DNA of 50,055 nucleotides. Source: a virus. The position numbers and the translations under genes were made by a program. Positions 1-50,055 of this stretch are shown in pieces. The notes beneath the pieces were generated by a model that made no database searches, was not told the DNA's origin, and saw nothing but the letters and a program-made list of their open reading frames with translations. How positions within the stretch are numbered: position 1 is the stretch's first letter; the number at the start of each line of letters is the position of its first letter. Location: positions 1-50,055 of the IMG/VR virus record IMGVR_UViG_3300031576_000069; one strand, given 5' to 3'.

Positions 1-37
1 CCTTTTTCGCACTTGCATGGGAAGCGCGCTCCGGCCA

Positions 38-373
38 TCAGGCCCTCGCCGCCTCGTGGAAGTTCATGGCCGCCAGGCACGGGTCCGAGACGCGGCCGAC
101 GTAGATGTGCCTCACGCCATCGCAGGTAAAGGCATGGCCGAGCACGTTCGTTCCGGAGTCCCCGGGCCGGTGTTTCGCGTGCTCGCGCGCGATCCACGCC
201 ACGGCCTCGGCCTTCGTGCGGAAGGTCTCGCCCCCGAGTTGGTTGGGATGCCCGTAGTCGTGGAACACGATGTACCGATAGCTCGGCATGTAGGGCGAGA
301 ACTGCGCGTCGTCCTTGATCCCGCGGTCCTCCCGCCTGAGCGGGACCATCAACGGCTTCGATCCCTTCTTCAT
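38..373 (-). CDS. Hypothetical protein, 111 aa
   Basis: No family recognised. The product is a soluble, His- and aromatic-rich protein with a central segment (TKAEAVAWIAREHAKHRPGD) typical of small phage proteins that carry a 'transfer-ID' type alpha/beta fold. The chosen ATG overlaps the stop of the upstream HAD-like gene as ATGA and follows GGAGG at about 9 nt. A longer in-frame start exists at 400 but would lie well inside the HAD gene. It is the second gene of the unit driven by the promoter at 786-814. Confidence 0.75.
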   Translation of the reverse strand: MKKGSKPLMVPLRREDRGIKDDAQFSPYMPSYRYIVFHDYGHPNQLGGETFRTKAEAVAWIAREHAKHRPGDSGTNVLGHAFTCDGVRHIYVGRVSDPCLAAMNFHEAARA

Positions 374-768
374 GACCTTGCCTCCTTTTGGATTCTCCAC
401 GCGGGCTTGATGCTCGCGAGCACGCGCTCGGCGTCCAGCCCCGCGTTCTCCGCCCGGAACGCCCGATCGTCGATGATGAGCGCCAGGTCCATGGGTTTCA
501 CCGCCGGATAGAACCCATCATAGTCGATGGCGTTCGCCACCAGCCAGGCCCTGACATCTGGGTGATCTCCCCGCGTGGTCCAGACCAGAACTTTGTGCCC
601 GGCCGCCCGCAGACGTGCGAGAGTCTCTTTGACCCCTGGCAATATCCTCCCTATTTTCCCGCCATCCCAGCCGGCATAATGGGCCATCGTTGCGTCGAGA
701 TCGACCAGGATTATTCCCGGCTTCTCCTCCGGCAGTCCGGTGGCCAGCGCCCCATTCTCGGTCGCCAT
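370..768 (-). CDS. HAD-like hydrolase / phosphatase, 132 aa
   Basis: Small haloacid-dehalogenase-fold protein. Motif I is DLDATMAH (Asp23 and Asp25 in the nucleophile/acid positions), motif II is VWTTRGD (around residues 62-68), the conserved Lys is in KPMDLALIIDD (Lys91) and motif III is the Asp pair at 100-101. All four catalytic positions are present, so activity as a small phosphatase is plausible; the substrate cannot be read from sequence. At 132 aa it is a minimal HAD without a cap domain. Start: ATG with GGAGG about 6 nt upstream and a near-perfect sigma-70 promoter ending about 18 bp upstream, so the leader is only about 10 nt. Confidence 0.8.
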   Translation of the reverse strand: MATENGALATGLPEEKPGIILVDLDATMAHYAGWDGGKIGRILPGVKETLARLRAAGHKVLVWTTRGDHPDVRAWLVANAIDYDGFYPAVKPMDLALIIDDRAFRAENAGLDAERVLASIKPAWRIQKEARS

Positions 769-785
769 CTCATTCCTCCATTACA

Positions 786-814
786 ATTATAACTTAAATC
801 ATGATTCTTGTCAA
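786..814 (-). promoter_or_regulatory. Sigma-70 promoter with palindromic spacer (P1)
   Basis: On the minus strand TTGACA is followed after exactly 17 bp by TATAAT, a full consensus match. The spacer contains the perfect 10-bp palindrome AATCATGATT at 797-806. The same spacer register carries TCATGA-type palindromes in the promoters at 3838, 4571 and 6931. It drives the HAD-like gene starting at 768. Confidence 0.9.
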
Positions 815-822
815 TACTTAAA

Positions 823-1341
823 TTATACAAAAGCATACCTATACCCGGCGGCGATCTTGCTTATGAACACACGCCCCAATCCGAATCTGTCAGCTATAGA
901 TTGATGCGTCTTGCCATCTGTAAGCATTGCACGGATGCGATAGAGTTGCCTCTTGGTGATCTTGGCACGGCTATTGCGGTAGCCGCAATCGTGGGTCCCA
1001 TGTTGGTATTTGCGGGCGTGATTGTTGGACATGCTCTCCCATGCCAAATTCATGGGCTTGTTGTTGCGCCAATTACCATCGAGATGAGATGCTGTTTGGC
1101 CCGGCAACGGAACTCCATGGAATGCCTCACACACCAAACGGTGTACTCTGAAGTGCTTAAAACGACCGATTGCTATCCCTATTCCGACAAAGAAATAGCG
1201 ACCGCTTGATTGCACGGACTCCTTCAATCTGCGAGGAGTGTCGCGCAGGAATGCTCCGTGCTTCCTCAGCGAATATATGTGGCCATCGGATCCGGCGAAG
1301 TATCCTGCGGCCCGCGCTATCGGCAGAAGTGTAAGTCGCAT
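823..1341 (-). CDS. HNH homing endonuclease with C-terminal HTH, 172 aa
   Basis: Free-standing HNH endonuclease of the HNH_3 type. The core is HRLVCEAFHG followed by SHLDGNWRNNKPMNLAWE, with the His-Asn-(His) ligands of the betabeta-alpha-metal site, and a C-terminal helix-turn-helix (HQSIADRFGLGRVFISKI) that probably binds DNA. Such genes spread by cutting related phage genomes. The ATG at 1341 follows GGAGAA with 6-nt spacing; another ATG lies 12 nt upstream at 1353. The gene is visibly AT-richer than its neighbours, consistent with recent acquisition, and ends just before the promoter at 786-814. Confidence 0.82.
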   Translation of the reverse strand: MRLTLLPIARAAGYFAGSDGHIYSLRKHGAFLRDTPRRLKESVQSSGRYFFVGIGIAIGRFKHFRVHRLVCEAFHGVPLPGQTASHLDGNWRNNKPMNLAWESMSNNHARKYQHGTHDCGYRNSRAKITKRQLYRIRAMLTDGKTHQSIADRFGLGRVFISKIAAGYRYAFV

Positions 1342-1363
1342 GCTGTTCTCCATGAAAAGGGAG

Positions 1364-1416
1364 AGCCCCACCTGGTGACCCATGCGGGGCTCAAGGCCCT
1401 TCTGGCAGGTGGGGCT
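1364..1416. repeat. 11-bp inverted repeat upstream of the HNH gene
   Basis: AGCCCCACCTG (1364-1374) is perfectly complementary to CAGGTGGGGCT (1406-1416), with a 31-nt GC-rich loop. It lies in the noncoding stretch between the gene ending at 1478 and the HNH start at 1341. On the minus strand the stem is followed by a short pyrimidine run (CTCCCTTTTC), so it could act as a weak terminator or a translation-control hairpin directly before the HNH start. Nothing else is visible in 1417-1477. Confidence 0.55.
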
Positions 1417-1477
1417 AAATAGAAACAGCACGGCACACGGGTCACGGCGATAGATTAACATCGCCGACGCATCAACG

Positions 1478-1807
1478 TCAAGCGCCTGGCGAGCGCTTTG
1501 CCGCGACGACACCGATTTTCCCTCCAGGAGTCGGCAAACCATTCCAACCATTGAGCCGCCCTGGCTCGCGATAGCCGTCCTTCATGCGCACGGTGCCGAA
1601 CGCGTAGAACACCGCCCGGGCGTTGACCTCCTCGGCCTTGGCGCGCGTGCGGTCCACCCAGGCCAGCGCCTCGGCGTGCGTGTCGAACGGTCCGACCAGG
1701 AAGGCGGTCCGGCCGGCGTCCCGGGCCGACGTGTAGTACCCGCCGTTCTCGCCATCGTGGCTCGCGCCACAAGGGCACCCCACCGTGGCCACCATTGTGG
1801 CGGTCAC
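1478..1807 (-). CDS. Hypothetical protein, 109 aa
   Basis: No family recognised. The N-terminus carries a CPCG pair and the middle reads like a small alpha/beta domain with THAEALAWVDRTRAK, a pattern also seen in the 111-aa product at 38-373 (TKAEAVAWIAREHAK), so the two may be distant paralogues. The start is a GTG overlapping the upstream stop as GTGA. It is the last gene of the unit beginning at 3816. Confidence 0.75.
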   Translation of the reverse strand: MTATMVATVGCPCGASHDGENGGYYTSARDAGRTAFLVGPFDTHAEALAWVDRTRAKAEEVNARAVFYAFGTVRMKDGYREPGRLNGWNGLPTPGGKIGVVAAKRSPGA

Positions 1808-2280
1808 GCGACCCCCGTCGGCTTCGGCTCGATCCAGACCTTAACGGCGTCGCGCCCAGGCATCTTCCGCGTGCGGATCCGCTTCTCGGCCGCGGCCTGG
1901 CGCCAGCGCGCGCTCTCGCGCTCGGATGCCTTCTGTGCCGCGTACTCCCCGGCGTGGTAGAGCGCGTTGAGCATCCAATACCGACCGGTGGAGTCCAGCG
2001 CGGCGAGCGCGGCCTCGACCGTCAGGTCGAGATCGAAGCGCTCGTCGCCGCTCCCGTGCCGGACCAGTACGGCGAGGTCCGCGTGCCGACCCTCCCTGAT
2101 CTTGACGACCCGGTAGTGAAAGGAGTGCGAGTCGAGACCGCCGCATCTGCCGGGCTCGTCGTGCAACAGCTTCTCCCCCTCCTTCAGGTCCGGGGGATTC
2201 ACCTTGCGAACGTGCGTGCCCTTGCCATCCCACGAGTACCCTGGCTCTCCGTTCTTCACCGGCTTTCCGCACATGCACAT
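1804..2280 (-). CDS. Hypothetical protein with N-terminal Cys cluster, 158 aa
   Basis: The product begins MCMCGKPVKNGEPGYSWDGK, a CxC start that could be half of a zinc knuckle with the later RCGG. The C-terminal half is charged and helical (AAQKASERESARWRQAAAEK). The start follows GGAGGGAGTC closely. It sits between the LPD29 protein and a small Cys-containing protein. Function unknown. Confidence 0.75.
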   Translation of the reverse strand: MCMCGKPVKNGEPGYSWDGKGTHVRKVNPPDLKEGEKLLHDEPGRCGGLDSHSFHYRVVKIREGRHADLAVLVRHGSGDERFDLDLTVEAALAALDSTGRYWMLNALYHAGEYAAQKASERESARWRQAAAEKRIRTRKMPGRDAVKVWIEPKPTGVA

Positions 2281-2297
2281 GACTCCCTCCTTGAAAG

Positions 2298-3311
2298 CTA
2301 CTTCCGCCCCACGAGCAGATAGCTGAAGAACCCACTGTAGTCACCGCCATCGTCGTCCAGGCGCTCGATCCCCTTGGTCAGGTTGGCGCCGGCCGTGAGC
2401 CGCCGACCCACGTCGCCGAGGTCCCAGGAGTGTCCACCGGTCGGCTCGGTGAACTGCGCCTTCAGGTCCACGCCCTCGGGACCCACCGGCCACTCCGGAC
2501 CGTCCTTGAACTTGAAGGCGAACCGCGTGAGCACCAGCGCCGCCGCCTCGTGCACGAAGTGCGCGGACACCTCCCGGCTCACGAATGTGTAGCCCGCGCT
2601 CCCGAACACCTCGATCCACGCGTTGTGCCGGTAGGTGGTGCTGTCGTCCATGCCGTCGAAGTCCTTGCCCTGGTACTTGTCCACGATCGCGTCGACCTCC
2701 TTGCTCGGCGGACCGTCCGTCCACCCCACGTTGAGATTGTCGCCCCCGCTGTAGCGCTCGGTCTTGACCGAGAACTTGACCCCCGGGTATTTCGCCGCCA
2801 GTTCCTTCCGCACGTTCTTGGCCGCCGTCGTCAGGTGGTTCTGATTTGTCTCACTCAGCGGGAGCAGGTCCTTGTGCTCTGCCTTCAGCCGCGCGATCTC
2901 CTTCCGGTGGGCCTCCGCGCTCGCCATCTTGACCTCCTCGTCGGCCTTGACCTTCGCCTTGTTTTTCTCGACCAGGTCGAGGACCTCGTCGCCGGTGAGC
3001 ACACGCTCGGTGAGAAAGAAGTGCTGGCTATGCCAGACGCCCGGATCCGACTCGGCCTTGATCGAGTCGGCCTCGACGCGCGTGGAGCCGAAGTCCTCGA
3101 GGCTGATCACCTCGTAGCTCACGGTCTCCGCACCCCACCCCGTCGTGTGCGCGACCCTCCGAACGACCGCGTAATCCTGCGCGTGCCAGGCCATGTTGCC
3201 GCCCCAGTGCAGGACCATCCCGGCCGGCAGGTTGTTCTTGAGGCTGTTGGCCGGGACGTCGATCTTGACCAGGCCGCCGCCCTTCCCCATCTCGTATCGT
3301 TCTGTTCTCAT
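2298..3311 (-). CDS. LPD29-domain-like protein, 337 aa
   Basis: The middle of the protein (about residues 155-225) matches, from memory, the large polyvalent protein-associated domain 29: a helix with KNVRKELAAKYPGVKFSVKT, then RYSGGDNLNVGWTDGPPSKE and DKYQGKDFDGMDD. This domain occurs in phage and conjugative-element accessory proteins, often combined with other modules; its biochemical role is unknown. The N-terminal part is a beta-rich domain followed by a charged helix (about 118-150). The ATG is preceded by GAGGA at about 9 nt. It lies in the left-arm unit with other small unknown genes. Confidence 0.75.
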   Translation of the reverse strand: MRTERYEMGKGGGLVKIDVPANSLKNNLPAGMVLHWGGNMAWHAQDYAVVRRVAHTTGWGAETVSYEVISLEDFGSTRVEADSIKAESDPGVWHSQHFFLTERVLTGDEVLDLVEKNKAKVKADEEVKMASAEAHRKEIARLKAEHKDLLPLSETNQNHLTTAAKNVRKELAAKYPGVKFSVKTERYSGGDNLNVGWTDGPPSKEVDAIVDKYQGKDFDGMDDSTTYRHNAWIEVFGSAGYTFVSREVSAHFVHEAAALVLTRFAFKFKDGPEWPVGPEGVDLKAQFTEPTGGHSWDLGDVGRRLTAGANLTKGIERLDDDGGDYSGFFSYLLVGRK

Positions 3312-3323
3312 AGTGGTGTGTCC

Positions 3324-3515
3324 TCAGTAGTTCCCGAAAAACTGTCCGATCTGGGAGGCCGGGCTTCCCATGGCCACGAAGTAGACGGGCTCTCCCCCCC
3401 TCAGCTTCAGCAGTCGGCGCATCTCCCTCTTGCTCCCCTCGGCTACGATCAGGCCCGGCAGTTTGCCGCCAGGATCGCGCTTGACCAGCTTGTAGAGTAG
3501 GCTCCTTGGAATCAC
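3324..3515 (-). CDS. Hypothetical protein, 63 aa
   Basis: Small basic protein with no recognised domain. Start is GTG, overlapping the stop of the 41-aa gene upstream as GTGA, which indicates translational coupling. Confidence 0.65.
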   Translation of the reverse strand: MIPRSLLYKLVKRDPGGKLPGLIVAEGSKREMRRLLKLRGGEPVYFVAMGSPASQIGQFFGNY

Positions 3516-3637
3516 GGCCGCCTCCCCTGGGCGTTCGCGAGCATCCGCTCGCTGGGCACCAGGCCCGCCATCACCATCGCGGTCACAGGCCCCGGCTCCG
3601 GCCGCCGCCGTCTCAGCGCCTCCGGCTTCCGGGTCAC
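3512..3637 (-). CDS. Very small basic protein, 41 aa
   Basis: A short reading frame that starts GTG within a GTGA overlap with the stop of the 60-aa gene upstream and ends TGA within a GTGA overlap with the next gene. GGAG lies 7 nt before the start. The product is Arg/Pro-rich (RRRRPEPGP) with a hydrophobic middle. Support is position, RBS and the double coupling, not homology. Confidence 0.5.
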   Translation of the reverse strand: MTRKPEALRRRRPEPGPVTAMVMAGLVPSERMLANAQGRRP

Positions 3638-3816
3638 GATCCCGCTCCGGCCGTCGCGGTCTCCGCCTTCCGGGTCGGGGCGAACCCGCGAACCGGCTTG
3701 TAGGCGGGGAAGGTGCTCCCCCCCCGCATCTTCTTGGCGGCCGCCATGGCCGCCTCCACCAACTCCTCCACGAACTCGGCCGCCGCCGCCCGACCCGCCG
3801 CCCCGTGAGTTCTCAT
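3634..3816 (-). CDS. Hypothetical Ala-rich protein, 60 aa
   Basis: First gene behind the promoter at 3838-3866. The N-terminal half is an Ala/Glu helix (AAAAEFVEELVEAAMAAAKK), the C-terminal half is basic. A purine-rich GGGAGGGAGG run lies immediately before the ATG. No family recognised. Confidence 0.6.
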   Translation of the reverse strand: MRTHGAAGRAAAAEFVEELVEAAMAAAKKMRGGSTFPAYKPVRGFAPTRKAETATAGAGS

Positions 3817-3837
3817 TGCCTCCCTCCCTACACTAAG

Positions 3838-3866
3838 AGTATAGCATCCGTTATGACGCTTGTCAA
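3838..3866 (-). promoter_or_regulatory. Sigma-70 promoter with palindromic spacer (P2)
   Basis: TTGACA, 17-bp spacer, TATACT on the minus strand. The spacer holds CGTCATAACG at 3849-3858, a one-mismatch version of the palindrome in the other left-arm promoters, in the identical register (spacer positions 3-12). TGC precedes the -10, giving an extended -10. It drives the genes from 3816 downward. Confidence 0.88.
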
Positions 3867-3894
3867 GACCCAGGAAGGACCCAGGGGCGCCACA

Positions 3895-4533
3895 TCAGGA
3901 GCCCTCGCGGAGCACCATCTGCTCCTTCTTGAAGCTCTTGACACCGAAGAACTTGCGCGCGCAGTCCTCCCCTACCCAGGCCCCGTGGATCACGCCGTCC
4001 GCGCCCTTACCGGTCACGGGCACGAAGCGCCCGCTCGGGACCGCCTTCGCGCAGAGTTCGCATTCCCGATGGCCGGTCGTGGCGCCGTAGCGGCGAGCGA
4101 ACCGGCTGTCGAACTTCGTGCCCTTGGCCCACTGGACGATCCCGACCTGGCGCTCGACCGGCAGGATCGCGAGAACAAGGCCGTTCATCTCCCGGCTGAG
4201 ATTGGTCGCATCGCCGTGGTGGTTGTCCATCGAGCGCCGACTGGGGTCCATGTCCTTCGTCCGCCACGACCTGCCCTTGTGCGTCCAGGACACGCGCGGG
4301 CAGTTCGTGCACGTCTTGATGGTCTTGGACGCCCCGTTATTCCAGGCCTCCCAGCGGGGGACGGTCTTACCATTCAAGATGCCGACGCGGCCGTCGCCCT
4401 CGCAGACAGGGCACCCGGTCCAGACCTCTGTCGGGAGGACGCGCTTCTCCCACTCGATCTCCGCCAGGCCCCAATCCTCGGACTTCGTGCCCATCGCGGT
4501 CAGCGTCTCGAGTCCCTTCTCAGAGTGGTTCAT
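3895..4533 (-). CDS. Zinc-finger protein of unknown function, 212 aa
   Basis: Contains one probable four-Cys zinc site (CPVCEGDGR with CTNCP about 30 residues later) and a second Cys pair late in the protein (CELCAKAV). The C-terminal part (GAWVGEDCARKFFGV) resembles domains that display nucleic-acid-binding fingers. It is a single-gene unit directly behind the promoter at 4571-4599, and starts ATG after AGAGGAGAG. No enzyme motif was seen. Confidence 0.7.
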   Translation of the reverse strand: MNHSEKGLETLTAMGTKSEDWGLAEIEWEKRVLPTEVWTGCPVCEGDGRVGILNGKTVPRWEAWNNGASKTIKTCTNCPRVSWTHKGRSWRTKDMDPSRRSMDNHHGDATNLSREMNGLVLAILPVERQVGIVQWAKGTKFDSRFARRYGATTGHRECELCAKAVPSGRFVPVTGKGADGVIHGAWVGEDCARKFFGVKSFKKEQMVLREGS

Positions 4534-4570
4534 GTCGCTCTCCTCTGCGGCCTCCGTCCCCTACATCCTG

Positions 4571-4599
4571 AGTATAACATGGGTCATGACCGAAGTCAA
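4571..4599 (-). promoter_or_regulatory. Sigma-70 promoter with palindromic spacer (P3)
   Basis: TTGACT, 17-bp spacer, TATACT, with TGT before the -10 (extended -10). The spacer contains the perfect 10-bp palindrome GGTCATGACC at 4582-4591, in the same register as P1, P2 and P4. It drives the zinc-finger gene starting at 4533. Confidence 0.9.
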
Positions 4600-4602
4600 G
4601 AC

Positions 4603-4941
4603 CTATTTTCCAGCCATCCTTACCTTGACCATGTCCCGGAGCCTCCGGCACTTGGCGTCCTCGCAGTCGGGACCATCCGGGCAGACGCCGGAGAGCGCGT
4701 CATCGACCGAGCGCGCACCACTGGCCAAGAGATCGGAATCTCGCGCCAGGTCGCGGATGATCCATCCGCGGCTATCGTAGACGACACCGCACTGACAGAC
4801 GACGTCCTTGCCGTCGCCAAACATGCTCAGAGGCGCCTCCCCGCACGGGCAGTTGATCCTGCCCAGGGCTGGCCTCCCCGGCGGCACGTCCGGATCGCGC
4901 ACCCATGCCAGCTTCGTGAACCCGCTCGTCATGTCGGTCAC
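4603..4941 (-). CDS. Hypothetical zinc-ribbon protein, 112 aa
   Basis: CPCG and CQCG pairs about 20 residues apart suggest a zinc ribbon at residues 30-52; a further Cys trio lies in CPDGPDCEDAKC. The gene overlaps the upstream gene's stop by 4 bp and ends at the edge of promoter P3, so it is the last gene of the unit starting at 6909. Confidence 0.7.
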   Translation of the reverse strand: MTDMTSGFTKLAWVRDPDVPPGRPALGRINCPCGEAPLSMFGDGKDVVCQCGVVYDSRGWIIRDLARDSDLLASGARSVDDALSGVCPDGPDCEDAKCRRLRDMVKVRMAGK

Positions 4942-5471
4942 CCCCTCGCGGGCATCAAGAGCCCGATGTTCTCGCGCTTGCCCTTCCCTGGGCCGTTGAC
5001 GGCCTCGACGCGGTAGACCTTGACCTCGGGGTCCCCGTCCTTGTCGACCGGGATCCGGAGCCTGACCAGCCCGTCCGAACCGAGCGCGGCCGCCAGCTTG
5101 GCCAGCAGGTTGGCGTCGATAGCGATCTCGATCTCTGGCCGGTTCCGCTTGGGCACGAGGGCCACCCAGTTCGGGAACTGGCCGAGGTCCGGCCTGGGGA
5201 AGCTCGCGCCGCCCAGGGTGTCCTTGAGCACGCCATTGGCCTCGAGCGCGGCCATCGACATCTTGCGCCCGGACTTCCTTGCCGCCTTGAGGGCCTCGAC
5301 CGTGACCGGGCCGTCGACGTCCTTCTCATCGCGGTCGACCACGATCGCGGCGAGTATCTTGCCGTCCGTCGCGACCAACCTCTTGCCCAGGAGCCACGGC
5401 GACAACAGCGGCCGCCGCGTTTCGTCCTTCGAGGCCGCCTTCTCGATCTCGAACTCTGCCTGCAGGATCAT
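4938..5471 (-). CDS. Sliding-clamp-like (DnaN-type domain) protein, tentative, 177 aa
   Basis: The sequence has features seen in phage-encoded clamp-like proteins: VATDGKILAAIVVDR near the N-terminus (the 'TDG+ +A' strand of DnaN-type domains), a repeated strand-helix pattern, LAAALGSDGLVRLRIP and a C-terminal IGLLMPARG that resembles the closing strand of a clamp domain. At 177 aa it would form only one to two clamp repeats, so a scaffolding or inhibitory role is as likely as a true clamp. Start ATG overlaps the DUF7007-like gene's stop region by 4 bp. The assignment is by pattern only; a structure prediction would decide it. Confidence 0.5.
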   Translation of the reverse strand: MILQAEFEIEKAASKDETRRPLLSPWLLGKRLVATDGKILAAIVVDRDEKDVDGPVTVEALKAARKSGRKMSMAALEANGVLKDTLGGASFPRPDLGQFPNWVALVPKRNRPEIEIAIDANLLAKLAAALGSDGLVRLRIPVDKDGDPEVKVYRVEAVNGPGKGKRENIGLLMPARG

Positions 5472-6055
5472 CTCCCCCCCCTGACGAGGGCATGCCGCCC
5501 CTCGTCGATCACGAACGAACCGCGCGCCGGGTTGTCGTACTCCGCCTCCGGCACCAGGTAGTAAGCCGTCTCCGCCGGGTAGCGACCGCTCTCCAGGCGC
5601 CCGCCCCGGCCGGCGAACACCTCGACCATCCCCTCGGGCACCGGCCCTCCCGGGGTGGCCATCGAGCGCCACGCCCCCGATCCGGAGGCCGCGAGCGTGA
5701 TCATCCTCTCCTTGTTCTCCGCGCGGAAGATGTCCTCGTCGCGCACGTACGACTCGCCGGGCATGACCACCTTCCCGGTGAGCTTCTCGAAGTCCTCAGG
5801 CGCCCACGTGCGCAGGCTCTCCCTGGCGGCCTTCACCCGCTCGGGATCGAAGCGCTCCGGAAACGCGAGGATCACGCGCGCGTACTCGCAGTCCTCCTCA
5901 TACCACCCGCTCGGGAGCCTGAGCGCCTCCGGCATGAGCGCGTTCAACGTGGGCGAGACGTGGAATCCGCCATGACCGGCCGTACCGTAGAACACGATCC
6001 CGCGACCGTACGGCGTTGAATCCTGTGCCGGTCCCCACGGCGTTGAAGTCCCCAT
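5468..6055 (-). CDS. DUF7007-like protein, 195 aa
   Basis: Starts STPWGPAQDSTPYGRGIVFY and continues GTAGHGGFHVSP, then WYEEDCEYARVILAFPERF. This TPWG ... HGGF ... YEED pattern is what I recall for DUF7007, found in phage and plasmid accessory genes with unknown function. The ATG at 6055 follows GGAGG at about 9 nt and nearly abuts the preceding stop; a longer in-frame start at 6094 would overlap the upstream gene. Neighbours are a clamp-like protein and several small zinc proteins. Confidence 0.72.
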   Translation of the reverse strand: MGTSTPWGPAQDSTPYGRGIVFYGTAGHGGFHVSPTLNALMPEALRLPSGWYEEDCEYARVILAFPERFDPERVKAARESLRTWAPEDFEKLTGKVVMPGESYVRDEDIFRAENKERMITLAASGSGAWRSMATPGGPVPEGMVEVFAGRGGRLESGRYPAETAYYLVPEAEYDNPARGSFVIDEGRHALVRGGR

Positions 6056-6056
6056 G

Positions 6057-6209
6057 TTATTTTGCCTCCGCTTCTGATTTGTCGGCACCGGCATCCCTTG
6101 GCGGATGCACCCAGTACGTGCCCCCCAGTGGATAATGGCCCGAGTGCGTCCAGCGAACCAACGCTACTTTGCAGATTGAGCATAGCGGCGACGCCTTGAC
6201 CCTCGCCAT
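6057..6209 (-). CDS. Small CxxC protein, 50 aa
   Basis: Short reading frame with CSIC near the N-terminus. GGAGG lies about 9 nt before the ATG; the gene fits exactly between the stop of the 59-aa gene (1 nt gap) and the start of the DUF7007-like gene. Probably a small zinc-binding or redox knuckle; no family recognised. Confidence 0.6.
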   Translation of the reverse strand: MARVKASPLCSICKVALVRWTHSGHYPLGGTYWVHPPRDAGADKSEAEAK

Positions 6210-6210
6210 G

Positions 6211-6390
6211 CTATGCCACCTCCTGTGTCCAGACGATCATGCCCTTCTCGTCCACGATGTAGGCCGCCACACGTCCGGCCCCGCGTTCGCGTTCGTACTT
6301 CTTGAGGCGCTTCACCGTCGCCACGAGCGTACGCCCGCTCCCGATGGGATCGCCTCCGAATTTGAACCTCGCTACGTATAGCTTGGCCAT
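6211..6390 (-). CDS. Hypothetical protein, 59 aa
   Basis: Small alpha/beta protein (MAKLYVARFKFGGDPIGSGR..., ending EKGMIVWTQEVA). A strong AGGAGG precedes the ATG by about 8 nt. The pattern of strand, Lys-rich helix (VKRLKKYERERGAG), strand, strand suggests a single compact domain. Function unknown. Confidence 0.65.
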   Translation of the reverse strand: MAKLYVARFKFGGDPIGSGRTLVATVKRLKKYERERGAGRVAAYIVDEKGMIVWTQEVA

Positions 6391-6391
6391 G

Positions 6392-6736
6392 CTAGGCCAC
6401 CTCCTTTTTGTTCCTGCACCAAAAACTTGTCACTGACCCTGCGCGGCCGGACTTGCGGACATCGTACGAGCAGTATCCATCGGGCTGGGCTGGCACCGGC
6501 GATCCGTTCGGCCATTTCTGGCGCTTGGCCGCCTTGCCGCATTCCGGGCACCTCGGGCCCCAGATTCGGTCCGCGAGCGCGTGCTCATCGTTCTGCAGGA
6601 GGTGAGCCTCCGCCCAGGCCTCGCCGTCCTCGATCAGCGTGTCGAGCGCGAGAGCGAGCACGACCTCTCGGTCCGAGTCGTAGGCCAGCTTCGAGTGCTC
6701 CGCCTTCAGGATTCTGACCGCCTTTCGCATTGCCAT
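6392..6736 (-). CDS. Hypothetical protein with CPECG zinc motif, 114 aa
   Basis: Helical N-terminus followed by GPRCPECGKAAKRQKWPNG, then YCSYDVRKSG and a late WCRNKK, consistent with a four-Cys zinc ribbon. The ATG at 6736 overlaps the upstream stop (TGATG) and follows AGGGAG by 8 nt; a GTG at 6745 is an alternative. Confidence 0.7.
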   Translation of the reverse strand: MAMRKAVRILKAEHSKLAYDSDREVVLALALDTLIEDGEAWAEAHLLQNDEHALADRIWGPRCPECGKAAKRQKWPNGSPVPAQPDGYCSYDVRKSGRAGSVTSFWCRNKKEVA

Positions 6737-6909
6737 CAGGACCACTCCCTGGCCGCGTTCTCGGCGGCCATCACCGCCGTCTTGATCCGCTCGGCCCGGG
6801 CCTTGCTGGCGCCCATCTTGCCGTCGGAGAGAACGCCCAGGCGTGCGACCATTGCCATTGTGAACATGCCGACGAGGACCGCCACCTTCCGCCCGCTCTC
6901 GCTTTTCAT
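6736..6909 (-). CDS. Small membrane-like protein, 57 aa
   Basis: First gene behind promoter 6931-6959. AGGAGG lies 6 nt before the ATG. A short hydrophobic segment (VAVLVGMFTMAMVARLGVL) could cross the membrane; the rest is a charged helix. The longer frame back to 6966 cannot be used because it would run through the promoter. Confidence 0.65.
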   Translation of the reverse strand: MKSESGRKVAVLVGMFTMAMVARLGVLSDGKMGASKARAERIKTAVMAAENAAREWS

Positions 6910-6930
6910 GGGCTCCCTCCTGACACCCAT

Positions 6931-6959
6931 AGTATAGCTTTCGTCATGACGGTTGTCAA
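6931..6959 (-). promoter_or_regulatory. Sigma-70 promoter with palindromic spacer (P4)
   Basis: TTGACA, 17-bp spacer, TATACT on the minus strand. The spacer carries the perfect palindrome CGTCATGACG at 6942-6951, same register as P1-P3. It drives the run of genes from 6909 to 4603 (membrane protein, zinc proteins, DUF7007-like, clamp-like). Confidence 0.9.
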
Positions 6960-7040
6960 GGCCCAAAATAGGCCTACTCCGCCGCCGCGCGAATGCGGCT
7001 ACGTGGGGGACTCAGGCCCGAATGGGCCGGTCAGATGAGT

Positions 7041-7259
7041 CTAGCGCGTGTTGTCGGCAGGTGGGGCAGGGGGTTCTGCGCGATCTGGCCCTTGGCGCTG
7101 GTCACCGCGCAGAATGCGCAGGATGCGCTCGCCGATATGCCCGAGCGGGCGCAGACGCCAGACGTAGGCCACGGCCTGGACGGCCGCGTTTACGACCTCC
7201 GGGTGATCGCGCTTGTTGTAGGGACCGCGCTTACGCCGTTTGCGCCACCATCTGCGCAT
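7041..7259 (-). CDS. Basic hypothetical protein, 72 aa
   Basis: Highly basic N-terminus (RRWWRKRRKRGPYNK) and a helical middle; possibly nucleic-acid binding. No clear RBS; the gene follows the putative holin-like gene by about 45 bp and is the last of the lysis block before P4. 6960-7040 otherwise shows nothing. Confidence 0.5.
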   Translation of the reverse strand: MRRWWRKRRKRGPYNKRDHPEVVNAAVQAVAYVWRLRPLGHIGERILRILRGDQRQGPDRAEPPAPPADNTR

Positions 7260-7303
7260 GCTCGTGATCGGCGCGCTCGCGCGCTATCCCTGGTCAGAGT
7301 CCC

Positions 7304-7807
7304 CTACTTCGGGGGCTCTGCCGACGGCTGGACGGCCTTCAGTTGCTCATCGAACGAGGAGACGACTTCGTCGATCAATTCGCCCGCGAACTCGGCGCCC
7401 GCGCCGCCGGCCGCGCCGGGGAAGGCCTTGGCCACTAGGGTCTTGACGAAGGTCTTGCGGTGGGCACCCGCCCCGCGATCGGGGATCAGGTACTCGGCGA
7501 GCTTGGCGGTCGCGAGCACCCACTCGCGCACGAGCGCGGCCAGTACCGGATCCGTCGTGTCGGGATGGAGTGCGCGCTGGAGCGCGCGCGCGGTCCGCGC
7601 GGCGACCATGGAGGTCACGGCGCGCTTGATCGGCGCGGCCGCGGCCGCCAGGCCCATGGTGACACCCGAGCCCAGGAGCCAGAGCCACCACTTGTCGACC
7701 AGCGCGCGCACGCCCTGTGCGGCTGGCTCCGCCACCGGGGCCGCCATCTCGGCCGCGGCCGCCAGTGCCTGCGGCACCAGATCCAGGATCATCATCGGGT
7801 CCACCAT
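7304..7807 (-). CDS. Holin-like membrane protein (LLH-type, tentative), 167 aa
   Basis: One strong hydrophobic segment (KWWLWLLGSGVTMGLAAAAA) with Ala-rich flanks, then a charged helical C-terminal domain with KTFVKTLVAKAFPG and ELIDEVVSSFDEQLKA. This order (N-terminal TM, then a soluble helical domain rich in Lys and Val/Ala) fits LLH-type phage holins, but is not specific. GGAGG precedes the ATG by 7 nt. Its place in the lysis block supports the idea. Confidence 0.55.
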   Translation of the reverse strand: MVDPMMILDLVPQALAAAAEMAAPVAEPAAQGVRALVDKWWLWLLGSGVTMGLAAAAAPIKRAVTSMVAARTARALQRALHPDTTDPVLAALVREWVLATAKLAEYLIPDRGAGAHRKTFVKTLVAKAFPGAAGGAGAEFAGELIDEVVSSFDEQLKAVQPSAEPPK

Positions 7808-7846
7808 GTACGCCTCCCCGCCCGCGTCAGCGCGGGCGATAGCCCG

Positions 7847-8251
7847 TCAGCGTCTGATCTCGGCCTTCCATAGGAGATCGAGTTCGCGCTCGCTCGCCCC
7901 CCTCTCCTCGAGGACCACCGGCAGGGGGGCCCCTCCCCCGGGAGGCAAACGGGCCGCGCGGTCTACGACGCGCTCGAGCGCGCTCGCCCGGTAGACCTTG
8001 ATGCGCGCCGGGCACACCAGGGCTCGGACCGCGGATGGCAGGAGCAGTCCGGCCAGCCCCGGGCACTCGCGCTCGACCCACCACAGGCCGTAGACAGGGG
8101 AGCACGCCCTGCCGGCGGCCTCCGCGCGCTCGCGCCAGTACGCGGCCTCGCCCGCGGTGCCGACGCGGGCCCTGGCGCTAGCGCACCAGGTGGCGACCGC
8201 CAGGCCGGCCGCGAAGGCGATCGACGTCCACGCCGGGCCGCGCATACCCAT
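7847..8251 (-). CDS. Membrane-anchored protein, possible spanin-like, 134 aa
   Basis: An N-terminal hydrophobic segment (TSIAFAAGLAVATWCASARA) is followed by about 105 periplasm-like residues with helical charge pattern and four Cys. Topology (short cytoplasmic end, one TM, external domain) and position between lysis genes fit an inner-membrane spanin subunit, but no family was recognised. The ATG overlaps the upstream stop (TGATG). Confidence 0.5.
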   Translation of the reverse strand: MGMRGPAWTSIAFAAGLAVATWCASARARVGTAGEAAYWRERAEAAGRACSPVYGLWWVERECPGLAGLLLPSAVRALVCPARIKVYRASALERVVDRAARLPPGGGAPLPVVLEERGASERELDLLWKAEIRR

Positions 8252-8391
8252 CAGCCGCCACCCCCGCCGTCAACCCGCCGGCGGAGCCCGTGCGGGCGCA
8301 CGCGCGCCATCGCGCTCACCGCGCGCTCCGCCACGCGCTTGGCGATCTCGATCAGGAACGCGAGGGCCAACTGCCAGAGTATCCCTAGCAT
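8251..8391 (-). CDS. Small single-TM protein, 46 aa
   Basis: MLGILWQLALAFLIEIAKRV forms one amphipathic-to-hydrophobic helix, followed by an Arg-rich tail ending in a Gly run. GGGGA lies about 5 nt before the ATG, and the stop overlaps the next start. Small basic-tailed TM proteins in this position are often holin or antiholin candidates. Confidence 0.55.
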   Translation of the reverse strand: MLGILWQLALAFLIEIAKRVAERAVSAMARVRPHGLRRRVDGGGGG

Positions 8392-8408
8392 GATTCCCCG
8401 GATGCCCC

Positions 8409-8924
8409 CTAGAACCCGACGCTGACGATGAAGCCGAGCCAGTCCCGCCAGTCGTCCCAGCGGAACCTGTCGCCAGGGAGCGGCATCTTGACCTGGGGGC
8501 CGAACCACATGGGCGGGAACACCGTGCGCCGCAGGTGCGCGCGCGACCACTCCGAACTCCAGAGTCGGCCGCTGAGAGCCGGGAGGTTGGCGTCGATGGT
8601 CAGTAGGGGCCGCATGTTCTCCCCCTGCTTGATCGCCCCCCCGAGCCCGAACTCAAGGTAGTCCCGCATGGGATCGCGCACGGGCTTGCCGTCCTGGCCG
8701 GATTCGTACTTGCCGTGGAAGGTCCACACCGGTAGGTAGGCCCCGGCCGCGACTTCGCCCTCGAAGTTCACGAGCCCGCACGCCTTGCCCTCCTTGGCCT
8801 TCTCGGCCGCCAGGGAGGCCAAGCCGGGTATGCTCAGCAGGTCCGTCGCGCGCGCCGGCGCCGTCAGCGCCGCCATCAGCGTGCACCCCATCATCACCGC
8901 CATCCGCATCATCTTGTTCACCAT
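8409..8924 (-). CDS. Secreted, possibly outer-membrane beta-barrel protein, 171 aa
   Basis: Clear Sec signal peptide (MAVMMGCTLMAALTAPARAT, cleavage near residue 26). The mature part has alternating strands (DYLEFGLGGAIKQGE, PLLTIDANLP, FIVSVGF) and ends in Phe, the usual terminal residue of proteins inserted by the BAM machinery. A small phage-encoded outer-membrane protein could block superinfection or aid release. No family recognised; the barrel reading is inference from the strand pattern and C-terminus. Confidence 0.6.
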   Translation of the reverse strand: MVNKMMRMAVMMGCTLMAALTAPARATDLLSIPGLASLAAEKAKEGKACGLVNFEGEVAAGAYLPVWTFHGKYESGQDGKPVRDPMRDYLEFGLGGAIKQGENMRPLLTIDANLPALSGRLWSSEWSRAHLRRTVFPPMWFGPQVKMPLPGDRFRWDDWRDWLGFIVSVGF

Positions 8925-8957
8925 CGTGTCGATCCTCCGTGATCCGGCATGAGCCGG

Positions 8958-9509
8958 TTATCCTGCGGGTGTGTCCTCGATTCCGGTCAGCGCGGCGGCC
9001 AAGCTGGCGTAGAAACGCGGCCACGGGAAGCCCGCGGGGTCGGTCTTGCGCTGGGGGGCCACATGCGCGTGGCCTACAACATTCCCGGCGTTCAGACCGT
9101 AGCGGCGGCAATCGCGCGCGCACAGCGAGAGCACGGTCTCAAGTTGGACCTCCGGATAGGGGTCCGCGCCGGTGTTCGAGTTCTCGATCTCGATGCCGAT
9201 GCTCCGCTGGTTGAGCGCGCCACGGCCTTGCCAGATACTGTTGCCGGCGTGCCATGCCTCGTCCTCGTCGTTGACCAGGCGCACGATCCGCCCGTCCTTG
9301 GCGACCACCAGGTGGGCGCTAGTAGGGTTCTGTCGGTCCGCTTTGCAGAGCCAGGAGATAGCGCCCTCGAACGCGCCGGCCGTGGCGTGCAGGACGATCA
9401 GATCGATGGGCATGCGCCGAGGTCCCCGCCGGTTAGGGCTCGGCCGCTGTTCCTCCGGAGCAAGGATCCTCGGCGTGATGAACACGAAGGGCTCTGGCTT
9501 GTCGTTCAT
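8958..9509 (-). CDS. N-acetylmuramoyl-L-alanine amidase (Amidase_2 endolysin), 183 aa
   Basis: Cleaves the amide bond between muramic acid and the peptide stem. Zinc ligands: His41 in LIVLHATAG and His147 or His149 in VVGHAHVAP, with KTDPAGFPW (Lys155, Asp157) completing the active site; SAHLVVAKDGRIVRLV is the core strand pair. One catalytic domain, no cell-wall binding domain. The N-terminus has no signal peptide, so it needs a holin. The ATG overlaps the stop of the 69-aa membrane gene (ATGA). The longer reading frame upstream is out of place. Confidence 0.93.
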   Translation of the reverse strand: MNDKPEPFVFITPRILAPEEQRPSPNRRGPRRMPIDLIVLHATAGAFEGAISWLCKADRQNPTSAHLVVAKDGRIVRLVNDEDEAWHAGNSIWQGRGALNQRSIGIEIENSNTGADPYPEVQLETVLSLCARDCRRYGLNAGNVVGHAHVAPQRKTDPAGFPWPRFYASLAAALTGIEDTPAG

Positions 9510-9715
9510 TTCGGAGGCTCTTTTTGGCTCCAGAGTAGATGCCCGCAAACGAACCCGAGCGCGAACGGGATCGCGGGATGGGCGTGCGCCCACGCGAGCA
9601 CGATCTCGCTGATGGTATCGCCCGCCACGGGCGTGCTCGCCACGTAGATGTCCCACACGATGAGCGCGGCCACGGAGCCCATGACGATCATCTTCGTCGC
9701 CTTCTGGGTGTTCAT
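9506..9715 (-). CDS. Two-TM holin-like protein, 69 aa
   Basis: Two hydrophobic segments (IVMGSVAALIVWDIYVA and HPAIPFALGFVCGHLLW) separated by a short loop GDTISEIVLAW. This is the layout of small class II holins and matches a phage membrane protein family often found next to amidases. Directly precedes and overlaps the amidase gene. Confidence 0.7.
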   Translation of the reverse strand: MNTQKATKMIVMGSVAALIVWDIYVASTPVAGDTISEIVLAWAHAHPAIPFALGFVCGHLLWSQKEPPK

Positions 9716-9731
9716 CGTCTCCTCCCGTGTT

Positions 9732-9869
9732 CAACTTGGACGATCATCGACTGGCCTCGATGCCCGCCGATGGCGCGCGGTTTTCTCTCGGGGTGATGAT
9801 CCCAAGTGCCGCCAGTGCTATCAGCGCTAGGACGAGCACAAACCAGCCGGTTACGACACGCTCCAGCAC
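9732..9869 (-). CDS. Small TM protein at the start of the lysis block, 45 aa
   Basis: One hydrophobic helix (GWFVLVLALIALAALGII) followed by a basic tail (ENARHRRASRPVDDRPS). GTG start with GGAGG 6 nt upstream. An in-frame ATG at 9896 would lie at or near the predicted transcription start of promoter 9901-9923 (a possible leaderless 54-aa version). The gene fits the gap before the holin-like gene exactly. Confidence 0.6.
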
Positions 9870-9900
9870 GGGAATCCTCCATGATTTATAGTTCATCCTC

Positions 9901-9923
9901 AGTATAACAGTTCGATGTCGAAC
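9901..9923 (-). promoter_or_regulatory. Extended -10 promoter with 14-bp palindrome (lysis block)
   Basis: TGTTATACT on the minus strand gives an extended -10; no convincing -35 is found at 16-18 bp. Immediately upstream lies GTTCGATGTCGAAC (9910-9923), a 6+2+6 palindrome that overlaps where RNA polymerase would sit. This suggests a regulated promoter, either repressed at the palindrome or activated by a protein. The palindrome is unlike that of P1-P4. Confidence 0.6.
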
Positions 9924-9955
9924 GGGAGCATCTTCGCCGTCAGGGTCAGGTTCCG

Positions 9956-10651
9956 TTAGACTATTCTCAGCACGCGGTTCGCGGGCAGGAACGTGCTCCC
10001 GATCTTGGTGTCGCCGATCGTCTGCGCGTCCACGGAGTTAAGGCGCAGGCGGTCCGCGAACTTGGTGGTCATCCTGATGAGGTCGCCGGGAGAGCGATCC
10101 GCGTCGAGCGCGACCGAGACGGTGATCGTGCCAGCGATCTTGTCCACGGCGCGAATCTCACCCACGTCCTGGTCGGCGACTTTGGCCCACGCTCCGGGGA
10201 ATGCGTTGTCGAGCACGGTCGGCGAGACAGCGAGCACGGTCTCCCCCGCTGGCTCAGTGGCGACCAACGCCCCGATGACTGTGTCAGGTGCACCCAGGAC
10301 ATCCACCTCGTCGCCGATCGATGCCTCCGGCGGGAAATACGTACCGGCCATGATGCTCACTGGGTAGGGCCAAGAGATGTCGAACGGAGCAGGATCCGCT
10401 AAGGCTGGGACCGCTATCTGGAATGTCCGGCACCGGAAGCGCCCGCCCGTGTTCGATTCCAGCGCCTCCTCACGGATGGAGGCCTCGATCGAGCCTGAGA
10501 TAATCGAATCGATGACGAGCGTTTTCGAGTGGTCGAGCGCGTGAGCCGCATTGTGCGGGCACGCCGCTGGCTCTGCCTCCTCCCATGTCGTGAGGTAGGC
10601 CTGCTCGACGTTGCAGTAGACTCTGAACTCGAATAGGCGTTTTTCGTTCAT
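9956..10651 (-). CDS. Virion-associated protein of the tail region, 231 aa
   Basis: Beta-rich protein (N-terminal domain with CNVEQAYLTTWEEAEPAACP; C-terminal domain with repeated ADRLRLNSVDAQ-type strands). No family recognised. It is the last gene of the 30-kb late unit and starts within TAATG of the fibre gene, so it is probably a tail or receptor-related component. Confidence 0.65.
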   Translation of the reverse strand: MNEKRLFEFRVYCNVEQAYLTTWEEAEPAACPHNAAHALDHSKTLVIDSIISGSIEASIREEALESNTGGRFRCRTFQIAVPALADPAPFDISWPYPVSIMAGTYFPPEASIGDEVDVLGAPDTVIGALVATEPAGETVLAVSPTVLDNAFPGAWAKVADQDVGEIRAVDKIAGTITVSVALDADRSPGDLIRMTTKFADRLRLNSVDAQTIGDTKIGSTFLPANRVLRIV

Positions 10652-11610
10652 TACTGTAACCCGAAAGCCACCACGTAAACGTCCGTGAAATCAGTGAGTT
10701 GACCACTTCGAATCCGCGTCTCGATGGTGATCGAGCCCGCCGCCTGGCTGGTCAAGAACGTCATCGTGCCGTCGGAACTGGAGGATCTGTTTGCCGTGAT
10801 GAACACGCAGTAATTCGCGTTCGTGAAATCCGTATCCCAGGTGATGGTGTACTGGCCGGTGGCATTGCGAACGACGGACGTGATGTTGAGCGAGCCGGTG
10901 ATCGCCCCGTTGGATCCGGTGAACTTGACCCACGCCTTGGCGGAGGATTCCTTCGTGATCTGGTTCGCTGTCGGGGGCGCGTTCGCCGTGCCCGAGATGT
11001 TGATCCGCCCGGCCGTGATCTCCGACGCCGGGTTCGAGAAGTCGGGGATGTCGAGCAGGAACCCCCGTGCGTCCTCGAAGTCTACTAGAACGGCCGCATC
11101 AAAGAGCGCGAAACCGCCACCCTGCTCGACTAAGAGATTGAGGCGAACAGTCGTTGCTCCTGCGGCGACCAGTTGAGTCACCTCAAGGAGTTGGTAGGCC
11201 CCGCTACCAGAATGGAACGCGGATACCGTGGTCGCAACGCCGTCGGTTATCTGCAGGCGCGCGATATTCGGAGTAGATGTCTTGACCCAGCACCAGGCCT
11301 TGACGAAACGGCTCTTGAGCGATTTGAATTCGTAGGCGTCCTGACGAAGTCGAGCCTGAGCCGAAGCCCCCGAAGTCACTTTAACAGCGAGTGCACTCCT
11401 CTTGCTATCGGCATCGGAGGCTGAGATGGCTCCGACGCCGTCGAGCGTCCAGGAAACCGGCGTCGGCCCCGAGAAGGACTCGAAGTCTCCATTGCGAATG
11501 AGGCTCAAGTGCGCGAAGTTCAAGAATTTGAAATTGTCGTTCCACTTCGACGCCGATGGGATCTCGCTCTCGGCGTCGACAAAGATGTGCGGAAGTCCGG
11601 TCGTTCCCAT
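10651..11610 (-). CDS. Tail fibre / receptor-binding protein, 319 aa
   Basis: Begins GLPHIFVDAESEIPSASKWN, the PSA.W.DNF type N-terminus of phage fibres that attach to the tail tip. The middle is a carbohydrate-binding-like beta-sandwich (residues about 40-180, SGSGAYQLLEVTQLV...). The C-terminal 110 residues (KAWVKFTGSNGAITGSLNIT, GQYTITWDTDFTNANYCVFI) match a module common at the tips of phage fibres. One nucleotide overlaps the hub gene upstream. Likely determines host binding. Confidence 0.8.
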   Translation of the reverse strand: MGTTGLPHIFVDAESEIPSASKWNDNFKFLNFAHLSLIRNGDFESFSGPTPVSWTLDGVGAISASDADSKRSALAVKVTSGASAQARLRQDAYEFKSLKSRFVKAWCWVKTSTPNIARLQITDGVATTVSAFHSGSGAYQLLEVTQLVAAGATTVRLNLLVEQGGGFALFDAAVLVDFEDARGFLLDIPDFSNPASEITAGRINISGTANAPPTANQITKESSAKAWVKFTGSNGAITGSLNITSVVRNATGQYTITWDTDFTNANYCVFITANRSSSSDGTMTFLTSQAAGSITIETRIRSGQLTDFTDVYVVAFGLQ

Positions 11611-14078
11611 TAGCGTATCTCCTCTAGGACGAGTCGCGTATCCATCGCACCGATGTCATGCCCGGCGGAGAGCACCCTGCCCAGGATGTCGAATGCGCTC
11701 TGCTGTTCATGCCCGTACAGGCGTATACGCGTATCGCCCACGAAGCGGCTCGAGTCCCCCACGTGCCACTTCGGGTCCGGCTCCGCGTCCGCCACCTGCA
11801 GGAGCAACGTGTCCGCGAGTTCAAGTTGCGGAGTGAAATCGATCACGATCTCGAACACCGGACGCGGTTTTTTGAATAGGTTGAAGTACCCGATCGCGAG
11901 CCCGGTCGCGATGTCGGCATCCGGGTCGATGAGTATCTGCCCGCCGCCGATGGACAGCCGGAGCGTGCCGTAGCGGTCGATGCTCGTCGGCCGAGAGTCA
12001 TTCTGCGTTGTCGGGTTCACGATCTTTTCGGACCCACCGTAAGTGGCCCTGATCTCGTTGAACACGCGGTCCACGCCGTCGGTCACGCGGCTGAACTGCT
12101 TGAGGTTCTTGAGGTTGACCACGAGGTCCGGGTTTGGGTCGTAGGCCCTGGCCCTGAAAAAGAGCTTGCCGTCGCGCGAGAACCCCCACTCGTAGTTCGC
12201 GATCTCGCCCAGGCGCTTGATAGCCTCCAGGACGGTCAGGCCCAGGAAGTTCGCCATCTTGATCAGGGTCGTGGAGGTCGTCCAGTTTATGACCAATTCC
12301 GAGAGCACCGGGCTCGCCGTGCCGGACGGGGCGGAAAATAAGGTCCGGGTCTTGAGATAGCGCTTGATCGCTGATTGGATTTGACCGCCGGCGCCAACGG
12401 CCACGAACGGATCGTAAATTATGTTATCAATGGAGGTCGCTGTTTCGTACGCGATGGACGTCCCCGAGGGCAAGCTCTCGATGCGCTCGAGGAGCCCCCA
12501 CGCCTGCGGATTCCCCACCCCGGCGTCGATCGCCTGGGTGACGATATTGCTAGAGAACAGAACCTCCTGGGGAGCGGGGAGCACGCCCGGCGAAACGCGT
12601 ATGTCGTCGAATGGCTTGTCCACACTGGACGTGCCGATCATCCCCAGGTGCGTGCTCGTGACATGCGTATTGTCCGTAACGGTGAACAGCGGGGTCGGGC
12701 TGTTGTCGAAATAGATTTTGAATTCACCGGAGGGAGAGCGCGTGATCCTGATCGTGTGCAGTGCGTCATCGGAGTTCAGGGCCTGCGCGAGGACCGTGCC
12801 GTCGATTCCGCTCCCATCCAGGCGATTAAGGGCCAGGAACTGCCCGACCACAGATTGCGACAGTCTAATCGAGTATCCGGTAGGGTTCTGGAAATCGGTG
12901 CTCGTGTTCATGAAGAAGAAGTACATCTGACCGGTGTTGGCGGTCAACGCCATCTTGATCTCCCAGGTGCCGTACGCCAGGGCCGACGGAGTGTGTATCG
13001 CGTTCGTGAAGAATCCCGTATGATAGAGCGTGCCCGCCGAGATATACCACTGACCAAACGCACCGAATGCGACATCCCAGGACCTTGGCGAACCATCGAG
13101 ATAGGACCCGTCGTTGAAGTCGTCGAAGATGCGCATGCCCTCGATCTTCACGTCCCCGGGGCTGGTGTCGGTCTCGACATCGGTCTTGACCCCGGCGTCC
13201 CAGTCAGTCTTGGTGGTGAACACACGCTTGTTCAGCACCTGGTTCGGGAAGATGACGGGGTCGACCACCATCTCCGAGGCGAGGAGCCCGGCCGCCGAGC
13301 CCAGGCTCTCGACCAGGTCATCGATCTTCTGGTCCTGGAGCCAGCGCAGGTAGTCGATGCGCGGAGAGCCCTCGAGCACCGTGGGCGCGACCGTGAACGT
13401 GATCTTCACCGGCTGGTTGAACACGCTGAGTTGTGAGACCGTGTAGTCTACGCCCTGCTTTTTGGTCAGGCCGGCGAGGCGCACGGCATTCACGCGCCCC
13501 ACGCCTGTCTGAGCGGAGAAGAAATCCTTGTTGACGCCGTCGACGGTGCCGACCATGACCTCATTGACGATCGTCGTCGACACGGCTTCCGCGTTCGCGC
13601 GCTCGAGCAGGATGTGCTTGCTCTCCACGGTGACGACCGCGACCTTGCGCGCGGGATAGGCCTCGAAGCCCACAGCGCGGCCGACGAACAGCGGGATCGC
13701 CGCGGACTCTGTGCCGTCCTCCAACTCGTAGAACACATCGAGCGCGAACTCCATGAGTTGCGGCTCGTAGCCCAGCCTGGCCACCAAGTCGGGCTTGAAC
13801 TTCCCGTTCGGGTTCCTGGGGCTCCACTCGTTGGTCTCGTTCCTGAGTTCGATCGTGATGTTCGAGGTCTTGAACTCGTTGATGGCCGCGCGGTCGAGTT
13901 GGTCGCGCGTGGGCGACACGGCGGCCACCTGCGAGCGCTGGATCTCAGTGGCCGATGCCTCGAGCTTGAACGCCTGGGTATCGGTGTCCCAGTACCGGCG
14001 GCGATAGGATAGCTTCCAGCGGATGATCTTAGAGCGCCCCCTCTGCGCGACAAGCGTCGGAACCGAGAGCGCGAGCAT
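11610..14078 (-). CDS. Tail hub / tip protein with lectin-like insert, 822 aa
   Basis: Three parts are visible. The N-terminal third (ALSVPTLVAQRGRSKIIRWK... FVGRAVGFEAYPARKVAVVT) and C-terminal third (DRVFNEIRATYGGSEKIVNP, PVFEIVIDFTPQLELADTLL, ending TRLVLEEIR) have the character of baseplate-hub (gp27-like) beta domains. Between them, about residues 330-510, lies a concanavalin/LamG-type sandwich (SWDVAFGAFGQWYISAGTLY, TWEIKMALTANTGQMYFFFM) that may bind glycans. The ATG overlaps the upstream stop (TAATG). Largest tail gene besides the fibre-repeat protein; sits after the tape measure as expected of a tip protein. Confidence 0.72.
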   Translation of the reverse strand: MLALSVPTLVAQRGRSKIIRWKLSYRRRYWDTDTQAFKLEASATEIQRSQVAAVSPTRDQLDRAAINEFKTSNITIELRNETNEWSPRNPNGKFKPDLVARLGYEPQLMEFALDVFYELEDGTESAAIPLFVGRAVGFEAYPARKVAVVTVESKHILLERANAEAVSTTIVNEVMVGTVDGVNKDFFSAQTGVGRVNAVRLAGLTKKQGVDYTVSQLSVFNQPVKITFTVAPTVLEGSPRIDYLRWLQDQKIDDLVESLGSAAGLLASEMVVDPVIFPNQVLNKRVFTTKTDWDAGVKTDVETDTSPGDVKIEGMRIFDDFNDGSYLDGSPRSWDVAFGAFGQWYISAGTLYHTGFFTNAIHTPSALAYGTWEIKMALTANTGQMYFFFMNTSTDFQNPTGYSIRLSQSVVGQFLALNRLDGSGIDGTVLAQALNSDDALHTIRITRSPSGEFKIYFDNSPTPLFTVTDNTHVTSTHLGMIGTSSVDKPFDDIRVSPGVLPAPQEVLFSSNIVTQAIDAGVGNPQAWGLLERIESLPSGTSIAYETATSIDNIIYDPFVAVGAGGQIQSAIKRYLKTRTLFSAPSGTASPVLSELVINWTTSTTLIKMANFLGLTVLEAIKRLGEIANYEWGFSRDGKLFFRARAYDPNPDLVVNLKNLKQFSRVTDGVDRVFNEIRATYGGSEKIVNPTTQNDSRPTSIDRYGTLRLSIGGGQILIDPDADIATGLAIGYFNLFKKPRPVFEIVIDFTPQLELADTLLLQVADAEPDPKWHVGDSSRFVGDTRIRLYGHEQQSAFDILGRVLSAGHDIGAMDTRLVLEEIR

Positions 14079-14893
14079 TAGTGCTCCTCCAATTCCAGGG
14101 AGAGATCGTAGCCGTTCGCCTTGTAGAGCGAGGAGTACGCGGAGGGTGCGCCCCCGGGCGTTGCCGTAACGGTGAATATCTCGCTCGGGCGCTCGACCGG
14201 CTCCAGGTAGCACGTGAACAGCCCGTCGCGCACAAGCTGGCGTAGGGAATCGTAGTCAGCCTTGGCCAGGAGGTTGAACCCCACGCGCGCGCGGAAGCGC
14301 TCGACCCTATTCCCAGCCCAGCGAAGCATGTTGACGATCTGACCCTTGTCGGCCATCCCGCTGATGACCGAGGTCGGGACGGGCCCGAAGTCGATGCGTG
14401 ATGGCCCCTGGTCGGTCGGGAACGCGAACTTGGTCGACAGGACGAATATCTCGGTGGCCTCGAAGTTCGGAGAACCTGGCAGTCCGGTTGCGCTGAGATC
14501 CAGGCGAATCTTCTGGCTGGTGTTCGCGCCCACGGACATGACGGTCACCTTGTTGGTCCCCGGCGTCTCCGCCCCGACGAAGATGGAGGTATAGACGGCC
14601 CCGCCGTCCCATCGCCGGAGCGTGAACGACGAGGCGTTGTGCCCCACTAGGATCACGGTGTCGAATGTGCGCGCGATGCCCTGCCCACCGGAATTGAACT
14701 CGAACAGGATTTGGTACGCGAAGGAGGATGGTAATCCAGCCCGCCACTTGAGGCCCTCGGTATCGCGATCGAACAGCCTGTACAAGGTGGCGGCGCCGAC
14801 GCCATCCCCTCCTAGAGGAAAGCCCGGAACGAACGAGATCATGGTCTCCGCGTCTGCGAAATTCTTGGAGAAGAACTTTGGCTCGCCGGCCAT
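14078..14893 (-). CDS. Tail protein, distal-tail position, 271 aa
   Basis: Beta-rich protein (TVILVGHNASSFTLRRWDGG, KIRLDLSATGLPGSPNFEAT) directly after the tape measure and before the hub, the usual place of a distal tail protein. The family was not recognised; assignment is by position and composition. Single-nucleotide overlaps (TAG/TAATG type) join it to both neighbours. Confidence 0.65.
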   Translation of the reverse strand: MAGEPKFFSKNFADAETMISFVPGFPLGGDGVGAATLYRLFDRDTEGLKWRAGLPSSFAYQILFEFNSGGQGIARTFDTVILVGHNASSFTLRRWDGGAVYTSIFVGAETPGTNKVTVMSVGANTSQKIRLDLSATGLPGSPNFEATEIFVLSTKFAFPTDQGPSRIDFGPVPTSVISGMADKGQIVNMLRWAGNRVERFRARVGFNLLAKADYDSLRQLVRDGLFTCYLEPVERPSEIFTVTATPGGAPSAYSSLYKANGYDLSLELEEH

Positions 14894-16824
14894 TAGGTGG
14901 CCCTCCCGTGTGTTCGGTCGGTCAGGATCGAGAGTTCACCCGCCAGTTGGCGCGCGGGGTCGGTAGCGGCGCGTATCTCCTCAACGAGTGCGGACACCAC
15001 CTTCTGACGCTCGAAGGGATCGAGGTCGGCCACCCGGAGGTTGACGTTGATGACCGTATTGCCGCCCCCTGATGGTCCGGATGTCGAGGCGGCCGCGCCA
15101 CCGGGGGGAACGATCTGCTCCCCACCGTGGACCAGGGCCAGGCGCGGGGCGCCCATGGGCCCGGGCACGCGCGCCGTACCGTGCGCGAAACCACCGGCGA
15201 AGCCCGCAAAGGCGCCGAATCCTGCCAGGGCACCAATCCCACCGAGACCGCCCGCCGAGGCGAGCGCGCGCTGGATCTGGATGCGAGTGAACTCCTCGAT
15301 GGCCACGCGCGCGATCGAGCGGAAGATGCCCTTCATGGCCTCCTCCATGCTCTTGCCATCGAGCACGATGTCCGCGAAGGCGCTTGCGAAGCGGCTGGAC
15401 ACATGGCTGGAAACCGCCTCGCTGACCTCCTTTACAGCCTTGAAGTTCTCGTCCGCCCCCTCGCGGATCTTGCGGATGTTCTCCGTGGTGTTGAACTCCA
15501 GGTCCTCGAATGCCTTCTGTACCTGCTCGGCGCTGAGAGTACCAGCCTCGCTAAGGCGCAGGAGTTCCAGTTTTTTGGCCTCGGTTTTCTGCTGTTCGAT
15601 CGCGATCTGTGCGGCGGCCTCACCCTGGGTGATCCTGATGCGCTCATTGGCGGCCGCGCGCGCAATCTCCGTGATCTTTTGTTCTTCATCGTTCGCGCGC
15701 TTCCTGATCTCGCCGGCTTCGGAAGCTCGGCGACGCCTCTCCGCCTCGGCCTTGGCTTCCTTGGCCTCGCGATCCGCGGCCGCCTTCTCGGCCTTGGTCT
15801 CCTCGTTAGCCCTCTGGCGGGAGACCTCGAGCAGGCGCTCATTCGCGGCCAAGCGCTTGCTGATGATCTCGATGGTGCTCGCGGCCAAGCGCGAGAGCGC
15901 TTCCTCCGATGCCAGTAGCTCACGGTCCTGAGCAACTTCCTGCTGGATGACATTCACCGCCGCCTGCTTGACCGTCAGGTCCCTATTCTGGGCCTGGATG
16001 AGGCCGAGCGTGTTGTCGATCAATTCACTGAGGATCGATGAGTAGAGCTTGGCCGCAGGGAGTACCCCGGCGCCGATGCTCTCCTTGAGGTTGCTGAACG
16101 CGTTACCGAGCTGGGCCATCGAGCCCAGATAGGTATTAGCATCCGCCTGTGCCCGCCCGCCGAAGCGCTCGCCGATCTGGCTGAGGACGGCGGCGAAACG
16201 CTCGCCCTTGGGTATCGTGTCCGAGATGATGATCCCATAGCGGGCGAGCATGTCAGTGGAGCCGGCGGCCGCCTTCCCGAGCAGGAAGGCCGCGGACGAG
16301 ATGTCCCTGCCAGTCGCGGTCGCGAAGTCGGCGGCGGCCTGGGTCGCGCGCTTCAACTCCTCGCCCACGATGCCGAAGGAGACCATCATCGATTGCGCGC
16401 TCAGGACCTGTTCGTCGGAGAAGATGGTTGTGCGCTGGAGTTGCTCCGCGAACTTGACCTGCTCATCGACAAGGAGCTTGCTGTTCGCGCCCAGGCTCTT
16501 GAGTGCCTGCGCCAGGTTGTTGACCGCGCGCTCGGATTCACCGTACTCGCGGAGGCTCTCGCGCAGGAAGCCGATGACCCGGCTACCGATGGCTCCCGCG
16601 AATACGATCTCGAACGCGCTCTTGAGGTCAGTAACGCGATCGAGCAGGCCTAGCGCTCCCTGTCTGTTCTTCTGGAATGCCTCATCCGCCCTGGAGGATC
16701 CCTGAGCGGCCTGCTCACCGAAGCGGAGGCTGGAACCACCCGCCTGCTTCAGTGCGTTGGTGACCTCGACTAGGCGGCGGGTTGCCTGGTCATCCGCCCT
16801 AAGAAGGAGGTCGAGGTTTGGCAT
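14893..16824 (-). CDS. Tail tape measure protein, 643 aa
   Basis: Sets tail length and is ejected ahead of DNA. N-terminal TMP domain (ALKSLGANSKLLVDEQVKFA, MVSFGIVGEELKRATQAAAD, TGRDISSAAFLLGKAAAGST) typical of Mu/lambda-like tape measures, a long charged coiled coil (about residues 300-490, with AEKAAADREAKEAKAEAERR), then a Gly/Ala-rich hydrophobic segment and the usual C-terminal sequence VPGPMGAPRLALVHGGEQIV. At 643 aa the predicted tail is short. The ATG is inside the last 26 bp of the upstream gene; the frame stays open back to 16980, but that part reads as shadow. Confidence 0.9.
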   Translation of the reverse strand: MPNLDLLLRADDQATRRLVEVTNALKQAGGSSLRFGEQAAQGSSRADEAFQKNRQGALGLLDRVTDLKSAFEIVFAGAIGSRVIGFLRESLREYGESERAVNNLAQALKSLGANSKLLVDEQVKFAEQLQRTTIFSDEQVLSAQSMMVSFGIVGEELKRATQAAADFATATGRDISSAAFLLGKAAAGSTDMLARYGIIISDTIPKGERFAAVLSQIGERFGGRAQADANTYLGSMAQLGNAFSNLKESIGAGVLPAAKLYSSILSELIDNTLGLIQAQNRDLTVKQAAVNVIQQEVAQDRELLASEEALSRLAASTIEIISKRLAANERLLEVSRQRANEETKAEKAAADREAKEAKAEAERRRRASEAGEIRKRANDEEQKITEIARAAANERIRITQGEAAAQIAIEQQKTEAKKLELLRLSEAGTLSAEQVQKAFEDLEFNTTENIRKIREGADENFKAVKEVSEAVSSHVSSRFASAFADIVLDGKSMEEAMKGIFRSIARVAIEEFTRIQIQRALASAGGLGGIGALAGFGAFAGFAGGFAHGTARVPGPMGAPRLALVHGGEQIVPPGGAAASTSGPSGGGNTVINVNLRVADLDPFERQKVVSALVEEIRAATDPARQLAGELSILTDRTHGRAT

Positions 16825-17302
16825 GCTCGCTCGTCTCCCCCGACGTCGACATCGGCGCCGCCGGTTCGTCGGCTGAAACCTGGCTGAACAGACCGGCGAG
16901 AGATACGCGCATGATCTCCGCGTAGAGCCTGCGCGCGAGCAGATCACGCCGTACCAGGTCGTCGATCCAGACAGCGTCATCCCGGCGGCCGAAGCTAACG
17001 GCCGGGGCTACCGCCCCCCGTACGATCACCGCGCGCATGGCCCCCGGAGATGGCGCTCTGACAGCATACTCCAGCTTGGTCTGGAAGGCCGCGGCATCCT
17101 CGGCCAGGAGGCGCGCGTACCACTCGTTGCCCTGGTCAAGGAGGCTGAGTTCTACCGAGCGGACGCGGAAGCGCCAGCGCGAGCCGTCAGCGTCCTCGAC
17201 CTCAACGGCATGTGATGCCTCCACGTGCGCGCGCAGGGCCTCGACCAAGGACACTCCATGATCTGGGTCGTTCGGCAATACGACGGTGGCGGCCCCGCTC
17301 AT
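16799..17302 (-). CDS. Probable tail assembly chaperone, 167 aa
   Basis: Small soluble protein between tail tube and tape measure genes, the conserved position of tail assembly chaperones. Helical C-terminal part (DLVRRDLLARRLYAEIMRVS) followed by a Ser/Thr/Pro-rich tail. No slippery heptamer for the usual -1 shift was found near its end. Identity rests on position. Confidence 0.6.
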   Translation of the reverse strand: MSGAATVVLPNDPDHGVSLVEALRAHVEASHAVEVEDADGSRWRFRVRSVELSLLDQGNEWYARLLAEDAAAFQTKLEYAVRAPSPGAMRAVIVRGAVAPAVSFGRRDDAVWIDDLVRRDLLARRLYAEIMRVSLAGLFSQVSADEPAAPMSTSGETSEHAKPRPPS

Positions 17303-18273
17303 CAGTACGCGGTCTCCTTGTTGATGAGCGTCGCCCGGATCGCGTAGCCAGTGACCGGGTCGCGGTAGGCACCGAACGAGAAGTTCTGGACGAGGATGCC
17401 GTCCACTTCCTCGACCGGTCCCGCGCTGTACTTGGTGAGCGGCATCTCCAGGATGAGGCTCGCCTTCTGTGCCGCCTGGATGATCTGTCCCTCGGCCCTG
17501 ATCGTCAGCGAGGACGTACCGTCACCCACCAGCTTGTCGCGCTCGGTCCCGTCCTCGTAATAGAGCAGGAACGAGCCGCTCACCTGCAGGGGCCCGTGCA
17601 CGATGTCCTGGGCATCGCGCGTGGCCGCGAGCACGCGCTTGCGCGCGGGGTTGCCGTTGAGGGTCACGTTGGCCTGGCGGATGAGGCTCGAGGCCACGCC
17701 CGCGAGATCGATCGTGCAGTCCGAGAACAGCAGGTCCTCAAGATCGGCCGAGAAGTCGGGCGTGAGCACCGCGCCCGCGGCCTCGCTCTTGGCCATGAGA
17801 TCGCAGGAGGCGGTGATCCTCCCATCGACCGGGAACGTGAACCCCATCTGGCCCACGGCCGTCCCGCCGTACTTCTTCTGCTCGGCCTGGCGATCGCCGA
17901 ACACGGTATACATCGGGTGCTGACCGTTGTTGTCCACGGGGGTGAACCGGTGGCGGAACACGAGCGGGGCGCCCCCGAAATCTGGCTGATCGGTGGCCAC
18001 GGTGCCGAGTAGGCTCATCAGGAACTCGCCGAGCTTGTCCGCCGAGGGCTGGAGTTCGAACGCGCCCGCCCAGTCGCGGACGCCGCCGGCGGCCTTGCGC
18101 TCCTGGGGATCGCCATATATCTTGGGATTGGCGAGCAGGTTGGGATTGAGGCTCATCTCCGATGCGGGCATGATCGGGATGGAGCGCCCGCTCGAGGCGC
18201 TGGCCTCGGCGGTCCCGCGCACGGCCTCCTTCTTGATGATCCAGACTTTCTGCTCGATCCGTGAAAGCGCCAT
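17302..18273 (-). CDS. Major tail tube protein, 323 aa
   Basis: Beta-rich protein with the layout of phage tail tube subunits: N-terminal arm (ALSRIEQKVWIIKKEAVRGT), long beta domain (RDWAGAFELQPSADKLGEFL, VGQMGFTFPVDGRITASCDL) and C-terminal strand region (GILVQNFSFGAYRDPVTGYA). Forms the hollow tail tube by hexameric stacking. Located right before the chaperone and tape measure genes. The RBS region ends in CCAAG, weak. Confidence 0.8.
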   Translation of the reverse strand: MALSRIEQKVWIIKKEAVRGTAEASASSGRSIPIMPASEMSLNPNLLANPKIYGDPQERKAAGGVRDWAGAFELQPSADKLGEFLMSLLGTVATDQPDFGGAPLVFRHRFTPVDNNGQHPMYTVFGDRQAEQKKYGGTAVGQMGFTFPVDGRITASCDLMAKSEAAGAVLTPDFSADLEDLLFSDCTIDLAGVASSLIRQANVTLNGNPARKRVLAATRDAQDIVHGPLQVSGSFLLYYEDGTERDKLVGDGTSSLTIRAEGQIIQAAQKASLILEMPLTKYSAGPVEEVDGILVQNFSFGAYRDPVTGYAIRATLINKETAY

Positions 18274-18291
18274 CTTGGTCCTCCCCCTTCT

Positions 18292-18630
18292 TTAGTTATC
18301 GTCCTCGGGCTTGTCGCGCCTGTTCTCAAGGCGTTCGCGCATCTTATCAAAAGCCTTGCGCAAGTCATCGAGATGCGTCTCCAGCCGCGACAACGTGATC
18401 TGCAAATCGGCCTTGGTCGCGAACTTCTCGACGAGGGATATGCGCTCATCGTTATAGTGCTCGATAAACTCGTCTTTCCAGCGCCAGAGCGCGCTCAGAC
18501 TGCTGACCTTGCTCTGGAGGTACATATTCCAGCCCGTGAGCGCCAGCGCGACCAATCCGGCATAGATCGCCAGGTCCTTGGCCGTCATGGGCGCGGATAC
18601 GGGAGAGATCACAATCTGATCAGGATACAT
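18292..18630 (-). CDS. TM plus coiled-coil protein, 112 aa
   Basis: One hydrophobic segment (LAIYAGLVALALTGWNMYLQ) followed by a coiled coil (TKADLQITLSRLETHLDDLR, then KMRERLENRRDK). The pattern resembles XhlA-type or phage membrane-anchor proteins, but its position inside the tail cluster is unusual for one. ATG overlaps the upstream stop. Confidence 0.65.
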   Translation of the reverse strand: MYPDQIVISPVSAPMTAKDLAIYAGLVALALTGWNMYLQSKVSSLSALWRWKDEFIEHYNDERISLVEKFATKADLQITLSRLETHLDDLRKAFDKMRERLENRRDKPEDDN

Positions 18631-19094
18631 CAGAAGCTGACCCTCCGCATCTCGTCCACCTCATCGCGCAGATCCCGCCAGTCCATGCTCTGGGGCTCGA
18701 ACACGAGTACGCGCTTGGCGCGCGTGACCACGATATTCGCGGCGTGCCAGCCGCCGGTTCGGCGCGTCTTGTACTCGATGCCCCCGAATGCTGGGCAGTA
18801 GCGCATGCCCTCCTTGACCGCTCCGTAGATGATGCTACCCTTGGCCATGTCGGCCGCGTCGTCGCAATCCGGAAATTCCTCGCTATTTGAATGGTAGCTA
18901 ACGCTCGGGTGGTAATACTTCCAGACAAAGACGCGCAATAGCTCCTCGTCCAGGAGAAGATATTTCAGATCGCGCGTGACTGCGGCGCCGCCACCGCCAG
19001 TACAAGTCAAGATCAGCGACGCCAATTCGGCGCCCGTGATCTCTACCGCCTCGTGATCGAAGCGCTTGCCCTTGCTCCAAGGCCACCAACCCAT
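18630..19094 (-). CDS. Papain-fold (lectin-MOA C-terminal-like) protein, 154 aa
   Basis: The core has the signature of the cysteine-peptidase-like C-terminal domain of MOA-related lectins: KYYHPSVSY, then FPDCDDAADMA (Cys77 as nucleophile), GGWHAANIVV (His117) and VLVFEPQSMDW (Glu133/Gln135 as third residue). All three catalytic positions are kept, so hydrolase activity, perhaps on peptidoglycan or a host surface protein, is plausible. It sits between the fibre-repeat protein and a TM protein. Family assignment is from memory of the motif order. Confidence 0.6.
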   Translation of the reverse strand: MGWWPWSKGKRFDHEAVEITGAELASLILTCTGGGGAAVTRDLKYLLLDEELLRVFVWKYYHPSVSYHSNSEEFPDCDDAADMAKGSIIYGAVKEGMRYCPAFGGIEYKTRRTGGWHAANIVVTRAKRVLVFEPQSMDWRDLRDEVDEMRRVSF

Positions 19095-19127
19095 GCTCGC
19101 CCAGCCTCCTCTATCCGATCAAGTGCG

Positions 19128-22100
19128 TCAGTGCTTGACCACCGTGGCGCGCACCGTCGCCGCCGAAGGGTCGGCGCAGGCATTAGCGACCCCAGCGGTC
19201 TCCCCGTTGTTGCAACACGTTCGCACCGTGACCGTATTGCCGGCGCTCACGAACCCAGAGAACTGGAGTCCGGTCGTCGAGGCGAGAGCGTTCGGGACCC
19301 CTAGGGTCACGATGTCGCCGTCGCCAGCGCCGGTCACGGTCATGGTCAGATCGGAGCAGGAGGCTCCGCCTACGGCTCCGAAGTCTAGGCTCGCGGTCGC
19401 GGACAGGATGCCTGAGACCGTCGCGCCAGTCGTAGGCCCGCTAGAAACGCGTATTCCTCCTCCGCCGCCAGCGTTCAGGTCGAGGAGCCCAGTCGCCGTG
19501 AAGGTCGAGCGCGTGGCGCTCGATCCGAAGGCCGCGTCTCCGTTGACATCGAGAGTTGCCTGCGGGCTCCCCGTAGAGATGCCGACCTTGAAACCTCCGC
19601 CCGACTCGTTGACGAGATTGAACTCACCGTTGCCGCCCGTGTTGACCGTCGCTCGGCAGGAGGTTCCGGAGCAGGAGAACCTACCGGCCGAACCGTAGAG
19701 AATCTTCCCGTTGACCGTCAGGACCTCGCTCGGCGATGCGGTCCCTATCCCGACCAGGCCGTCGCCTCGGACATTCAGGTAGACAGAGCCACCGGTCTTG
19801 TCGTTGATGAGCAGGGAGTCGTCCGATGAGTTGGTCCCGGCGTCAACCTGCAGTCCGTTCGCGTTCCCGGCCGCGCTCGTAGCCTTGAGGTAGGTCAAGA
19901 AAGCCCCGGCCGTGTCGGCCTCGATATGGAGCTTGTTCCCCGGAGCAGTAATCCCGATACCGACATTCCCGCCCGTTACGACGAGCGTCGAGTTCCCGAT
20001 GCGGAAGGGCTCCACGCCAGAGGCGAAGCCGCTGATGAGGACGCCCGAGCCAGTAGCCCCACCAGTTACGAGCAACGGACCAACGACGGTCATGCTGGAC
20101 CCGCTGATGGTGAGGGGGACGGTTAGGGCCGCGTCAGTCGTCGCCATCGACATGATGAGCGAACCGCTGTGTTGCAATTCTAGTCTGTTCATCGTTAGGC
20201 TATTCAGGCAGAGTGCGGCGTCGGAGATGTTGTCGTTCCCCTGAAAATCTACACACCCGGCCCCATCGGGGGAGTTGGTGCGCCTGAGAGCTAGTCCGAC
20301 AACGCCCGTATTGGCCAAAGTAGCAGAGGCTCCAAAAAGCGTGAACGTGTCGTAGATGCCAAGCCCTTCTCCTTGACGATGCCATCGCAAGACCTCACGC
20401 GGCGTCGTGCCGCCTGTGTCGTAGTTGATGAGCGAGAACTTGCTTCCAGCCGTGCCGCCAGGCTCGCCCTGCGTGTCGTTGGGGCCCATAGCCCATCGGT
20501 CGGTCCCGCCGCTCCCGGTGTCGGTGCGCCACTTGATGAGGCGGCGGCTGTTCGAGAAGCCGGTGATGACAGCGGCGACATCTTCGCCGTTGACGACGCG
20601 GGCAATCTCAAACACGTCGCCCTGCGCGCGAATGGTCACGCTGGAAACTGAGTTCAGCGGAACATTCAGCCTCGCGTTCGCGCCTGCACCGTCGAAAACC
20701 ATTGCCGCCGAAACACCTCCGTCGGCCGAGATGAGTAGCTTGGCTGAGGCTCGGATGATGCCGGTCCCGGCGATGGTGCCTGTCACCAGGTCATCAGCCG
20801 CTCCGGCGATGCCGATGTAGGTATTGCAGGCCGCCCCGTTGGAGCCGAGGCAGATATAGGACTTCTTGGTAGCCCCGGTGAGGAACTGCATCGTCGAGTC
20901 GGTCGCGCTCGCTGTGTTCCCAATGTCAAGATCCTCTGCGGGCGTAGTCGTGCCACCGAGGCCGACATTGCCGCTGATCGGCTGGAATACTAGATTTCCG
21001 CCGGCGATGAGGTTGTAGTCCGTGGACTCGAACTTCACGTACCGGTTGGCGATGGCCGCCGCTCCGACTACAGCGACGTTGACGCCGAACGGAAAGCCCG
21101 TGACCGGCTCACTCGAACCGAAGAACGCAACGTTTCTTGACGAGGTGTCCGTCTTGGCGAAGGCCGAGGCGACACGAAGGATTCCGGTCGTCGGGTCATC
21201 CGTTCCTATGCCGACCCCAGCATTGCTTCGGTCGATGGCAAGAATTGGGCTCGTCCCTTGGACTCCAGCGCTCAATGCATAAAAACCGTAGACTCCGGTC
21301 AGGTTACTGGCGCGGAGGTTGAGGCCGAAGCCGTCGAAGCCTGGTTCTCCGAGTCGGACTAGGAGCTTGTCTCCGGTTCCTGTTGGGCCAAGCCAGAGGA
21401 GCGGGGAGCCCACGCCGGTAGAGCCCGCGCCACCGATGGTCAGGGTCCCGGCCGGACTCGTCGAGGAGATGCCTATATTCCCGTTCCTCTGGAACTCCAT
21501 GATGTTCCCGGCCGATAGAAGGTCGTCGCTAGGCGCGCGGATTCGGAGCTTTCCGCCGGTCGTGATGAACTGCCAGAGCCGCTCGTCCGCCGCCTCGTCC
21601 GAGTCCTGGAGCGTCAGCCAGGGGGTTACGCTCTTGAGATGCAGGAGGCTCGCCGGAGTCGCGGTCCCGAGACCGACCTCTCCGGACGCCAGAACGGTCA
21701 TGCGTTCGAGCGTGTTCGTATAGAGCCTCAAGGGATCGCTCGAGAAGGTGCCGACGATGCCCTCGTCAGAGGAAGCGATCATCCGGAGGTCCGAGGCGTT
21801 GGCCCCGGTCCGCGTGGTCTGGATGGTCCCGTTCGCGGCGCTCTGGCCGAACACCGAATCCCCGACGACATCGAGCTTCTGCGCTGGGCTCGGCTGGTTG
21901 ATGCCGATGTTGCCGCCGCTCGCCCGCGCGGCCCCGCCGGAGACCTTCAAGAGAGAACCCTCGTCCGAGAGGAGCTTCGCCGACGAGATCGCATCAGGGA
22001 GCACTTTCCCGGTGTCGATGGCCCCCGCGCCCACCTTGTCGGTCGTCACCGATCCGTTGAGGATGTGCTGGCTTGCCACGGCATCGATCTTCATCTTGGT

Positions 22101-22568
22101 GGTGTCGATGGCCCCGGAGCCTATCTTCCCGGTCGTGACCGCTCCGTCCGCGAGCTTCCCCTCGGTGACCGCCGCGTTGAGGATGGCGACCGCGGTTACC
22201 GCATCGGGATGGAGCTTGCCCGACGTAACGGCCCCACCGCCGAGCTTGCCGGTCGTGATCGCGCCATCGAGCACGTGCACGTTGTTGACCGCGTCGGCGT
22301 GGAGCTTCGTCGAGTCCACGGCGCCGGATCCGATCTTTGGCGTGGTGATCTCCCCGTCGCCGACCTTGCCGCTCGTGACCGCCCCGCCAGCCAGCTTGTC
22401 GGTGTCGACGGCCCCGGACTGGATGTGCACCGTAGCCACCGAGTTGGGAGTCAGGTAGGGCCCGCGCACATCGGCCCCGCCGGCGAGCGCGATAAGCGCC
22501 CCGGCCGAGAACACGGAGACGGCGGCCACGGCGACCGCGCGCCACACCCTGGAGATCGTGCTGTTCAT
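19128..22568 (-). CDS. Large repeat-containing fibre / adhesin-like protein, 1146 aa
   Basis: N-terminal hydrophobic stretch (VAVAAVSVFSAGALIALAGG) resembling a signal peptide. Residues about 45-200 hold around 15 copies of a 10-11-residue repeat of type GAVTTGKLADGAVTTGKIGS, a parallel beta-solenoid pattern. The rest contains about eight spaced copies of the 'VGIGTASPSEVLTVNGK' motif (for example VGLGTATPASLLHL, IGINQPSPAQKLDVVGD, VGIGTDDPTTGILRV), each followed by a beta domain; this motif is common in trimeric phage fibres and bacterial surface proteins. Likely a receptor-binding or side fibre. The C-terminal part is Cys-containing (TVRTCCNNGE). It lies upstream of the tail-tube genes in the late unit. 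Confidence 0.78.
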   Translation of the reverse strand: MNSTISRVWRAVAVAAVSVFSAGALIALAGGADVRGPYLTPNSVATVHIQSGAVDTDKLAGGAVTSGKVGDGEITTPKIGSGAVDSTKLHADAVNNVHVLDGAITTGKLGGGAVTSGKLHPDAVTAVAILNAAVTEGKLADGAVTTGKIGSGAIDTTKMKIDAVASQHILNGSVTTDKVGAGAIDTGKVLPDAISSAKLLSDEGSLLKVSGGAARASGGNIGINQPSPAQKLDVVGDSVFGQSAANGTIQTTRTGANASDLRMIASSDEGIVGTFSSDPLRLYTNTLERMTVLASGEVGLGTATPASLLHLKSVTPWLTLQDSDEAADERLWQFITTGGKLRIRAPSDDLLSAGNIMEFQRNGNIGISSTSPAGTLTIGGAGSTGVGSPLLWLGPTGTGDKLLVRLGEPGFDGFGLNLRASNLTGVYGFYALSAGVQGTSPILAIDRSNAGVGIGTDDPTTGILRVASAFAKTDTSSRNVAFFGSSEPVTGFPFGVNVAVVGAAAIANRYVKFESTDYNLIAGGNLVFQPISGNVGLGGTTTPAEDLDIGNTASATDSTMQFLTGATKKSYICLGSNGAACNTYIGIAGAADDLVTGTIAGTGIIRASAKLLISADGGVSAAMVFDGAGANARLNVPLNSVSSVTIRAQGDVFEIARVVNGEDVAAVITGFSNSRRLIKWRTDTGSGGTDRWAMGPNDTQGEPGGTAGSKFSLINYDTGGTTPREVLRWHRQGEGLGIYDTFTLFGASATLANTGVVGLALRRTNSPDGAGCVDFQGNDNISDAALCLNSLTMNRLELQHSGSLIMSMATTDAALTVPLTISGSSMTVVGPLLVTGGATGSGVLISGFASGVEPFRIGNSTLVVTGGNVGIGITAPGNKLHIEADTAGAFLTYLKATSAAGNANGLQVDAGTNSSDDSLLINDKTGGSVYLNVRGDGLVGIGTASPSEVLTVNGKILYGSAGRFSCSGTSCRATVNTGGNGEFNLVNESGGGFKVGISTGSPQATLDVNGDAAFGSSATRSTFTATGLLDLNAGGGGGIRVSSGPTTGATVSGILSATASLDFGAVGGASCSDLTMTVTGAGDGDIVTLGVPNALASTTGLQFSGFVSAGNTVTVRTCCNNGETAGVANACADPSAATVRATVVKH

Positions 22569-22631
22569 CGTCTGTTCCTCCCGCTCAAGTCTGGGTCCGT
22601 CGTCAAATAGAGTCAGCCCGCTGACACCAAA

Positions 22632-23261
22632 CTACTGGCCCTGCATGGTCGAGAACGCCTGGTCCGATCCCGTGGTGCGGATGCAGTAGAACGCGCCCAC
22701 GAAGGCCGAGAGCGGGCCGTCGAGGGTGACGCACGAACTGCCGAGCACCTTCAGACCCACCGTGGCCGTGACGCCCGCGGGTCCGACGCGCACGGCGTCC
22801 GTGCCATCGTTGCAGAACAGGCTGGTCTTGGCACTGATGTTCGCCGGGAGGGCGAGCGTGGCCGAGGATCCGCATGCTCCTGTACTCACGGCCGGCGTCG
22901 CCCACGTGTTGTTCGTGTCCTGGAGCGAGACCCTGAGCGCGTTGCTCGCGGTCACCTCCGCGACGTCGGTTCCGTCCGTGACCTTGGTGGGCCAAGCTCC
23001 CGAGGTGGCGGCCGCGGTCCCCTGGTTGGCGGTCACCGTGCCCGAGATGGGGGCGCCGGAGCCGGTGCTGACCGTCAGGAGGTACCCCTCATTGGTCGCC
23101 TTGAGGTTCCTGAGTTCGGTGGGCGTCCCGCTCGTGACCGCGAGCGTGGACGGGACGTAGTTGACATCCCGGCGGGCTTTCTCGTCCGCCGCCTTGGCCG
23201 CCGGAGCCAGCGCCAGCAGGGCCATGATCGCCGCCGTCACCGCGTATCGAAAGTTCTTCAT
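22632..23261 (-). CDS. Secreted protein in the structural cluster, 209 aa
   Basis: Textbook signal peptide (YAVTAAIMALLALAPAAKAA, cleavage after AKA near residue 24). The mature part is beta-rich (NEGYLLTVSTGSGAPISGTV, VGPAGVTATVGLKVLG). No family recognised. It is unusual to find a Sec signal peptide in a head/tail gene cluster; the protein may decorate the virion from outside or modify the host surface. Confidence 0.65.
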   Translation of the reverse strand: MKNFRYAVTAAIMALLALAPAAKAADEKARRDVNYVPSTLAVTSGTPTELRNLKATNEGYLLTVSTGSGAPISGTVTANQGTAAATSGAWPTKVTDGTDVAEVTASNALRVSLQDTNNTWATPAVSTGACGSSATLALPANISAKTSLFCNDGTDAVRVGPAGVTATVGLKVLGSSCVTLDGPLSAFVGAFYCIRTTGSDQAFSTMQGQ

Positions 23262-23280
23262 CGTGCTCGTCCTCCCCTGC

Positions 23281-23772
23281 CTAGGTCTTGCGATCCTGAA
23301 CGGCGAGCGTCAACTCCTTGACCAGCATGTTGTGATTCGCGATCTTGGCCATCGAAATGGGCGTCCAGTCCATCTCGCCGGTGAAAAACGCGTCGCCCTG
23401 ACTCACATCCTGAAGGCGCGTGAGCTTGCGCAGGCGCGCGCGCACGGCATCGAAAGCCTCCTCGAGCACGAGATCGGGTGCGCCCTTGCCCTCGGTGTTG
23501 ATGCTCAAGAATCCTCGGATGACGATGTTCTGTGCCGCGAGCGAGAACCCGGTGTTGCCGGTCGTGCCCCTACTTTCTCGGCCGTTCCCGGGCATGATGA
23601 TGAACGCCTTGACCACCTCGCCGAGCACATCGTCCTTGAACTTCCAGTCGGTGATCACCGCGTCCTGGTCGGGGCTCATCTGGAGGCGTGCGTGCACGCG
23701 CCCGATCGGGGGCGTGATCGCCTCGAGTTCGGCTTTGAGCTTGTCCAGCGCGGCCCTGATCCCGATCGCCAC
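23281..23772 (-). CDS. Tail terminator / tail completion protein, 163 aa
   Basis: Alpha/beta protein with the layout of Siphovirus tail terminators: N-terminal helix (IRAALDKLKAELEAITPPIG), central strands (IVIRGFLSINTEGKGAPDLV) and long helix (LEEAFDAVRARLRKL), in the expected place between connector proteins and the tail tube. GTG start. No catalytic motif. Confidence 0.65.
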   Translation of the reverse strand: MAIGIRAALDKLKAELEAITPPIGRVHARLQMSPDQDAVITDWKFKDDVLGEVVKAFIIMPGNGRESRGTTGNTGFSLAAQNIVIRGFLSINTEGKGAPDLVLEEAFDAVRARLRKLTRLQDVSQGDAFFTGEMDWTPISMAKIANHNMLVKELTLAVQDRKT

Positions 23773-23775
23773 CGA

Positions 23776-24120
23776 TTAGACCCCCGTTTTCTTCTCGAGC
23801 ACGGCCTGGAGCGTCACCGCCGCTACCGCTCCCACGTATTTCAAGCGCGTATGCGTCCCCAGCTTTTCCTCCGGCAATGGGAAAACGTAATCGCCGGTGG
23901 CACTGATCTGGTTGAAAGCGGCCACGGTCGCCCACCGGGACTGATCGTGCGAGATCTGGATCTCGATGTCGACCACGCCGCCGGCGGCCACGGCCGAGAC
24001 GTGCACGAACGCGCGCGCGTCCTTGGCCGCCTCGGTCTTGATCGGGTTCGAGTTCGTCGTCCCCGGGGCGATGACCGTTCCCGCCGGGCTGAATTCCGCG
24101 ACTGACGCGAATCGTGCCAT
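23776..24120 (-). CDS. Beta-sandwich protein, paralogue of the connector insert, 114 aa
   Basis: Residues about 35-110 (RAFVHVSAVAAGGVVDIEIQ, TVAAFNQISATGDYVFPLPE) are clearly related to residues about 160-240 of the connector encoded at 24633-25667 (QVFIHVTAVVGADAALEAFV, DIAAFNPITAVGDYTIPLAK). So this is a duplicated, stand-alone copy of an inserted domain. Probably a decoration or head-tail neck protein. Confidence 0.7.
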   Translation of the reverse strand: MARFASVAEFSPAGTVIAPGTTNSNPIKTEAAKDARAFVHVSAVAAGGVVDIEIQISHDQSRWATVAAFNQISATGDYVFPLPEEKLGTHTRLKYVGAVAAVTLQAVLEKKTGV

Positions 24121-24126
24121 GGTGTT

Positions 24127-24636
24127 CTACCCCCCTGATTCCCAGGACCGCTGTATGCTCAGGCCCAGCGCTCGGATCTCGCGCTCGAACTCAGCCCGCA
24201 CGGCCTGCTCCGCCTTCTTGAAGAAGTGCTTGCCCTCGATGCCCCGTTCTGCGATCTTCCGCCTCACGAGATAGGTCACGCTCTTGAGCCTGGCCTCGGC
24301 CGAACGCGCCCTGCGCCTGACCCCGAAAGAGGACGCATGGCGGACGACCCACCGGAAAAGCGGGAGGAATGGCGGCATCGCCCCCCCTGGACGGCGACCC
24401 TCCTCCATGACCACCGCGTACGGGAGGTTGGTGCGGATGCCGCCGACATAGATCGGGTGATTGAACTCGCGCACCATGTGGATGCTGTTGATCAACTGAC
24501 CAGTGTCCTTGGGAGCGCCCTCGACGGCCACGCGTCTGGCGAAGCCGCTCATGCGGTCCATGGTGCGGATGATCAGCGCCTGCGCCTCCTCGGCCACGCG
24601 CGGGTTGTACTGGAGCCTGGTCGTCACCGTGATCAT
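24127..24636 (-). CDS. HK97 gp10-like head-tail connector, 169 aa
   Basis: Central motif GAPKDTGQLINSIHMV followed by NLPYAVVMEEGRRPGGAMPP, the signature of the HK97 gp10/minor tail family, with basic C-terminal helices. Functions at the head-tail interface or as a tail-completion protein. ATG overlaps the stop of the upstream connector (ATGA). A longer frame to 24693 is disfavoured. Confidence 0.8.
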   Translation of the reverse strand: MITVTTRLQYNPRVAEEAQALIIRTMDRMSGFARRVAVEGAPKDTGQLINSIHMVREFNHPIYVGGIRTNLPYAVVMEEGRRPGGAMPPFLPLFRWVVRHASSFGVRRRARSAEARLKSVTYLVRRKIAERGIEGKHFFKKAEQAVRAEFEREIRALGLSIQRSWESGG

Positions 24637-25667
24637 CGGTCGCGCTCCCGGTGCGTGAGGTACGCCCAGCCGCCGGTGCCTCGGAGATCCCACTCACCCT
24701 GTGAGGACGCGGCCGTCCCGCGCGTCGGCGCCTTCTCGTCGCGTGTGGCCTCCCACTTCTCGCGCCAGGCGTCGGCATTGGCCTGCCAGAACGTGGATTT
24801 CCCCTCGTAGTCCGTGCTGTCGCCCTGGAGTTGGTTGTCCAGGAGACCGGCGTAGAAATCGGCGAGAGCCTGCGCGCTGATCGAGGCCGTGAGGTAGAGG
24901 TAGACGTCCATCAGGTGATCGGGGACGGTGAACACTCCGGCCGTGTCCTCGCTGGTGACCTTGGCCTCGAGGGTGAACGACGAGCCCGCGCTGGGGACGA
25001 AGCGCACCCGGATGGACCTGGAGACCTGTTCCTTGGCCAGCGGGATCGTGTAGTCGCCCACGGCGGTGATCGGGTTGAAGGCCGCGATGTCCGTCCAGTG
25101 GGCGCCGTCGTCGGCACTCGCCTGCACGAACGCCTCCAGCGCGGCGTCCGCGCCGACCACGGCCGTCACATGGATGAACACCTGGGCGTCCGCGGCCTTG
25201 CTCACGTCGGCGACGCCGGTGACGGTCGCGCCGGCGACCACGGTCCCGGCGGCGGCGAGGGCGGCCGCAACGTCCACGTTCTCGCCTATGGTGTGCGGGG
25301 CCGTGAACTGCATGAGGAACTTCTCTGCCGCCTGCGGGTTATCCGCGCGGAAGCGCAGGCGCAGGCCGCTCGGACCGTCCCATAGATTATAGTCATTGGC
25401 CTCGAGCGGTTCCGGGTCCTGCTCGGTGGTGACCCATGGGTAGAAGATGGCGTTGATCTTGGAAAAGCCGTCGACGTAATCGGATGGGAGGGTGTACTCG
25501 AAGCCGCCATCGCCGGTGACCTCCTTGGCGATAACGCGCGGAAAGCGGCCTTGAAATGTCTTGGCCGCTAGTCGTAGGTGCTGGTCCTTCTCCGGGCCGG
25601 TCAGGTTTCCCTTCCCGTCCTTGAGCAGGGCGTCCAGCCCGTCCCGTGCATCCTGGAACGTGGGCAT
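24633..25667 (-). CDS. Head-tail adaptor with inserted beta-sandwich, 344 aa
   Basis: The outer parts (residues 1-127 and 243-344) form a gp6-like helical adaptor: RLAAKTFQGRFPRVIAKEVT, then MQFTAPHTI, and after the insert VPDHLMDVYLYLTASISAQA. The link 'TAPHTI ... TVPDHL' is normally short, so about 115 residues are inserted there, including a beta-sandwich (residues 160-240) related to the product of 23776-24120. ATG at 25667 follows AAGGG at 8 nt. Confidence 0.75.
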   Translation of the reverse strand: MPTFQDARDGLDALLKDGKGNLTGPEKDQHLRLAAKTFQGRFPRVIAKEVTGDGGFEYTLPSDYVDGFSKINAIFYPWVTTEQDPEPLEANDYNLWDGPSGLRLRFRADNPQAAEKFLMQFTAPHTIGENVDVAAALAAAGTVVAGATVTGVADVSKAADAQVFIHVTAVVGADAALEAFVQASADDGAHWTDIAAFNPITAVGDYTIPLAKEQVSRSIRVRFVPSAGSSFTLEAKVTSEDTAGVFTVPDHLMDVYLYLTASISAQALADFYAGLLDNQLQGDSTDYEGKSTFWQANADAWREKWEATRDEKAPTRGTAASSQGEWDLRGTGGWAYLTHRERDR

Positions 25668-25687
25668 GTTTTTTACCCTTGGGCCCC

Positions 25688-25734
25688 GCCCCGACGCGGG
25701 GCTCGGCACGTTGCCGAGCTTGCCGCGTCGGGGC
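25688..25734 (-). terminator. Large GC hairpin between capsid and connector genes
   Basis: GCCCCGACGCGG (25688-25699) pairs perfectly with CCGCGTCGGGGC (25723-25734), and inside it GCTCGGCA (25701-25708) pairs with TGCCGAGC (25712-25719) around a 3-nt loop. A single G and a TTG form small bulges. There is no U-tract, so a classic rho-independent terminator is unlikely; it may instead protect or process the 3' end of the capsid mRNA, or attenuate downstream expression. The remaining intergenic sequence 25735-25776 shows nothing else. Confidence 0.65.
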
Positions 25735-25776
25735 GTCGGGCCGTCTGGGCCTTACGCTCCCTCGGTCACGCCCCCG

Positions 25777-28700
25777 TTAGGGGACGATGCTCCCGTCGAG
25801 GCCGCGCGGGTTGGTGACCACGCCGCCGTACTCGTGCCGGACCTTGTACGTGATCCGCTCGTTGGTGAACACGTCGCCGAGCAGGGGGTCGTCCTGGACG
25901 AGGATCACCGGATCCTCCTCGCCTTCGACGAACCCGAGTTCGATCGACTCCAGTTCCTCCTGCCGCGCCTGGAGGTACCAGTTGTTCACGTCGCCCAAGT
26001 ACGGGACCCCGATGGGCTCCGCGGACTTGAAGTTGTCGTTGATGTCGTTGTTCGCCGACCCGGGCTTCTGCTCCGAGTTGACGAGCACCTGCGCCTTCGG
26101 CAGTTCCTGCAGGGGCACCCACAGGATGGGCTTCATCTCCCCCATGCCGAGCCCCAGCGTTTCCTGCGCGCTCTCGTCCTGCTGGAGCATCATGCGCACG
26201 CGCGCCGCGCGCAGGCTGTCCGCGTCCAGGGCGTCGGTGCCCAGGTTGGCGCGCGCGACCGCGTAGATCGCCACCGCATCGGCCAGGACGTCCGTGTTTA
26301 TCCCGCCGCCTCCGGCGTTGCCGACGAGGACGTTGAACACGAACTTGTTCAGCGTGCGGATGGCCGCGCGGGCGATCCCGGGCCCGATCTGGCGCAGAGC
26401 GCGCAGGTCGTCGCCGAGGATCATCTCGCGCGTGATCTGGTACGAGCGGCCGCGCTTCTGCGGCGTGTACGCCTCCTCGCGCTCGGTCGGCGTGGTGAAC
26501 GCGGTGAACGCCCCGTTCTGGGCCACGATCGCCAGGTCGTTGAACGCCCCCCACTGGATCGCCCGCTGGGTGCGGAAGTCGTTCAGCGGGCGGGTCGTCA
26601 CGGCCTTGCGCCAGTGATCGGGGAACCCCTTGTACGTCCGGAGCATGTGCCGGGTGATCGAATCCCCGAAGATCTTCGGGAGATCGGTCGTGACCGCCTC
26701 GACCATGCGCGGGGAGAACCGCCGCCGGTCGAACCGGACGTCGTTGTCCCCGGTGAGGAACGACCAGGCCTCGCGCAGGCCCCGGAACGGGCGGATGCCC
26801 GCGTACTTGTCCTTGCTCTCCTTGAGGCGAGCGAGATCCGGATCGACCAGGAGGTCGACCGCGAGTTGGATGCGCTCGCTCTCGGACATCCCGGGCTTGA
26901 CGGTCCCGCCGGGCGTGCCCATGCCGACGATGTTCCCGCTCTCGCTGAGCTTAGCGAGCAGGTCCTTGGCCTCGGTGATCTTGACGTCGATCTGCTCGAC
27001 GGTCAGCACCTGGCCGGCCATCTCCTTGGAGAGGCGCTCGCGCATGGCCATCGGGAGGTTGCTCTCGACGAGCTTGGCGCGCATGACGGCCTGGCTCTCG
27101 CGAACCCGGCTCTCCTGCAGGGCCTTGCCCTGGTTCTCGACCTGGGTGGTCAGGTCCTTGAACGCCTTGGGGTCGACCGACTCGGACGCCCTGACGGGCG
27201 GGACGACCGGTGCCGGGACGGGCGCCGGGGGCGTGGCCGACGCCTGGACCGGAGCGGGCACGACGACCACGGGGGCCGGAGCGGGCACCGGAACCTGTGC
27301 GGTCTGGCTCGAGGGCTCGCGGTACGGGCCGGCCTTGTCGCCGAGGGCCTCGAGCGCCATCTGCAAGGCTTCCATGGCCTTGGCGCTGTCGTTGGCCTTC
27401 AGGGCCTCGATCGCCTGCTTGAGCAGGTCGGCCGCGGCCTCGCAGACGTGCGACTCCGCGCACGGCTGGGCCTTCATCTTCGCCTGCAGGGCCTCGACGG
27501 CCTTGCTCATCGGCGCGATCAACTGCGCCTCCGTCAACGAATCCGGGACTCCGACGCCCTCGAGCACTTGCGGCGCGAAGGCCCGGATGAACTCCAGCAT
27601 CTTCTTGTTCATGGGCACATCTCCTTTGGTATCGCTGGCCTTGAGTCGACGCATCCGACCTCCGGCCGCTGGGTAGGTGACGACGTCGAGCGCGTACGCC
27701 TTGTCGATGGACTCGACGCGCTTCGTCGGCACCCCGTGGATCGACGGTCCGTCCGCGACGGTACCTTCCACGTCGATGGAAAATCCGAGCTTATCCAACC
27801 GCCCGGTATCCCATAGATTTTTGAACACCTCTCGCAGGTTCTCGTCAACGAGGTGGAGATCGGCGACGATACAGCCCTTGCCGTCCACCTCCTCGTAGCG
27901 CGCTTTCTGCAGGTAGCCGACCAGGTTGCCGGCCACCCCTTCGGGGTAGGAGGAGCGCACCTTGTCGGGCAGGTGATCATATAATTCGGGTTCGAACTTG
28001 TGGATGAAAACGTTGAGGTCCTCGAACAGTGGGACCGCCTTCTGGAGCGTCTCCGGGGGATAGAGGCGGCCGTTCTTGCTCATGCCGCTCTCGATGACGA
28101 CCACTTCCCAGAGCTTGCCCGTCTTGGGGGCCTCGCTCTCGTAGAGCTTGCCGATCACGGCCTTGACCCCGTCGGCCATGTCGATCGTGCGGAAGGTCTT
28201 TTGCCCGAACTGCTCGGGCTCCTTCTGGCGGAAACGCCAGGCGCCGCCGGTGTCGTCGATCTTGCCGAAATGGAATCCGTGCTCGCCCAGCCATTTCTTG
28301 GCCGCGTCCAGGTCCTTGAACTTGTCCTTGGAGATGATGACCGTCTGGACGTTGGCAGTGTCTTTCGTCTCCGCTTCGCTGAGGTCGATGCTCCCCTGGA
28401 AAGGCTCGGGCACACCGGCCACGAATCGGACGTGCCCGTCGTAGTCGTCGCTCGCGCTGTTGATGCTTAGCGTGCGGCCTGAATCCAGGCCCTCAAACTG
28501 CTTCGCCTTGACGAAATCAACCTTGTTGATTTTCCCCTGGACTGCCTTTTCGGCCAGGCTCCCCTTGCCGCCATAGGATTTATAGTTGTCGCGCGTGACC
28601 GGACTGGCCGACAATTCCTTTTCGGATGGGCTCTTGCCTACGCCGAGAGCGCTCATTTCCTGGGCTATGCGCTCATCGAAGGCGGCCACGTTGTTCTGTC

Positions 28701-28833
28701 TCTCAGCTTTCTTGGCCGGGTCTTTCTCGGCGTTCATGCGCTCGAAGGCCGCGATACGGATGTCCTTTAGTTCGCTGAGGTTCTCGACATGGATCGTGGC
28801 TCTCTGTGCCCGAGCGCTCGCCGCCTTGGCCAC
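25777..28833 (-). CDS. Prohead protease-scaffold-major capsid fusion, 1018 aa (start uncertain)
   Basis: Four parts. (1) XkdF-like N-terminal domain, about residues 160-230: LDAAKKWLGEHGFHFGKIDD, WRFRQKEPEQF. (2) Prohead protease, about 240-400: WEVVVIESGMSKNGRLYPPE, His278 (VFIHKF) and Ser352 (LGFSIDVEG) as likely catalytic residues. (3) Scaffold with Pro/Ala/Val linker (about 515-550). (4) Mu gpT-like major capsid, about 700-1018: RRRFSPRMVEAVTTDLPKIF, GRSYQITREMILGDDLRALR. One polypeptide thus holds protease, scaffold and shell; the protease presumably frees the capsid. The GTG at 28833 has a poor RBS. The frame is open upstream to about 29122 and includes an FCPTGxGGGxDNSC motif, so the real start is probably upstream, perhaps a CTG at 29034 overlapping the previous stop. 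Confidence 0.88.
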   Translation of the reverse strand: MAKAASARAQRATIHVENLSELKDIRIAAFERMNAEKDPAKKAERQNNVAAFDERIAQEMSALGVGKSPSEKELSASPVTRDNYKSYGGKGSLAEKAVQGKINKVDFVKAKQFEGLDSGRTLSINSASDDYDGHVRFVAGVPEPFQGSIDLSEAETKDTANVQTVIISKDKFKDLDAAKKWLGEHGFHFGKIDDTGGAWRFRQKEPEQFGQKTFRTIDMADGVKAVIGKLYESEAPKTGKLWEVVVIESGMSKNGRLYPPETLQKAVPLFEDLNVFIHKFEPELYDHLPDKVRSSYPEGVAGNLVGYLQKARYEEVDGKGCIVADLHLVDENLREVFKNLWDTGRLDKLGFSIDVEGTVADGPSIHGVPTKRVESIDKAYALDVVTYPAAGGRMRRLKASDTKGDVPMNKKMLEFIRAFAPQVLEGVGVPDSLTEAQLIAPMSKAVEALQAKMKAQPCAESHVCEAAADLLKQAIEALKANDSAKAMEALQMALEALGDKAGPYREPSSQTAQVPVPAPAPVVVVPAPVQASATPPAPVPAPVVPPVRASESVDPKAFKDLTTQVENQGKALQESRVRESQAVMRAKLVESNLPMAMRERLSKEMAGQVLTVEQIDVKITEAKDLLAKLSESGNIVGMGTPGGTVKPGMSESERIQLAVDLLVDPDLARLKESKDKYAGIRPFRGLREAWSFLTGDNDVRFDRRRFSPRMVEAVTTDLPKIFGDSITRHMLRTYKGFPDHWRKAVTTRPLNDFRTQRAIQWGAFNDLAIVAQNGAFTAFTTPTEREEAYTPQKRGRSYQITREMILGDDLRALRQIGPGIARAAIRTLNKFVFNVLVGNAGGGGINTDVLADAVAIYAVARANLGTDALDADSLRAARVRMMLQQDESAQETLGLGMGEMKPILWVPLQELPKAQVLVNSEQKPGSANNDINDNFKSAEPIGVPYLGDVNNWYLQARQEELESIELGFVEGEEDPVILVQDDPLLGDVFTNERITYKVRHEYGGVVTNPRGLDGSIVP

Positions 28834-29030
28834 GTCTCCCGCGGGAGCCGCGCCGCCCGCGCCGCCGCCGGGTCCTCCGCAGGAGTTGTCGACGCCGCCT
28901 CCTGCGCCGGTTGGGCAGAAGCCGTTGAGGACGCGCGCGATCAGCGCACGAAAGCCGGGAAGATCATACGTCTGGGGCGAACGCGGAGGTGCCGCGATCG
29001 ATGTCGGGCAGGTCTCTGTCCAGCGCTCCT

Positions 29031-29297
29031 TCAGCCGTCTCTTGATGGCTCGGTCCCCTGCGCATGCGCAGGCGGGTGGGGAACCCGACTTGGTCCCGAG
29101 CCGCGTTGGCTGTCGGACTCACGGTGGCGGGCGAGTTGCTCGGCCGCGAGCGCGAGTCCTTGTGCATGGCGGGCGATCTGCCGGAGCAGACGCATCTCAC
29201 CGCTCATGTCCCCGTCATTGTATCTCTGGATCATGAATTCGTCAAGGGGTCGTTCCTTCCGCTGGCGGCGTTTCCGACGGCGATTGCGCTCGCTCAT
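29031..29297 (-). CDS. Hypothetical basic helical protein, 88 aa
   Basis: Starts MSERNRRRKRRQRKERPLDE, then a helix (MRLLRQIARHAQGLALAAEQ) and a Pro/Ser-rich tail. AGGAGG lies 9 nt upstream of the ATG. It begins inside the 3' end of the polyprotein gene and ends just at the beginning of the capsid reading frame (stop TGA overlaps a CTG of that frame). Possibly a small DNA- or RNA-binding capsid cofactor. Confidence 0.55.
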   Translation of the reverse strand: MSERNRRRKRRQRKERPLDEFMIQRYNDGDMSGEMRLLRQIARHAQGLALAAEQLARHRESDSQRGSGPSRVPHPPAHAQGTEPSRDG

Positions 29298-32200
29298 GAG
29301 CGGTGGCCTCCTGCCCCCGACTCGTATCCAAGGCGTCTTTCTGCCCACTGCGCGTCCGCAACCAGGTCTCTGACCCAGCCCACAGGGTGATCCCCTCTGC
29401 GGCCGCGACATCCTGCTCAGACTGGTTCCTGAAGTCAGTCCACCACCCGCCTTGGCCTCCGCCGAGGTCGTAGCCGTAGCGCCCGCTCTTGAGCACGGCG
29501 CCCGCGCTCTCCCGGCGGAAGCGCGTGATCAGCGCCACGGCCTGGCCGCGGTTGCTCGCCAGGGCGTGCTCCACAGGGCGAACGTGCTTGCCCGCTCGGA
29601 TCCTGGCGAGGAAGGTCGCCGCGCGCACGAAGTCCGTGCGGTGCACGTCCCGCCCGTCTATCCAGAGGATGTCGCTCACTGTCAAGCGCAGGCCGGCGTC
29701 GATCGCCGGGTCGTTGGCACCGGACTCGATGTAGCTGGCGATCTCGCCGCGCGCGCGGCGCGCGCCCTCCACCAAGAGTTCGAGCGTCGCCTCGGCCACG
29801 AAGTCGGAAGGTTGGGCCAGGAGTCCCTCCCACACGGAGGTCATGAGATTGACGTCCACGACCAGACCGCGCTCGTCCTCGATCTCGAGCCGGTCTCCCA
29901 CCTTGTTGACGAACAGGCGCACGCCCTCGATAAGGGGCTCCACCCGCACGGGGAAGTCCTCGGCCTCGAGGTACCGCACGGCCGTGGACGGACGGTTGGG
30001 CTCGTCGCCTGCGCGCGTCCCCGGCTGAGGGCTCGCGTAGAAGTAGGAGCGGAATGGCTCGACCTGGTCGGCGCTGGCACTCGCACGCGCTTCCCGGAGA
30101 GCCTCGGGCACGAGTTCGCCCACGAAGTTCCCGCCCATGACGCGGCTCATGCGCTGGATTTCCCGCTCCTCGGCCGGACGCACGCTGACCACCAGGTCCG
30201 CGATAGGGATGTGATTCGCGGTCGGGTTCTTCATCTCGGCGATGAGGTTGAGCGTCCACTCCGGAGGCAACTGCCCCTTGATCCTGGTGGCGAGGTCGCG
30301 AAGGAACTCCGCGTCCTGGGCCGGCCAGTTGACCCAGAGGTCGAGGTTAGCGCCATTGCCCTCGATGGGCAAACCGCCCACGATCGACAGGAATGGCTTG
30401 CGCAGGGTTATCGGCGTGGTGAGCACGCCCGCCGCCTTGGCGAGCCCGATCTCGGCCGCGGCGTACTTCTCCGTCAACTGGTCGAGCATGTCCTTCGGGC
30501 GGTGCTCGAGCCCCCGGCGTTGCATCTCGCGCAGTATCCGCGCGTGGCGGTCGACCACGTCCTGTGGGTGCTCCTCGCGCCGGTCGGTCCAGGCGTCCTC
30601 CCACTCGCGGTGGATGGTCCCGTGCGCGACCACGAGTTCCATGTTGCTGAGATCGGCAAGATTCAGGTCGAAGGCCTCCGTCGCATTGTCCGCGTAGCGC
30701 AGGTCACCAATCCCTGTCTGCGGGGCCGAGACCTTGCGCGCGCGCTCGAGGCGGATGAACTCGCGCACGGGGTATACCCAGACGGAGTGCCCTCGCCTGG
30801 GCATGGCCGCAATCTGCTCGGAGGTCAGGCCCATCCTGGACCCGTGGATTTCCAGGGCTTCGCCGATGGACGCGGTATTGATCTCGGTCGGCGCCGCATG
30901 GCGAACAAAGCCAACGAGATGGCCCTGGTGGACCACGCCGTTGAAAGCGTTGGCCAGACCCTGGACTTGTTCGGGGTATGCGCTCGCCCGCATCTTATTC
31001 GGAGAGGCCGCCGACGGGAGAGCGATAGCCTTGTCGACAAGGCGTGTGAGAGCGCGCCGGAGTAACTCCGCCGAAGCCCCTGCGGAGTTGATGGTCGTCA
31101 GCGGAGCCTCATCCTTGATCTCGAACGTGGTCTTGCCACGGCGAATGATCTCGCGCACGATCGCGGTCGCGAAGTCCTCGACGGCGTTGGCGTCCTTGAA
31201 CTCGGTACGCCCGCCATTGGCCATGATCGCGAACTTGTCGGCCACGAGACGCCAATCATCGGCGAGTTGCTCGTCCGTCAGCTTCGCCGCGTCGTATCCG
31301 TCGAGTACGAACTGCTCGATGGGCTCCCCGGCCGCTGGGCACTCGGCGGCGCCGGTGCATGGCTCGCCGATCGCGCAGGCGTCACAGCACGGCGGCCGCG
31401 GGCCCGCCTCGGCTACCGGTGCGGGCGTGATCTTGCCCGTGCCCTCGCAGATCGGGCAGAGCACGAAGTGCCAGCCGTCCTCGGCGTGCTTGCGCTCCTC
31501 GGCGAGCACCCACCGGCGCATGAGTTCCGTATCGGTCTCGAGCGGGGACTCGACCATATCCGCCCGTGGACTGGCATCGCTGGTCGCGCCCTTGATGGGC
31601 ACCCAGCCGGTGCCCTCGCACAGCCATTTGCAGATCGTGTTCGGGTCTGGGAGCGGGATGCCCAGCGCTTGGTAGCGGTCGCTGAACTCGAAGGCGGCGA
31701 GGAGGCGGGTGTGCTCGAACTCCTGCCCGGTGGCCAGGCGGTAGTAGAGGCGCCCGGCTCGGCGGTTGACGCGGGAGGACTGGACGAGACGGCGGTATGC
31801 GGGTGTACCGGCGGGCGGAGCCTGCGCCGGATCGTCAGCGGTTAGGGCTCGGGCTCGTCCTTCTTCGGGATGTAGAACCCTCGCTCCATCGACTTCGTCA
31901 GGGCATCGTCGAGGTCCCGCGAAGCCTTCTTCAACTCCTCTGGCGAGAGTCCTTTTTTCGGACTCTTGGGCTCCTCTCCCGGCGAGTTCTGCGGCTTTTT
32001 TTTCGGCATTTCCGATGTACTTCCTGGCGACGGGCTTAAAGCGCTCGATCGCCTGCTGGACCTTCCGCGATGTGGCGGACCCCAGCCCACTCTTAGTATA
32101 ACGGAAGTCACCTCGCTTGTCAAGGCTTATTTCCCGTGGTTTGGTCGTGCTCCCTGGTTGACGATCCGGGTTCTCGAACACCCTGATCTTGACCCTTGGA

Positions 32201-33831
32201 TCGTCCTTGTATTTCCTCGCCACGGCGATGATGGTCTCCTGGGCCTTGACGTGTGCCTTGGCCAACTCATCGCCTGGCACCCATCGGCCGCCATTGACCT
32301 CGTTCTCATAGCGCTTCTTCACGCCCTGCATCGCCGACTCGAATGGGCGATGAACGTACGCGATCTTGACCTCGCGGCCGCTCTTGAGCGCGGCCTCGAT
32401 CTGGCGGACAGCGCGTTGCTCATTGGACATGACACCGTCCATGATCACATCGCTTTTCTTTACGGCCGCGGCCATCAAGCCGTCGCTAATCGTGGACTTT
32501 CCGCTCCCACCTCCACCGGCCATGAACAGCACGTGCCCATTAGGCGGTTCGGCCAGCAGTTCGTTGTACCGCTGTTCGACCTTGGCGCTCGATGGCTGGT
32601 GCGTGCTCAGCGTGTGGAGCGTGCGGCTGTCGTTGTTCTCGTCGTATTCGGAGGAGAGTTTGCGGTATAAGTCCACGTCAAGGCGCTTGCCTCCCTCCGT
32701 TCCATCCATGACGGCGTAAGCATCGTCGGCTTCCTGAGTGGCCAGACGTTTGCCCAGGCGCTCCTCGGTCTTGCGCTGGCTGGTGCTCAGCGCGTAGTCC
32801 GTCATCGGTTGGTATTCGAATGTCCTATCACCGGATTTGATGGACACCCTGCCCGCCCCATAGCCGGGCGCGCACGAGTTATCCTGCCCACCCCCGGGGC
32901 CGGTGGGGCAGAAGGCCTCGCCGCCGGAAGTCCATCCGCCCCTAGGCTCGCGGAATTCCGCTGGTGCCTCGTACCGCTGTGCGATCTTGAGCGCGCTATC
33001 GCGATCGGCGTCAATGACCGTGGCCGTGACCTTGCGTCCCATATCCTTGGCGGCCATCCACGTGTGGTGCCCATCCAGGATGTACCCGTCGCGCGTGATG
33101 TAGATCGGGCGCGCGAGCGAGGCCTCTGCCTCGGGGGTCCCGCTCTTGAGGAACTTGACGACCTCCGGCTTGTAATCCCTCTGCAGGGGCTTGAGCGTCG
33201 AGGGGTCAACATCGGTGCGGAGCCCTCCGTATGCGTCCTCGTCGCGCAGGTAGCGCTCGAAGTCATCGGCCGCTCGGTGTGGGATGCGCGGCATCTCCGA
33301 CTTGGGCAACCCGTCCTTGACTCCCGGGATAGGCAAGGTCCCGCCCTTGCCGCCGGCGCCGCCACCGCTCTTGGACGGGCAGGAGTTATCTACGCCACCG
33401 CCCTTGCCCGTCGAGCAGAATGCTTCCTGAGCGGGCTCAGCGTCATGCTCCCAGACCGCGAACCCGCTCTCGCGAAAGACGATGAGCGTGCCGTTCAGTT
33501 GTCGGCCGCCGAAGCTCATGCGCAGGGTCTCCTCATCATCGTCCACGACCTCGGTCGGGATCATGATCTCCAGAGCGCGAAGCCTCGCCGGCGCGTCCCC
33601 GTCGTTGCCTGGTCGCCCTGAGGCGATCACCCCCTGTAGGGTGAACAGCCGGTACTCCGAGAACGCCTCGTCGACGACTACAGGAAGCGGCATCTCGCGC
33701 GCGCCCAATGGGTTGGCGCCGAAGCGCAGGTGCCTGAACGGCGGGGTGTCGCCCCCGATGCGGATGCTCCAGCCCTTGGGAGATACCGCTCCCTGGGGCG
33801 TGATCTCGAGCAGGCTCGCTCTTATTTTCAT
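29242..33831 (-). CDS. Polyvalent protein: ParB-like, zeta-toxin kinase, nucleotidyltransferase-like and ligase-like domains, 1529 aa
   Basis: Domains in order: beta domain (1-130); two copies of an FC(S/P)TGxGGGxDNSC motif (138-151 and 307-320); ParB/Srx-like fold between them (about 210-275: PIYITRDGYILDGHHTWMAA); zeta-toxin-type P-loop kinase (about 430-555; Walker A GGGGSGKST, residues 439-447; YVHRPFESAMQGVKKRYENE); zinc motifs (CPICEGTGK at 792, Cys cluster 815-831); nucleotidyltransferase-like domain (about 1145-1220: FLSIVGGLPIEGNGANLDLW, acidic pair in DLDLW); ligase-like domain (about 1290-1410: VEPLIEGVRLF then SDILWIDGRDV). The nucleotide-binding Lys expected in KxDG is absent (LIEG), so the ligase part may be inactive. 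Lies between head genes, so may be packaged and injected. A second frame over 31842-32009 raises doubt about the middle. Confidence 0.75.
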   Translation of the reverse strand: MKIRASLLEITPQGAVSPKGWSIRIGGDTPPFRHLRFGANPLGAREMPLPVVVDEAFSEYRLFTLQGVIASGRPGNDGDAPARLRALEIMIPTEVVDDDEETLRMSFGGRQLNGTLIVFRESGFAVWEHDAEPAQEAFCSTGKGGGVDNSCPSKSGGGAGGKGGTLPIPGVKDGLPKSEMPRIPHRAADDFERYLRDEDAYGGLRTDVDPSTLKPLQRDYKPEVVKFLKSGTPEAEASLARPIYITRDGYILDGHHTWMAAKDMGRKVTATVIDADRDSALKIAQRYEAPAEFREPRGGWTSGGEAFCPTGPGGGQDNSCAPGYGAGRVSIKSGDRTFEYQPMTDYALSTSQRKTEERLGKRLATQEADDAYAVMDGTEGGKRLDVDLYRKLSSEYDENNDSRTLHTLSTHQPSSAKVEQRYNELLAEPPNGHVLFMAGGGGSGKSTISDGLMAAAVKKSDVIMDGVMSNEQRAVRQIEAALKSGREVKIAYVHRPFESAMQGVKKRYENEVNGGRWVPGDELAKAHVKAQETIIAVARKYKDDPRVKIRVFENPDRQPGSTTKPREISLDKRGDFRYTKSGLGSATSRKVQQAIERFKPVARKYIGNAEKKAAELAGRGAQESEKRTLARGVEEGFAGPRRCPDEVDGARVLHPEEGRARALTADDPAQAPPAGTPAYRRLVQSSRVNRRAGRLYYRLATGQEFEHTRLLAAFEFSDRYQALGIPLPDPNTICKWLCEGTGWVPIKGATSDASPRADMVESPLETDTELMRRWVLAEERKHAEDGWHFVLCPICEGTGKITPAPVAEAGPRPPCCDACAIGEPCTGAAECPAAGEPIEQFVLDGYDAAKLTDEQLADDWRLVADKFAIMANGGRTEFKDANAVEDFATAIVREIIRRGKTTFEIKDEAPLTTINSAGASAELLRRALTRLVDKAIALPSAASPNKMRASAYPEQVQGLANAFNGVVHQGHLVGFVRHAAPTEINTASIGEALEIHGSRMGLTSEQIAAMPRRGHSVWVYPVREFIRLERARKVSAPQTGIGDLRYADNATEAFDLNLADLSNMELVVAHGTIHREWEDAWTDRREEHPQDVVDRHARILREMQRRGLEHRPKDMLDQLTEKYAAAEIGLAKAAGVLTTPITLRKPFLSIVGGLPIEGNGANLDLWVNWPAQDAEFLRDLATRIKGQLPPEWTLNLIAEMKNPTANHIPIADLVVSVRPAEEREIQRMSRVMGGNFVGELVPEALREARASASADQVEPFRSYFYASPQPGTRAGDEPNRPSTAVRYLEAEDFPVRVEPLIEGVRLFVNKVGDRLEIEDERGLVVDVNLMTSVWEGLLAQPSDFVAEATLELLVEGARRARGEIASYIESGANDPAIDAGLRLTVSDILWIDGRDVHRTDFVRAATFLARIRAGKHVRPVEHALASNRGQAVALITRFRRESAGAVLKSGRYGYDLGGGQGGWWTDFRNQSEQDVAAAEGITLWAGSETWLRTRSGQKDALDTSRGQEATAHERAQSPSETPPAEGTTP
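31842..32009 (-). other. Alternative reading frame within the polyprotein gene, 55 aa
   Basis: In the +1 frame an ATG (32009) opens a 55-residue frame of strongly protein-like composition: MPKKKPQNSPGEEPKSPKKG, then SPEELKKASRDLDDALTKSM, ending KKDEPEP. The main frame in the same stretch is Arg/Gly-rich and less plausible. The two frames diverge at a run of eight A (minus strand) just after the ATG. No good RBS exists for the ATG. Loss of one A would join the zeta domain to this tail and stop at 31842. It may be a slippage product, an indel, or an overlapping gene. Confidence 0.4.
32095..32123 (-). promoter_or_regulatory. Consensus-like promoter inside the polyprotein gene
   Basis: TTGACA, 17-bp spacer, TATACT on the minus strand, but within the coding frame of the polyprotein (residues around 570-580). 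The spacer lacks the TCATGA palindrome of P1-P4. It would start transcripts about 80 nt before the alternative frame at 32009. It may be real or a chance match; the quality equals the intergenic promoters. Confidence 0.5.
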
Positions 33832-33859
33832 GGTCTACGCGATACCGCTCCCGCCATCA

Positions 33860-33900
33860 GGCCGGCCGGGCTCCGCGTTGAGGCGGTGACCCGGCCGGCC
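33860..33900 (-). terminator. GC hairpin before the polyprotein gene
   Basis: GGCCGGCCGGG (33860-33870) pairs perfectly with CCCGGCCGGCC (33890-33900), loop 19 nt with further partial pairing. It lies in the 89-bp gap between the 111-aa gene and the polyprotein start. No U-tract follows, so it is a candidate attenuator or mRNA-processing element rather than a proven terminator. Confidence 0.55.
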
Positions 33901-33920
33901 ATCTCGCAGGTCGGTGAATT

Positions 33921-34256
33921 CTACTCCGTCTCCGACTTCGGAGCCTTCTCCGCCTTGGCCTTCGGCTTGGGCTTCGTCAGCCACTGGCCGTCGAACCCGA
34001 ACTCGTGGCGCTGGCCGTCCGAGCATACCACCCGCCAGAGCTTCTGCTCCGCGTACGACTTCACGGCCAGGACATCGTCCATCTTGTAGCCGGCGCCCTT
34101 GATCGCCTTGGCCAGCGCCTCCGGCAGGCGCTCGCTCATGCGCTCCTTGGCCGGCGGCTGTGCCGTCGGCGCCGCGGCCGCCGGTGCCTGGACCTGCGCC
34201 TTCTGCGTGGGAGGCGCCTGCGTCTCCGTCTCTACCACCTTCGCTACTTCGTTCAT
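33921..34256 (-). CDS. Hypothetical protein, 111 aa
   Basis: N-terminal low-complexity Ala/Pro/Gln tract (about 1-38), then a compact domain (LPEALAKAIKGAGYKMDDVL, KLWRVVCSDGQRHEFGFDG) and a Lys-rich C-terminus. No family recognised; among head genes. The 118-bp gap upstream (34257-34374) contains alternating GC repeats that can fold and only a 25-codon frame. Confidence 0.65.
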   Translation of the reverse strand: MNEVAKVVETETQAPPTQKAQVQAPAAAAPTAQPPAKERMSERLPEALAKAIKGAGYKMDDVLAVKSYAEQKLWRVVCSDGQRHEFGFDGQWLTKPKPKAKAEKAPKSETE

Positions 34257-34374
34257 GTCCCCTCCAGGCGCCTCAGCGCCTCAAATCAGGCTGAGGTCGG
34301 ATGGAGTTCGCGCGCGCCCGCCCCATGGCCCAAAAGCGCGCGCGGGCCACCCGCCTCAGCGAGAACGACCGCGT

Positions 34375-34893
34375 CTAGTGCGTGATGTACAGCAGTTCCA
34401 GCCAGCGGTCGACCGCCGCGTCGTACATCAGCGTAATCACGTCCTTGTTGCCCAGGGAGCGCGTGCTCGCCCCGAGGTCCAGCTTGGTCCCAGACACCGA
34501 GTCGTGATCCTGGAGGACCACCGCGTTGGCGTCCGAACTCCCGCGCAGGGTGAGCCGGCTCCCGCTCTTGACCGCGCGCCCGCTCGGGTACGTGGTCTTG
34601 ATCGACGGACTCGACGTGAGGGTGACGACGCCCCCGCTCGAGGCCACGACCAGGTATCCGTCCGTCACCGGGATGGACGTGCTGTTGTTGATGCCCGTGA
34701 ACGTCGAGGGCGTGACCGCCATCGGCATGCCGAGCTTCAACTGCTGGTCCTGGCCGATGCAGACCGAGTCGTCACCCCAGCAGATCTTGTCGTCCAGACC
34801 CGCGTAGGCGCTCCCCGGCAACGACACCGACAACGACACGACGGCCAGGATCCCCAGGACCAAGGCCGCCAGCGAGTTCTTTCCGCTGTTCAT
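34375..34893 (-). CDS. Secreted beta-rich protein in the head cluster, 172 aa
   Basis: Signal peptide (AALVLGILAVVSLSVSLPGS, cleavage after AYA near residue 31). Mature domain of strands ending KDVITLMYDAAVDRWLELLY, a 'V I x L x Y ... W x E' ending seen in phage fibre and decoration domains. GGAGG lies 9 nt before the ATG; the frame extends further up without support. Why a Sec-exported protein is encoded between capsid and MuF genes is unclear; it may be attached to virions released through the periplasm. Confidence 0.65.
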   Translation of the reverse strand: MNSGKNSLAALVLGILAVVSLSVSLPGSAYAGLDDKICWGDDSVCIGQDQQLKLGMPMAVTPSTFTGINNSTSIPVTDGYLVVASSGGVVTLTSSPSIKTTYPSGRAVKSGSRLTLRGSSDANAVVLQDHDSVSGTKLDLGASTRSLGNKDVITLMYDAAVDRWLELLYITH

Positions 34894-34912
34894 ATGCCCT
34901 ACCTCCATGCCT

Positions 34913-36001
34913 TCATGTTCTCGCGGCCGTCCTTGCGGACCCGGCGCGGTCCTCCGCCGCCGCAATGGCGGCGAAATCGTTTGCGCTCGCGTATAGCCTA
35001 CGGACGCGCGAGCCCGCCCTGGCGGTGATCTTGACCGCCCAGTCCGGGCGCTGGATACGCACCGGCGGGAGGTCGCGCGCGGTCAGCGGCATCGACTCCT
35101 GCTCGCGCTCGGTCTCGAAATCGGGGACCATCGTGCACCGGCAGTTTATCACGTTTCCGGGGCTCGCCGCTGGATCGCGCGGGTACATCATGTCCTCGAC
35201 CTCGCCGAGTTCTTCCCTGCCCTTGACGGTGACCGTGAGTGGGACACGGAACGGCTCGTTGACCGGCACGGTCTGCATGTGGGCCCCGCCCTCGTCGGCG
35301 CTCAGCAGGTGGCCAAGGCGCGTGCGGTCGTCGCCTACAGACACCCACTGCTTGTGCAGGCCCGGGAAGGTGTTCGTCATGTCGAGCAGTTGCGCCATCT
35401 CCACCTGGGAGTGGATGCCCAGCATCTCAGTCCTGGCGATGGCCTCCATCTGGGCGAGGCTCTTGCCGAAGGCGCCGGACATCTCGTCCGCGACCTCGAA
35501 CACGCTCCGCCCGCTGATGACCCCTACGTTGATGATCTCGTTGGCACGCCCGAGTTGTGCCTGCGTCAGCGAGCGGATGAGGTCCGCGGAGCGCTCGGCC
35601 GCATTCTCCACGAGTTCGGGCGAGATCGACAGCTTGGCCGACGGCTTGATCCCCCTGGCTTTCAGCATGTCCTCAGTGAACTCGAGGCCCATGCGCGCGA
35701 ACTGCTCCTCGTTGATCGCCAACTCGCGGGCCGCCCTGACCGCGAACTGGCCGAGCAGGCGGTCGATCTCGTCCTTCAACTGGCGGCCCATGGCGCGCGA
35801 GAACGTGGCCTTGCTCGGGAGATCGCGCACTTGGTCGAGGATGCTCGACTTGGCCTTCTGGAGCAGGTCGACCATGGCCTCCACCTTCTTCGCCTCGACC
35901 TTCCCAGTCTGGCGGATGAGCCTGTCGATCTGGCGCGCGAATGCGCGCTTCTGCCCCGGGGTGACCCGCGCGCGCTGTTCCAGCAGGCGCTGATAGATCA
36001 A
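34913..36001 (-). CDS. MuF-like minor head (head morphogenesis) protein, 362 aa
   Basis: N-terminal long coiled helix (residues 10-110), then the MuF core: ARTEMLGIHSQVEMAQLLDM, HKQWVSVGDDRTRLGHLLSA, ending NVINCRCTMVPDF. The NCRC motif and the 'D.R.R..H' pattern are diagnostic for the phage Mu gpF/SPP1 gp7 family, which links portal and capsid and can enter the host with DNA. Starts at a TTG overlapping the upstream stop (TTGA). C-terminal 50 residues are basic. Confidence 0.88.
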   Translation of the reverse strand: MIYQRLLEQRARVTPGQKRAFARQIDRLIRQTGKVEAKKVEAMVDLLQKAKSSILDQVRDLPSKATFSRAMGRQLKDEIDRLLGQFAVRAARELAINEEQFARMGLEFTEDMLKARGIKPSAKLSISPELVENAAERSADLIRSLTQAQLGRANEIINVGVISGRSVFEVADEMSGAFGKSLAQMEAIARTEMLGIHSQVEMAQLLDMTNTFPGLHKQWVSVGDDRTRLGHLLSADEGGAHMQTVPVNEPFRVPLTVTVKGREELGEVEDMMYPRDPAASPGNVINCRCTMVPDFETEREQESMPLTARDLPPVRIQRPDWAVKITARAGSRVRRLYASANDFAAIAAAEDRAGSARTAART

Positions 36002-36444
36002 AACTCGTCCTCCCGGTCGATCATGCTCCCGGAGCGTTGATCACCGTGGTGGCGCTTCTGCGGCTCGTCCTGATCGGGCCTGCCCTCCCAATCTCTGAGC
36101 ATCTTCTCATCGAACGCTACGTAGATGATGCCCCCTGATTTTGGGTTCTTGCCTTCAGGCGCCGCGGCCGCGCTCCGGCGGATCTCCGCGGCCAGGGCGT
36201 CCGAGCGCACCCACCGGCATCCCGAGGAGTCGGTGAACGCGGTGCGCCCGCCGCGCTCGATCTCGGCCTCGCCCACGAGTTCACAATCCGGTGCGCCCAT
36301 GAATTCAAGCGTCAGGCGCGGGATGTCGCCCGCGATGGCCATGACGTGGAAGCCGCGCACGTTGGGGACTTCCTTCCCGGTCTTGGCATCGCGCACGATC
36401 ATCGTGTGCGGCTGGTTGGCGTCGCCCTCGATCTTGATCCTCAT
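35998..36444 (-). CDS. Hypothetical protein, 148 aa
   Basis: Beta-rich N-terminal domain (RGFHVMAIAGDIPRLTLEFM), of the kind often encoded next to portal genes, and a charged C-terminal tail (DEPQKRHHGDQRSGSMIDRE). Overlaps portal and MuF genes by 4 bp at each end. No family recognised. Confidence 0.7.
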   Translation of the reverse strand: MRIKIEGDANQPHTMIVRDAKTGKEVPNVRGFHVMAIAGDIPRLTLEFMGAPDCELVGEAEIERGGRTAFTDSSGCRWVRSDALAAEIRRSAAAAPEGKNPKSGGIIYVAFDEKMLRDWEGRPDQDEPQKRHHGDQRSGSMIDREDEF

Positions 36445-38054
36445 GCTGGCTCGGCGCCCCCGTTCGCGGAGACGGCCGCGCGAGCGGTGGCGCGCACGCT
36501 GGCTTTCGTCAGGGTGGACGCCCTTGGCGTCGGAGGAGCCTTCGGAGTCTCGGCTGGTGGCACCGCCGCATAGGGCTCGCTCGCCGCGTCCTGAGCCCTT
36601 GCCGTGGCCCCCGCCTGCTCGGCCGCGAACTGTGCATCCGCCTCCCCGGGCTTGGGGGCCTTGATCTCGACCCCGACCTCAGCGGCCTGCGCGTGCCAGA
36701 CCTCGGCCGCCTGCTCGCGCTTGATGAACCCCTCGGTGATCGCGCTAGCGAGCGTGCTCGTCAGCTTCTCCAGCGCGTCCACGAACTGCAGGACATCCTT
36801 GCTTGATAGATCGGGGGGGATGATCTGGAAGCCGGCGGCCGCCTGTGTCGGCGTAAGCCGCTTGGCCAGCACGGCCTGGTCGATCTGGAACTGGATGACC
36901 GTGGTGAGCACCTGGACCCACTGCGCCTGCTTGCGCTTCATCTTGCGCAGGATCGGCGGCGCCTGCCCTTCGATCGTAGACCTGTTGGTATCCCCGCCAT
37001 CGGAGTACCAGGCCTCTGGTATCCCCATGCTCCCCAGGATCAACATCTTGATGATCTTGGCCACGGCTTCGACCTCGGCGGCGTTGATCTTCGGCGCCAG
37101 GGCCTCCCACTTCTCTTTCTCGTTGTGGATGCGGAAGCTCCCCGGGCGCGGGGGCTTCATCTCCAGGGCGGTGGCCCGCTCATCGATCTCCGGCTGTTCT
37201 GCGCCCTCGATCGTGATGTCGTAGAGATGGGCGTTCAGGAAGTTGATGCGCTCCATGAGGCTGAACACGAACTGGTCGAACGCGTCGAGCCAGTCCGCGA
37301 GCCGGTAGAGATCGCTCATCCCGAAGTTCAGGAACGTGAGTTTGTTGACCGTGAAGTAGAACACGTCGCCCTTGAGGAGACCCTGCGCGTCCGGGTTCTT
37401 CGGATCGGTGTTGGCGGTCTCGACGACTTTCCAGGTCTCGGTCTTGCCCTCAACGCTCTCGCTTCGGCGCTTGATCTTCAGCGCGGAGGCCCTGCCCGCG
37501 ATGTTCGGATGGGGGATGATGTCCTCGATCCACGCGGGGTCGACCGGCGAGACCTTGACGTGCCCGTTGTGCGGGTTGACGAACGGGCGGAGCAGGAACG
37601 TCCCGAACAGGATCAACTCGAGATAGCGGTCGAACTGGCTGATCTCCCACGCGTTGTCCGGGTCGTCCCAATGGCGCTTGATGATCTTGCTCAGTTCCTC
37701 GTCCTCGGCCTTCCACGTGAAGCCGTCGCCTACCACGAAGTCGGCCATCAACTCCAGGATGCGGAAGGCCATCGGGTTCTGTTGCCAGAGAAAGTGCGCG
37801 ACCGACATCTGCTTCTGCCACTTGGCGGGCGCGATCTCCTTGTCCGAGCGGGCGGTCAGGCGCCTGAACCCCGCGTCGTTGTCCGTGTTCGAGGACGCGG
37901 AGTGGACCTCCTTGAGGTTGAGCAGGCCGCGCAGGGCCGTGCGCAGGACCCGCCTGTCCGAGGTGCTCATCTTCTCGATAGCGTCGGACATGCCCTTGCT
38001 GACGGGCTTGCCCCCGCCGCCGGACCGGCCTTTCCCGCCGTTGCTGTTCGCCAT
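36441..38054 (-). CDS. Portal protein, 537 aa
   Basis: Forms the dodecameric DNA entry ring. Residues 60-500 have the portal fold: MSVAHFLWQQNPMAFRILEL, FVVGDGFTWKAEDEELSKII, DRYLELILFGTFLLRPFVNP, LADWLDAFDQFVFSLMERIN, KIIKMLILGSMGIPEAWYSD. Pro/Ala-rich C-terminus. ATG overlaps the TerL stop (TAATG). Confidence 0.92.
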   Translation of the reverse strand: MANSNGGKGRSGGGGKPVSKGMSDAIEKMSTSDRRVLRTALRGLLNLKEVHSASSNTDNDAGFRRLTARSDKEIAPAKWQKQMSVAHFLWQQNPMAFRILELMADFVVGDGFTWKAEDEELSKIIKRHWDDPDNAWEISQFDRYLELILFGTFLLRPFVNPHNGHVKVSPVDPAWIEDIIPHPNIAGRASALKIKRRSESVEGKTETWKVVETANTDPKNPDAQGLLKGDVFYFTVNKLTFLNFGMSDLYRLADWLDAFDQFVFSLMERINFLNAHLYDITIEGAEQPEIDERATALEMKPPRPGSFRIHNEKEKWEALAPKINAAEVEAVAKIIKMLILGSMGIPEAWYSDGGDTNRSTIEGQAPPILRKMKRKQAQWVQVLTTVIQFQIDQAVLAKRLTPTQAAAGFQIIPPDLSSKDVLQFVDALEKLTSTLASAITEGFIKREQAAEVWHAQAAEVGVEIKAPKPGEADAQFAAEQAGATARAQDAASEPYAAVPPAETPKAPPTPRASTLTKASVRATARAAVSANGGAEPA

Positions 38055-39613
38055 TACGGTCTCCTCCCGCGAAGTCCGAACCGATCTGTCAGGCGGCGGA
38101 TGCCGCCCCCGCTGTAGGGCGCGCGCCCGCGCAGGACGCCCCGGTCATCCGGCCGGGCCTGCGCGCGCTCCTCCACGCCGGCCCCGGCACCCGCGCTGGC
38201 GGCCTTGAGCGAGCGGCTGGCCGCGTAGTGGGCGAGGACCACGGCGTCCAGGCGATCGGGGCTCCGGCCGAGGCGGGCGCGTATTTCGTCCTTGCTCTCG
38301 ACGCGGATGCGGCCCTTGCGGTCCAGGTCATATCGGATGTCCGACAACTCGGCCATCAAATCGTTATCGTTGGGGAGGGCGATCGGCTCGTTGTCCGAGG
38401 GGTCAAGCGCCTCGCGCAGTGCCCACACGATCTCCGAACGCAGGTCCGCGAACTTGGCGGCGTTGCGGGGCTTGGTCGCGACGTTGACCCCACGCGCGGG
38501 CCTGTACTTGTCATGGCGCAGGATGTCCACAACCCCGGAGCCGACGCCGATCACGTCGATGAACACCCGGGACGATCCGTCGGCCTCGCCGCGCTTGCGC
38601 ACCCGGCCAGCGACTTGTGGGTTGTCGAGCCCGTGGTAGACCTCGAGCGGCATGACCCGCCGACCGTGCATGGGCGCGATGGTCGAATCGTCATCGCCGA
38701 AGCGCGCGACGTCGACGCCGAGGACGCGCTCGCCCCCGGTACGTACCTGGCGATGGATCGCCTTCTCGATCCACTCGATGGGGATGACCGCGTCGGCCAC
38801 CTGCTTGGGCGGCAGGGCCCGGACCTTGACGCGCACGAAGTTTGAGTCCCAGCCGTAGGTCTTGACCCACTCATCGCGCTGGTGCTTCTCGATCATGCCG
38901 GGGATGATCGTCTTTCCGGCCCTCACGTTCGGCGTACTGTCCGCGTCGATTCGGATCTGCCCGGTGTAGAGCCCGCGCTTGCCGTGCGTGCACTCGTAGG
39001 CCTCCTCCCCGGGCCCGGCGTTGGGGTTGAAGGTCAGGAGCATGTGCGCGTTGCCGCCGGCGAGAGCGTTCTCCGCGGCTTCGACGATCTCCTGCTCAAC
39101 ACCCTGGGCCTCGTCGATCCAGATCAGGATGTTCTTGGCGTGGACGCCGTGCACCGAGTCCGGGTCCTTGGGGCTGAATCCGACGGCGAACCAATCGTCG
39201 GCGAGCTTCCACTCGGTGTCGATCATCCGCCCGCCGAGGGGGAGGCGCGAATACCGGTGGAGGAGCTTGAGGTTTTTGAACTGGACCTTCTTGACCTGGC
39301 GGAAGGTAGGGGCCGTCAGGTAGGCTTCGCACTTGGGGCCGAACGCGTGCATGAACGCCAGCACGGCCATGGCCGCCGCGTAGGTCTTGCTCGAGGCGAC
39401 GCACCCGCTCACGGCCGTCCTCCGGTTCCGGAGCACGCTCTCGACGATCTCAATCTGTTTTTCCCACGGGTTCTGACCGAGCACCTCGCGGATGTACCAC
39501 TCCGGGTCGGCGATGACGCGCGCGCGGAAAGCATCAGGTGTCAGCCCCAGGCCGCCGCTCGGCGGCCTCGCCGTCACCCGAACGAGAGGGACCGACGCCG
39601 CCTTCTCCGTCAT
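38054..39613 (-). CDS. Terminase large subunit, about 519 aa
   Basis: ATP-driven packaging motor and DNA-cutting nuclease. Motor motifs: Walker A-like SGCVASSKTYAAA (a Ser replaces the usual Gly before Lys), Walker B NILIWIDEAQG, coupling motif LLTFNPNAG. Nuclease motifs: LGVDVARFGDDDSTIA, RVFIDVIGVGSGVVD and SPDRLDAVVLAHYA with three Asp. In-frame ATGs lie at 39706, 39691, 39664, 39649 and 39613; the last gives the smallest overlap with TerS (about 80 bp), and upstream residues are low-complexity, so it is preferred. Confidence 0.92.
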   Translation of the reverse strand: MTEKAASVPLVRVTARPPSGGLGLTPDAFRARVIADPEWYIREVLGQNPWEKQIEIVESVLRNRRTAVSGCVASSKTYAAAMAVLAFMHAFGPKCEAYLTAPTFRQVKKVQFKNLKLLHRYSRLPLGGRMIDTEWKLADDWFAVGFSPKDPDSVHGVHAKNILIWIDEAQGVEQEIVEAAENALAGGNAHMLLTFNPNAGPGEEAYECTHGKRGLYTGQIRIDADSTPNVRAGKTIIPGMIEKHQRDEWVKTYGWDSNFVRVKVRALPPKQVADAVIPIEWIEKAIHRQVRTGGERVLGVDVARFGDDDSTIAPMHGRRVMPLEVYHGLDNPQVAGRVRKRGEADGSSRVFIDVIGVGSGVVDILRHDKYRPARGVNVATKPRNAAKFADLRSEIVWALREALDPSDNEPIALPNDNDLMAELSDIRYDLDRKGRIRVESKDEIRARLGRSPDRLDAVVLAHYAASRSLKAASAGAGAGVEERAQARPDDRGVLRGRAPYSGGGIRRLTDRFGLRGRRP

Positions 39614-40136
39614 CGCCGCCGGCCCTTCGCCCGGGTTCTGGCTCGTCATCGTCGTCTCCGTCATCCGCGTCGTCGCCAGCGGAGGCGTCATCGCCACCCG
39701 CGGCATCCCCGGCCGGAGCCACCGGCGAACCGGGGACTGCGGCCGGGACTCCCCCGCGCAACCAGTCCTCGAGCGTGAGCACCCCAGAGTGCTTGATGTG
39801 GTGGGTGATCAGCCCGAGCAGGACGTTGATCTGCTTCTGCGCGAGCACGGCACCGCGATGGTCCTTGCCCTGGTCGGCCTTTCGGTATTGCGTTTCGAGA
39901 CGGGCGATTGCCTTCCCGATCTCCTCCTCGCGCACGAACTTCGCGGCCTCCCGGAACTCGGTGCGCACCTCTCGGAGATAGCGCTCGACCTGGCGCCTCG
40001 ACATATTGAGCTTCAGGCCGGAAATTCCCTTTTCCGACAGAAAGCGGCGTATGTTGTCGATGCGATAGCCGAGGAGATACATCTCGGCCACCACGGTCCG
40101 AATCTCGGCTCTCTGTGGATCCGTATAGCGCGGCAT
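39534..40136 (-). CDS. Terminase small subunit, 200 aa
   Basis: N-terminal helix-turn-helix (EIRTVVAEMYLLGYRIDNIR, LNMSRRQVERYLREVRTEFR), a helical oligomerisation part (VREEEIGKAIARLETQYRKA) and an acidic C-terminal tail (GDDASAGDDADDGDDDDEPE). Recognises the phage DNA and recruits TerL; first gene of the late unit, starting 15 bp after the -10 of promoter 40151-40179. The acidic tail is encoded where the TerL gene begins. Confidence 0.82.
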   Translation of the reverse strand: MPRYTDPQRAEIRTVVAEMYLLGYRIDNIRRFLSEKGISGLKLNMSRRQVERYLREVRTEFREAAKFVREEEIGKAIARLETQYRKADQGKDHRGAVLAQKQINVLLGLITHHIKHSGVLTLEDWLRGGVPAAVPGSPVAPAGDAAGGDDASAGDDADDGDDDDEPEPGRRAGGDDGEGGVGPSRSGDGEAAERRPGADT

Positions 40137-40150
40137 GGTCTATCCTCGGG

Positions 40151-40179
40151 AGTGTAGCACCCGGCGGCGAATTCGTCAA
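40151..40179 (-). promoter_or_regulatory. Putative late promoter before terminase (P6)
   Basis: TTGACG, 17-bp spacer, TACACT with TGC before it (extended -10). No palindrome in the GC-rich spacer. It begins the 30-kb packaging-structural unit. Only about 40 bp separate it from the stop of the upstream gene. Confidence 0.75.
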
Positions 40180-40220
40180 ATGGCGCCGACGAGGATGGGC
40201 AATGCGCACGAGTTCTTGGG

Positions 40221-40556
40221 CTATTTGCTCGCCGGGGCTTGCGGACTTGCCTTCGCCGACGCTGTGACCGCCGCTGGCGGAGCCGGTGGCACGATCTTGG
40301 CGGCTGTGACCTGACGGGCCTGTAGGTCCAGGCGCGCAATCCAGGTGTCGAAGCAATCGCTTTCGCCAGTGATCTTTGGCTCGTCCGCGAAGAACTGGGC
40401 GCTCGCGCGCGGCTCCTCCGGACCATTGGTCTTTATCCGAAACGTCTGCGTAGAGCCCACGACCTGGACTTCGAGTTCCCGCGGCCGCCTGGCCTCCGCG
40501 CACTCTCTCGTCGGGACCATGAACACCACCCACAACGCGATTGCCTTCGTGATCAT
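40221..40556 (-). CDS. Secreted/periplasmic hypothetical protein, 111 aa
   Basis: Short N-terminal hydrophobic segment (MITKAIALWVVFMVPTREC) that may be a signal sequence or, with the Cys, a lipoprotein-like anchor (no perfect lipobox). Mature part: strand-rich with ITGESDCFDTWIARL, then Pro/Ala tail. ATG overlaps the upstream stop (ATGA). Confidence 0.6.
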   Translation of the reverse strand: MITKAIALWVVFMVPTRECAEARRPRELEVQVVGSTQTFRIKTNGPEEPRASAQFFADEPKITGESDCFDTWIARLDLQARQVTAAKIVPPAPPAAVTASAKASPQAPASK

Positions 40557-40813
40557 TGTATCGTCCTCCACTCGATCTGCGCGGTGCTCCACTCCGGCTT
40601 AGCCAATCCGGCGAGCGCGAACTTGTGCTCCATCCACTGCTTTCCGTCCTCATCGGCGAGGTGCTCGAACCGCGTCTCTGTCTGGTGGTCAGCGCATACC
40701 ACGAGGCCGAGTTCCATGCGCGCAGGCGCGTGGTCGCGCGCGGCCGAAGCCCAGACCAGCATGGTAGGCATCGCGACCGCGACGTTCTGGCACTGGAGGC
40801 GAGCGCACTTCAT
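40553..40813 (-). CDS. Hypothetical protein, 86 aa
   Basis: MKCARLQCQNVAVAMPTMLV, later VVCADHQTETRFEHLAD: three Cys and two His could hold one zinc, as in small phage zinc fingers. Overlaps its neighbours by 4 bp each. Function unknown. Confidence 0.65.
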   Translation of the reverse strand: MKCARLQCQNVAVAMPTMLVWASAARDHAPARMELGLVVCADHQTETRFEHLADEDGKQWMEHKFALAGLAKPEWSTAQIEWRTIQ

Positions 40814-40929
40814 GATAGAGCCGCCAGGACCAGCAGGAGTGCGGCCGCGGCGGCGAGCGCCTTGGCCAGCCAACCCCTGATGGGCGGACACGAACAGCGC
40901 GGGCACTCGCTGGGAGGGCATGCGCTCAC
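40810..40929 (-). CDS. Tiny Cys-rich membrane protein, 39 aa
   Basis: Starts GTG within GTGA of the preceding gene and ends within ATGA of the next. Five Cys in the first 14 residues after Ser-Ala (CPPSECPRCSCPP) precede one hydrophobic helix (LAKALAAAAALLLVLAALS). Topology would expose the Cys cluster on one side of the membrane. Confidence 0.5.
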   Translation of the reverse strand: MSACPPSECPRCSCPPIRGWLAKALAAAAALLLVLAALS

Positions 40930-41186
40930 AAGCGGCATCCCTCGGCGTCGCCGAGCAACCGCGCCGGGATCCTCATGGGCTCGAATTTCTGAGGATCCAG
41001 GATGTCCTCTACGGTCAGGGCTTTCCACTGGCCGTGGGCGCTGACCCCGATGGCGATGCCGGCGCTCTCCCGCGGTCCGAGCCTGCTCGGGCAGACCTGG
41101 TGGGGACAGTCCTGGACGACCTCGATCATAAACTCGAGGCCGGTCGCGCGCTCGCGGTAGACCTCGCCGGGATGAACGTCGGTCAC
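40926..41186 (-). CDS. Hypothetical protein, 86 aa
   Basis: Small beta-rich domain (PGEVYRERATGLEFMIEVVQ, then WKALTVEDILDPQKFEPM), SH3-like in strand pattern, as in several phage proteins of about 80 residues. Starts GTG in GTGA overlap with the ParB-like gene. Two Cys in DCPHQVCP. Confidence 0.65.
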   Translation of the reverse strand: MTDVHPGEVYRERATGLEFMIEVVQDCPHQVCPSRLGPRESAGIAIGVSAHGQWKALTVEDILDPQKFEPMRIPARLLGDAEGCRL

Positions 41187-41743
41187 GGCGTGAACCTCTC
41201 TCCGCACTTCGGGCACTTGACCGGCGTGCTCGACCCGGTACCTGAGGCGCTGTCACCGGCGCCGCCGGTGCCCTGCCAGTCGATCAGACCCTTGAGTTCC
41301 AGGGTGTCGAAGCCCGTGAGTTCGAGATCGAAGGACCCGTCATCGAGTTGGATGAGCATATCCTTCAACTTCGGTATGTCGAACTCTCCACCGTGCTTGT
41401 TGGCCGCGATGTTCGCCACTTTTTCCCGTTGCTCATCCCAATCAACGAGTCGGTATAGCCAGCGTCCCCATGGGCTCTCCACAAATCCTTCGGCCACTGT
41501 ACCGACCGCATTCGGAGGATCATATGTGGCCGTGATCATGATCGGCCATGATTTATCGAATATCGCCACACGCTGGTGTCCACCAACGAGATGACCGGTC
41601 CGGCGATTACTGATCACGCCGCTGAGTTCCCCGAATTGCGCCATCGCCTTAGCGAGCATAATCACCTGCGCCTTGCTAATCCGGCGAGGATTGTAAGGCG
41701 CGGATTTGAGATCCCCAACTACACGATGAGATTGCTCATTCAT
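41183..41743 (-). CDS. ParB/Srx-like nuclease-domain protein, 186 aa
   Basis: ParB N-terminal-like domain at residues 8-60: SAPYNPRRISKAQVIMLAKA, then FGELSGVISNRRTGHLVGGH with the GGHQR motif. C-terminal zinc ribbon (KCPKCGERF). Similar phage proteins act with DNA methylases or as nuclease-like factors; no methyltransferase follows in frame here. ATG overlaps the HNH gene's stop. Confidence 0.8.
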   Translation of the reverse strand: MNEQSHRVVGDLKSAPYNPRRISKAQVIMLAKAMAQFGELSGVISNRRTGHLVGGHQRVAIFDKSWPIMITATYDPPNAVGTVAEGFVESPWGRWLYRLVDWDEQREKVANIAANKHGGEFDIPKLKDMLIQLDDGSFDLELTGFDTLELKGLIDWQGTGGAGDSASGTGSSTPVKCPKCGERFTP

Positions 41744-42186
41744 CTTCTGTGTCCCCTCATGAGTCCTTCGCTGATGAAATGCTTTACCAGATTTCCAATA
41801 GACGATTTAGACACGCCGAATCTGGCGGCAAGTGCTTGATGCGATTTGAACCCTGAACTCCATAGCGATTTGATCTCCAACACCATATCGTCTGTGATCT
41901 TTCGATGCAAACTTTGATGCAAAGATTTCGTTGTAAGTTCCAGGTTTTCAAGACGATTATCCGCTTTGAGGCCATTCTTGTGATGGGGAATTTCGTTCCT
42001 AGGATCGTTTGCGCTGAAGTATTTGAGACGCCGACCGATCTTTTCTTCCATCACGAGAATGTGTTCAAGTACGTAGCCGTCTTTTGTCGCTCTTGGATGG
42101 CCATGCGCAAGACGATAGATATAGCCATCAGGATGACGCTTTGTCCCGCCGCGCCAATTATGATGGGCAGGGCCACTCCGCATCAT
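41740..42186 (-). CDS. HNH homing endonuclease with HTH, 148 aa
   Basis: HNH_3 signature: YVLEHILVMEEKIGRRL, IPHHKNGLKADNRLENLEL, followed by an HTH (HQALAARFGVSKSSIGNLVK). Lower GC than neighbours. It overlaps both neighbouring genes by 4 bp, so it is inserted seamlessly between them without breaking either. Confidence 0.85.
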   Translation of the reverse strand: MMRSGPAHHNWRGGTKRHPDGYIYRLAHGHPRATKDGYVLEHILVMEEKIGRRLKYFSANDPRNEIPHHKNGLKADNRLENLELTTKSLHQSLHRKITDDMVLEIKSLWSSGFKSHQALAARFGVSKSSIGNLVKHFISEGLMRGHRR

Positions 42187-42851
42187 CGCTCCGCGTGCGG
42201 CCAGTAGCCGGAGAGCCCAGTCTCGAGCACGTCGATCTTGATCGTGGGCTTGCGCTCGTCGAATTCGCCTCCGAAGTTCCAGGGCTGACCGTCCCGGCGT
42301 TCGAGGACGACGCACCCCTGCTCTTTGATGACGCGGATGATCTTGGCCGGGATCTCGCGGTACCAAACGAGGCCATCCATCTTCCCGGGGTACTCGCCCC
42401 CGAAGTCCTGGATTTTATTCATGAACCCGATGGCGCGGATCATCGCCGCTCGGGCATCCCGCCAGAAGAACTCGTAGACCTGCTCGCCGTTCAGGAACAG
42501 GCGACAGCGGCCGCCCTTTCGGACCTCGTCGCCGCTGAGCTCGCTCTGCTTTAAGTAGTCGGTCTCCTCGATGACTACGGCCCAGGCATGGCCGTGCCCG
42601 TCGTAGTCCACGGCGTCGTCACCGCGCGCGCCGTTGTCGTACATCCAGTGGTTGCGGTCCCGATAGTCGGTGACCTCCTCGGGGTACATCGAGCGGTGGG
42701 CGTAGACTCGGCTGTCGATCTTGACCTCGAACTCGCCGCCGCGTTCGGGGAAGCGCGCGGGCTCCACCTCCGGCAACGCCCCCGCCTTGGGTTCCGCGCC
42801 CGGCGCGGCTCCGATCTCTACCTCGTTGTCCATGGTCGTCTCCTCGCTCAT
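42183..42851 (-). CDS. Hypothetical protein, 222 aa
   Basis: Acidic N-terminus, then YAHRSMYPEEVTDYRDRNHW, EEVRKGGRCRLFLNGEQVYE-type strands and a C-terminal strand pair (VVLERRDGQPWNFGGEFDER). GGAGG precedes the ATG by 4-5 nt, and the ATG overlaps the upstream stop; ATGs at 42866 and 42833 are alternatives. Function unknown. Confidence 0.65.
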   Translation of the reverse strand: MSEETTMDNEVEIGAAPGAEPKAGALPEVEPARFPERGGEFEVKIDSRVYAHRSMYPEEVTDYRDRNHWMYDNGARGDDAVDYDGHGHAWAVVIEETDYLKQSELSGDEVRKGGRCRLFLNGEQVYEFFWRDARAAMIRAIGFMNKIQDFGGEYPGKMDGLVWYREIPAKIIRVIKEQGCVVLERRDGQPWNFGGEFDERKPTIKIDVLETGLSGYWPHAER

Positions 42852-43081
42852 CGTCTCCTCCGGCATGCGCGTACGTTCGGGCGCACGATCAGTACCTGGT
42901 GCGGACCCAGCTTCTTCACCAGCCAGAGCAGGCGCTTGAACGGCGGGCGCGGTCCCTCCAGGGCCAGGAACTTGCCTGCGATCTCGTGCTCGATAACCAT
43001 CGCCGGCTCGGCGAATACGCCCGGCCCGTACAGGCGCAGGCGCGGCTCCGCGATCCTGGGCTTGCTCCAGCGGTGGATCAC
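42848..43081 (-). CDS. Hypothetical protein, 77 aa
   Basis: Starts GTG in a GTGA overlap with the upstream stop, GGGAGG 8 nt before; an ATG at 43120 would overlap the upstream gene by 43 bp and is disfavoured. Basic domain ending in Arg tetrad (CRRRR); contains ALEGPRPPFKRLLWLVKKLG. Function unknown. Confidence 0.6.
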   Translation of the reverse strand: MIHRWSKPRIAEPRLRLYGPGVFAEPAMVIEHEIAGKFLALEGPRPPFKRLLWLVKKLGPHQVLIVRPNVRACRRRR

Positions 43082-43302
43082 TCTGGGAGGCTCCAATCGG
43101 ACGATGATTCCCTTTCCCATTCCGGGATCTCGATCTCGATGGCGATGCACCAGCCGAGTGCCCACAGAATGGCCCCAGAGCGGCTGACGTGCAGTCCCAG
43201 GCCAAGAGCCTGCCGGTGGTTGACCTGTACGTTCGTAACCCAGGCGCGGACGTGACGGTCCCCGCCTGGCACTCGCAGACGCCAGACGAGCATCCGGCTC
43301 AT
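43078..43302 (-). CDS. Hypothetical protein, 74 aa
   Basis: Small beta-rich protein (SRMLVWRLRVPGGDRHVRAW, then GAILWALGWCIAIEIEIPEW). Overlaps neighbours by 4 bp. Function unknown. Confidence 0.55.
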   Translation of the reverse strand: MSRMLVWRLRVPGGDRHVRAWVTNVQVNHRQALGLGLHVSRSGAILWALGWCIAIEIEIPEWERESSSDWSLPE

Positions 43303-43895
43303 GCACCGGCCGCCTTCCCAGGTGGGTTCTGCCCGGCCTTTGGCTCGGTCTTGAACTGGATGTCGATCCGGCGCGCGGGCTCGAACTCAGCGTGCGTCAA
43401 CTCGCGCAGGAGGTCCCGCGCGCTCCAGGCCGGGAAGGCTACGGCGCCGGCCGCGCGCATCTTGTCCAGGAACTCCTCCTGCTCCGGGCGGACGGTCCCA
43501 CCCCCGGCCTTGACCTCGCACCAGAGGGGGCGCCCCCGGGCTTCGAGTTCGACCACGCGGCGAGCGAGCGCGATCAGCGCCCAGGCCGGCCAGCCCTGGG
43601 CACCGGCCGCGGGCCCCGGTGGGGAGCCCTCGGGCTGGGAGCGCGCCACCAGCTTGGCCGCCAGGGCCAGTGCCTGCTCCTCGGTGTCCACGGCGGGGAG
43701 GACGCGCCCTGGCAGGGTGCCGATCAGATCGGGGACTCCGCGCTCTGACATGGGACCACCAAAATGCTTGAAATGCGGTACGCGCATCGTCCTCAGCAGG
43801 CCGCGAATCTGGTGCGTGATCGCCGTCTCTGGGTTCTCGCGCTTGCCACCCTTGCCGAAGCGCCCGCCGACGCCGAACCATCCGCCGACGCTCAT
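43299..43895 (-). CDS. VRR-NUC domain nuclease with large insert, 198 aa
   Basis: VRR-NUC (restriction-like) nuclease: Glu23 in ENPETAITHQI, Asp56 in SERGVPDLIG, Glu127 and Lys129 in PLWCEVKAGGG, Gln139 in RPEQEEFLDK. These are the full catalytic set for branched-DNA cleavage. Between Asp56 and Glu127 lie about 60 extra residues (Pro/Gly-rich, then WALIALARRVVELEARG), longer than is usual. May process replication or recombination intermediates. Confidence 0.85.
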   Translation of the reverse strand: MSVGGWFGVGGRFGKGGKRENPETAITHQIRGLLRTMRVPHFKHFGGPMSERGVPDLIGTLPGRVLPAVDTEEQALALAAKLVARSQPEGSPPGPAAGAQGWPAWALIALARRVVELEARGRPLWCEVKAGGGTVRPEQEEFLDKMRAAGAVAFPAWSARDLLRELTHAEFEPARRIDIQFKTEPKAGQNPPGKAAGA

Positions 43896-44194
43896 GCGCG
43901 GGACCTCCGCGAGCGCTCTGCCGCACGGTCTCGATTTTCCTGCCAAGAGGTTTTTACCAGCATGGCCGCGTGGGGCTCGCGCAGGACGTCGTTGCTCGCC
44001 AGCCAGGCCTGCTGTAGCTGGTCGAGGACCTCGCCCTTGCGCGTGTACCCCCCGGTGTCGAGGTCGACCACGCTCGTCAGGTAGGCGAGGTCGCGCGCCC
44101 GCAGATTGGCCACCACGTTGACCCGGATGTCGGGCTCCGGCTCGGGCTGGCACCGGGGCCTGCGCTTGGCCTCCAGGAGGCGGGGTCCGTTCAT
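43892..44194 (-). CDS. Hypothetical protein, 100 aa
   Basis: Contains VNVVANLRARDLAYLTSVVD and a helical middle (KGEVLDQLQQAWLASNDV), basic C-terminus. Overlaps both neighbours by 4 bp. No family recognised. Confidence 0.55.
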   Translation of the reverse strand: MNGPRLLEAKRRPRCQPEPEPDIRVNVVANLRARDLAYLTSVVDLDTGGYTRKGEVLDQLQQAWLASNDVLREPHAAMLVKTSWQENRDRAAERSRRSRA

Positions 44195-44955
44195 GCGCCC
44201 TTGCCCGCCCGCTCGTGAGCCGCGTCGCCTATGCCCGGACCCCGGAGTTCGCGCTCCAGGTCCTCGCGCAGGACCATCTTCCCGGTCTTTGGGTGGTGCA
44301 CGCGCTTACTCCGACGTCGACGCCCGTAGGTCACGCCGCCGGCCCCATCCTGGGGGCTCGCCAGCGCGCCCGCCTGACCGCCCAAGGACCGGAGATCGAT
44401 GAGCACCTGGCCGAAGATGCGCGCGATCCGGATGTCCACAATCTCGTCGATCACCGCCCTAATGTTCTCCTGTGCGTCCATCCACCCCTCCTCCACCTGA
44501 CCGTCCAGCAGTATCAGCGCCGCCAGGCGGTCGAACTGTCTTAGCTCGGGGAACGCGTTGCCCACGGCGTCGAGCGTCCACCGCAGGTACTGGCCGCTCA
44601 TTCGCAGGCGCCCATCGGGAGTAAGCCTCCCGGCGTGGCCCCACTCGCGTTCGCGCTCCACCTCCCAGCGAGTGGCCTCGCGGACTGCGCTCTCGCTCAC
44701 TCTCGAGATCGCGCTCTTGTCCGCGCCGCACTCCCGCTCCGCCCGAGAGGCCTCGAATCGCAGGGCATTCCCCCCGCTCGTGCCCTCGCCCTTGAACTGG
44801 CGGCCGCGGCGCCGGAGATTCCGGCGATGTCTGCTCATCCTCTCGCTCGTCCCGCGTTGTGCCCGCTCCACGAGCAGGCAATGGTAGTCCACGAGTCCGG
44901 TGAGCGCACGCTCCGCGATCGTGGTCTCGATATGTCCGTGTGGTCGCGGGCTCAC
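44191..44955 (-). CDS. Hypothetical protein, 254 aa
   Basis: Basic, helix-rich protein: LVDYHCLLVERAQRG, SGQYLRWTLDAVGNAFPELR, IDEIVDIRIARIFGQVLIDL. GTG start within a GTGA overlap. In the replication-accessory run; possibly DNA-associated. No family recognised. Confidence 0.6.
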   Translation of the reverse strand: MSPRPHGHIETTIAERALTGLVDYHCLLVERAQRGTSERMSRHRRNLRRRGRQFKGEGTSGGNALRFEASRAERECGADKSAISRVSESAVREATRWEVEREREWGHAGRLTPDGRLRMSGQYLRWTLDAVGNAFPELRQFDRLAALILLDGQVEEGWMDAQENIRAVIDEIVDIRIARIFGQVLIDLRSLGGQAGALASPQDGAGGVTYGRRRRSKRVHHPKTGKMVLREDLERELRGPGIGDAAHERAGKGA

Positions 44956-45224
44956 GCACGCGCTCCACCGCCGGCTGAAAATGCGGGGCCGGGCCGCCCT
45001 GGCTTGGACGTTTCGGCACGTTGATCACTCGCGCCTCCCCGGCGGATGCCATCCGACCGCACCCGGCCCCTTCTCTCGTTCGTGAATCGTCGCCGGTCGC
45101 CCGCCCACCGCTCCGGCGCTGTCGACGCCTGGTACTCGGGTGAGTGCCCGCACTCCGGCGCGCTCTCGGCTCTGTTCGAGGCTTTCACCAGGTTCGTGCA
45201 TCCCGCGTCGACACCCCATTCCAC
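44952..45224 (-). CDS. Hypothetical protein, 90 aa
   Basis: Basic, Ser/Gly-rich; no domain recognised. GTG start after AGAGGA; stop overlaps the GTG of the next gene as GTGA. The following intergenic 45225-45289 holds only a 5-bp GGCCC/GGGCC hairpin. Confidence 0.45.
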   Translation of the reverse strand: MEWGVDAGCTNLVKASNRAESAPECGHSPEYQASTAPERWAGDRRRFTNERRGRVRSDGIRRGGASDQRAETSKPGRPGPAFSAGGGARA

Positions 45225-45289
45225 TCGCGTCCTCTCGCTTTGTTGTTGGCCCTAACCGGGCCTTGGCGTGCGCGAATACCGTGCGCCGA

Positions 45290-45457
45290 CTACCGCGCCT
45301 CGAGCAGGGAGAGCACCGCGCTCGGCGACTCGAGCGCCAGCGCGTCCAGCGTCTTGGCGACGACTTCCTTCACCTGCCCGATGGACAGGGACTTCTTGCC
45401 CCCCTCGGCGAGGGTGATCGCCTTGGCGAGCGAGTTCAGGTTGATCTTCTTGGCCAT
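45290..45457 (-). CDS. Small helical protein, 55 aa
   Basis: Three predicted helices: AKKINLNSLAKAITLAEGGK, LSIGQVKEVVAKTLDALALE and a short C-terminal one. This pattern (N-L-x-x-L-A-K-x-(I/V)-T, K-K-x-x-S-I-x-Q-V-K-E-V) is one I recognise from small conserved phage proteins of unknown function. GGAGA precedes the ATG by about 9 nt. Confidence 0.7.
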   Translation of the reverse strand: MAKKINLNSLAKAITLAEGGKKSLSIGQVKEVVAKTLDALALESPSAVLSLLEAR

Positions 45458-45532
45458 GGTGCGTGTCTCCGTGCGTCGTACCCGTCTGTCGGCGCGGCCG
45501 CCATGCGGCCCGTCCGCCCTCCGTCCCCGCGT

Positions 45533-45853
45533 CTAGGACCGCTTGTGCTTCATCGTCTCCTTCGATTCGAGCCAGAAGTGGTGGGCGTCGCCGTACGAGT
45601 CGCGCACCTTCACGAACTCTAGGCCCTGCTGTTTCATAAGCGAGCGCAGGCGCTCGCTCGCCTTCTCGATCTTCTCCTTCACGCGCTCCTGCGCCAACGT
45701 CGCCTCCACGATCTCGAGCGCGATCTCCTGCTCGAGCGTGAGCGCCACATCCGTCCCCGGCAGACCCGGCTGTCCTGGCACGATCCGGTCCCCGTTCTGG
45801 TACCTGGGCGCGTTGTCCGCCGCGGTCCTGCCCGCGCGCTCCGTCTCGATCAC
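45533..45853 (-). CDS. Hypothetical protein, 106 aa
   Basis: Coiled helix (EQEIALEIVEATLAQERVKE, ERLRSLMKQQGLEFVKVRDS), then a small strand region ending HFWLESKETMKHK. Could be a nuclease-inhibitor-like helical hairpin; not proven. GTG start. Confidence 0.6.
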   Translation of the reverse strand: MIETERAGRTAADNAPRYQNGDRIVPGQPGLPGTDVALTLEQEIALEIVEATLAQERVKEKIEKASERLRSLMKQQGLEFVKVRDSYGDAHHFWLESKETMKHKRS

Positions 45854-45873
45854 GCCCCCGTCTCTCTACGTGC

Positions 45874-46761
45874 TCATGCTCTCCTCCCGGGATCCCCGGC
45901 GCTTCCGCCCGGGGGCTGTCCCGCCAAAGTCTTGAACCCGCCGCCCCTCGGGCCGGACGCCTCGGCGGCCTTACGCGCGTGGTCAGGGCAGAACTTCGAG
46001 CCCGAGGCGCAGTGCTTGGTGCACACCTCGTCGGAGGAGTTCCAGTCGCAGAATCGTTCGTAGGCTGGATTCCTGCGCTGGCCATTGGTGGACGCGGCCG
46101 CCGGCGGCGGGTCGCTCTCCCATCGGCGTTTGTTGAGCCACGTCGCTGGATGGGGGATGAATTCCCCGCCGTCCTTGACCCATTGGTCGCTGGCCTTATA
46201 GCGCTCGAGAACGTCCATGATTTTGGTCTCGATTCCAGCTTCGTGCCCAATCTTAGCCCAGGCTCGGACTGCGTCTTGTTTGTCGATCTTTCGCGGATAG
46301 GCATCCCAGAATACCTCAAAGCCTTGAGGCAATGGCTTCTGAACAGATACCTTGACCTTATCCTTACCCGTATCCGTATCCGTACCCATAGCCCCTTGGG
46401 AGGGGCTCAGTAGCCCCTGCCGAGGCCCTATTTTTATCCCGTGCTGGCCCAGCATGCGGAGCACGCCCCGGTGCATGTTGTTGTTCGGGACGAGGTCTCC
46501 GTATTGGAAATCCACGAACGGCTCTATCCACCAGCGCTTTCCAGATTCCAAGACCTTGATCTGCTTTTCGAACAGACGGAGTGCCTCCGTCTCATTGATG
46601 TGCTCGCCGCAGATGAACTCCGCCAACTCGAAGTCAACGTACCAGACGCCGGCGGCGTCGCATTTGTCGCAGAGATATTCCCAGAAAATCTTATACGCGG
46701 TGGGAAGTTTCCGGAACCACGGGCGGTTCCATTTCTCGGTGTCGGTGAAGCGCTTAGCCAC
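45874..46761 (-). CDS. Phage replication initiation protein (O-like), 295 aa
   Basis: N-terminal winged-helix-like domain KRFTDTEKWNRPWFRKLPTA, YLCDKCDAAGVWYVDFELAE, then a linker and C-terminal domain with GFEVFWDAYPRKIDKQDAVR and ATWLNKRRWESD. This W-A-Y-P-(R/K)-K ... WLN architecture is typical of lambda O / phage replication proteins. C-terminal zinc knuckle (CDWNSSDEVCTKHCASGSKF). Probably binds the replication origin, perhaps recruits a helicase. GTG start in an overlap with the previous stop; AT-richer than surroundings. Confidence 0.85.
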   Translation of the reverse strand: MAKRFTDTEKWNRPWFRKLPTAYKIFWEYLCDKCDAAGVWYVDFELAEFICGEHINETEALRLFEKQIKVLESGKRWWIEPFVDFQYGDLVPNNNMHRGVLRMLGQHGIKIGPRQGLLSPSQGAMGTDTDTGKDKVKVSVQKPLPQGFEVFWDAYPRKIDKQDAVRAWAKIGHEAGIETKIMDVLERYKASDQWVKDGGEFIPHPATWLNKRRWESDPPPAAASTNGQRRNPAYERFCDWNSSDEVCTKHCASGSKFCPDHARKAAEASGPRGGGFKTLAGQPPGGSAGDPGRRA

Positions 46762-46927
46762 GATGAAACTCCTTGGCTATTACGGCTACGACTTTCCCTT
46801 CCGAAAGATAAGGCCCGTCCCCTTGCGTTGTCAGTGGCGGGTCAACCGGAGGAGAGCCGGGAGAACCAGGAGCACGGACGGGACGTTCGGGGACGGACCG
46901 GATCGGTGTGACACCCGCATTATTCAT
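46754..46927 (-). CDS. Small protein before the replication gene, 57 aa
   Basis: Pro-rich N-terminal half (RAPGSPGSPPVDPPLTT), C-terminal strand/helix (YLSEGKVVAVIAKEFHRG). AGGAG 8 nt before the ATG. Directly behind promoter 46964-46992 and overlapping the next start. No family recognised. Confidence 0.6.
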   Translation of the reverse strand: MNNAGVTPIRSVPERPVRAPGSPGSPPVDPPLTTQGDGPYLSEGKVVAVIAKEFHRG

Positions 46928-46963
46928 ACCGCATTCTCCTTAACTCCTGGCTCTCCACCATGA

Positions 46964-46992
46964 ATTTAATCACGATGATCTAATTTTGTCAA
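46964..46992 (-). promoter_or_regulatory. Putative promoter of the replication gene (P7)
   Basis: TTGACA (perfect), 17-bp spacer, TTAAAT (4/6 match to the -10). The spacer end holds ATCATCGTGAT, an inverted repeat (ATCA/TGAT with 3-nt centre) different from the TCATGA palindromes. It precedes the 57-aa and replication genes. Confidence 0.6.
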
Positions 46993-47009
46993 CTCGTCGT
47001 CGGTACGGA

Positions 47010-47504
47010 TCAGTATGACGCTTTGAGATATTGCGAGATCCCAGTCGAGCGCGCCACGTCCGCGAGAGTCCGCGCGTCCGCGACAGCGCGCTGAACATCG
47101 GGTCCGACCTCGACATCGAAAAGGCCGAGAGAGCCCTTGACATTAAACGGCCGTATTTGCACCACCGACGATATGGTCCACGCGAAGCGTCCTGGCTCGT
47201 TGGGGCACAGGGCCAGCGGCTCATCCTCATCGCGCATGGGCCTGCAGTCGGATACGAATGCGACAGCGACTGCGAAGCCCATGGGATAAAGCGCGTCCTT
47301 CGCGCGCGGATGAAGGTTCACTCCCATGTGGTCGGGGGGCACCGAGTTGTCCCAGGACTTGCTCGCGCAGATCAGGAGCGGACCGCGGTGACGCGTCGAC
47401 CACATGCGGGTCTCGATCGTTTTTATTCCGAGGGCAAGCCAGGTAGCCCACGGTTGTTTCATCGACAGGGCCCTGACCTTGATGATGGAGTTCTCGCCGG
47501 TCAT
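47010..47504 (-). CDS. ASCH-domain protein, 164 aa
   Basis: ASCH (PUA-like) domain: RALSMKQPWATWLALGIKTI, ETRMWSTRHRGPLLICASK, and later CPNEPGRFAWTI. ASCH domains bind RNA or modified nucleic acids and occur in phage proteins. Start ATG overlaps the upstream gene. Ends shortly before promoter P7. Confidence 0.85.
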   Translation of the reverse strand: MTGENSIIKVRALSMKQPWATWLALGIKTIETRMWSTRHRGPLLICASKSWDNSVPPDHMGVNLHPRAKDALYPMGFAVAVAFVSDCRPMRDEDEPLALCPNEPGRFAWTISSVVQIRPFNVKGSLGLFDVEVGPDVQRAVADARTLADVARSTGISQYLKASY

Positions 47505-47743
47505 CTGGCCGCCCGCGTGTACGCCTCGATGCCGATTGCGGAGCGGACGCGCTGGCGCTCATCGCGCATATCCCGAACGCGAATCGAGAGAACTAGCGTC
47601 GCAACGGCAAGCGATCCGACTAGCATACCGACTACCATGACTACCGTGCTAGCGCGCTCGCAATCAGGGCACGGACTCACGGCTCGATCGCGCAATCCCA
47701 GGGCCATCATCTGCCGCTCCCAAGCCTCATCCACCTCGTGCAT
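47501..47743 (-). CDS. Single-TM protein with CPDC motif, 80 aa
   Basis: N-terminal helix (EVDEAWERQMMALGLRD), a CPDC pair, one TM helix (VVMVVGMLVGSLAVATLVLS) and a charged C-terminal helix. ATG preferred over one at 47758 because GGGGG lies closer; overlaps the ASCH gene by 4 bp. Confidence 0.6.
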   Translation of the reverse strand: MHEVDEAWERQMMALGLRDRAVSPCPDCERASTVVMVVGMLVGSLAVATLVLSIRVRDMRDERQRVRSAIGIEAYTRAAR

Positions 47744-47748
47744 AGACT

Positions 47749-48744
47749 CTACCCCCATTCAAGTGTGATCGCCGTCGTGCCATCAGCCGTCGGTTTTTGA
47801 GCGGGCTTGCCGGCGGGGTCCAATTCGTTGACGCGCATGAGGATGTCATTGGCGGCGCCGCGGATGGCGCGCAGGTCGCTCTTGGTGAGGCCGCCGTCTT
47901 TCTGGCGCTCGAGCCAGCGCTGGAGGTCGTGGCGCCATCCCGAACGCGAGATCGGGAGCCCAGTGGACTCCCGGAGTTCGGCCAAGATGTCGCGCTCGAT
48001 GTGCCGGTTCTCGCGTCTGCGGCGGAGAATGTCCTCGATCTTCCGCATGCGCTCCTTCATCGTCGAATTCGCGCGCAGGTTATGTCGGTGCTTGCGCGCG
48101 CGCTCGGCCGTGAGTTCGCGCGCCAGCCGGGTCGCGCGCTCGTGCTCCGACATCAGGAGCGCGAGCACCTCGTCATAGGAGGGCTCCACGGACCTGATCT
48201 CGGGCGGGCGCCGGACTTTCCAGCCGGTCTTGCCCCTGGTGATCCACCCGCAGGAACGCGGCACCTCGTTCTCGTCATTGACGACTCCAGAGGCCGGGGT
48301 CGCGAAGTACAGACGGGTCGAACGCTTTAGGTAGTCCTGCCACTTCCCGGACCTGATGTCGGACAGGAAGTCAGGGCGCGACACCTTGACTTCATAAATT
48401 TGAACATCCACGCGCGTGTAGCTCTTTCTGATCTTCAGGACATCGGGAATGGGGCTCCTGGCCGTCCAGGATGGTCCGTATTTGACCTCCGAGGTGATGA
48501 ACCCGTCGGAGATGAGCCAGGTCGCGAGATCGCGCACGAGCAGGTTGTGATTCCAGGTCGCACCGAGGGCCACGGGCATGCCCGGTCCTGCGGGGATGAT
48601 CAGGTCATTGCCGTCGCGGGGACAGCGCGCGCGCTCGATGGCGCCAGCGGCGGGGACGACGGGCTTGCCGCAGGCGACGCAGTAGCCAACGCCAGGGCCG
48701 TCGCCGGACCTCCTCGGCACCTCCGGCTGTTGGTTCTCGCTCAT
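47749..48744 (-). CDS. MmcB-like nuclease-domain protein, 331 aa
   Basis: N-terminal zinc ribbon (VGYCVACGKPVV then ARCPRDGNDL), then a PD-(D/E)XK-like domain: PDVLKIRKSYTRVDVQIYEV, KVSRPDFLSDIRSGKWQDYL, RLYFATPASGVV. The YEVKVSRPDFLSD motif is that of the MmcB family, implicated in DNA repair. C-terminal half is helical and Arg-rich (RRRRENRHIERDILAEL). ATG overlaps the HNH gene's stop. Confidence 0.72.
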   Translation of the reverse strand: MSENQQPEVPRRSGDGPGVGYCVACGKPVVPAAGAIERARCPRDGNDLIIPAGPGMPVALGATWNHNLLVRDLATWLISDGFITSEVKYGPSWTARSPIPDVLKIRKSYTRVDVQIYEVKVSRPDFLSDIRSGKWQDYLKRSTRLYFATPASGVVNDENEVPRSCGWITRGKTGWKVRRPPEIRSVEPSYDEVLALLMSEHERATRLARELTAERARKHRHNLRANSTMKERMRKIEDILRRRRENRHIERDILAELRESTGLPISRSGWRHDLQRWLERQKDGGLTKSDLRAIRGAANDILMRVNELDPAGKPAQKPTADGTTAITLEWG

Positions 48745-49061
48745 AGACTCGTTCCACCGCCAGTGCGCCCGACCTCGCGGCCCCAATCTTCCTCAGTAGC
48801 ATCCTCTGTCTGCCAGGAATGACTGCGCCAACGACCGGTGCCAGGAGCATGGCCCTCGATCGCGTCGTGGCACGGACGGCAGGCGTAGACGAGGTTCTTG
48901 GACTCGTTGGACCCACCGCGCGCTCGGCTCTTGCGGTGATGGAAGTCGAAGTCGGGCCCTGCGCGTAGGCAGGTCGACCCGTATTGGACTTCGCATCGAT
49001 CGCCGGCGCGGAGGCGCACCTCCTTTTTGACGCTTTGGGGAATTGGGCGTCCTCTGATCAC
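48741..49061 (-). CDS. HNH endonuclease, 106 aa
   Basis: Compact HNH: AGDRCEVQYGSTCLRAGPDF, DFHHRKSRARGGSNESKNLV, YACRPCHDAIEGH, with His-His, Asn and His plus Cys zinc ligands (CEV..C, CRPC). This is the McrA/HNH type often serving phage DNA metabolism or packaging, unlike the two HNH_3 homing types here. GTG start overlaps the upstream stop. Confidence 0.85.
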   Translation of the reverse strand: MIRGRPIPQSVKKEVRLRAGDRCEVQYGSTCLRAGPDFDFHHRKSRARGGSNESKNLVYACRPCHDAIEGHAPGTGRWRSHSWQTEDATEEDWGREVGRTGGGTSL

Positions 49062-49225
49062 CGCACCCCCCTGTTCCACGCGAGCGCGGCCTCGGTCTGG
49101 GTCGGCTTAATCGGCCCAGAAAATGTGCAGAAATCACAAAAGACGAACCACCCGTTCGGACATATCGCCAATCTGACCTCGTGCATCTCTTGGCACGGCT
49201 TGAGCTTCGGCGGGTTCTTCGTCAT
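49058..49225 (-). CDS. Lar-like zinc protein, 55 aa
   Basis: Small zinc ribbon: LKPCQEMHEVRLAICPNGWF, then VFCDFCTFSGP and EAALAWNR. The C..C...W.V.C..C...G...A..AWN ending is that of Lar/restriction-alleviation proteins, which shield phage DNA from type I restriction. First Cys pair is imperfect (one Cys, then C after 10 residues). GGAGG 7 nt before ATG; ATGA overlap with the UDG gene's expected stop. Confidence 0.65.
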   Translation of the reverse strand: MTKNPPKLKPCQEMHEVRLAICPNGWFVFCDFCTFSGPIKPTQTEAALAWNRGVR

Positions 49226-49683
49226 GGCTTTGCCTCCATCGGCAAGACTCCGGCGCACCGCAGGACCCCTCGCGCCCGCTCGAACGCGCCGGGCTCGTTC
49301 CACGCCCGGCAGAGGCCGCTCGGGTGCGGCAGGACGACGAGCGTGTGCCGCTTGTCCGAGTCGGGCCAGGCCCTCTGGCCCCAGGTGAACGGCGCTTAGG
49401 GAATGCCGAACGCGCCGGAGACCTTCGAGCCGAGCAGGACGACGCAATCCCACACGCCGCGCTCGGCCAGGATCTCCTGCGCCCGCGCCCTGGCCACCGG
49501 TGCGGACCACCGCTCGGGGCACAGGTTTGTGCGGTCGAAGGCGTCCAAGTAGGACTGCCTCGACGGCATCGCCATTATGAGCCTGGCCAGCCGGTAGCCC
49601 GCGCTCCGCTCCGGGTGCGGGAACAGGGCGTAGCGCGGGTCCGCGCCGTAGGGGTTAGCTTCACCAACGAGCAGGGGCTTCAC
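49222..49683 (-). pseudogene. Uracil-DNA glycosylase-like gene with in-frame stop
   Basis: First part (95 codons): MKPLLVGEANPYG, FDRTNLCPERWS, VWDCVVLLGSKVSGAFG, then TAA at 49396-49398. Beyond it the same frame continues for 57 residues as APFTWGQRAWPDSD, VVLPHPSGLCRAWNEP, then helix, and ends TGA within ATGA of the next start. GEANP and LPHPSG..R.WN are the two hallmark motifs of UDG-like enzymes, so the gene was originally one. It is inactivated, read through, or a sequencing error. GTG start after GGAGGA. Confidence 0.8.
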
Positions 49684-49841
49684 CGCTCCTCCTTCCGGCG
49701 CTGGCGCTTGTCGCGGATGAATACGATGCAAAGGCAATCGGCTTTCACTTTGCGGCCGCGCCATCGGCAACTCATTTCTCCGTTCCAATGCTGACTCTTG
49801 GGGTGCCCGCAGTCGCACTTCGGTCCTTGTTTGCCTTTCAC
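49680..49841 (-). CDS. Small zinc-finger protein, 53 aa
   Basis: MKGKQGPKCDCGHPKSQHWN, then SCRWRGRKVKADCLCIVF: CxC...H and CxC, a likely zinc knuckle. GTG start after GGAGGGG in a GTGA overlap; GTGA overlap with the UDG-like gene downstream. Confidence 0.65.
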   Translation of the reverse strand: MKGKQGPKCDCGHPKSQHWNGEMSCRWRGRKVKADCLCIVFIRDKRQRRKEER

Positions 49842-50055
49842 GGCTTCCCCTCCCCCAGCACCTTCCGGGCGAGCGGGGAGGCAAGGAGCGTGGTCACCTT
49901 GTAGCCAAGATCATCGTACTTCATGTTGTTCATGGCGGGTTCACCGCGGATGGCTTCGCACATTTCGGACATCGCTCGCACGAACGGCGCGACCTGGCGC
50001 TCGACCTCGGAGGCGAGCCATACGCATGCGTCAGGAGAGAGGGCTTTGATGACAT
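49838..50055 (-). CDS. Partial hypothetical protein (5' end outside window), 71 residues visible
   Basis: The frame enters from the window edge and ends TGA in a GTGA overlap with the next gene. Visible part: VIKALSPDACVWLASEVERQ, then YKVTTLLASPLARKVLGEGK. No domain recognised. An internal ATG could in principle start at residue 41, but the upstream part is protein-like. Confidence 0.55.
   Translation of the reverse strand, partial: VIKALSPDACVWLASEVERQVAPFVRAMSEMCEAIRGEPAMNNMKYDDLGYKVTTLLASPLARKVLGEGKP

Follow-up and report, generated by a model that had tools for sequence, protein, structure and literature searches.

Promoters and genes of the left arm

The window (the whole stretch of DNA that was analysed, 50,055 bases) is a virus record from IMG/VR, IMGVR_UViG_3300031576_000069. 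It has 65% GC, and its minus strand carries the recognised genes, including those for terminase, portal, capsid and tail. No end repeat was found in the record when one was sought as a sign of a terminal repeat or circularity. The left arm contains four near-consensus sigma-70 promoters, P1 to P4, each with a 17-bp spacer:

P1: 786-814, minus strand; TTGACA-AGAATCATGATTTAAGT-TATAAT, 12 of 12 consensus positions; spacer palindrome AATCATGATT at 797-806
P2: 3838-3866, minus strand; TTGACA-AGCGTCATAACGGATGC-TATACT, 11 of 12; near-palindrome CGTCATAACG at 3849-3858, four of five pairs
P3: 4571-4599, minus strand; TTGACT-TCGGTCATGACCCATGT-TATACT, 10 of 12; spacer palindrome GGTCATGACC at 4582-4591
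P4: 6931-6959, minus strand; TTGACA-ACCGTCATGACGAAAGC-TATACT, 11 of 12; spacer palindrome CGTCATGACG at 6942-6951

At all four promoters the palindrome around TCATGA occupies spacer positions 3-12. A preliminary description of this DNA had reported these coordinates, the 17-bp spacers and the near-perfect boxes, together with three perfect palindromes and one single-mismatch copy sharing a common core and register; all of this is borne out, with 10 to 12 consensus matches per promoter and every promoter on the minus strand. P2 is the mismatch copy: the mismatch falls in the core, so that the TCATGA word itself is missing. The palindrome is exactly 10 bp long in P1, P3 and P4, and a sixth pair is present in none. 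Its inner 8 bp, centred on CATG at spacer positions 4-11, read GTCATGAC in P3 and P4 and ATCATGAT in P1, with one mismatch in P2. By sequence inspection a start codon lies 17-37 nt past the end of each -10 box (the ATG behind P1 at 17 nt), and the first genes are as follows:

Gene behind P1: 370-768, minus strand; 132 aa, phosphatase-like
Gene behind P2: 3634-3816, minus strand; 60 aa, without family match
Gene behind P3: 3895-4533, minus strand; 212 aa, cysteine-rich (CPVC, CTNC, CELC), without family match
Gene behind P4: 6736-6909, minus strand; 57 aa, without family match

The P1 gene product matches PHROG 1238 (phosphoheptose isomerase, E 4e-12) and PHROG 415 (polynucleotide kinase, E 3e-4). 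The chain downstream of the P2 gene includes an LPD29-domain gene (2298-3311), and that downstream of the P4 gene a DUF7007 gene (5468-6094). The four operons are short accessory operons, probably of an early or host-takeover kind. A 72-aa basic protein is encoded at 7041-7259.

The late (40151), lysis (9901) and replication (about 46963) promoters had been described as lacking the TCATGA palindrome, which is correct with two qualifications. The lysis promoter spacer contains a different perfect dyad of its own, GTTCGA-CA-TCGAAC, and a related but doubtful site, absent from the earlier list, precedes the capsid genes. Two such doubtful sites were considered:

Doubtful related site: 29217-29245, minus strand; TTGACG-AATTCATGATCCAGAGA-TACAAT, before the capsid genes
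Doubtful fifth site: 32095-32123, minus strand; TTGACA-AGCGAGGTGACTTCCGT-TATACT, 11 of 12, inside a 1529-aa open reading frame (ORF) at 29242-33831

At the first, TCATGA lies one base to the left relative to the P1-P4 register and its flanks are not palindromic; the spacer of the second has the right half, TGAC, alone. The resemblance is weak and the palindrome is missing from both; they were excluded from the family.

Chance expectation and symmetry

The preliminary description had proposed scanning the complete genome and related phages for the promoter boxes together with the spacer palindrome. In the window, TTGACA-N4-TCATGA-N7-TATAAT with up to three mismatches gave four matches, against none in 100 dinucleotide shuffles. 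Under a first-order Markov model, promoters with at least 10 of 12 matches and a 17-bp spacer are expected 0.16 times per 50 kb (six observed), and promoter-like sites with at least four of the five palindrome pairs in register 0.05 times (four observed); no more than one of the latter appeared in any of 120 simulations. The arrangement at P1-P4 is clearly real and not due to chance.

TCATGA alone occurs 13 times in the window (9.9 expected) and was rejected as a genome-wide signal on account of this chance-level frequency. GTCATGAC with one mismatch allowed is slightly enriched (28 versus 19.9), and perfect 10-bp palindromes are mildly above expectation (101 versus about 75). Because the word is at chance level and 10-bp palindromes are mildly above expectation, the signal is the palindrome in one promoter register, not the word. 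These counts bear on one alternative. Restriction enzymes are known to recognise TCATGA, and the sites might be targets of DNA methylation or restriction, with methylation controlling the promoters. We consider this very improbable: the word is missing from P2, its frequency in the window is neither raised nor lowered, the left-arm genes include no recognised methyltransferase, and nothing in such a role requires complementary outer pairs.

The outer pairs read AA/TT, CG/CG, GG/CC and CG/CG in P1 to P4; they differ, yet are complementary in eight of eight pair-cells. Under equal base use the probability of this is 1.5e-5, a figure somewhat overstated because the outer pairs of P2 and P4 are identical. 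When symmetry was scanned along the promoters, starting upstream of the -35 box and ending past the -10 box, it was strong at one centre only, in all four promoters. Identity among the flanks is mostly near background, at 13-21 of 50 positions upstream and 14-28 of 50 downstream. Self-BLAST of the window gave no match joining P1-P4 and no flank duplication. Because the outer pairs differ but stay complementary, and the flanks are unrelated, it is the symmetry itself on which selection appears to act.

Shared ancestry would offer a different account, in which one strong promoter and its spacer were copied to four places and the palindrome is a relic serving no regulator. P2-P4 do have upstream GGTC or GGCC and some bases after the -10 box in common, and the highest downstream identity, 28 of 50 between P2 and P4, is above background. 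Against copying, the differing outer pairs have stayed complementary while the rest of the spacer and most of the flanks are down to background identity; neutral decay would break the pairs, and we therefore regard this account as unlikely.

Comparison with other viruses, prokaryotes and known systems

Back-translated protein scans of viral contigs, with the gene behind P3 and with the capsid protein, found no close relative. Three distant relatives, at 30-36% identity in a two-row capsid alignment, have no P1-P4-type promoter in their records, and comparison of phage records with the DNA around P4 gave no significant match.

We then asked how such spacers look elsewhere. An IMG/VR scan with TTGACA-N5-CATG-N8-TATAAT, which keeps the P1-P4 register and fixes the centre alone, returned at least 120 stretches with 94 distinct spacers. 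In the 94 listed spacers the outer pairs are complementary 25, 23, 28, 23 and 16 times, against 23.2, 24.9, 25.7, 28.2 and 21.7 predicted from column composition, and two of the 94 reach four further pairs among the matches listed. The idea that phage promoter spacers are generally palindromic in this register is thus rejected, and with pairing at composition level and comparable spacers so few, the P1-P4 palindrome does not simply come with being a phage promoter.

The strict motif was found in five viral contigs and, in promoter context, at three places in unrelated taxa among 84,980 GTDB species genomes; that pattern does not cover the variants in P1 and P2. Given this rarity, the scans revealed no regulon in any sampled host and no closely related phage. 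The same numbers weigh on the idea that the P1-P4 sites belong to a regulator of the host or of a resident prophage, not of the phage, through which the phage would sense the state of the cell. That no regulator was recognised in the window agrees with this idea, and the three scattered GTDB places (for a pattern without the P1 and P2 variants), with no sampled host regulon, speak against it; we think it improbable.

A control palindrome, GACATGTC, was chosen solely for having the same composition as GTCATGAC. It occurs in the P1-P4 register in 11 viral contigs, some of them mutual near-copies, versus five for GTCATGAC, and all ten of those inspected are plausible promoters. At five control loci (L012, L013, L016, L017 and L020) the translated downstream ORFs are unrelated small genes, four of the five standing behind a nearly identical operator, TGTGACATGTCAC. 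The preliminary description had called a compact operator inside the spacer uncommon. This part of it lacks support: unrelated viral promoters carry other palindromes there, in E. coli the sites of repressors as a rule overlap that of RNA polymerase (PMC4280137), and one inverted repeat of published Aca operators always lies inside the core promoter, at strong early-type promoters (PMC9410906). The other viral records searched have one close match each, or hardly more, and four good copies in one genome are the unusual feature of the P1-P4 set.

An independent precedent for the register comes from three loci in viral or clostridial contigs (L008, L028 and L132), where GTCATGAC or GCCATGGC, centred on CATG, lies in exactly the P1-P4 spacer register, so that the 8-bp palindrome at spacer positions 4-11 is common to both sets. 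Directly downstream are genes for small proteins starting MSPRTGRP or MSPKTGRP, of which one in three is ribbon-helix-helix by Pfam above the curated cut-off and the other two by sequence resemblance alone. These loci differ from the window in that downstream gene and in a second copy of the palindrome just after the -10 box: no copy was found after the -10 box at P1-P4, and no ribbon-helix-helix family in the genes behind them. No relevant paper on GTCATGAC as an operator turned up among the 25 best-ranked of 357.

Three described systems were compared. The Aca-repressed acr-aca promoters (PMC9410906) resemble P1-P4 in combining a strong sigma-70-like promoter, small accessory phage genes and a core promoter that contains an inverted repeat, sometimes with a second similar repeat. 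They differ in that Aca, with its helix-turn-helix, is encoded in the same operon, whereas Pfam found no such gene among the left-arm genes and 77 further ORFs, and in that four separate promoters share one site in the window. The SPBRE elements of prophage SPbeta, recognised by one master repressor, MrpR (PMC10516654), are likewise short and repeated in several promoter regions of one phage, before genes mostly of unknown function. SPBRE is a 15-bp motif. In the window no protein with an MrpR-like recombinase fold was recognised, nor was any phage-encoded master repressor (by Pfam and among the 25 of 48 PHROG families listed, in a record that may be incomplete). In cluster A mycobacteriophages one phage-encoded repressor has several genome sites, the operators and stoperators, of which some lie inside early promoters (PMC6550527). 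Those sites are 13 bp long and asymmetric, follow the direction of transcription, number 20-30 per genome and lie mostly outside promoters; the window has four palindromic sites, all in promoter spacers, with other TCATGA words at chance frequency. Because the Aca, stoperator and ribbon-helix-helix classes each differ from P1-P4 in at least one tested feature, the sites were filed under the general heading of a repressor operator inside a phage promoter.

Operator reading and a possible second site

In the preliminary description the palindromes looked like an operator family for one regulator, possibly encoded outside the window, that switches small accessory units together. Apart from the remark on rarity, this is the best-supported reading of the sequence, in view of the covarying palindrome flanks, the fixed register, the unrelated surroundings, the single site per operon and the lack of a recognised regulator in the window. 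We consider it likely that the P1-P4 palindromes are operators of one regulator with two-fold symmetry, most likely a repressor, which would switch the four operons together. With Pfam, neither the left-arm genes nor 77 further ORFs gave a DNA-binding regulator or a helix-turn-helix family, and PHROGs, applied to the 77 ORFs, gave no DNA-binding regulator among the 25 of 48 families listed. The regulator could be a diverged phage protein, the product of a gene missing from the record, or a host or prophage protein.

In the proposed mechanism P1-P4 would serve as host-sigma-70-type promoters of four short accessory operons. A symmetric dimeric protein would sit on the 10-bp spacer palindrome, which spans roughly -27 to -18 counted from the expected start, and from its place between the -35 and -10 boxes would exclude RNA polymerase. 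With polymerase blocked at each spacer site the four operons would therefore be switched together, remaining silent until the repressor is absent or removed. What the sequence itself shows are the promoters, the palindrome with its register and covarying flanks, and the lack of flank duplication; protein binding, repression as opposed to activation, and a single protein shared by the four promoters are our inference.

Repression is favoured over activation because the boxes are near consensus and a 17-bp spacer is optimal. MerR-family promoters also have a palindrome between the -35 and -10 boxes, where the activator twists the spacer, and the P1-P4 palindrome could in the same way mark activation. 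MerR-type promoters have long spacers of 19-20 bp, however, and those of P1-P4 are all 17 bp; with optimal spacing and near-consensus boxes they need no activation, and we give this alternative hardly any weight.

A putative degenerate second operator copy overlaps the -35 box at three of the promoters:

P2 copy: 3862-3869, minus strand; GTCTTGAC, overlapping the -35 box, its centre 12 bp from that of the spacer palindrome
P3 copy: 4595-4602, minus strand; GTCTTGAC, overlapping the -35 box
P4 copy: 6955-6962, minus strand; GCCTTGAC, two mismatches, overlapping the -35 box

The triplets before the -35 box (GTC-TTGAC in P2 and P3, GCC-TTGAC in P4, GTA-TTGAC in P1) complement TGAC at 10 of 12 positions, with a nominal, post hoc p of 4e-5. 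Because the pattern was spotted in hindsight and the four triplets do not count as independent, we grade it as suggestive of a weaker second site, centred 12 bp upstream and facing nearly the same side of the helix. At P2-P4 two dimers might then lie side by side, the weaker site about one helical turn from the stronger. It is conceivable, if rather doubtful, that these promoters are controlled by a new class of small phage regulator, acting at dispersed accessory promoters through 8-10-bp sites arranged in tandem at a distance of 12 bp, in the spacer and at the -35 box, where repressor and sigma factor alike would read the same bases.

A repressor operator inside a phage promoter is a well-known kind of control, of which P1-P4 are a new case, and since such control is already familiar the general importance is moderate. 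If the operator reading is right, it would provide a sequence handle on the coordinated control of phage accessory genes, whose functions are mostly unknown, and would lead directly to the missing regulator, as any protein that binds NNTCATGANN. It would also mean that operators in single metagenomic phage genomes can be revealed by flank covariation within promoter spacers.

Other promoter-like sites in the window

Promoter-like sites lie before the capsid and terminase genes:

29217-29245, minus strand, promoter-like site before the capsid genes
40151-40179, minus strand, promoter-like site before the terminase genes

Their boxes read TACAAT/TACACT and they have in common the 11-mer TTGACGAATTC, of which the window contains no other exact copy; judged by sequence, the pair possibly forms a separate late class. 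The lysis promoter has a perfect 14-bp dyad, GTTCGA-TG-TCGAAC (9910-9923), immediately 5′ of its -10 box. The dyad occurs as a single exact copy in the window and may be a separate operator in its own right. Within the spacer of the replication promoter (46963-46992, minus strand) is ATCA-TCG-TGAT, the half sites of P1, one of the four left-arm promoters with a spacer palindrome, with three bases between them.

The stretch at about 780-1346 of the window is AT-rich, against a genome of 65% GC, and contains P1 and an HNH endonuclease gene (inside ORF 823-1551). A second HNH gene is at 41740-42366.

Spacer operators in other contigs

In three contigs, a CATG-centred palindrome sits inside the promoter spacer of a gene that encodes an MSPRTGRP/MSPKTGRP ribbon-helix-helix-like protein, and a second copy lies directly 3′ of the -10 box:

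L008 4108-4136, MSPRTGRP/MSPKTGRP gene promoter
L028 1112-1140, MSPRTGRP/MSPKTGRP gene promoter
L132 near 12301, MSPRTGRP/MSPKTGRP gene promoter

These genes are probably autoregulated.

A near-identical spacer operator (TGTGACATGTCAC) is common to six viral promoters:

L012 7034-7062, TGTGACATGTCAC-type promoter
L016 755-783, TGTGACATGTCAC-type promoter
L017 5507-5535, TGTGACATGTCAC-type promoter
L019 8049-8077, TGTGACATGTCAC-type promoter
L020 5062-5090, TGTGACATGTCAC-type promoter
L021 4002-4030, TGTGACATGTCAC-type promoter

Of the genes downstream, the four that were translated (L012, L016, L017 and L020) are small and unrelated. By their sequences, the TGTGACATGTCAC-type promoters are a second spacer-operator family, of wider spread than the P1-P4 kind.

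What the first reader, a model, noticed from the sequence alone, without database searches (positions are those of the whole stretch)
29242..33831. A 1529-residue phage polyprotein joins ParB-like, zeta-kinase, nucleotidyltransferase-like and ligase-like domains
A single frame in the head cluster holds a ParB/Srx-like domain, a zeta-toxin P-loop kinase (GGGGSGKST), zinc clusters, a GGL..G.N.DLDL nucleotidyltransferase-like fold and a DNA-ligase-like domain in which the usual KxDG lysine is missing (LIEG). Its position between capsid and MuF genes suggests packaging into the virion. The combination could be an injected anti-host or DNA-processing effector, partly degenerate.
Basis: partly seen in the sequence, partly recalled or inferred. 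Interest (0 to 1): 0.8.

Follow-up and report, generated by a model that had tools for sequence, protein, structure and literature searches.

The report
Phage head cargo with junction tag
The long reading frame is probably two neighbouring virus genes rather than one protein: a head-associated protein carrying a DNA-binding-like and a kinase-toxin domain, each preceded by a short cysteine-glycine peptide that recurs at domain junctions in uncultured phages but is missing from cellular genomes, followed by a separate worn-out ligase-like protein.

Summary
The 1529-aa frame exists and the domains are real, but one natural protein is unlikely. (1) aa 1-~611 is a head-module polyvalent protein: N-domain, junction peptide, ParB-like domain, junction peptide, zeta-type kinase with intact P-loop. 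(2) At the window's only run of 7 or more A (A8), codon signal leaves the frame for ~50 codons; the alternative frame ends at TAA 31844-31842. A near-consensus promoter (32123-32095), an SD and an ATG (32009) sit there, so a second unit begins inside the frame. (3) The downstream half is a degenerate relative of the NTase-DNA ligase gene that archaeal-type viruses (ANMV-1, IMG/VR contigs) carry without ParB or zeta. The nucleophilic lysine, intact in every relative, is Leu here; the first NTase Asp is Asn; the C-terminal ligase domains are absent. Searches found no description. Its role, perhaps a release junction, is inferred.

The parts
31999..33831 (-). Upstream gene (aa 1-611 of the frame): N-domain - junction peptide - ParB-like - junction peptide - zeta kinase. 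With 7 rather than 8 A at 32003-31996 it would end at TAA 31844-31842.
   Evidence: frame shift point inferred
33427..33831 (-). N-terminal domain, aa 1-135, no relative found
33379..33417 (-). Junction peptide copy 1: CSTGKGGGVDNSC
32932..33330 (-). ParB-like domain (aa 168-300), related to segments of F116-type giant phage proteins and Xanthomonas phage X1
32872..32910 (-). Junction peptide copy 2: CPTGPGGGQDNSC
31999..32799 (-). Zeta-type kinase region (aa 345-611); P-loop GGGGSGKST at 32517-32491
32095..32123 (-). Sigma70-type promoter TTGACA-17-TATACT inside the frame
31842..32009 (-). 55-aa ORF in the +1 frame (MPKKKPQ..DEPEP stop) with SD-like AGGAAG at 32025-32020; alternatively its coding stretch is the true C-terminus of the zeta protein
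31996..32003 (-). A8 run, the only run of 7 or more A in the window on either strand; point of the frame switch; in the 55-aa ORF it reads A AAA AAG (dnaX-type slippery heptamer)
   Evidence: slippage is inference
29242..31841 (-). Downstream unit: Cys-rich stretch, two helical segments, NTase-like, ligase-like; no ATG/GTG/TTG in frame between the end of the 55-aa ORF and aa 759
30073..30417 (-). NTase-like domain (aa 1139-1253), first catalytic Asp replaced by Asn
29422..30006 (-). Ligase adenylation-like domain (aa 1276-1470); nucleophilic Lys is Leu1300; motif IV EG is AG; motif V not recognisable; domains that follow in relatives are absent
28879..28917 (-). Junction peptide copy 3: CPTGAGGGVDNSC, ahead of the protease-capsid module
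25777..28971 (-). Junction peptide - ~180-aa accessory module - prohead protease - scaffold - capsid in one frame; no canonical start codon upstream of the peptide
29217..29245 (-). Sigma70-type promoter TTGACG-17-TACAAT ahead of protease-capsid
34913..36001 (-). MuF-like head protein
36441..38054 (-). Portal
38054..39706 (-). Large terminase

Best explanation
The region is a cargo block between the MuF head gene and the protease-capsid gene of an uncultured tailed phage. Its first gene encodes a polyvalent protein (N-domain, ParB-like, zeta kinase) in which each effector domain is preceded by a virus-specific junction peptide, [FY]C[PA]TGxG[GN]G[IV]D[NP][ST]C. Proposed mechanism: the protein is taken into the head; the junction peptides let the modules be released (by the phage prohead protease or another step acting at the Cys-Gly peptide) so that the ParB-like and zeta modules can act in the new host, zeta by phosphorylating UDP-sugar precursors. 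Shown: domains, gene context, peptide anatomy, spread and protein-level conservation. Inferred: packaging, release, injection, zeta activity. The second unit, started by an internal promoter, is a probably inactive relative of the NTase-ligase gene of ANMV-1-type viruses, kept perhaps as a structural or DNA-binding protein.
For: Domains. Two units: frame switch, internal promoter (79, 80: 8 matches in the window against 0.17 expected), relatives of the ligase half without ParB/zeta, absence of the block in Microcystis phage Mae-JY22, where MuF, a small ORF and protease-capsid follow one another. Peptide: at least 119 stretches in IMG/VR, capped, against one spurious match in 257 Gb of cellular genomes; within the fetched loci 269 relaxed copies against 1 on reversed proteins, first Cys never and second Cys twice lost; 320 within-locus pairs with no identical DNA and 53% of comparable fourfold sites differing, 59% expected if independent; median spacing 293 aa; domains before it: portal, S78 protease, MuF, ART; after it: ART, MuF, sigma70, GNAT, zeta, HNH (45, 46, 72); variants agree within a locus more than in any of 500 shuffles.
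Against: No virion or expression data. The junction peptide alone gets no confident fold (pLDDT 64). Its pattern was chosen by me, so part of its apparent invariance is by construction. Loci from one virus or from close relatives were not fully removed before the shuffle and count tests. The downstream unit lacks a canonical start codon, which a simple two-gene reading does not explain. No close relative of this phage was found, so A8 versus A7 could not be checked.
Confidence: 0.55

Rival explanations
1. The 1529-aa protein is real and made as written; the 55-aa ORF in the other frame is an overlapping small gene.
For: The frame is open throughout and the downstream half has no start codon of its own.
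Against: Codon signal at aa 612-672 is in the other frame, a pattern not seen inside other clear genes here; internal promoter; 57-codon open -1 frames arise by chance in 41% of windows; relatives of the downstream half have no ParB/zeta.
Confidence: 0.15
2. The A8/A7 run is a programmed slippage site: translation from ATG 32009 meets A AAA AAG and a -1 shift leads into the downstream half, giving a short and a long product.
For: Only long A run in the window, dnaX-type heptamer in register, SD upstream, no other start for the downstream half.
Against: RNA structure downstream of the run is not clearly more stable than shuffles (z between -0.7 and -1.6); no relatives to test conservation; an indel in the assembly explains the same facts.
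Confidence: 0.2
3. The junction peptide is not a release site but a structural staple (disulfide or metal site) or a flexible joint that tolerates module shuffling.
For: Both Cys nearly invariant; Gly/Ser-rich sequence follows.
Against: Strong conservation of the 13 residues is more than a plain linker needs; no confident fold predicted.
Confidence: 0.35
4. ParB-zeta is not virion cargo but is made in the infected cell, for example for superinfection exclusion or lysis.
For: Zeta kinases are usually cytoplasmic toxins (own knowledge); packaging was not shown.
Against: Gene lies between MuF and protease-capsid and shares the junction peptide with portal, MuF and protease fusions.
Confidence: 0.2

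Closest known systems
Polyvalent proteins of phages and conjugative elements (Iyer et al. 2017, PMC5512222)
   Same: Several effector domains in one polypeptide, head-gene context, ParB and zeta-like kinase among the listed domains, fusions to MuF and portal.
   Different: The recurrent Cys-Gly junction peptide was not found by term search of that text ('cysteine', 'Cys', 'glycine', 'linker' zero hits).
Neisseria gonorrhoeae zeta_1 toxin (PDB 6eph/6epi; species from own knowledge)
   Same: Homologous over ~150 aa including the N-terminal extension and P-loop.
   Different: Here inside a phage head-module protein after a junction peptide; no antitoxin gene identified.
ANMV-1 virus 'ATP-dependent DNA ligase' AJP62006 and IMG/VR relatives L124, L125, L129-L133
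   Same: Same domain order (helical segment, NTase, ligase adenylation domain), near head or packaging genes.
   Different: Relatives keep KxDG, and L124, L125, ANMV-1 and L129-L132 continue beyond the adenylation domain; the window copy lost the Lys, one NTase Asp and the downstream domains. None of L129-L133 carries the junction peptide in the ligase ORF.
MuF polymorphic toxins (PMC5576092)
   Same: Phage head gene neighbourhood with toxin-like domains.
   Different: MuF is a separate gene here; the effectors are not fused to it.

Membership tests
Polyvalent protein | Two or more conflict-type domains in one polypeptide | tested here: met
   ParB-like plus zeta within aa 1-611
Polyvalent protein | Encoded among virion genes of a portal-terminase phage | tested here: met
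   TerL, portal, MuF, protease-capsid neighbours
Polyvalent protein | Packaged and injected | not testable with these tools
   Needs virion proteomics
Zeta toxin kinase (PF06414) | Sequence score above curated cut-off and intact P-loop | tested here: met
   64.2 bits against 22.3; GGGGSGKST
Zeta toxin kinase (PF06414) | Neighbouring epsilon-type antitoxin | not tested
   Small neighbouring ORF 33921-34256 gave no confident PHROG match; no dedicated search
ATP-dependent DNA ligase | Adenylation-domain fold | tested here: met
   Foldseek 6.5e-11 to archaeal ligases; model pLDDT 65-85 over most of the ligase part
ATP-dependent DNA ligase | Nucleophilic Lys in KxDG | tested here: not met
   LIEG here; KKMDG, KKFDG or KKYDG in all relatives found
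ATP-dependent DNA ligase | Domains after the adenylation domain (OB fold) | tested here: not met
   Frame ends ~60 aa after it, relatives continue for hundreds of residues
Pol-beta type nucleotidyltransferase | GG(x)n DxD catalytic motif | tested here: not met
   NLD here, DID in relatives; NTase part of the model has low confidence
DdrB-like ParB DNase | Conserved active-site Arg | tested here: inconclusive
   DGHHT here; the position is Q or R in relatives; not aligned to DdrB itself
MuF polymorphic toxin | Effector fused to a MuF domain | tested here: not met
   MuF is a separate gene, 34913-36001

The most novel reading that the evidence does not exclude
A virus-only 13-residue peptide, repeated at module junctions of head proteins in many uncultured phages, is a general signal for processing or releasing effector cargo carried in the capsid; this window is one example with three copies.
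Probability: 0.35. Interest if true: 0.8.

Novelty: new variant of a known kind. Interest (0 to 1): 0.6.

Why it matters
Polyvalent and MuF-type phage proteins are known, but how effector modules fused to portal, MuF or protease are freed or handled in the virion is open. A sharply defined peptide at these junctions, seen in IMG/VR and not in cellular genomes, gives a direct handle: it can be mapped by N-terminal proteomics, used to find cargo in uncultured phages, and tested as a cleavage or sorting site. The ligase is a smaller point: an enzyme of archaeal-type viruses apparently kept as a pseudoenzyme in a head gene cluster.

Tried and rejected
Single-sequence scans of IMG/VR with the upstream and downstream halves found no relatives; the terminase found only distant phages that shared no other protein of this locus apart from a weak portal match in one, so A8 versus A7 could not be tested. 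Loss of the ParB active-site Arg as degeneration was rejected because relatives vary there. A downstream RNA stimulator of frameshifting was not supported. Structure of the junction peptide: no confident fold. tblastn of the peptide against phage isolates gave nothing, but a 24-aa query is insensitive; no PHROG family matched better than E 0.0085. Text search for peptide strings found no paper; figures are not searchable. Some first queries failed on wrong coordinates.

Full report
Observation. The frame 33831->29242 on the minus strand is open for 1529 codons from an ATG. The domain claims hold: zeta kinase by Pfam and by sequence to the solved zeta_1 toxin; a ParB-like segment that matches phrog_2859 and segments of giant proteins of F116-type phages; a ligase-like segment whose predicted structure matches archaeal DNA ligases; and an NTase-like segment aligned with that of ANMV-1 virus. 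The order of genes on the minus strand is terminase, portal, MuF, this block, protease-capsid.

One protein or two. Codon usage trained on clear genes of the window favours the frame from aa 1 to ~611 and again from ~680, but between them the +1 frame carries the coding signal (LLR up to 0.63 and GC3 0.90 per 30 codons, against negative values in the 1529 frame). Windows elsewhere with an equal contrast lie in ORFs or ORF starts that I judge not to be real genes. The switch sits at the only run of 7 or more A in 50 kb (32003-31996). The +1 frame reads MPKKKPQNSPGEEPKSPKKGLSPEELKKASRDLDDALTKSMERGFYIPKKDEPEP and stops at 31844-31842; its ATG (32009) has AGGAAG ten bases upstream. A TTGACA-17-TATACT promoter lies at 32123-32095; a pattern of this kind occurs 8 times in the window, 7 of them on the coding strand, against 0.17 expected. 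An open -1 frame of 57 codons occurs by chance in 41% of windows in this phage's genes, so the join is not evidence of a fusion. Two explanations remain for the upstream gene's end: 7 A in reality (then it ends at 31842), or slippage. Of 58 coding segments in the window, the downstream half has only nominal starts inside the zeta gene and protease-capsid has none in frame. I cannot resolve this from one assembly.

The downstream half. It is colinear with a gene of archaeal-type viruses: helical segment (QLADD), NTase, ligase adenylation domain. In ANMV-1, L124, L125 and L132 the ligase motif reads KK[FM]DG, and in L129-L131 and L133 KKYDG; in the window it is LIEG. Motif IV EG is AG, the motif V region is not recognisable, and the further domains present in relatives are missing. 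The NTase has N-L-D for D-I-D. Pfam finds an intact DNA_ligase_A_M domain in the relatives tested and none in the window. In these relatives the gene lies near portal or terminase genes and prohead-protease-like sequence, and carries no ParB or zeta domain (neighbour assignments partly from reading the sequence).

The junction peptide. The upstream half contains CSTGKGGGVDNSC before the ParB-like domain and CPTGPGGGQDNSC before the zeta domain; a third copy, CPTGAGGGVDNSC, precedes the protease-capsid module. Relaxed scoring in the fetched loci gives 269 copies against 1 on reversed proteins; variant classes are G[GN]G and D[NP][ST]C / KNDC / ENTC; the first Cys is never lost and the second twice. 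This conservation is partly by construction, because the loci were fetched by the strict pattern. Copies in one locus are never identical in DNA and differ at 53% of comparable fourfold sites (59% expected if independent), so selection acts on the peptide and not on DNA repeats. Non-redundant ORFs hold 1-5 copies with a median spacing of 293 aa. Pfam places portal, S78 protease, MuF or ART domains before it and ART, MuF, GNAT, sigma70, HNH, zeta and others after it; examples are MuF-peptide-sigma70-peptide (L016), portal-peptide-..-peptide-ParB-like (L014) and MuF..peptide-ART (L042). Variants agree within a locus more than in 500 shuffles (z 7.4), which shared descent could also cause. No PHROG family matched convincingly and no paper in the library contains the strings searched.

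Mechanism. Polyvalent proteins are proposed to be packaged and injected (PMC5512222), and that paper lists zeta-like kinases fused to MuF domains and ParB-like domains next to virion genes. A packaging signal alone would be superfluous between a portal or MuF domain and its effector, because those are virion proteins already; this favours a role at the junction itself, such as processing or release. The near-invariant Cys pair would also fit a disulfide or metal site. I put release first at modest confidence and list the staple as a close rival. None of these steps is shown.

Comparison. Microcystis phage Mae-JY22 has relatives of the MuF and protease-capsid proteins; between them lies one small ORF, with no cargo block and no junction peptide. 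The window therefore looks like a phage that has gained a cargo block there, or its relative has lost one.

Verdict. A real head-module cargo locus, mis-read as one protein; a known kind (polyvalent protein) with an apparently undescribed junction peptide, plus a probably inactive ligase-like neighbour.

Noticed in passing
786-814, 3838-3866, 4571-4599, 6931-6959 (-): Four promoters share a palindromic core in the spacer (ATCATGAT, GTCATaAC, GTCATGAC, GTCATGAC), which looks like an operator of a phage repressor.
   Followed up: no
28971-28833 (-): The protease-capsid coding signal, including the third junction peptide, starts upstream of any ATG, GTG or TTG in frame; an ATG sits out of frame next to it.
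   Followed up: partly
L124, L125: Archaeal-type virus contigs whose NTase and ligase ORFs also hold LAGLIDADG intein-like sequence, a transglycosylase-like segment, a DUF6884-like segment, a LigD 3'-phosphoesterase-like domain and, in L125, a C-terminal segment that resembles a prohead protease (the transglycosylase and protease readings are by eye).
   Followed up: partly
L023, L053 and others: Different phages use different 'dialects' before the peptide (ESR[AG]F, N[AV]F, LEVR, KAF, LAF), largely consistent within a locus.
   Followed up: partly
31996-31945 (-): The A8 run is followed ~30 bases later by a GAGTCC-GAAAAAA-GGACTC hairpin.
   Followed up: partly
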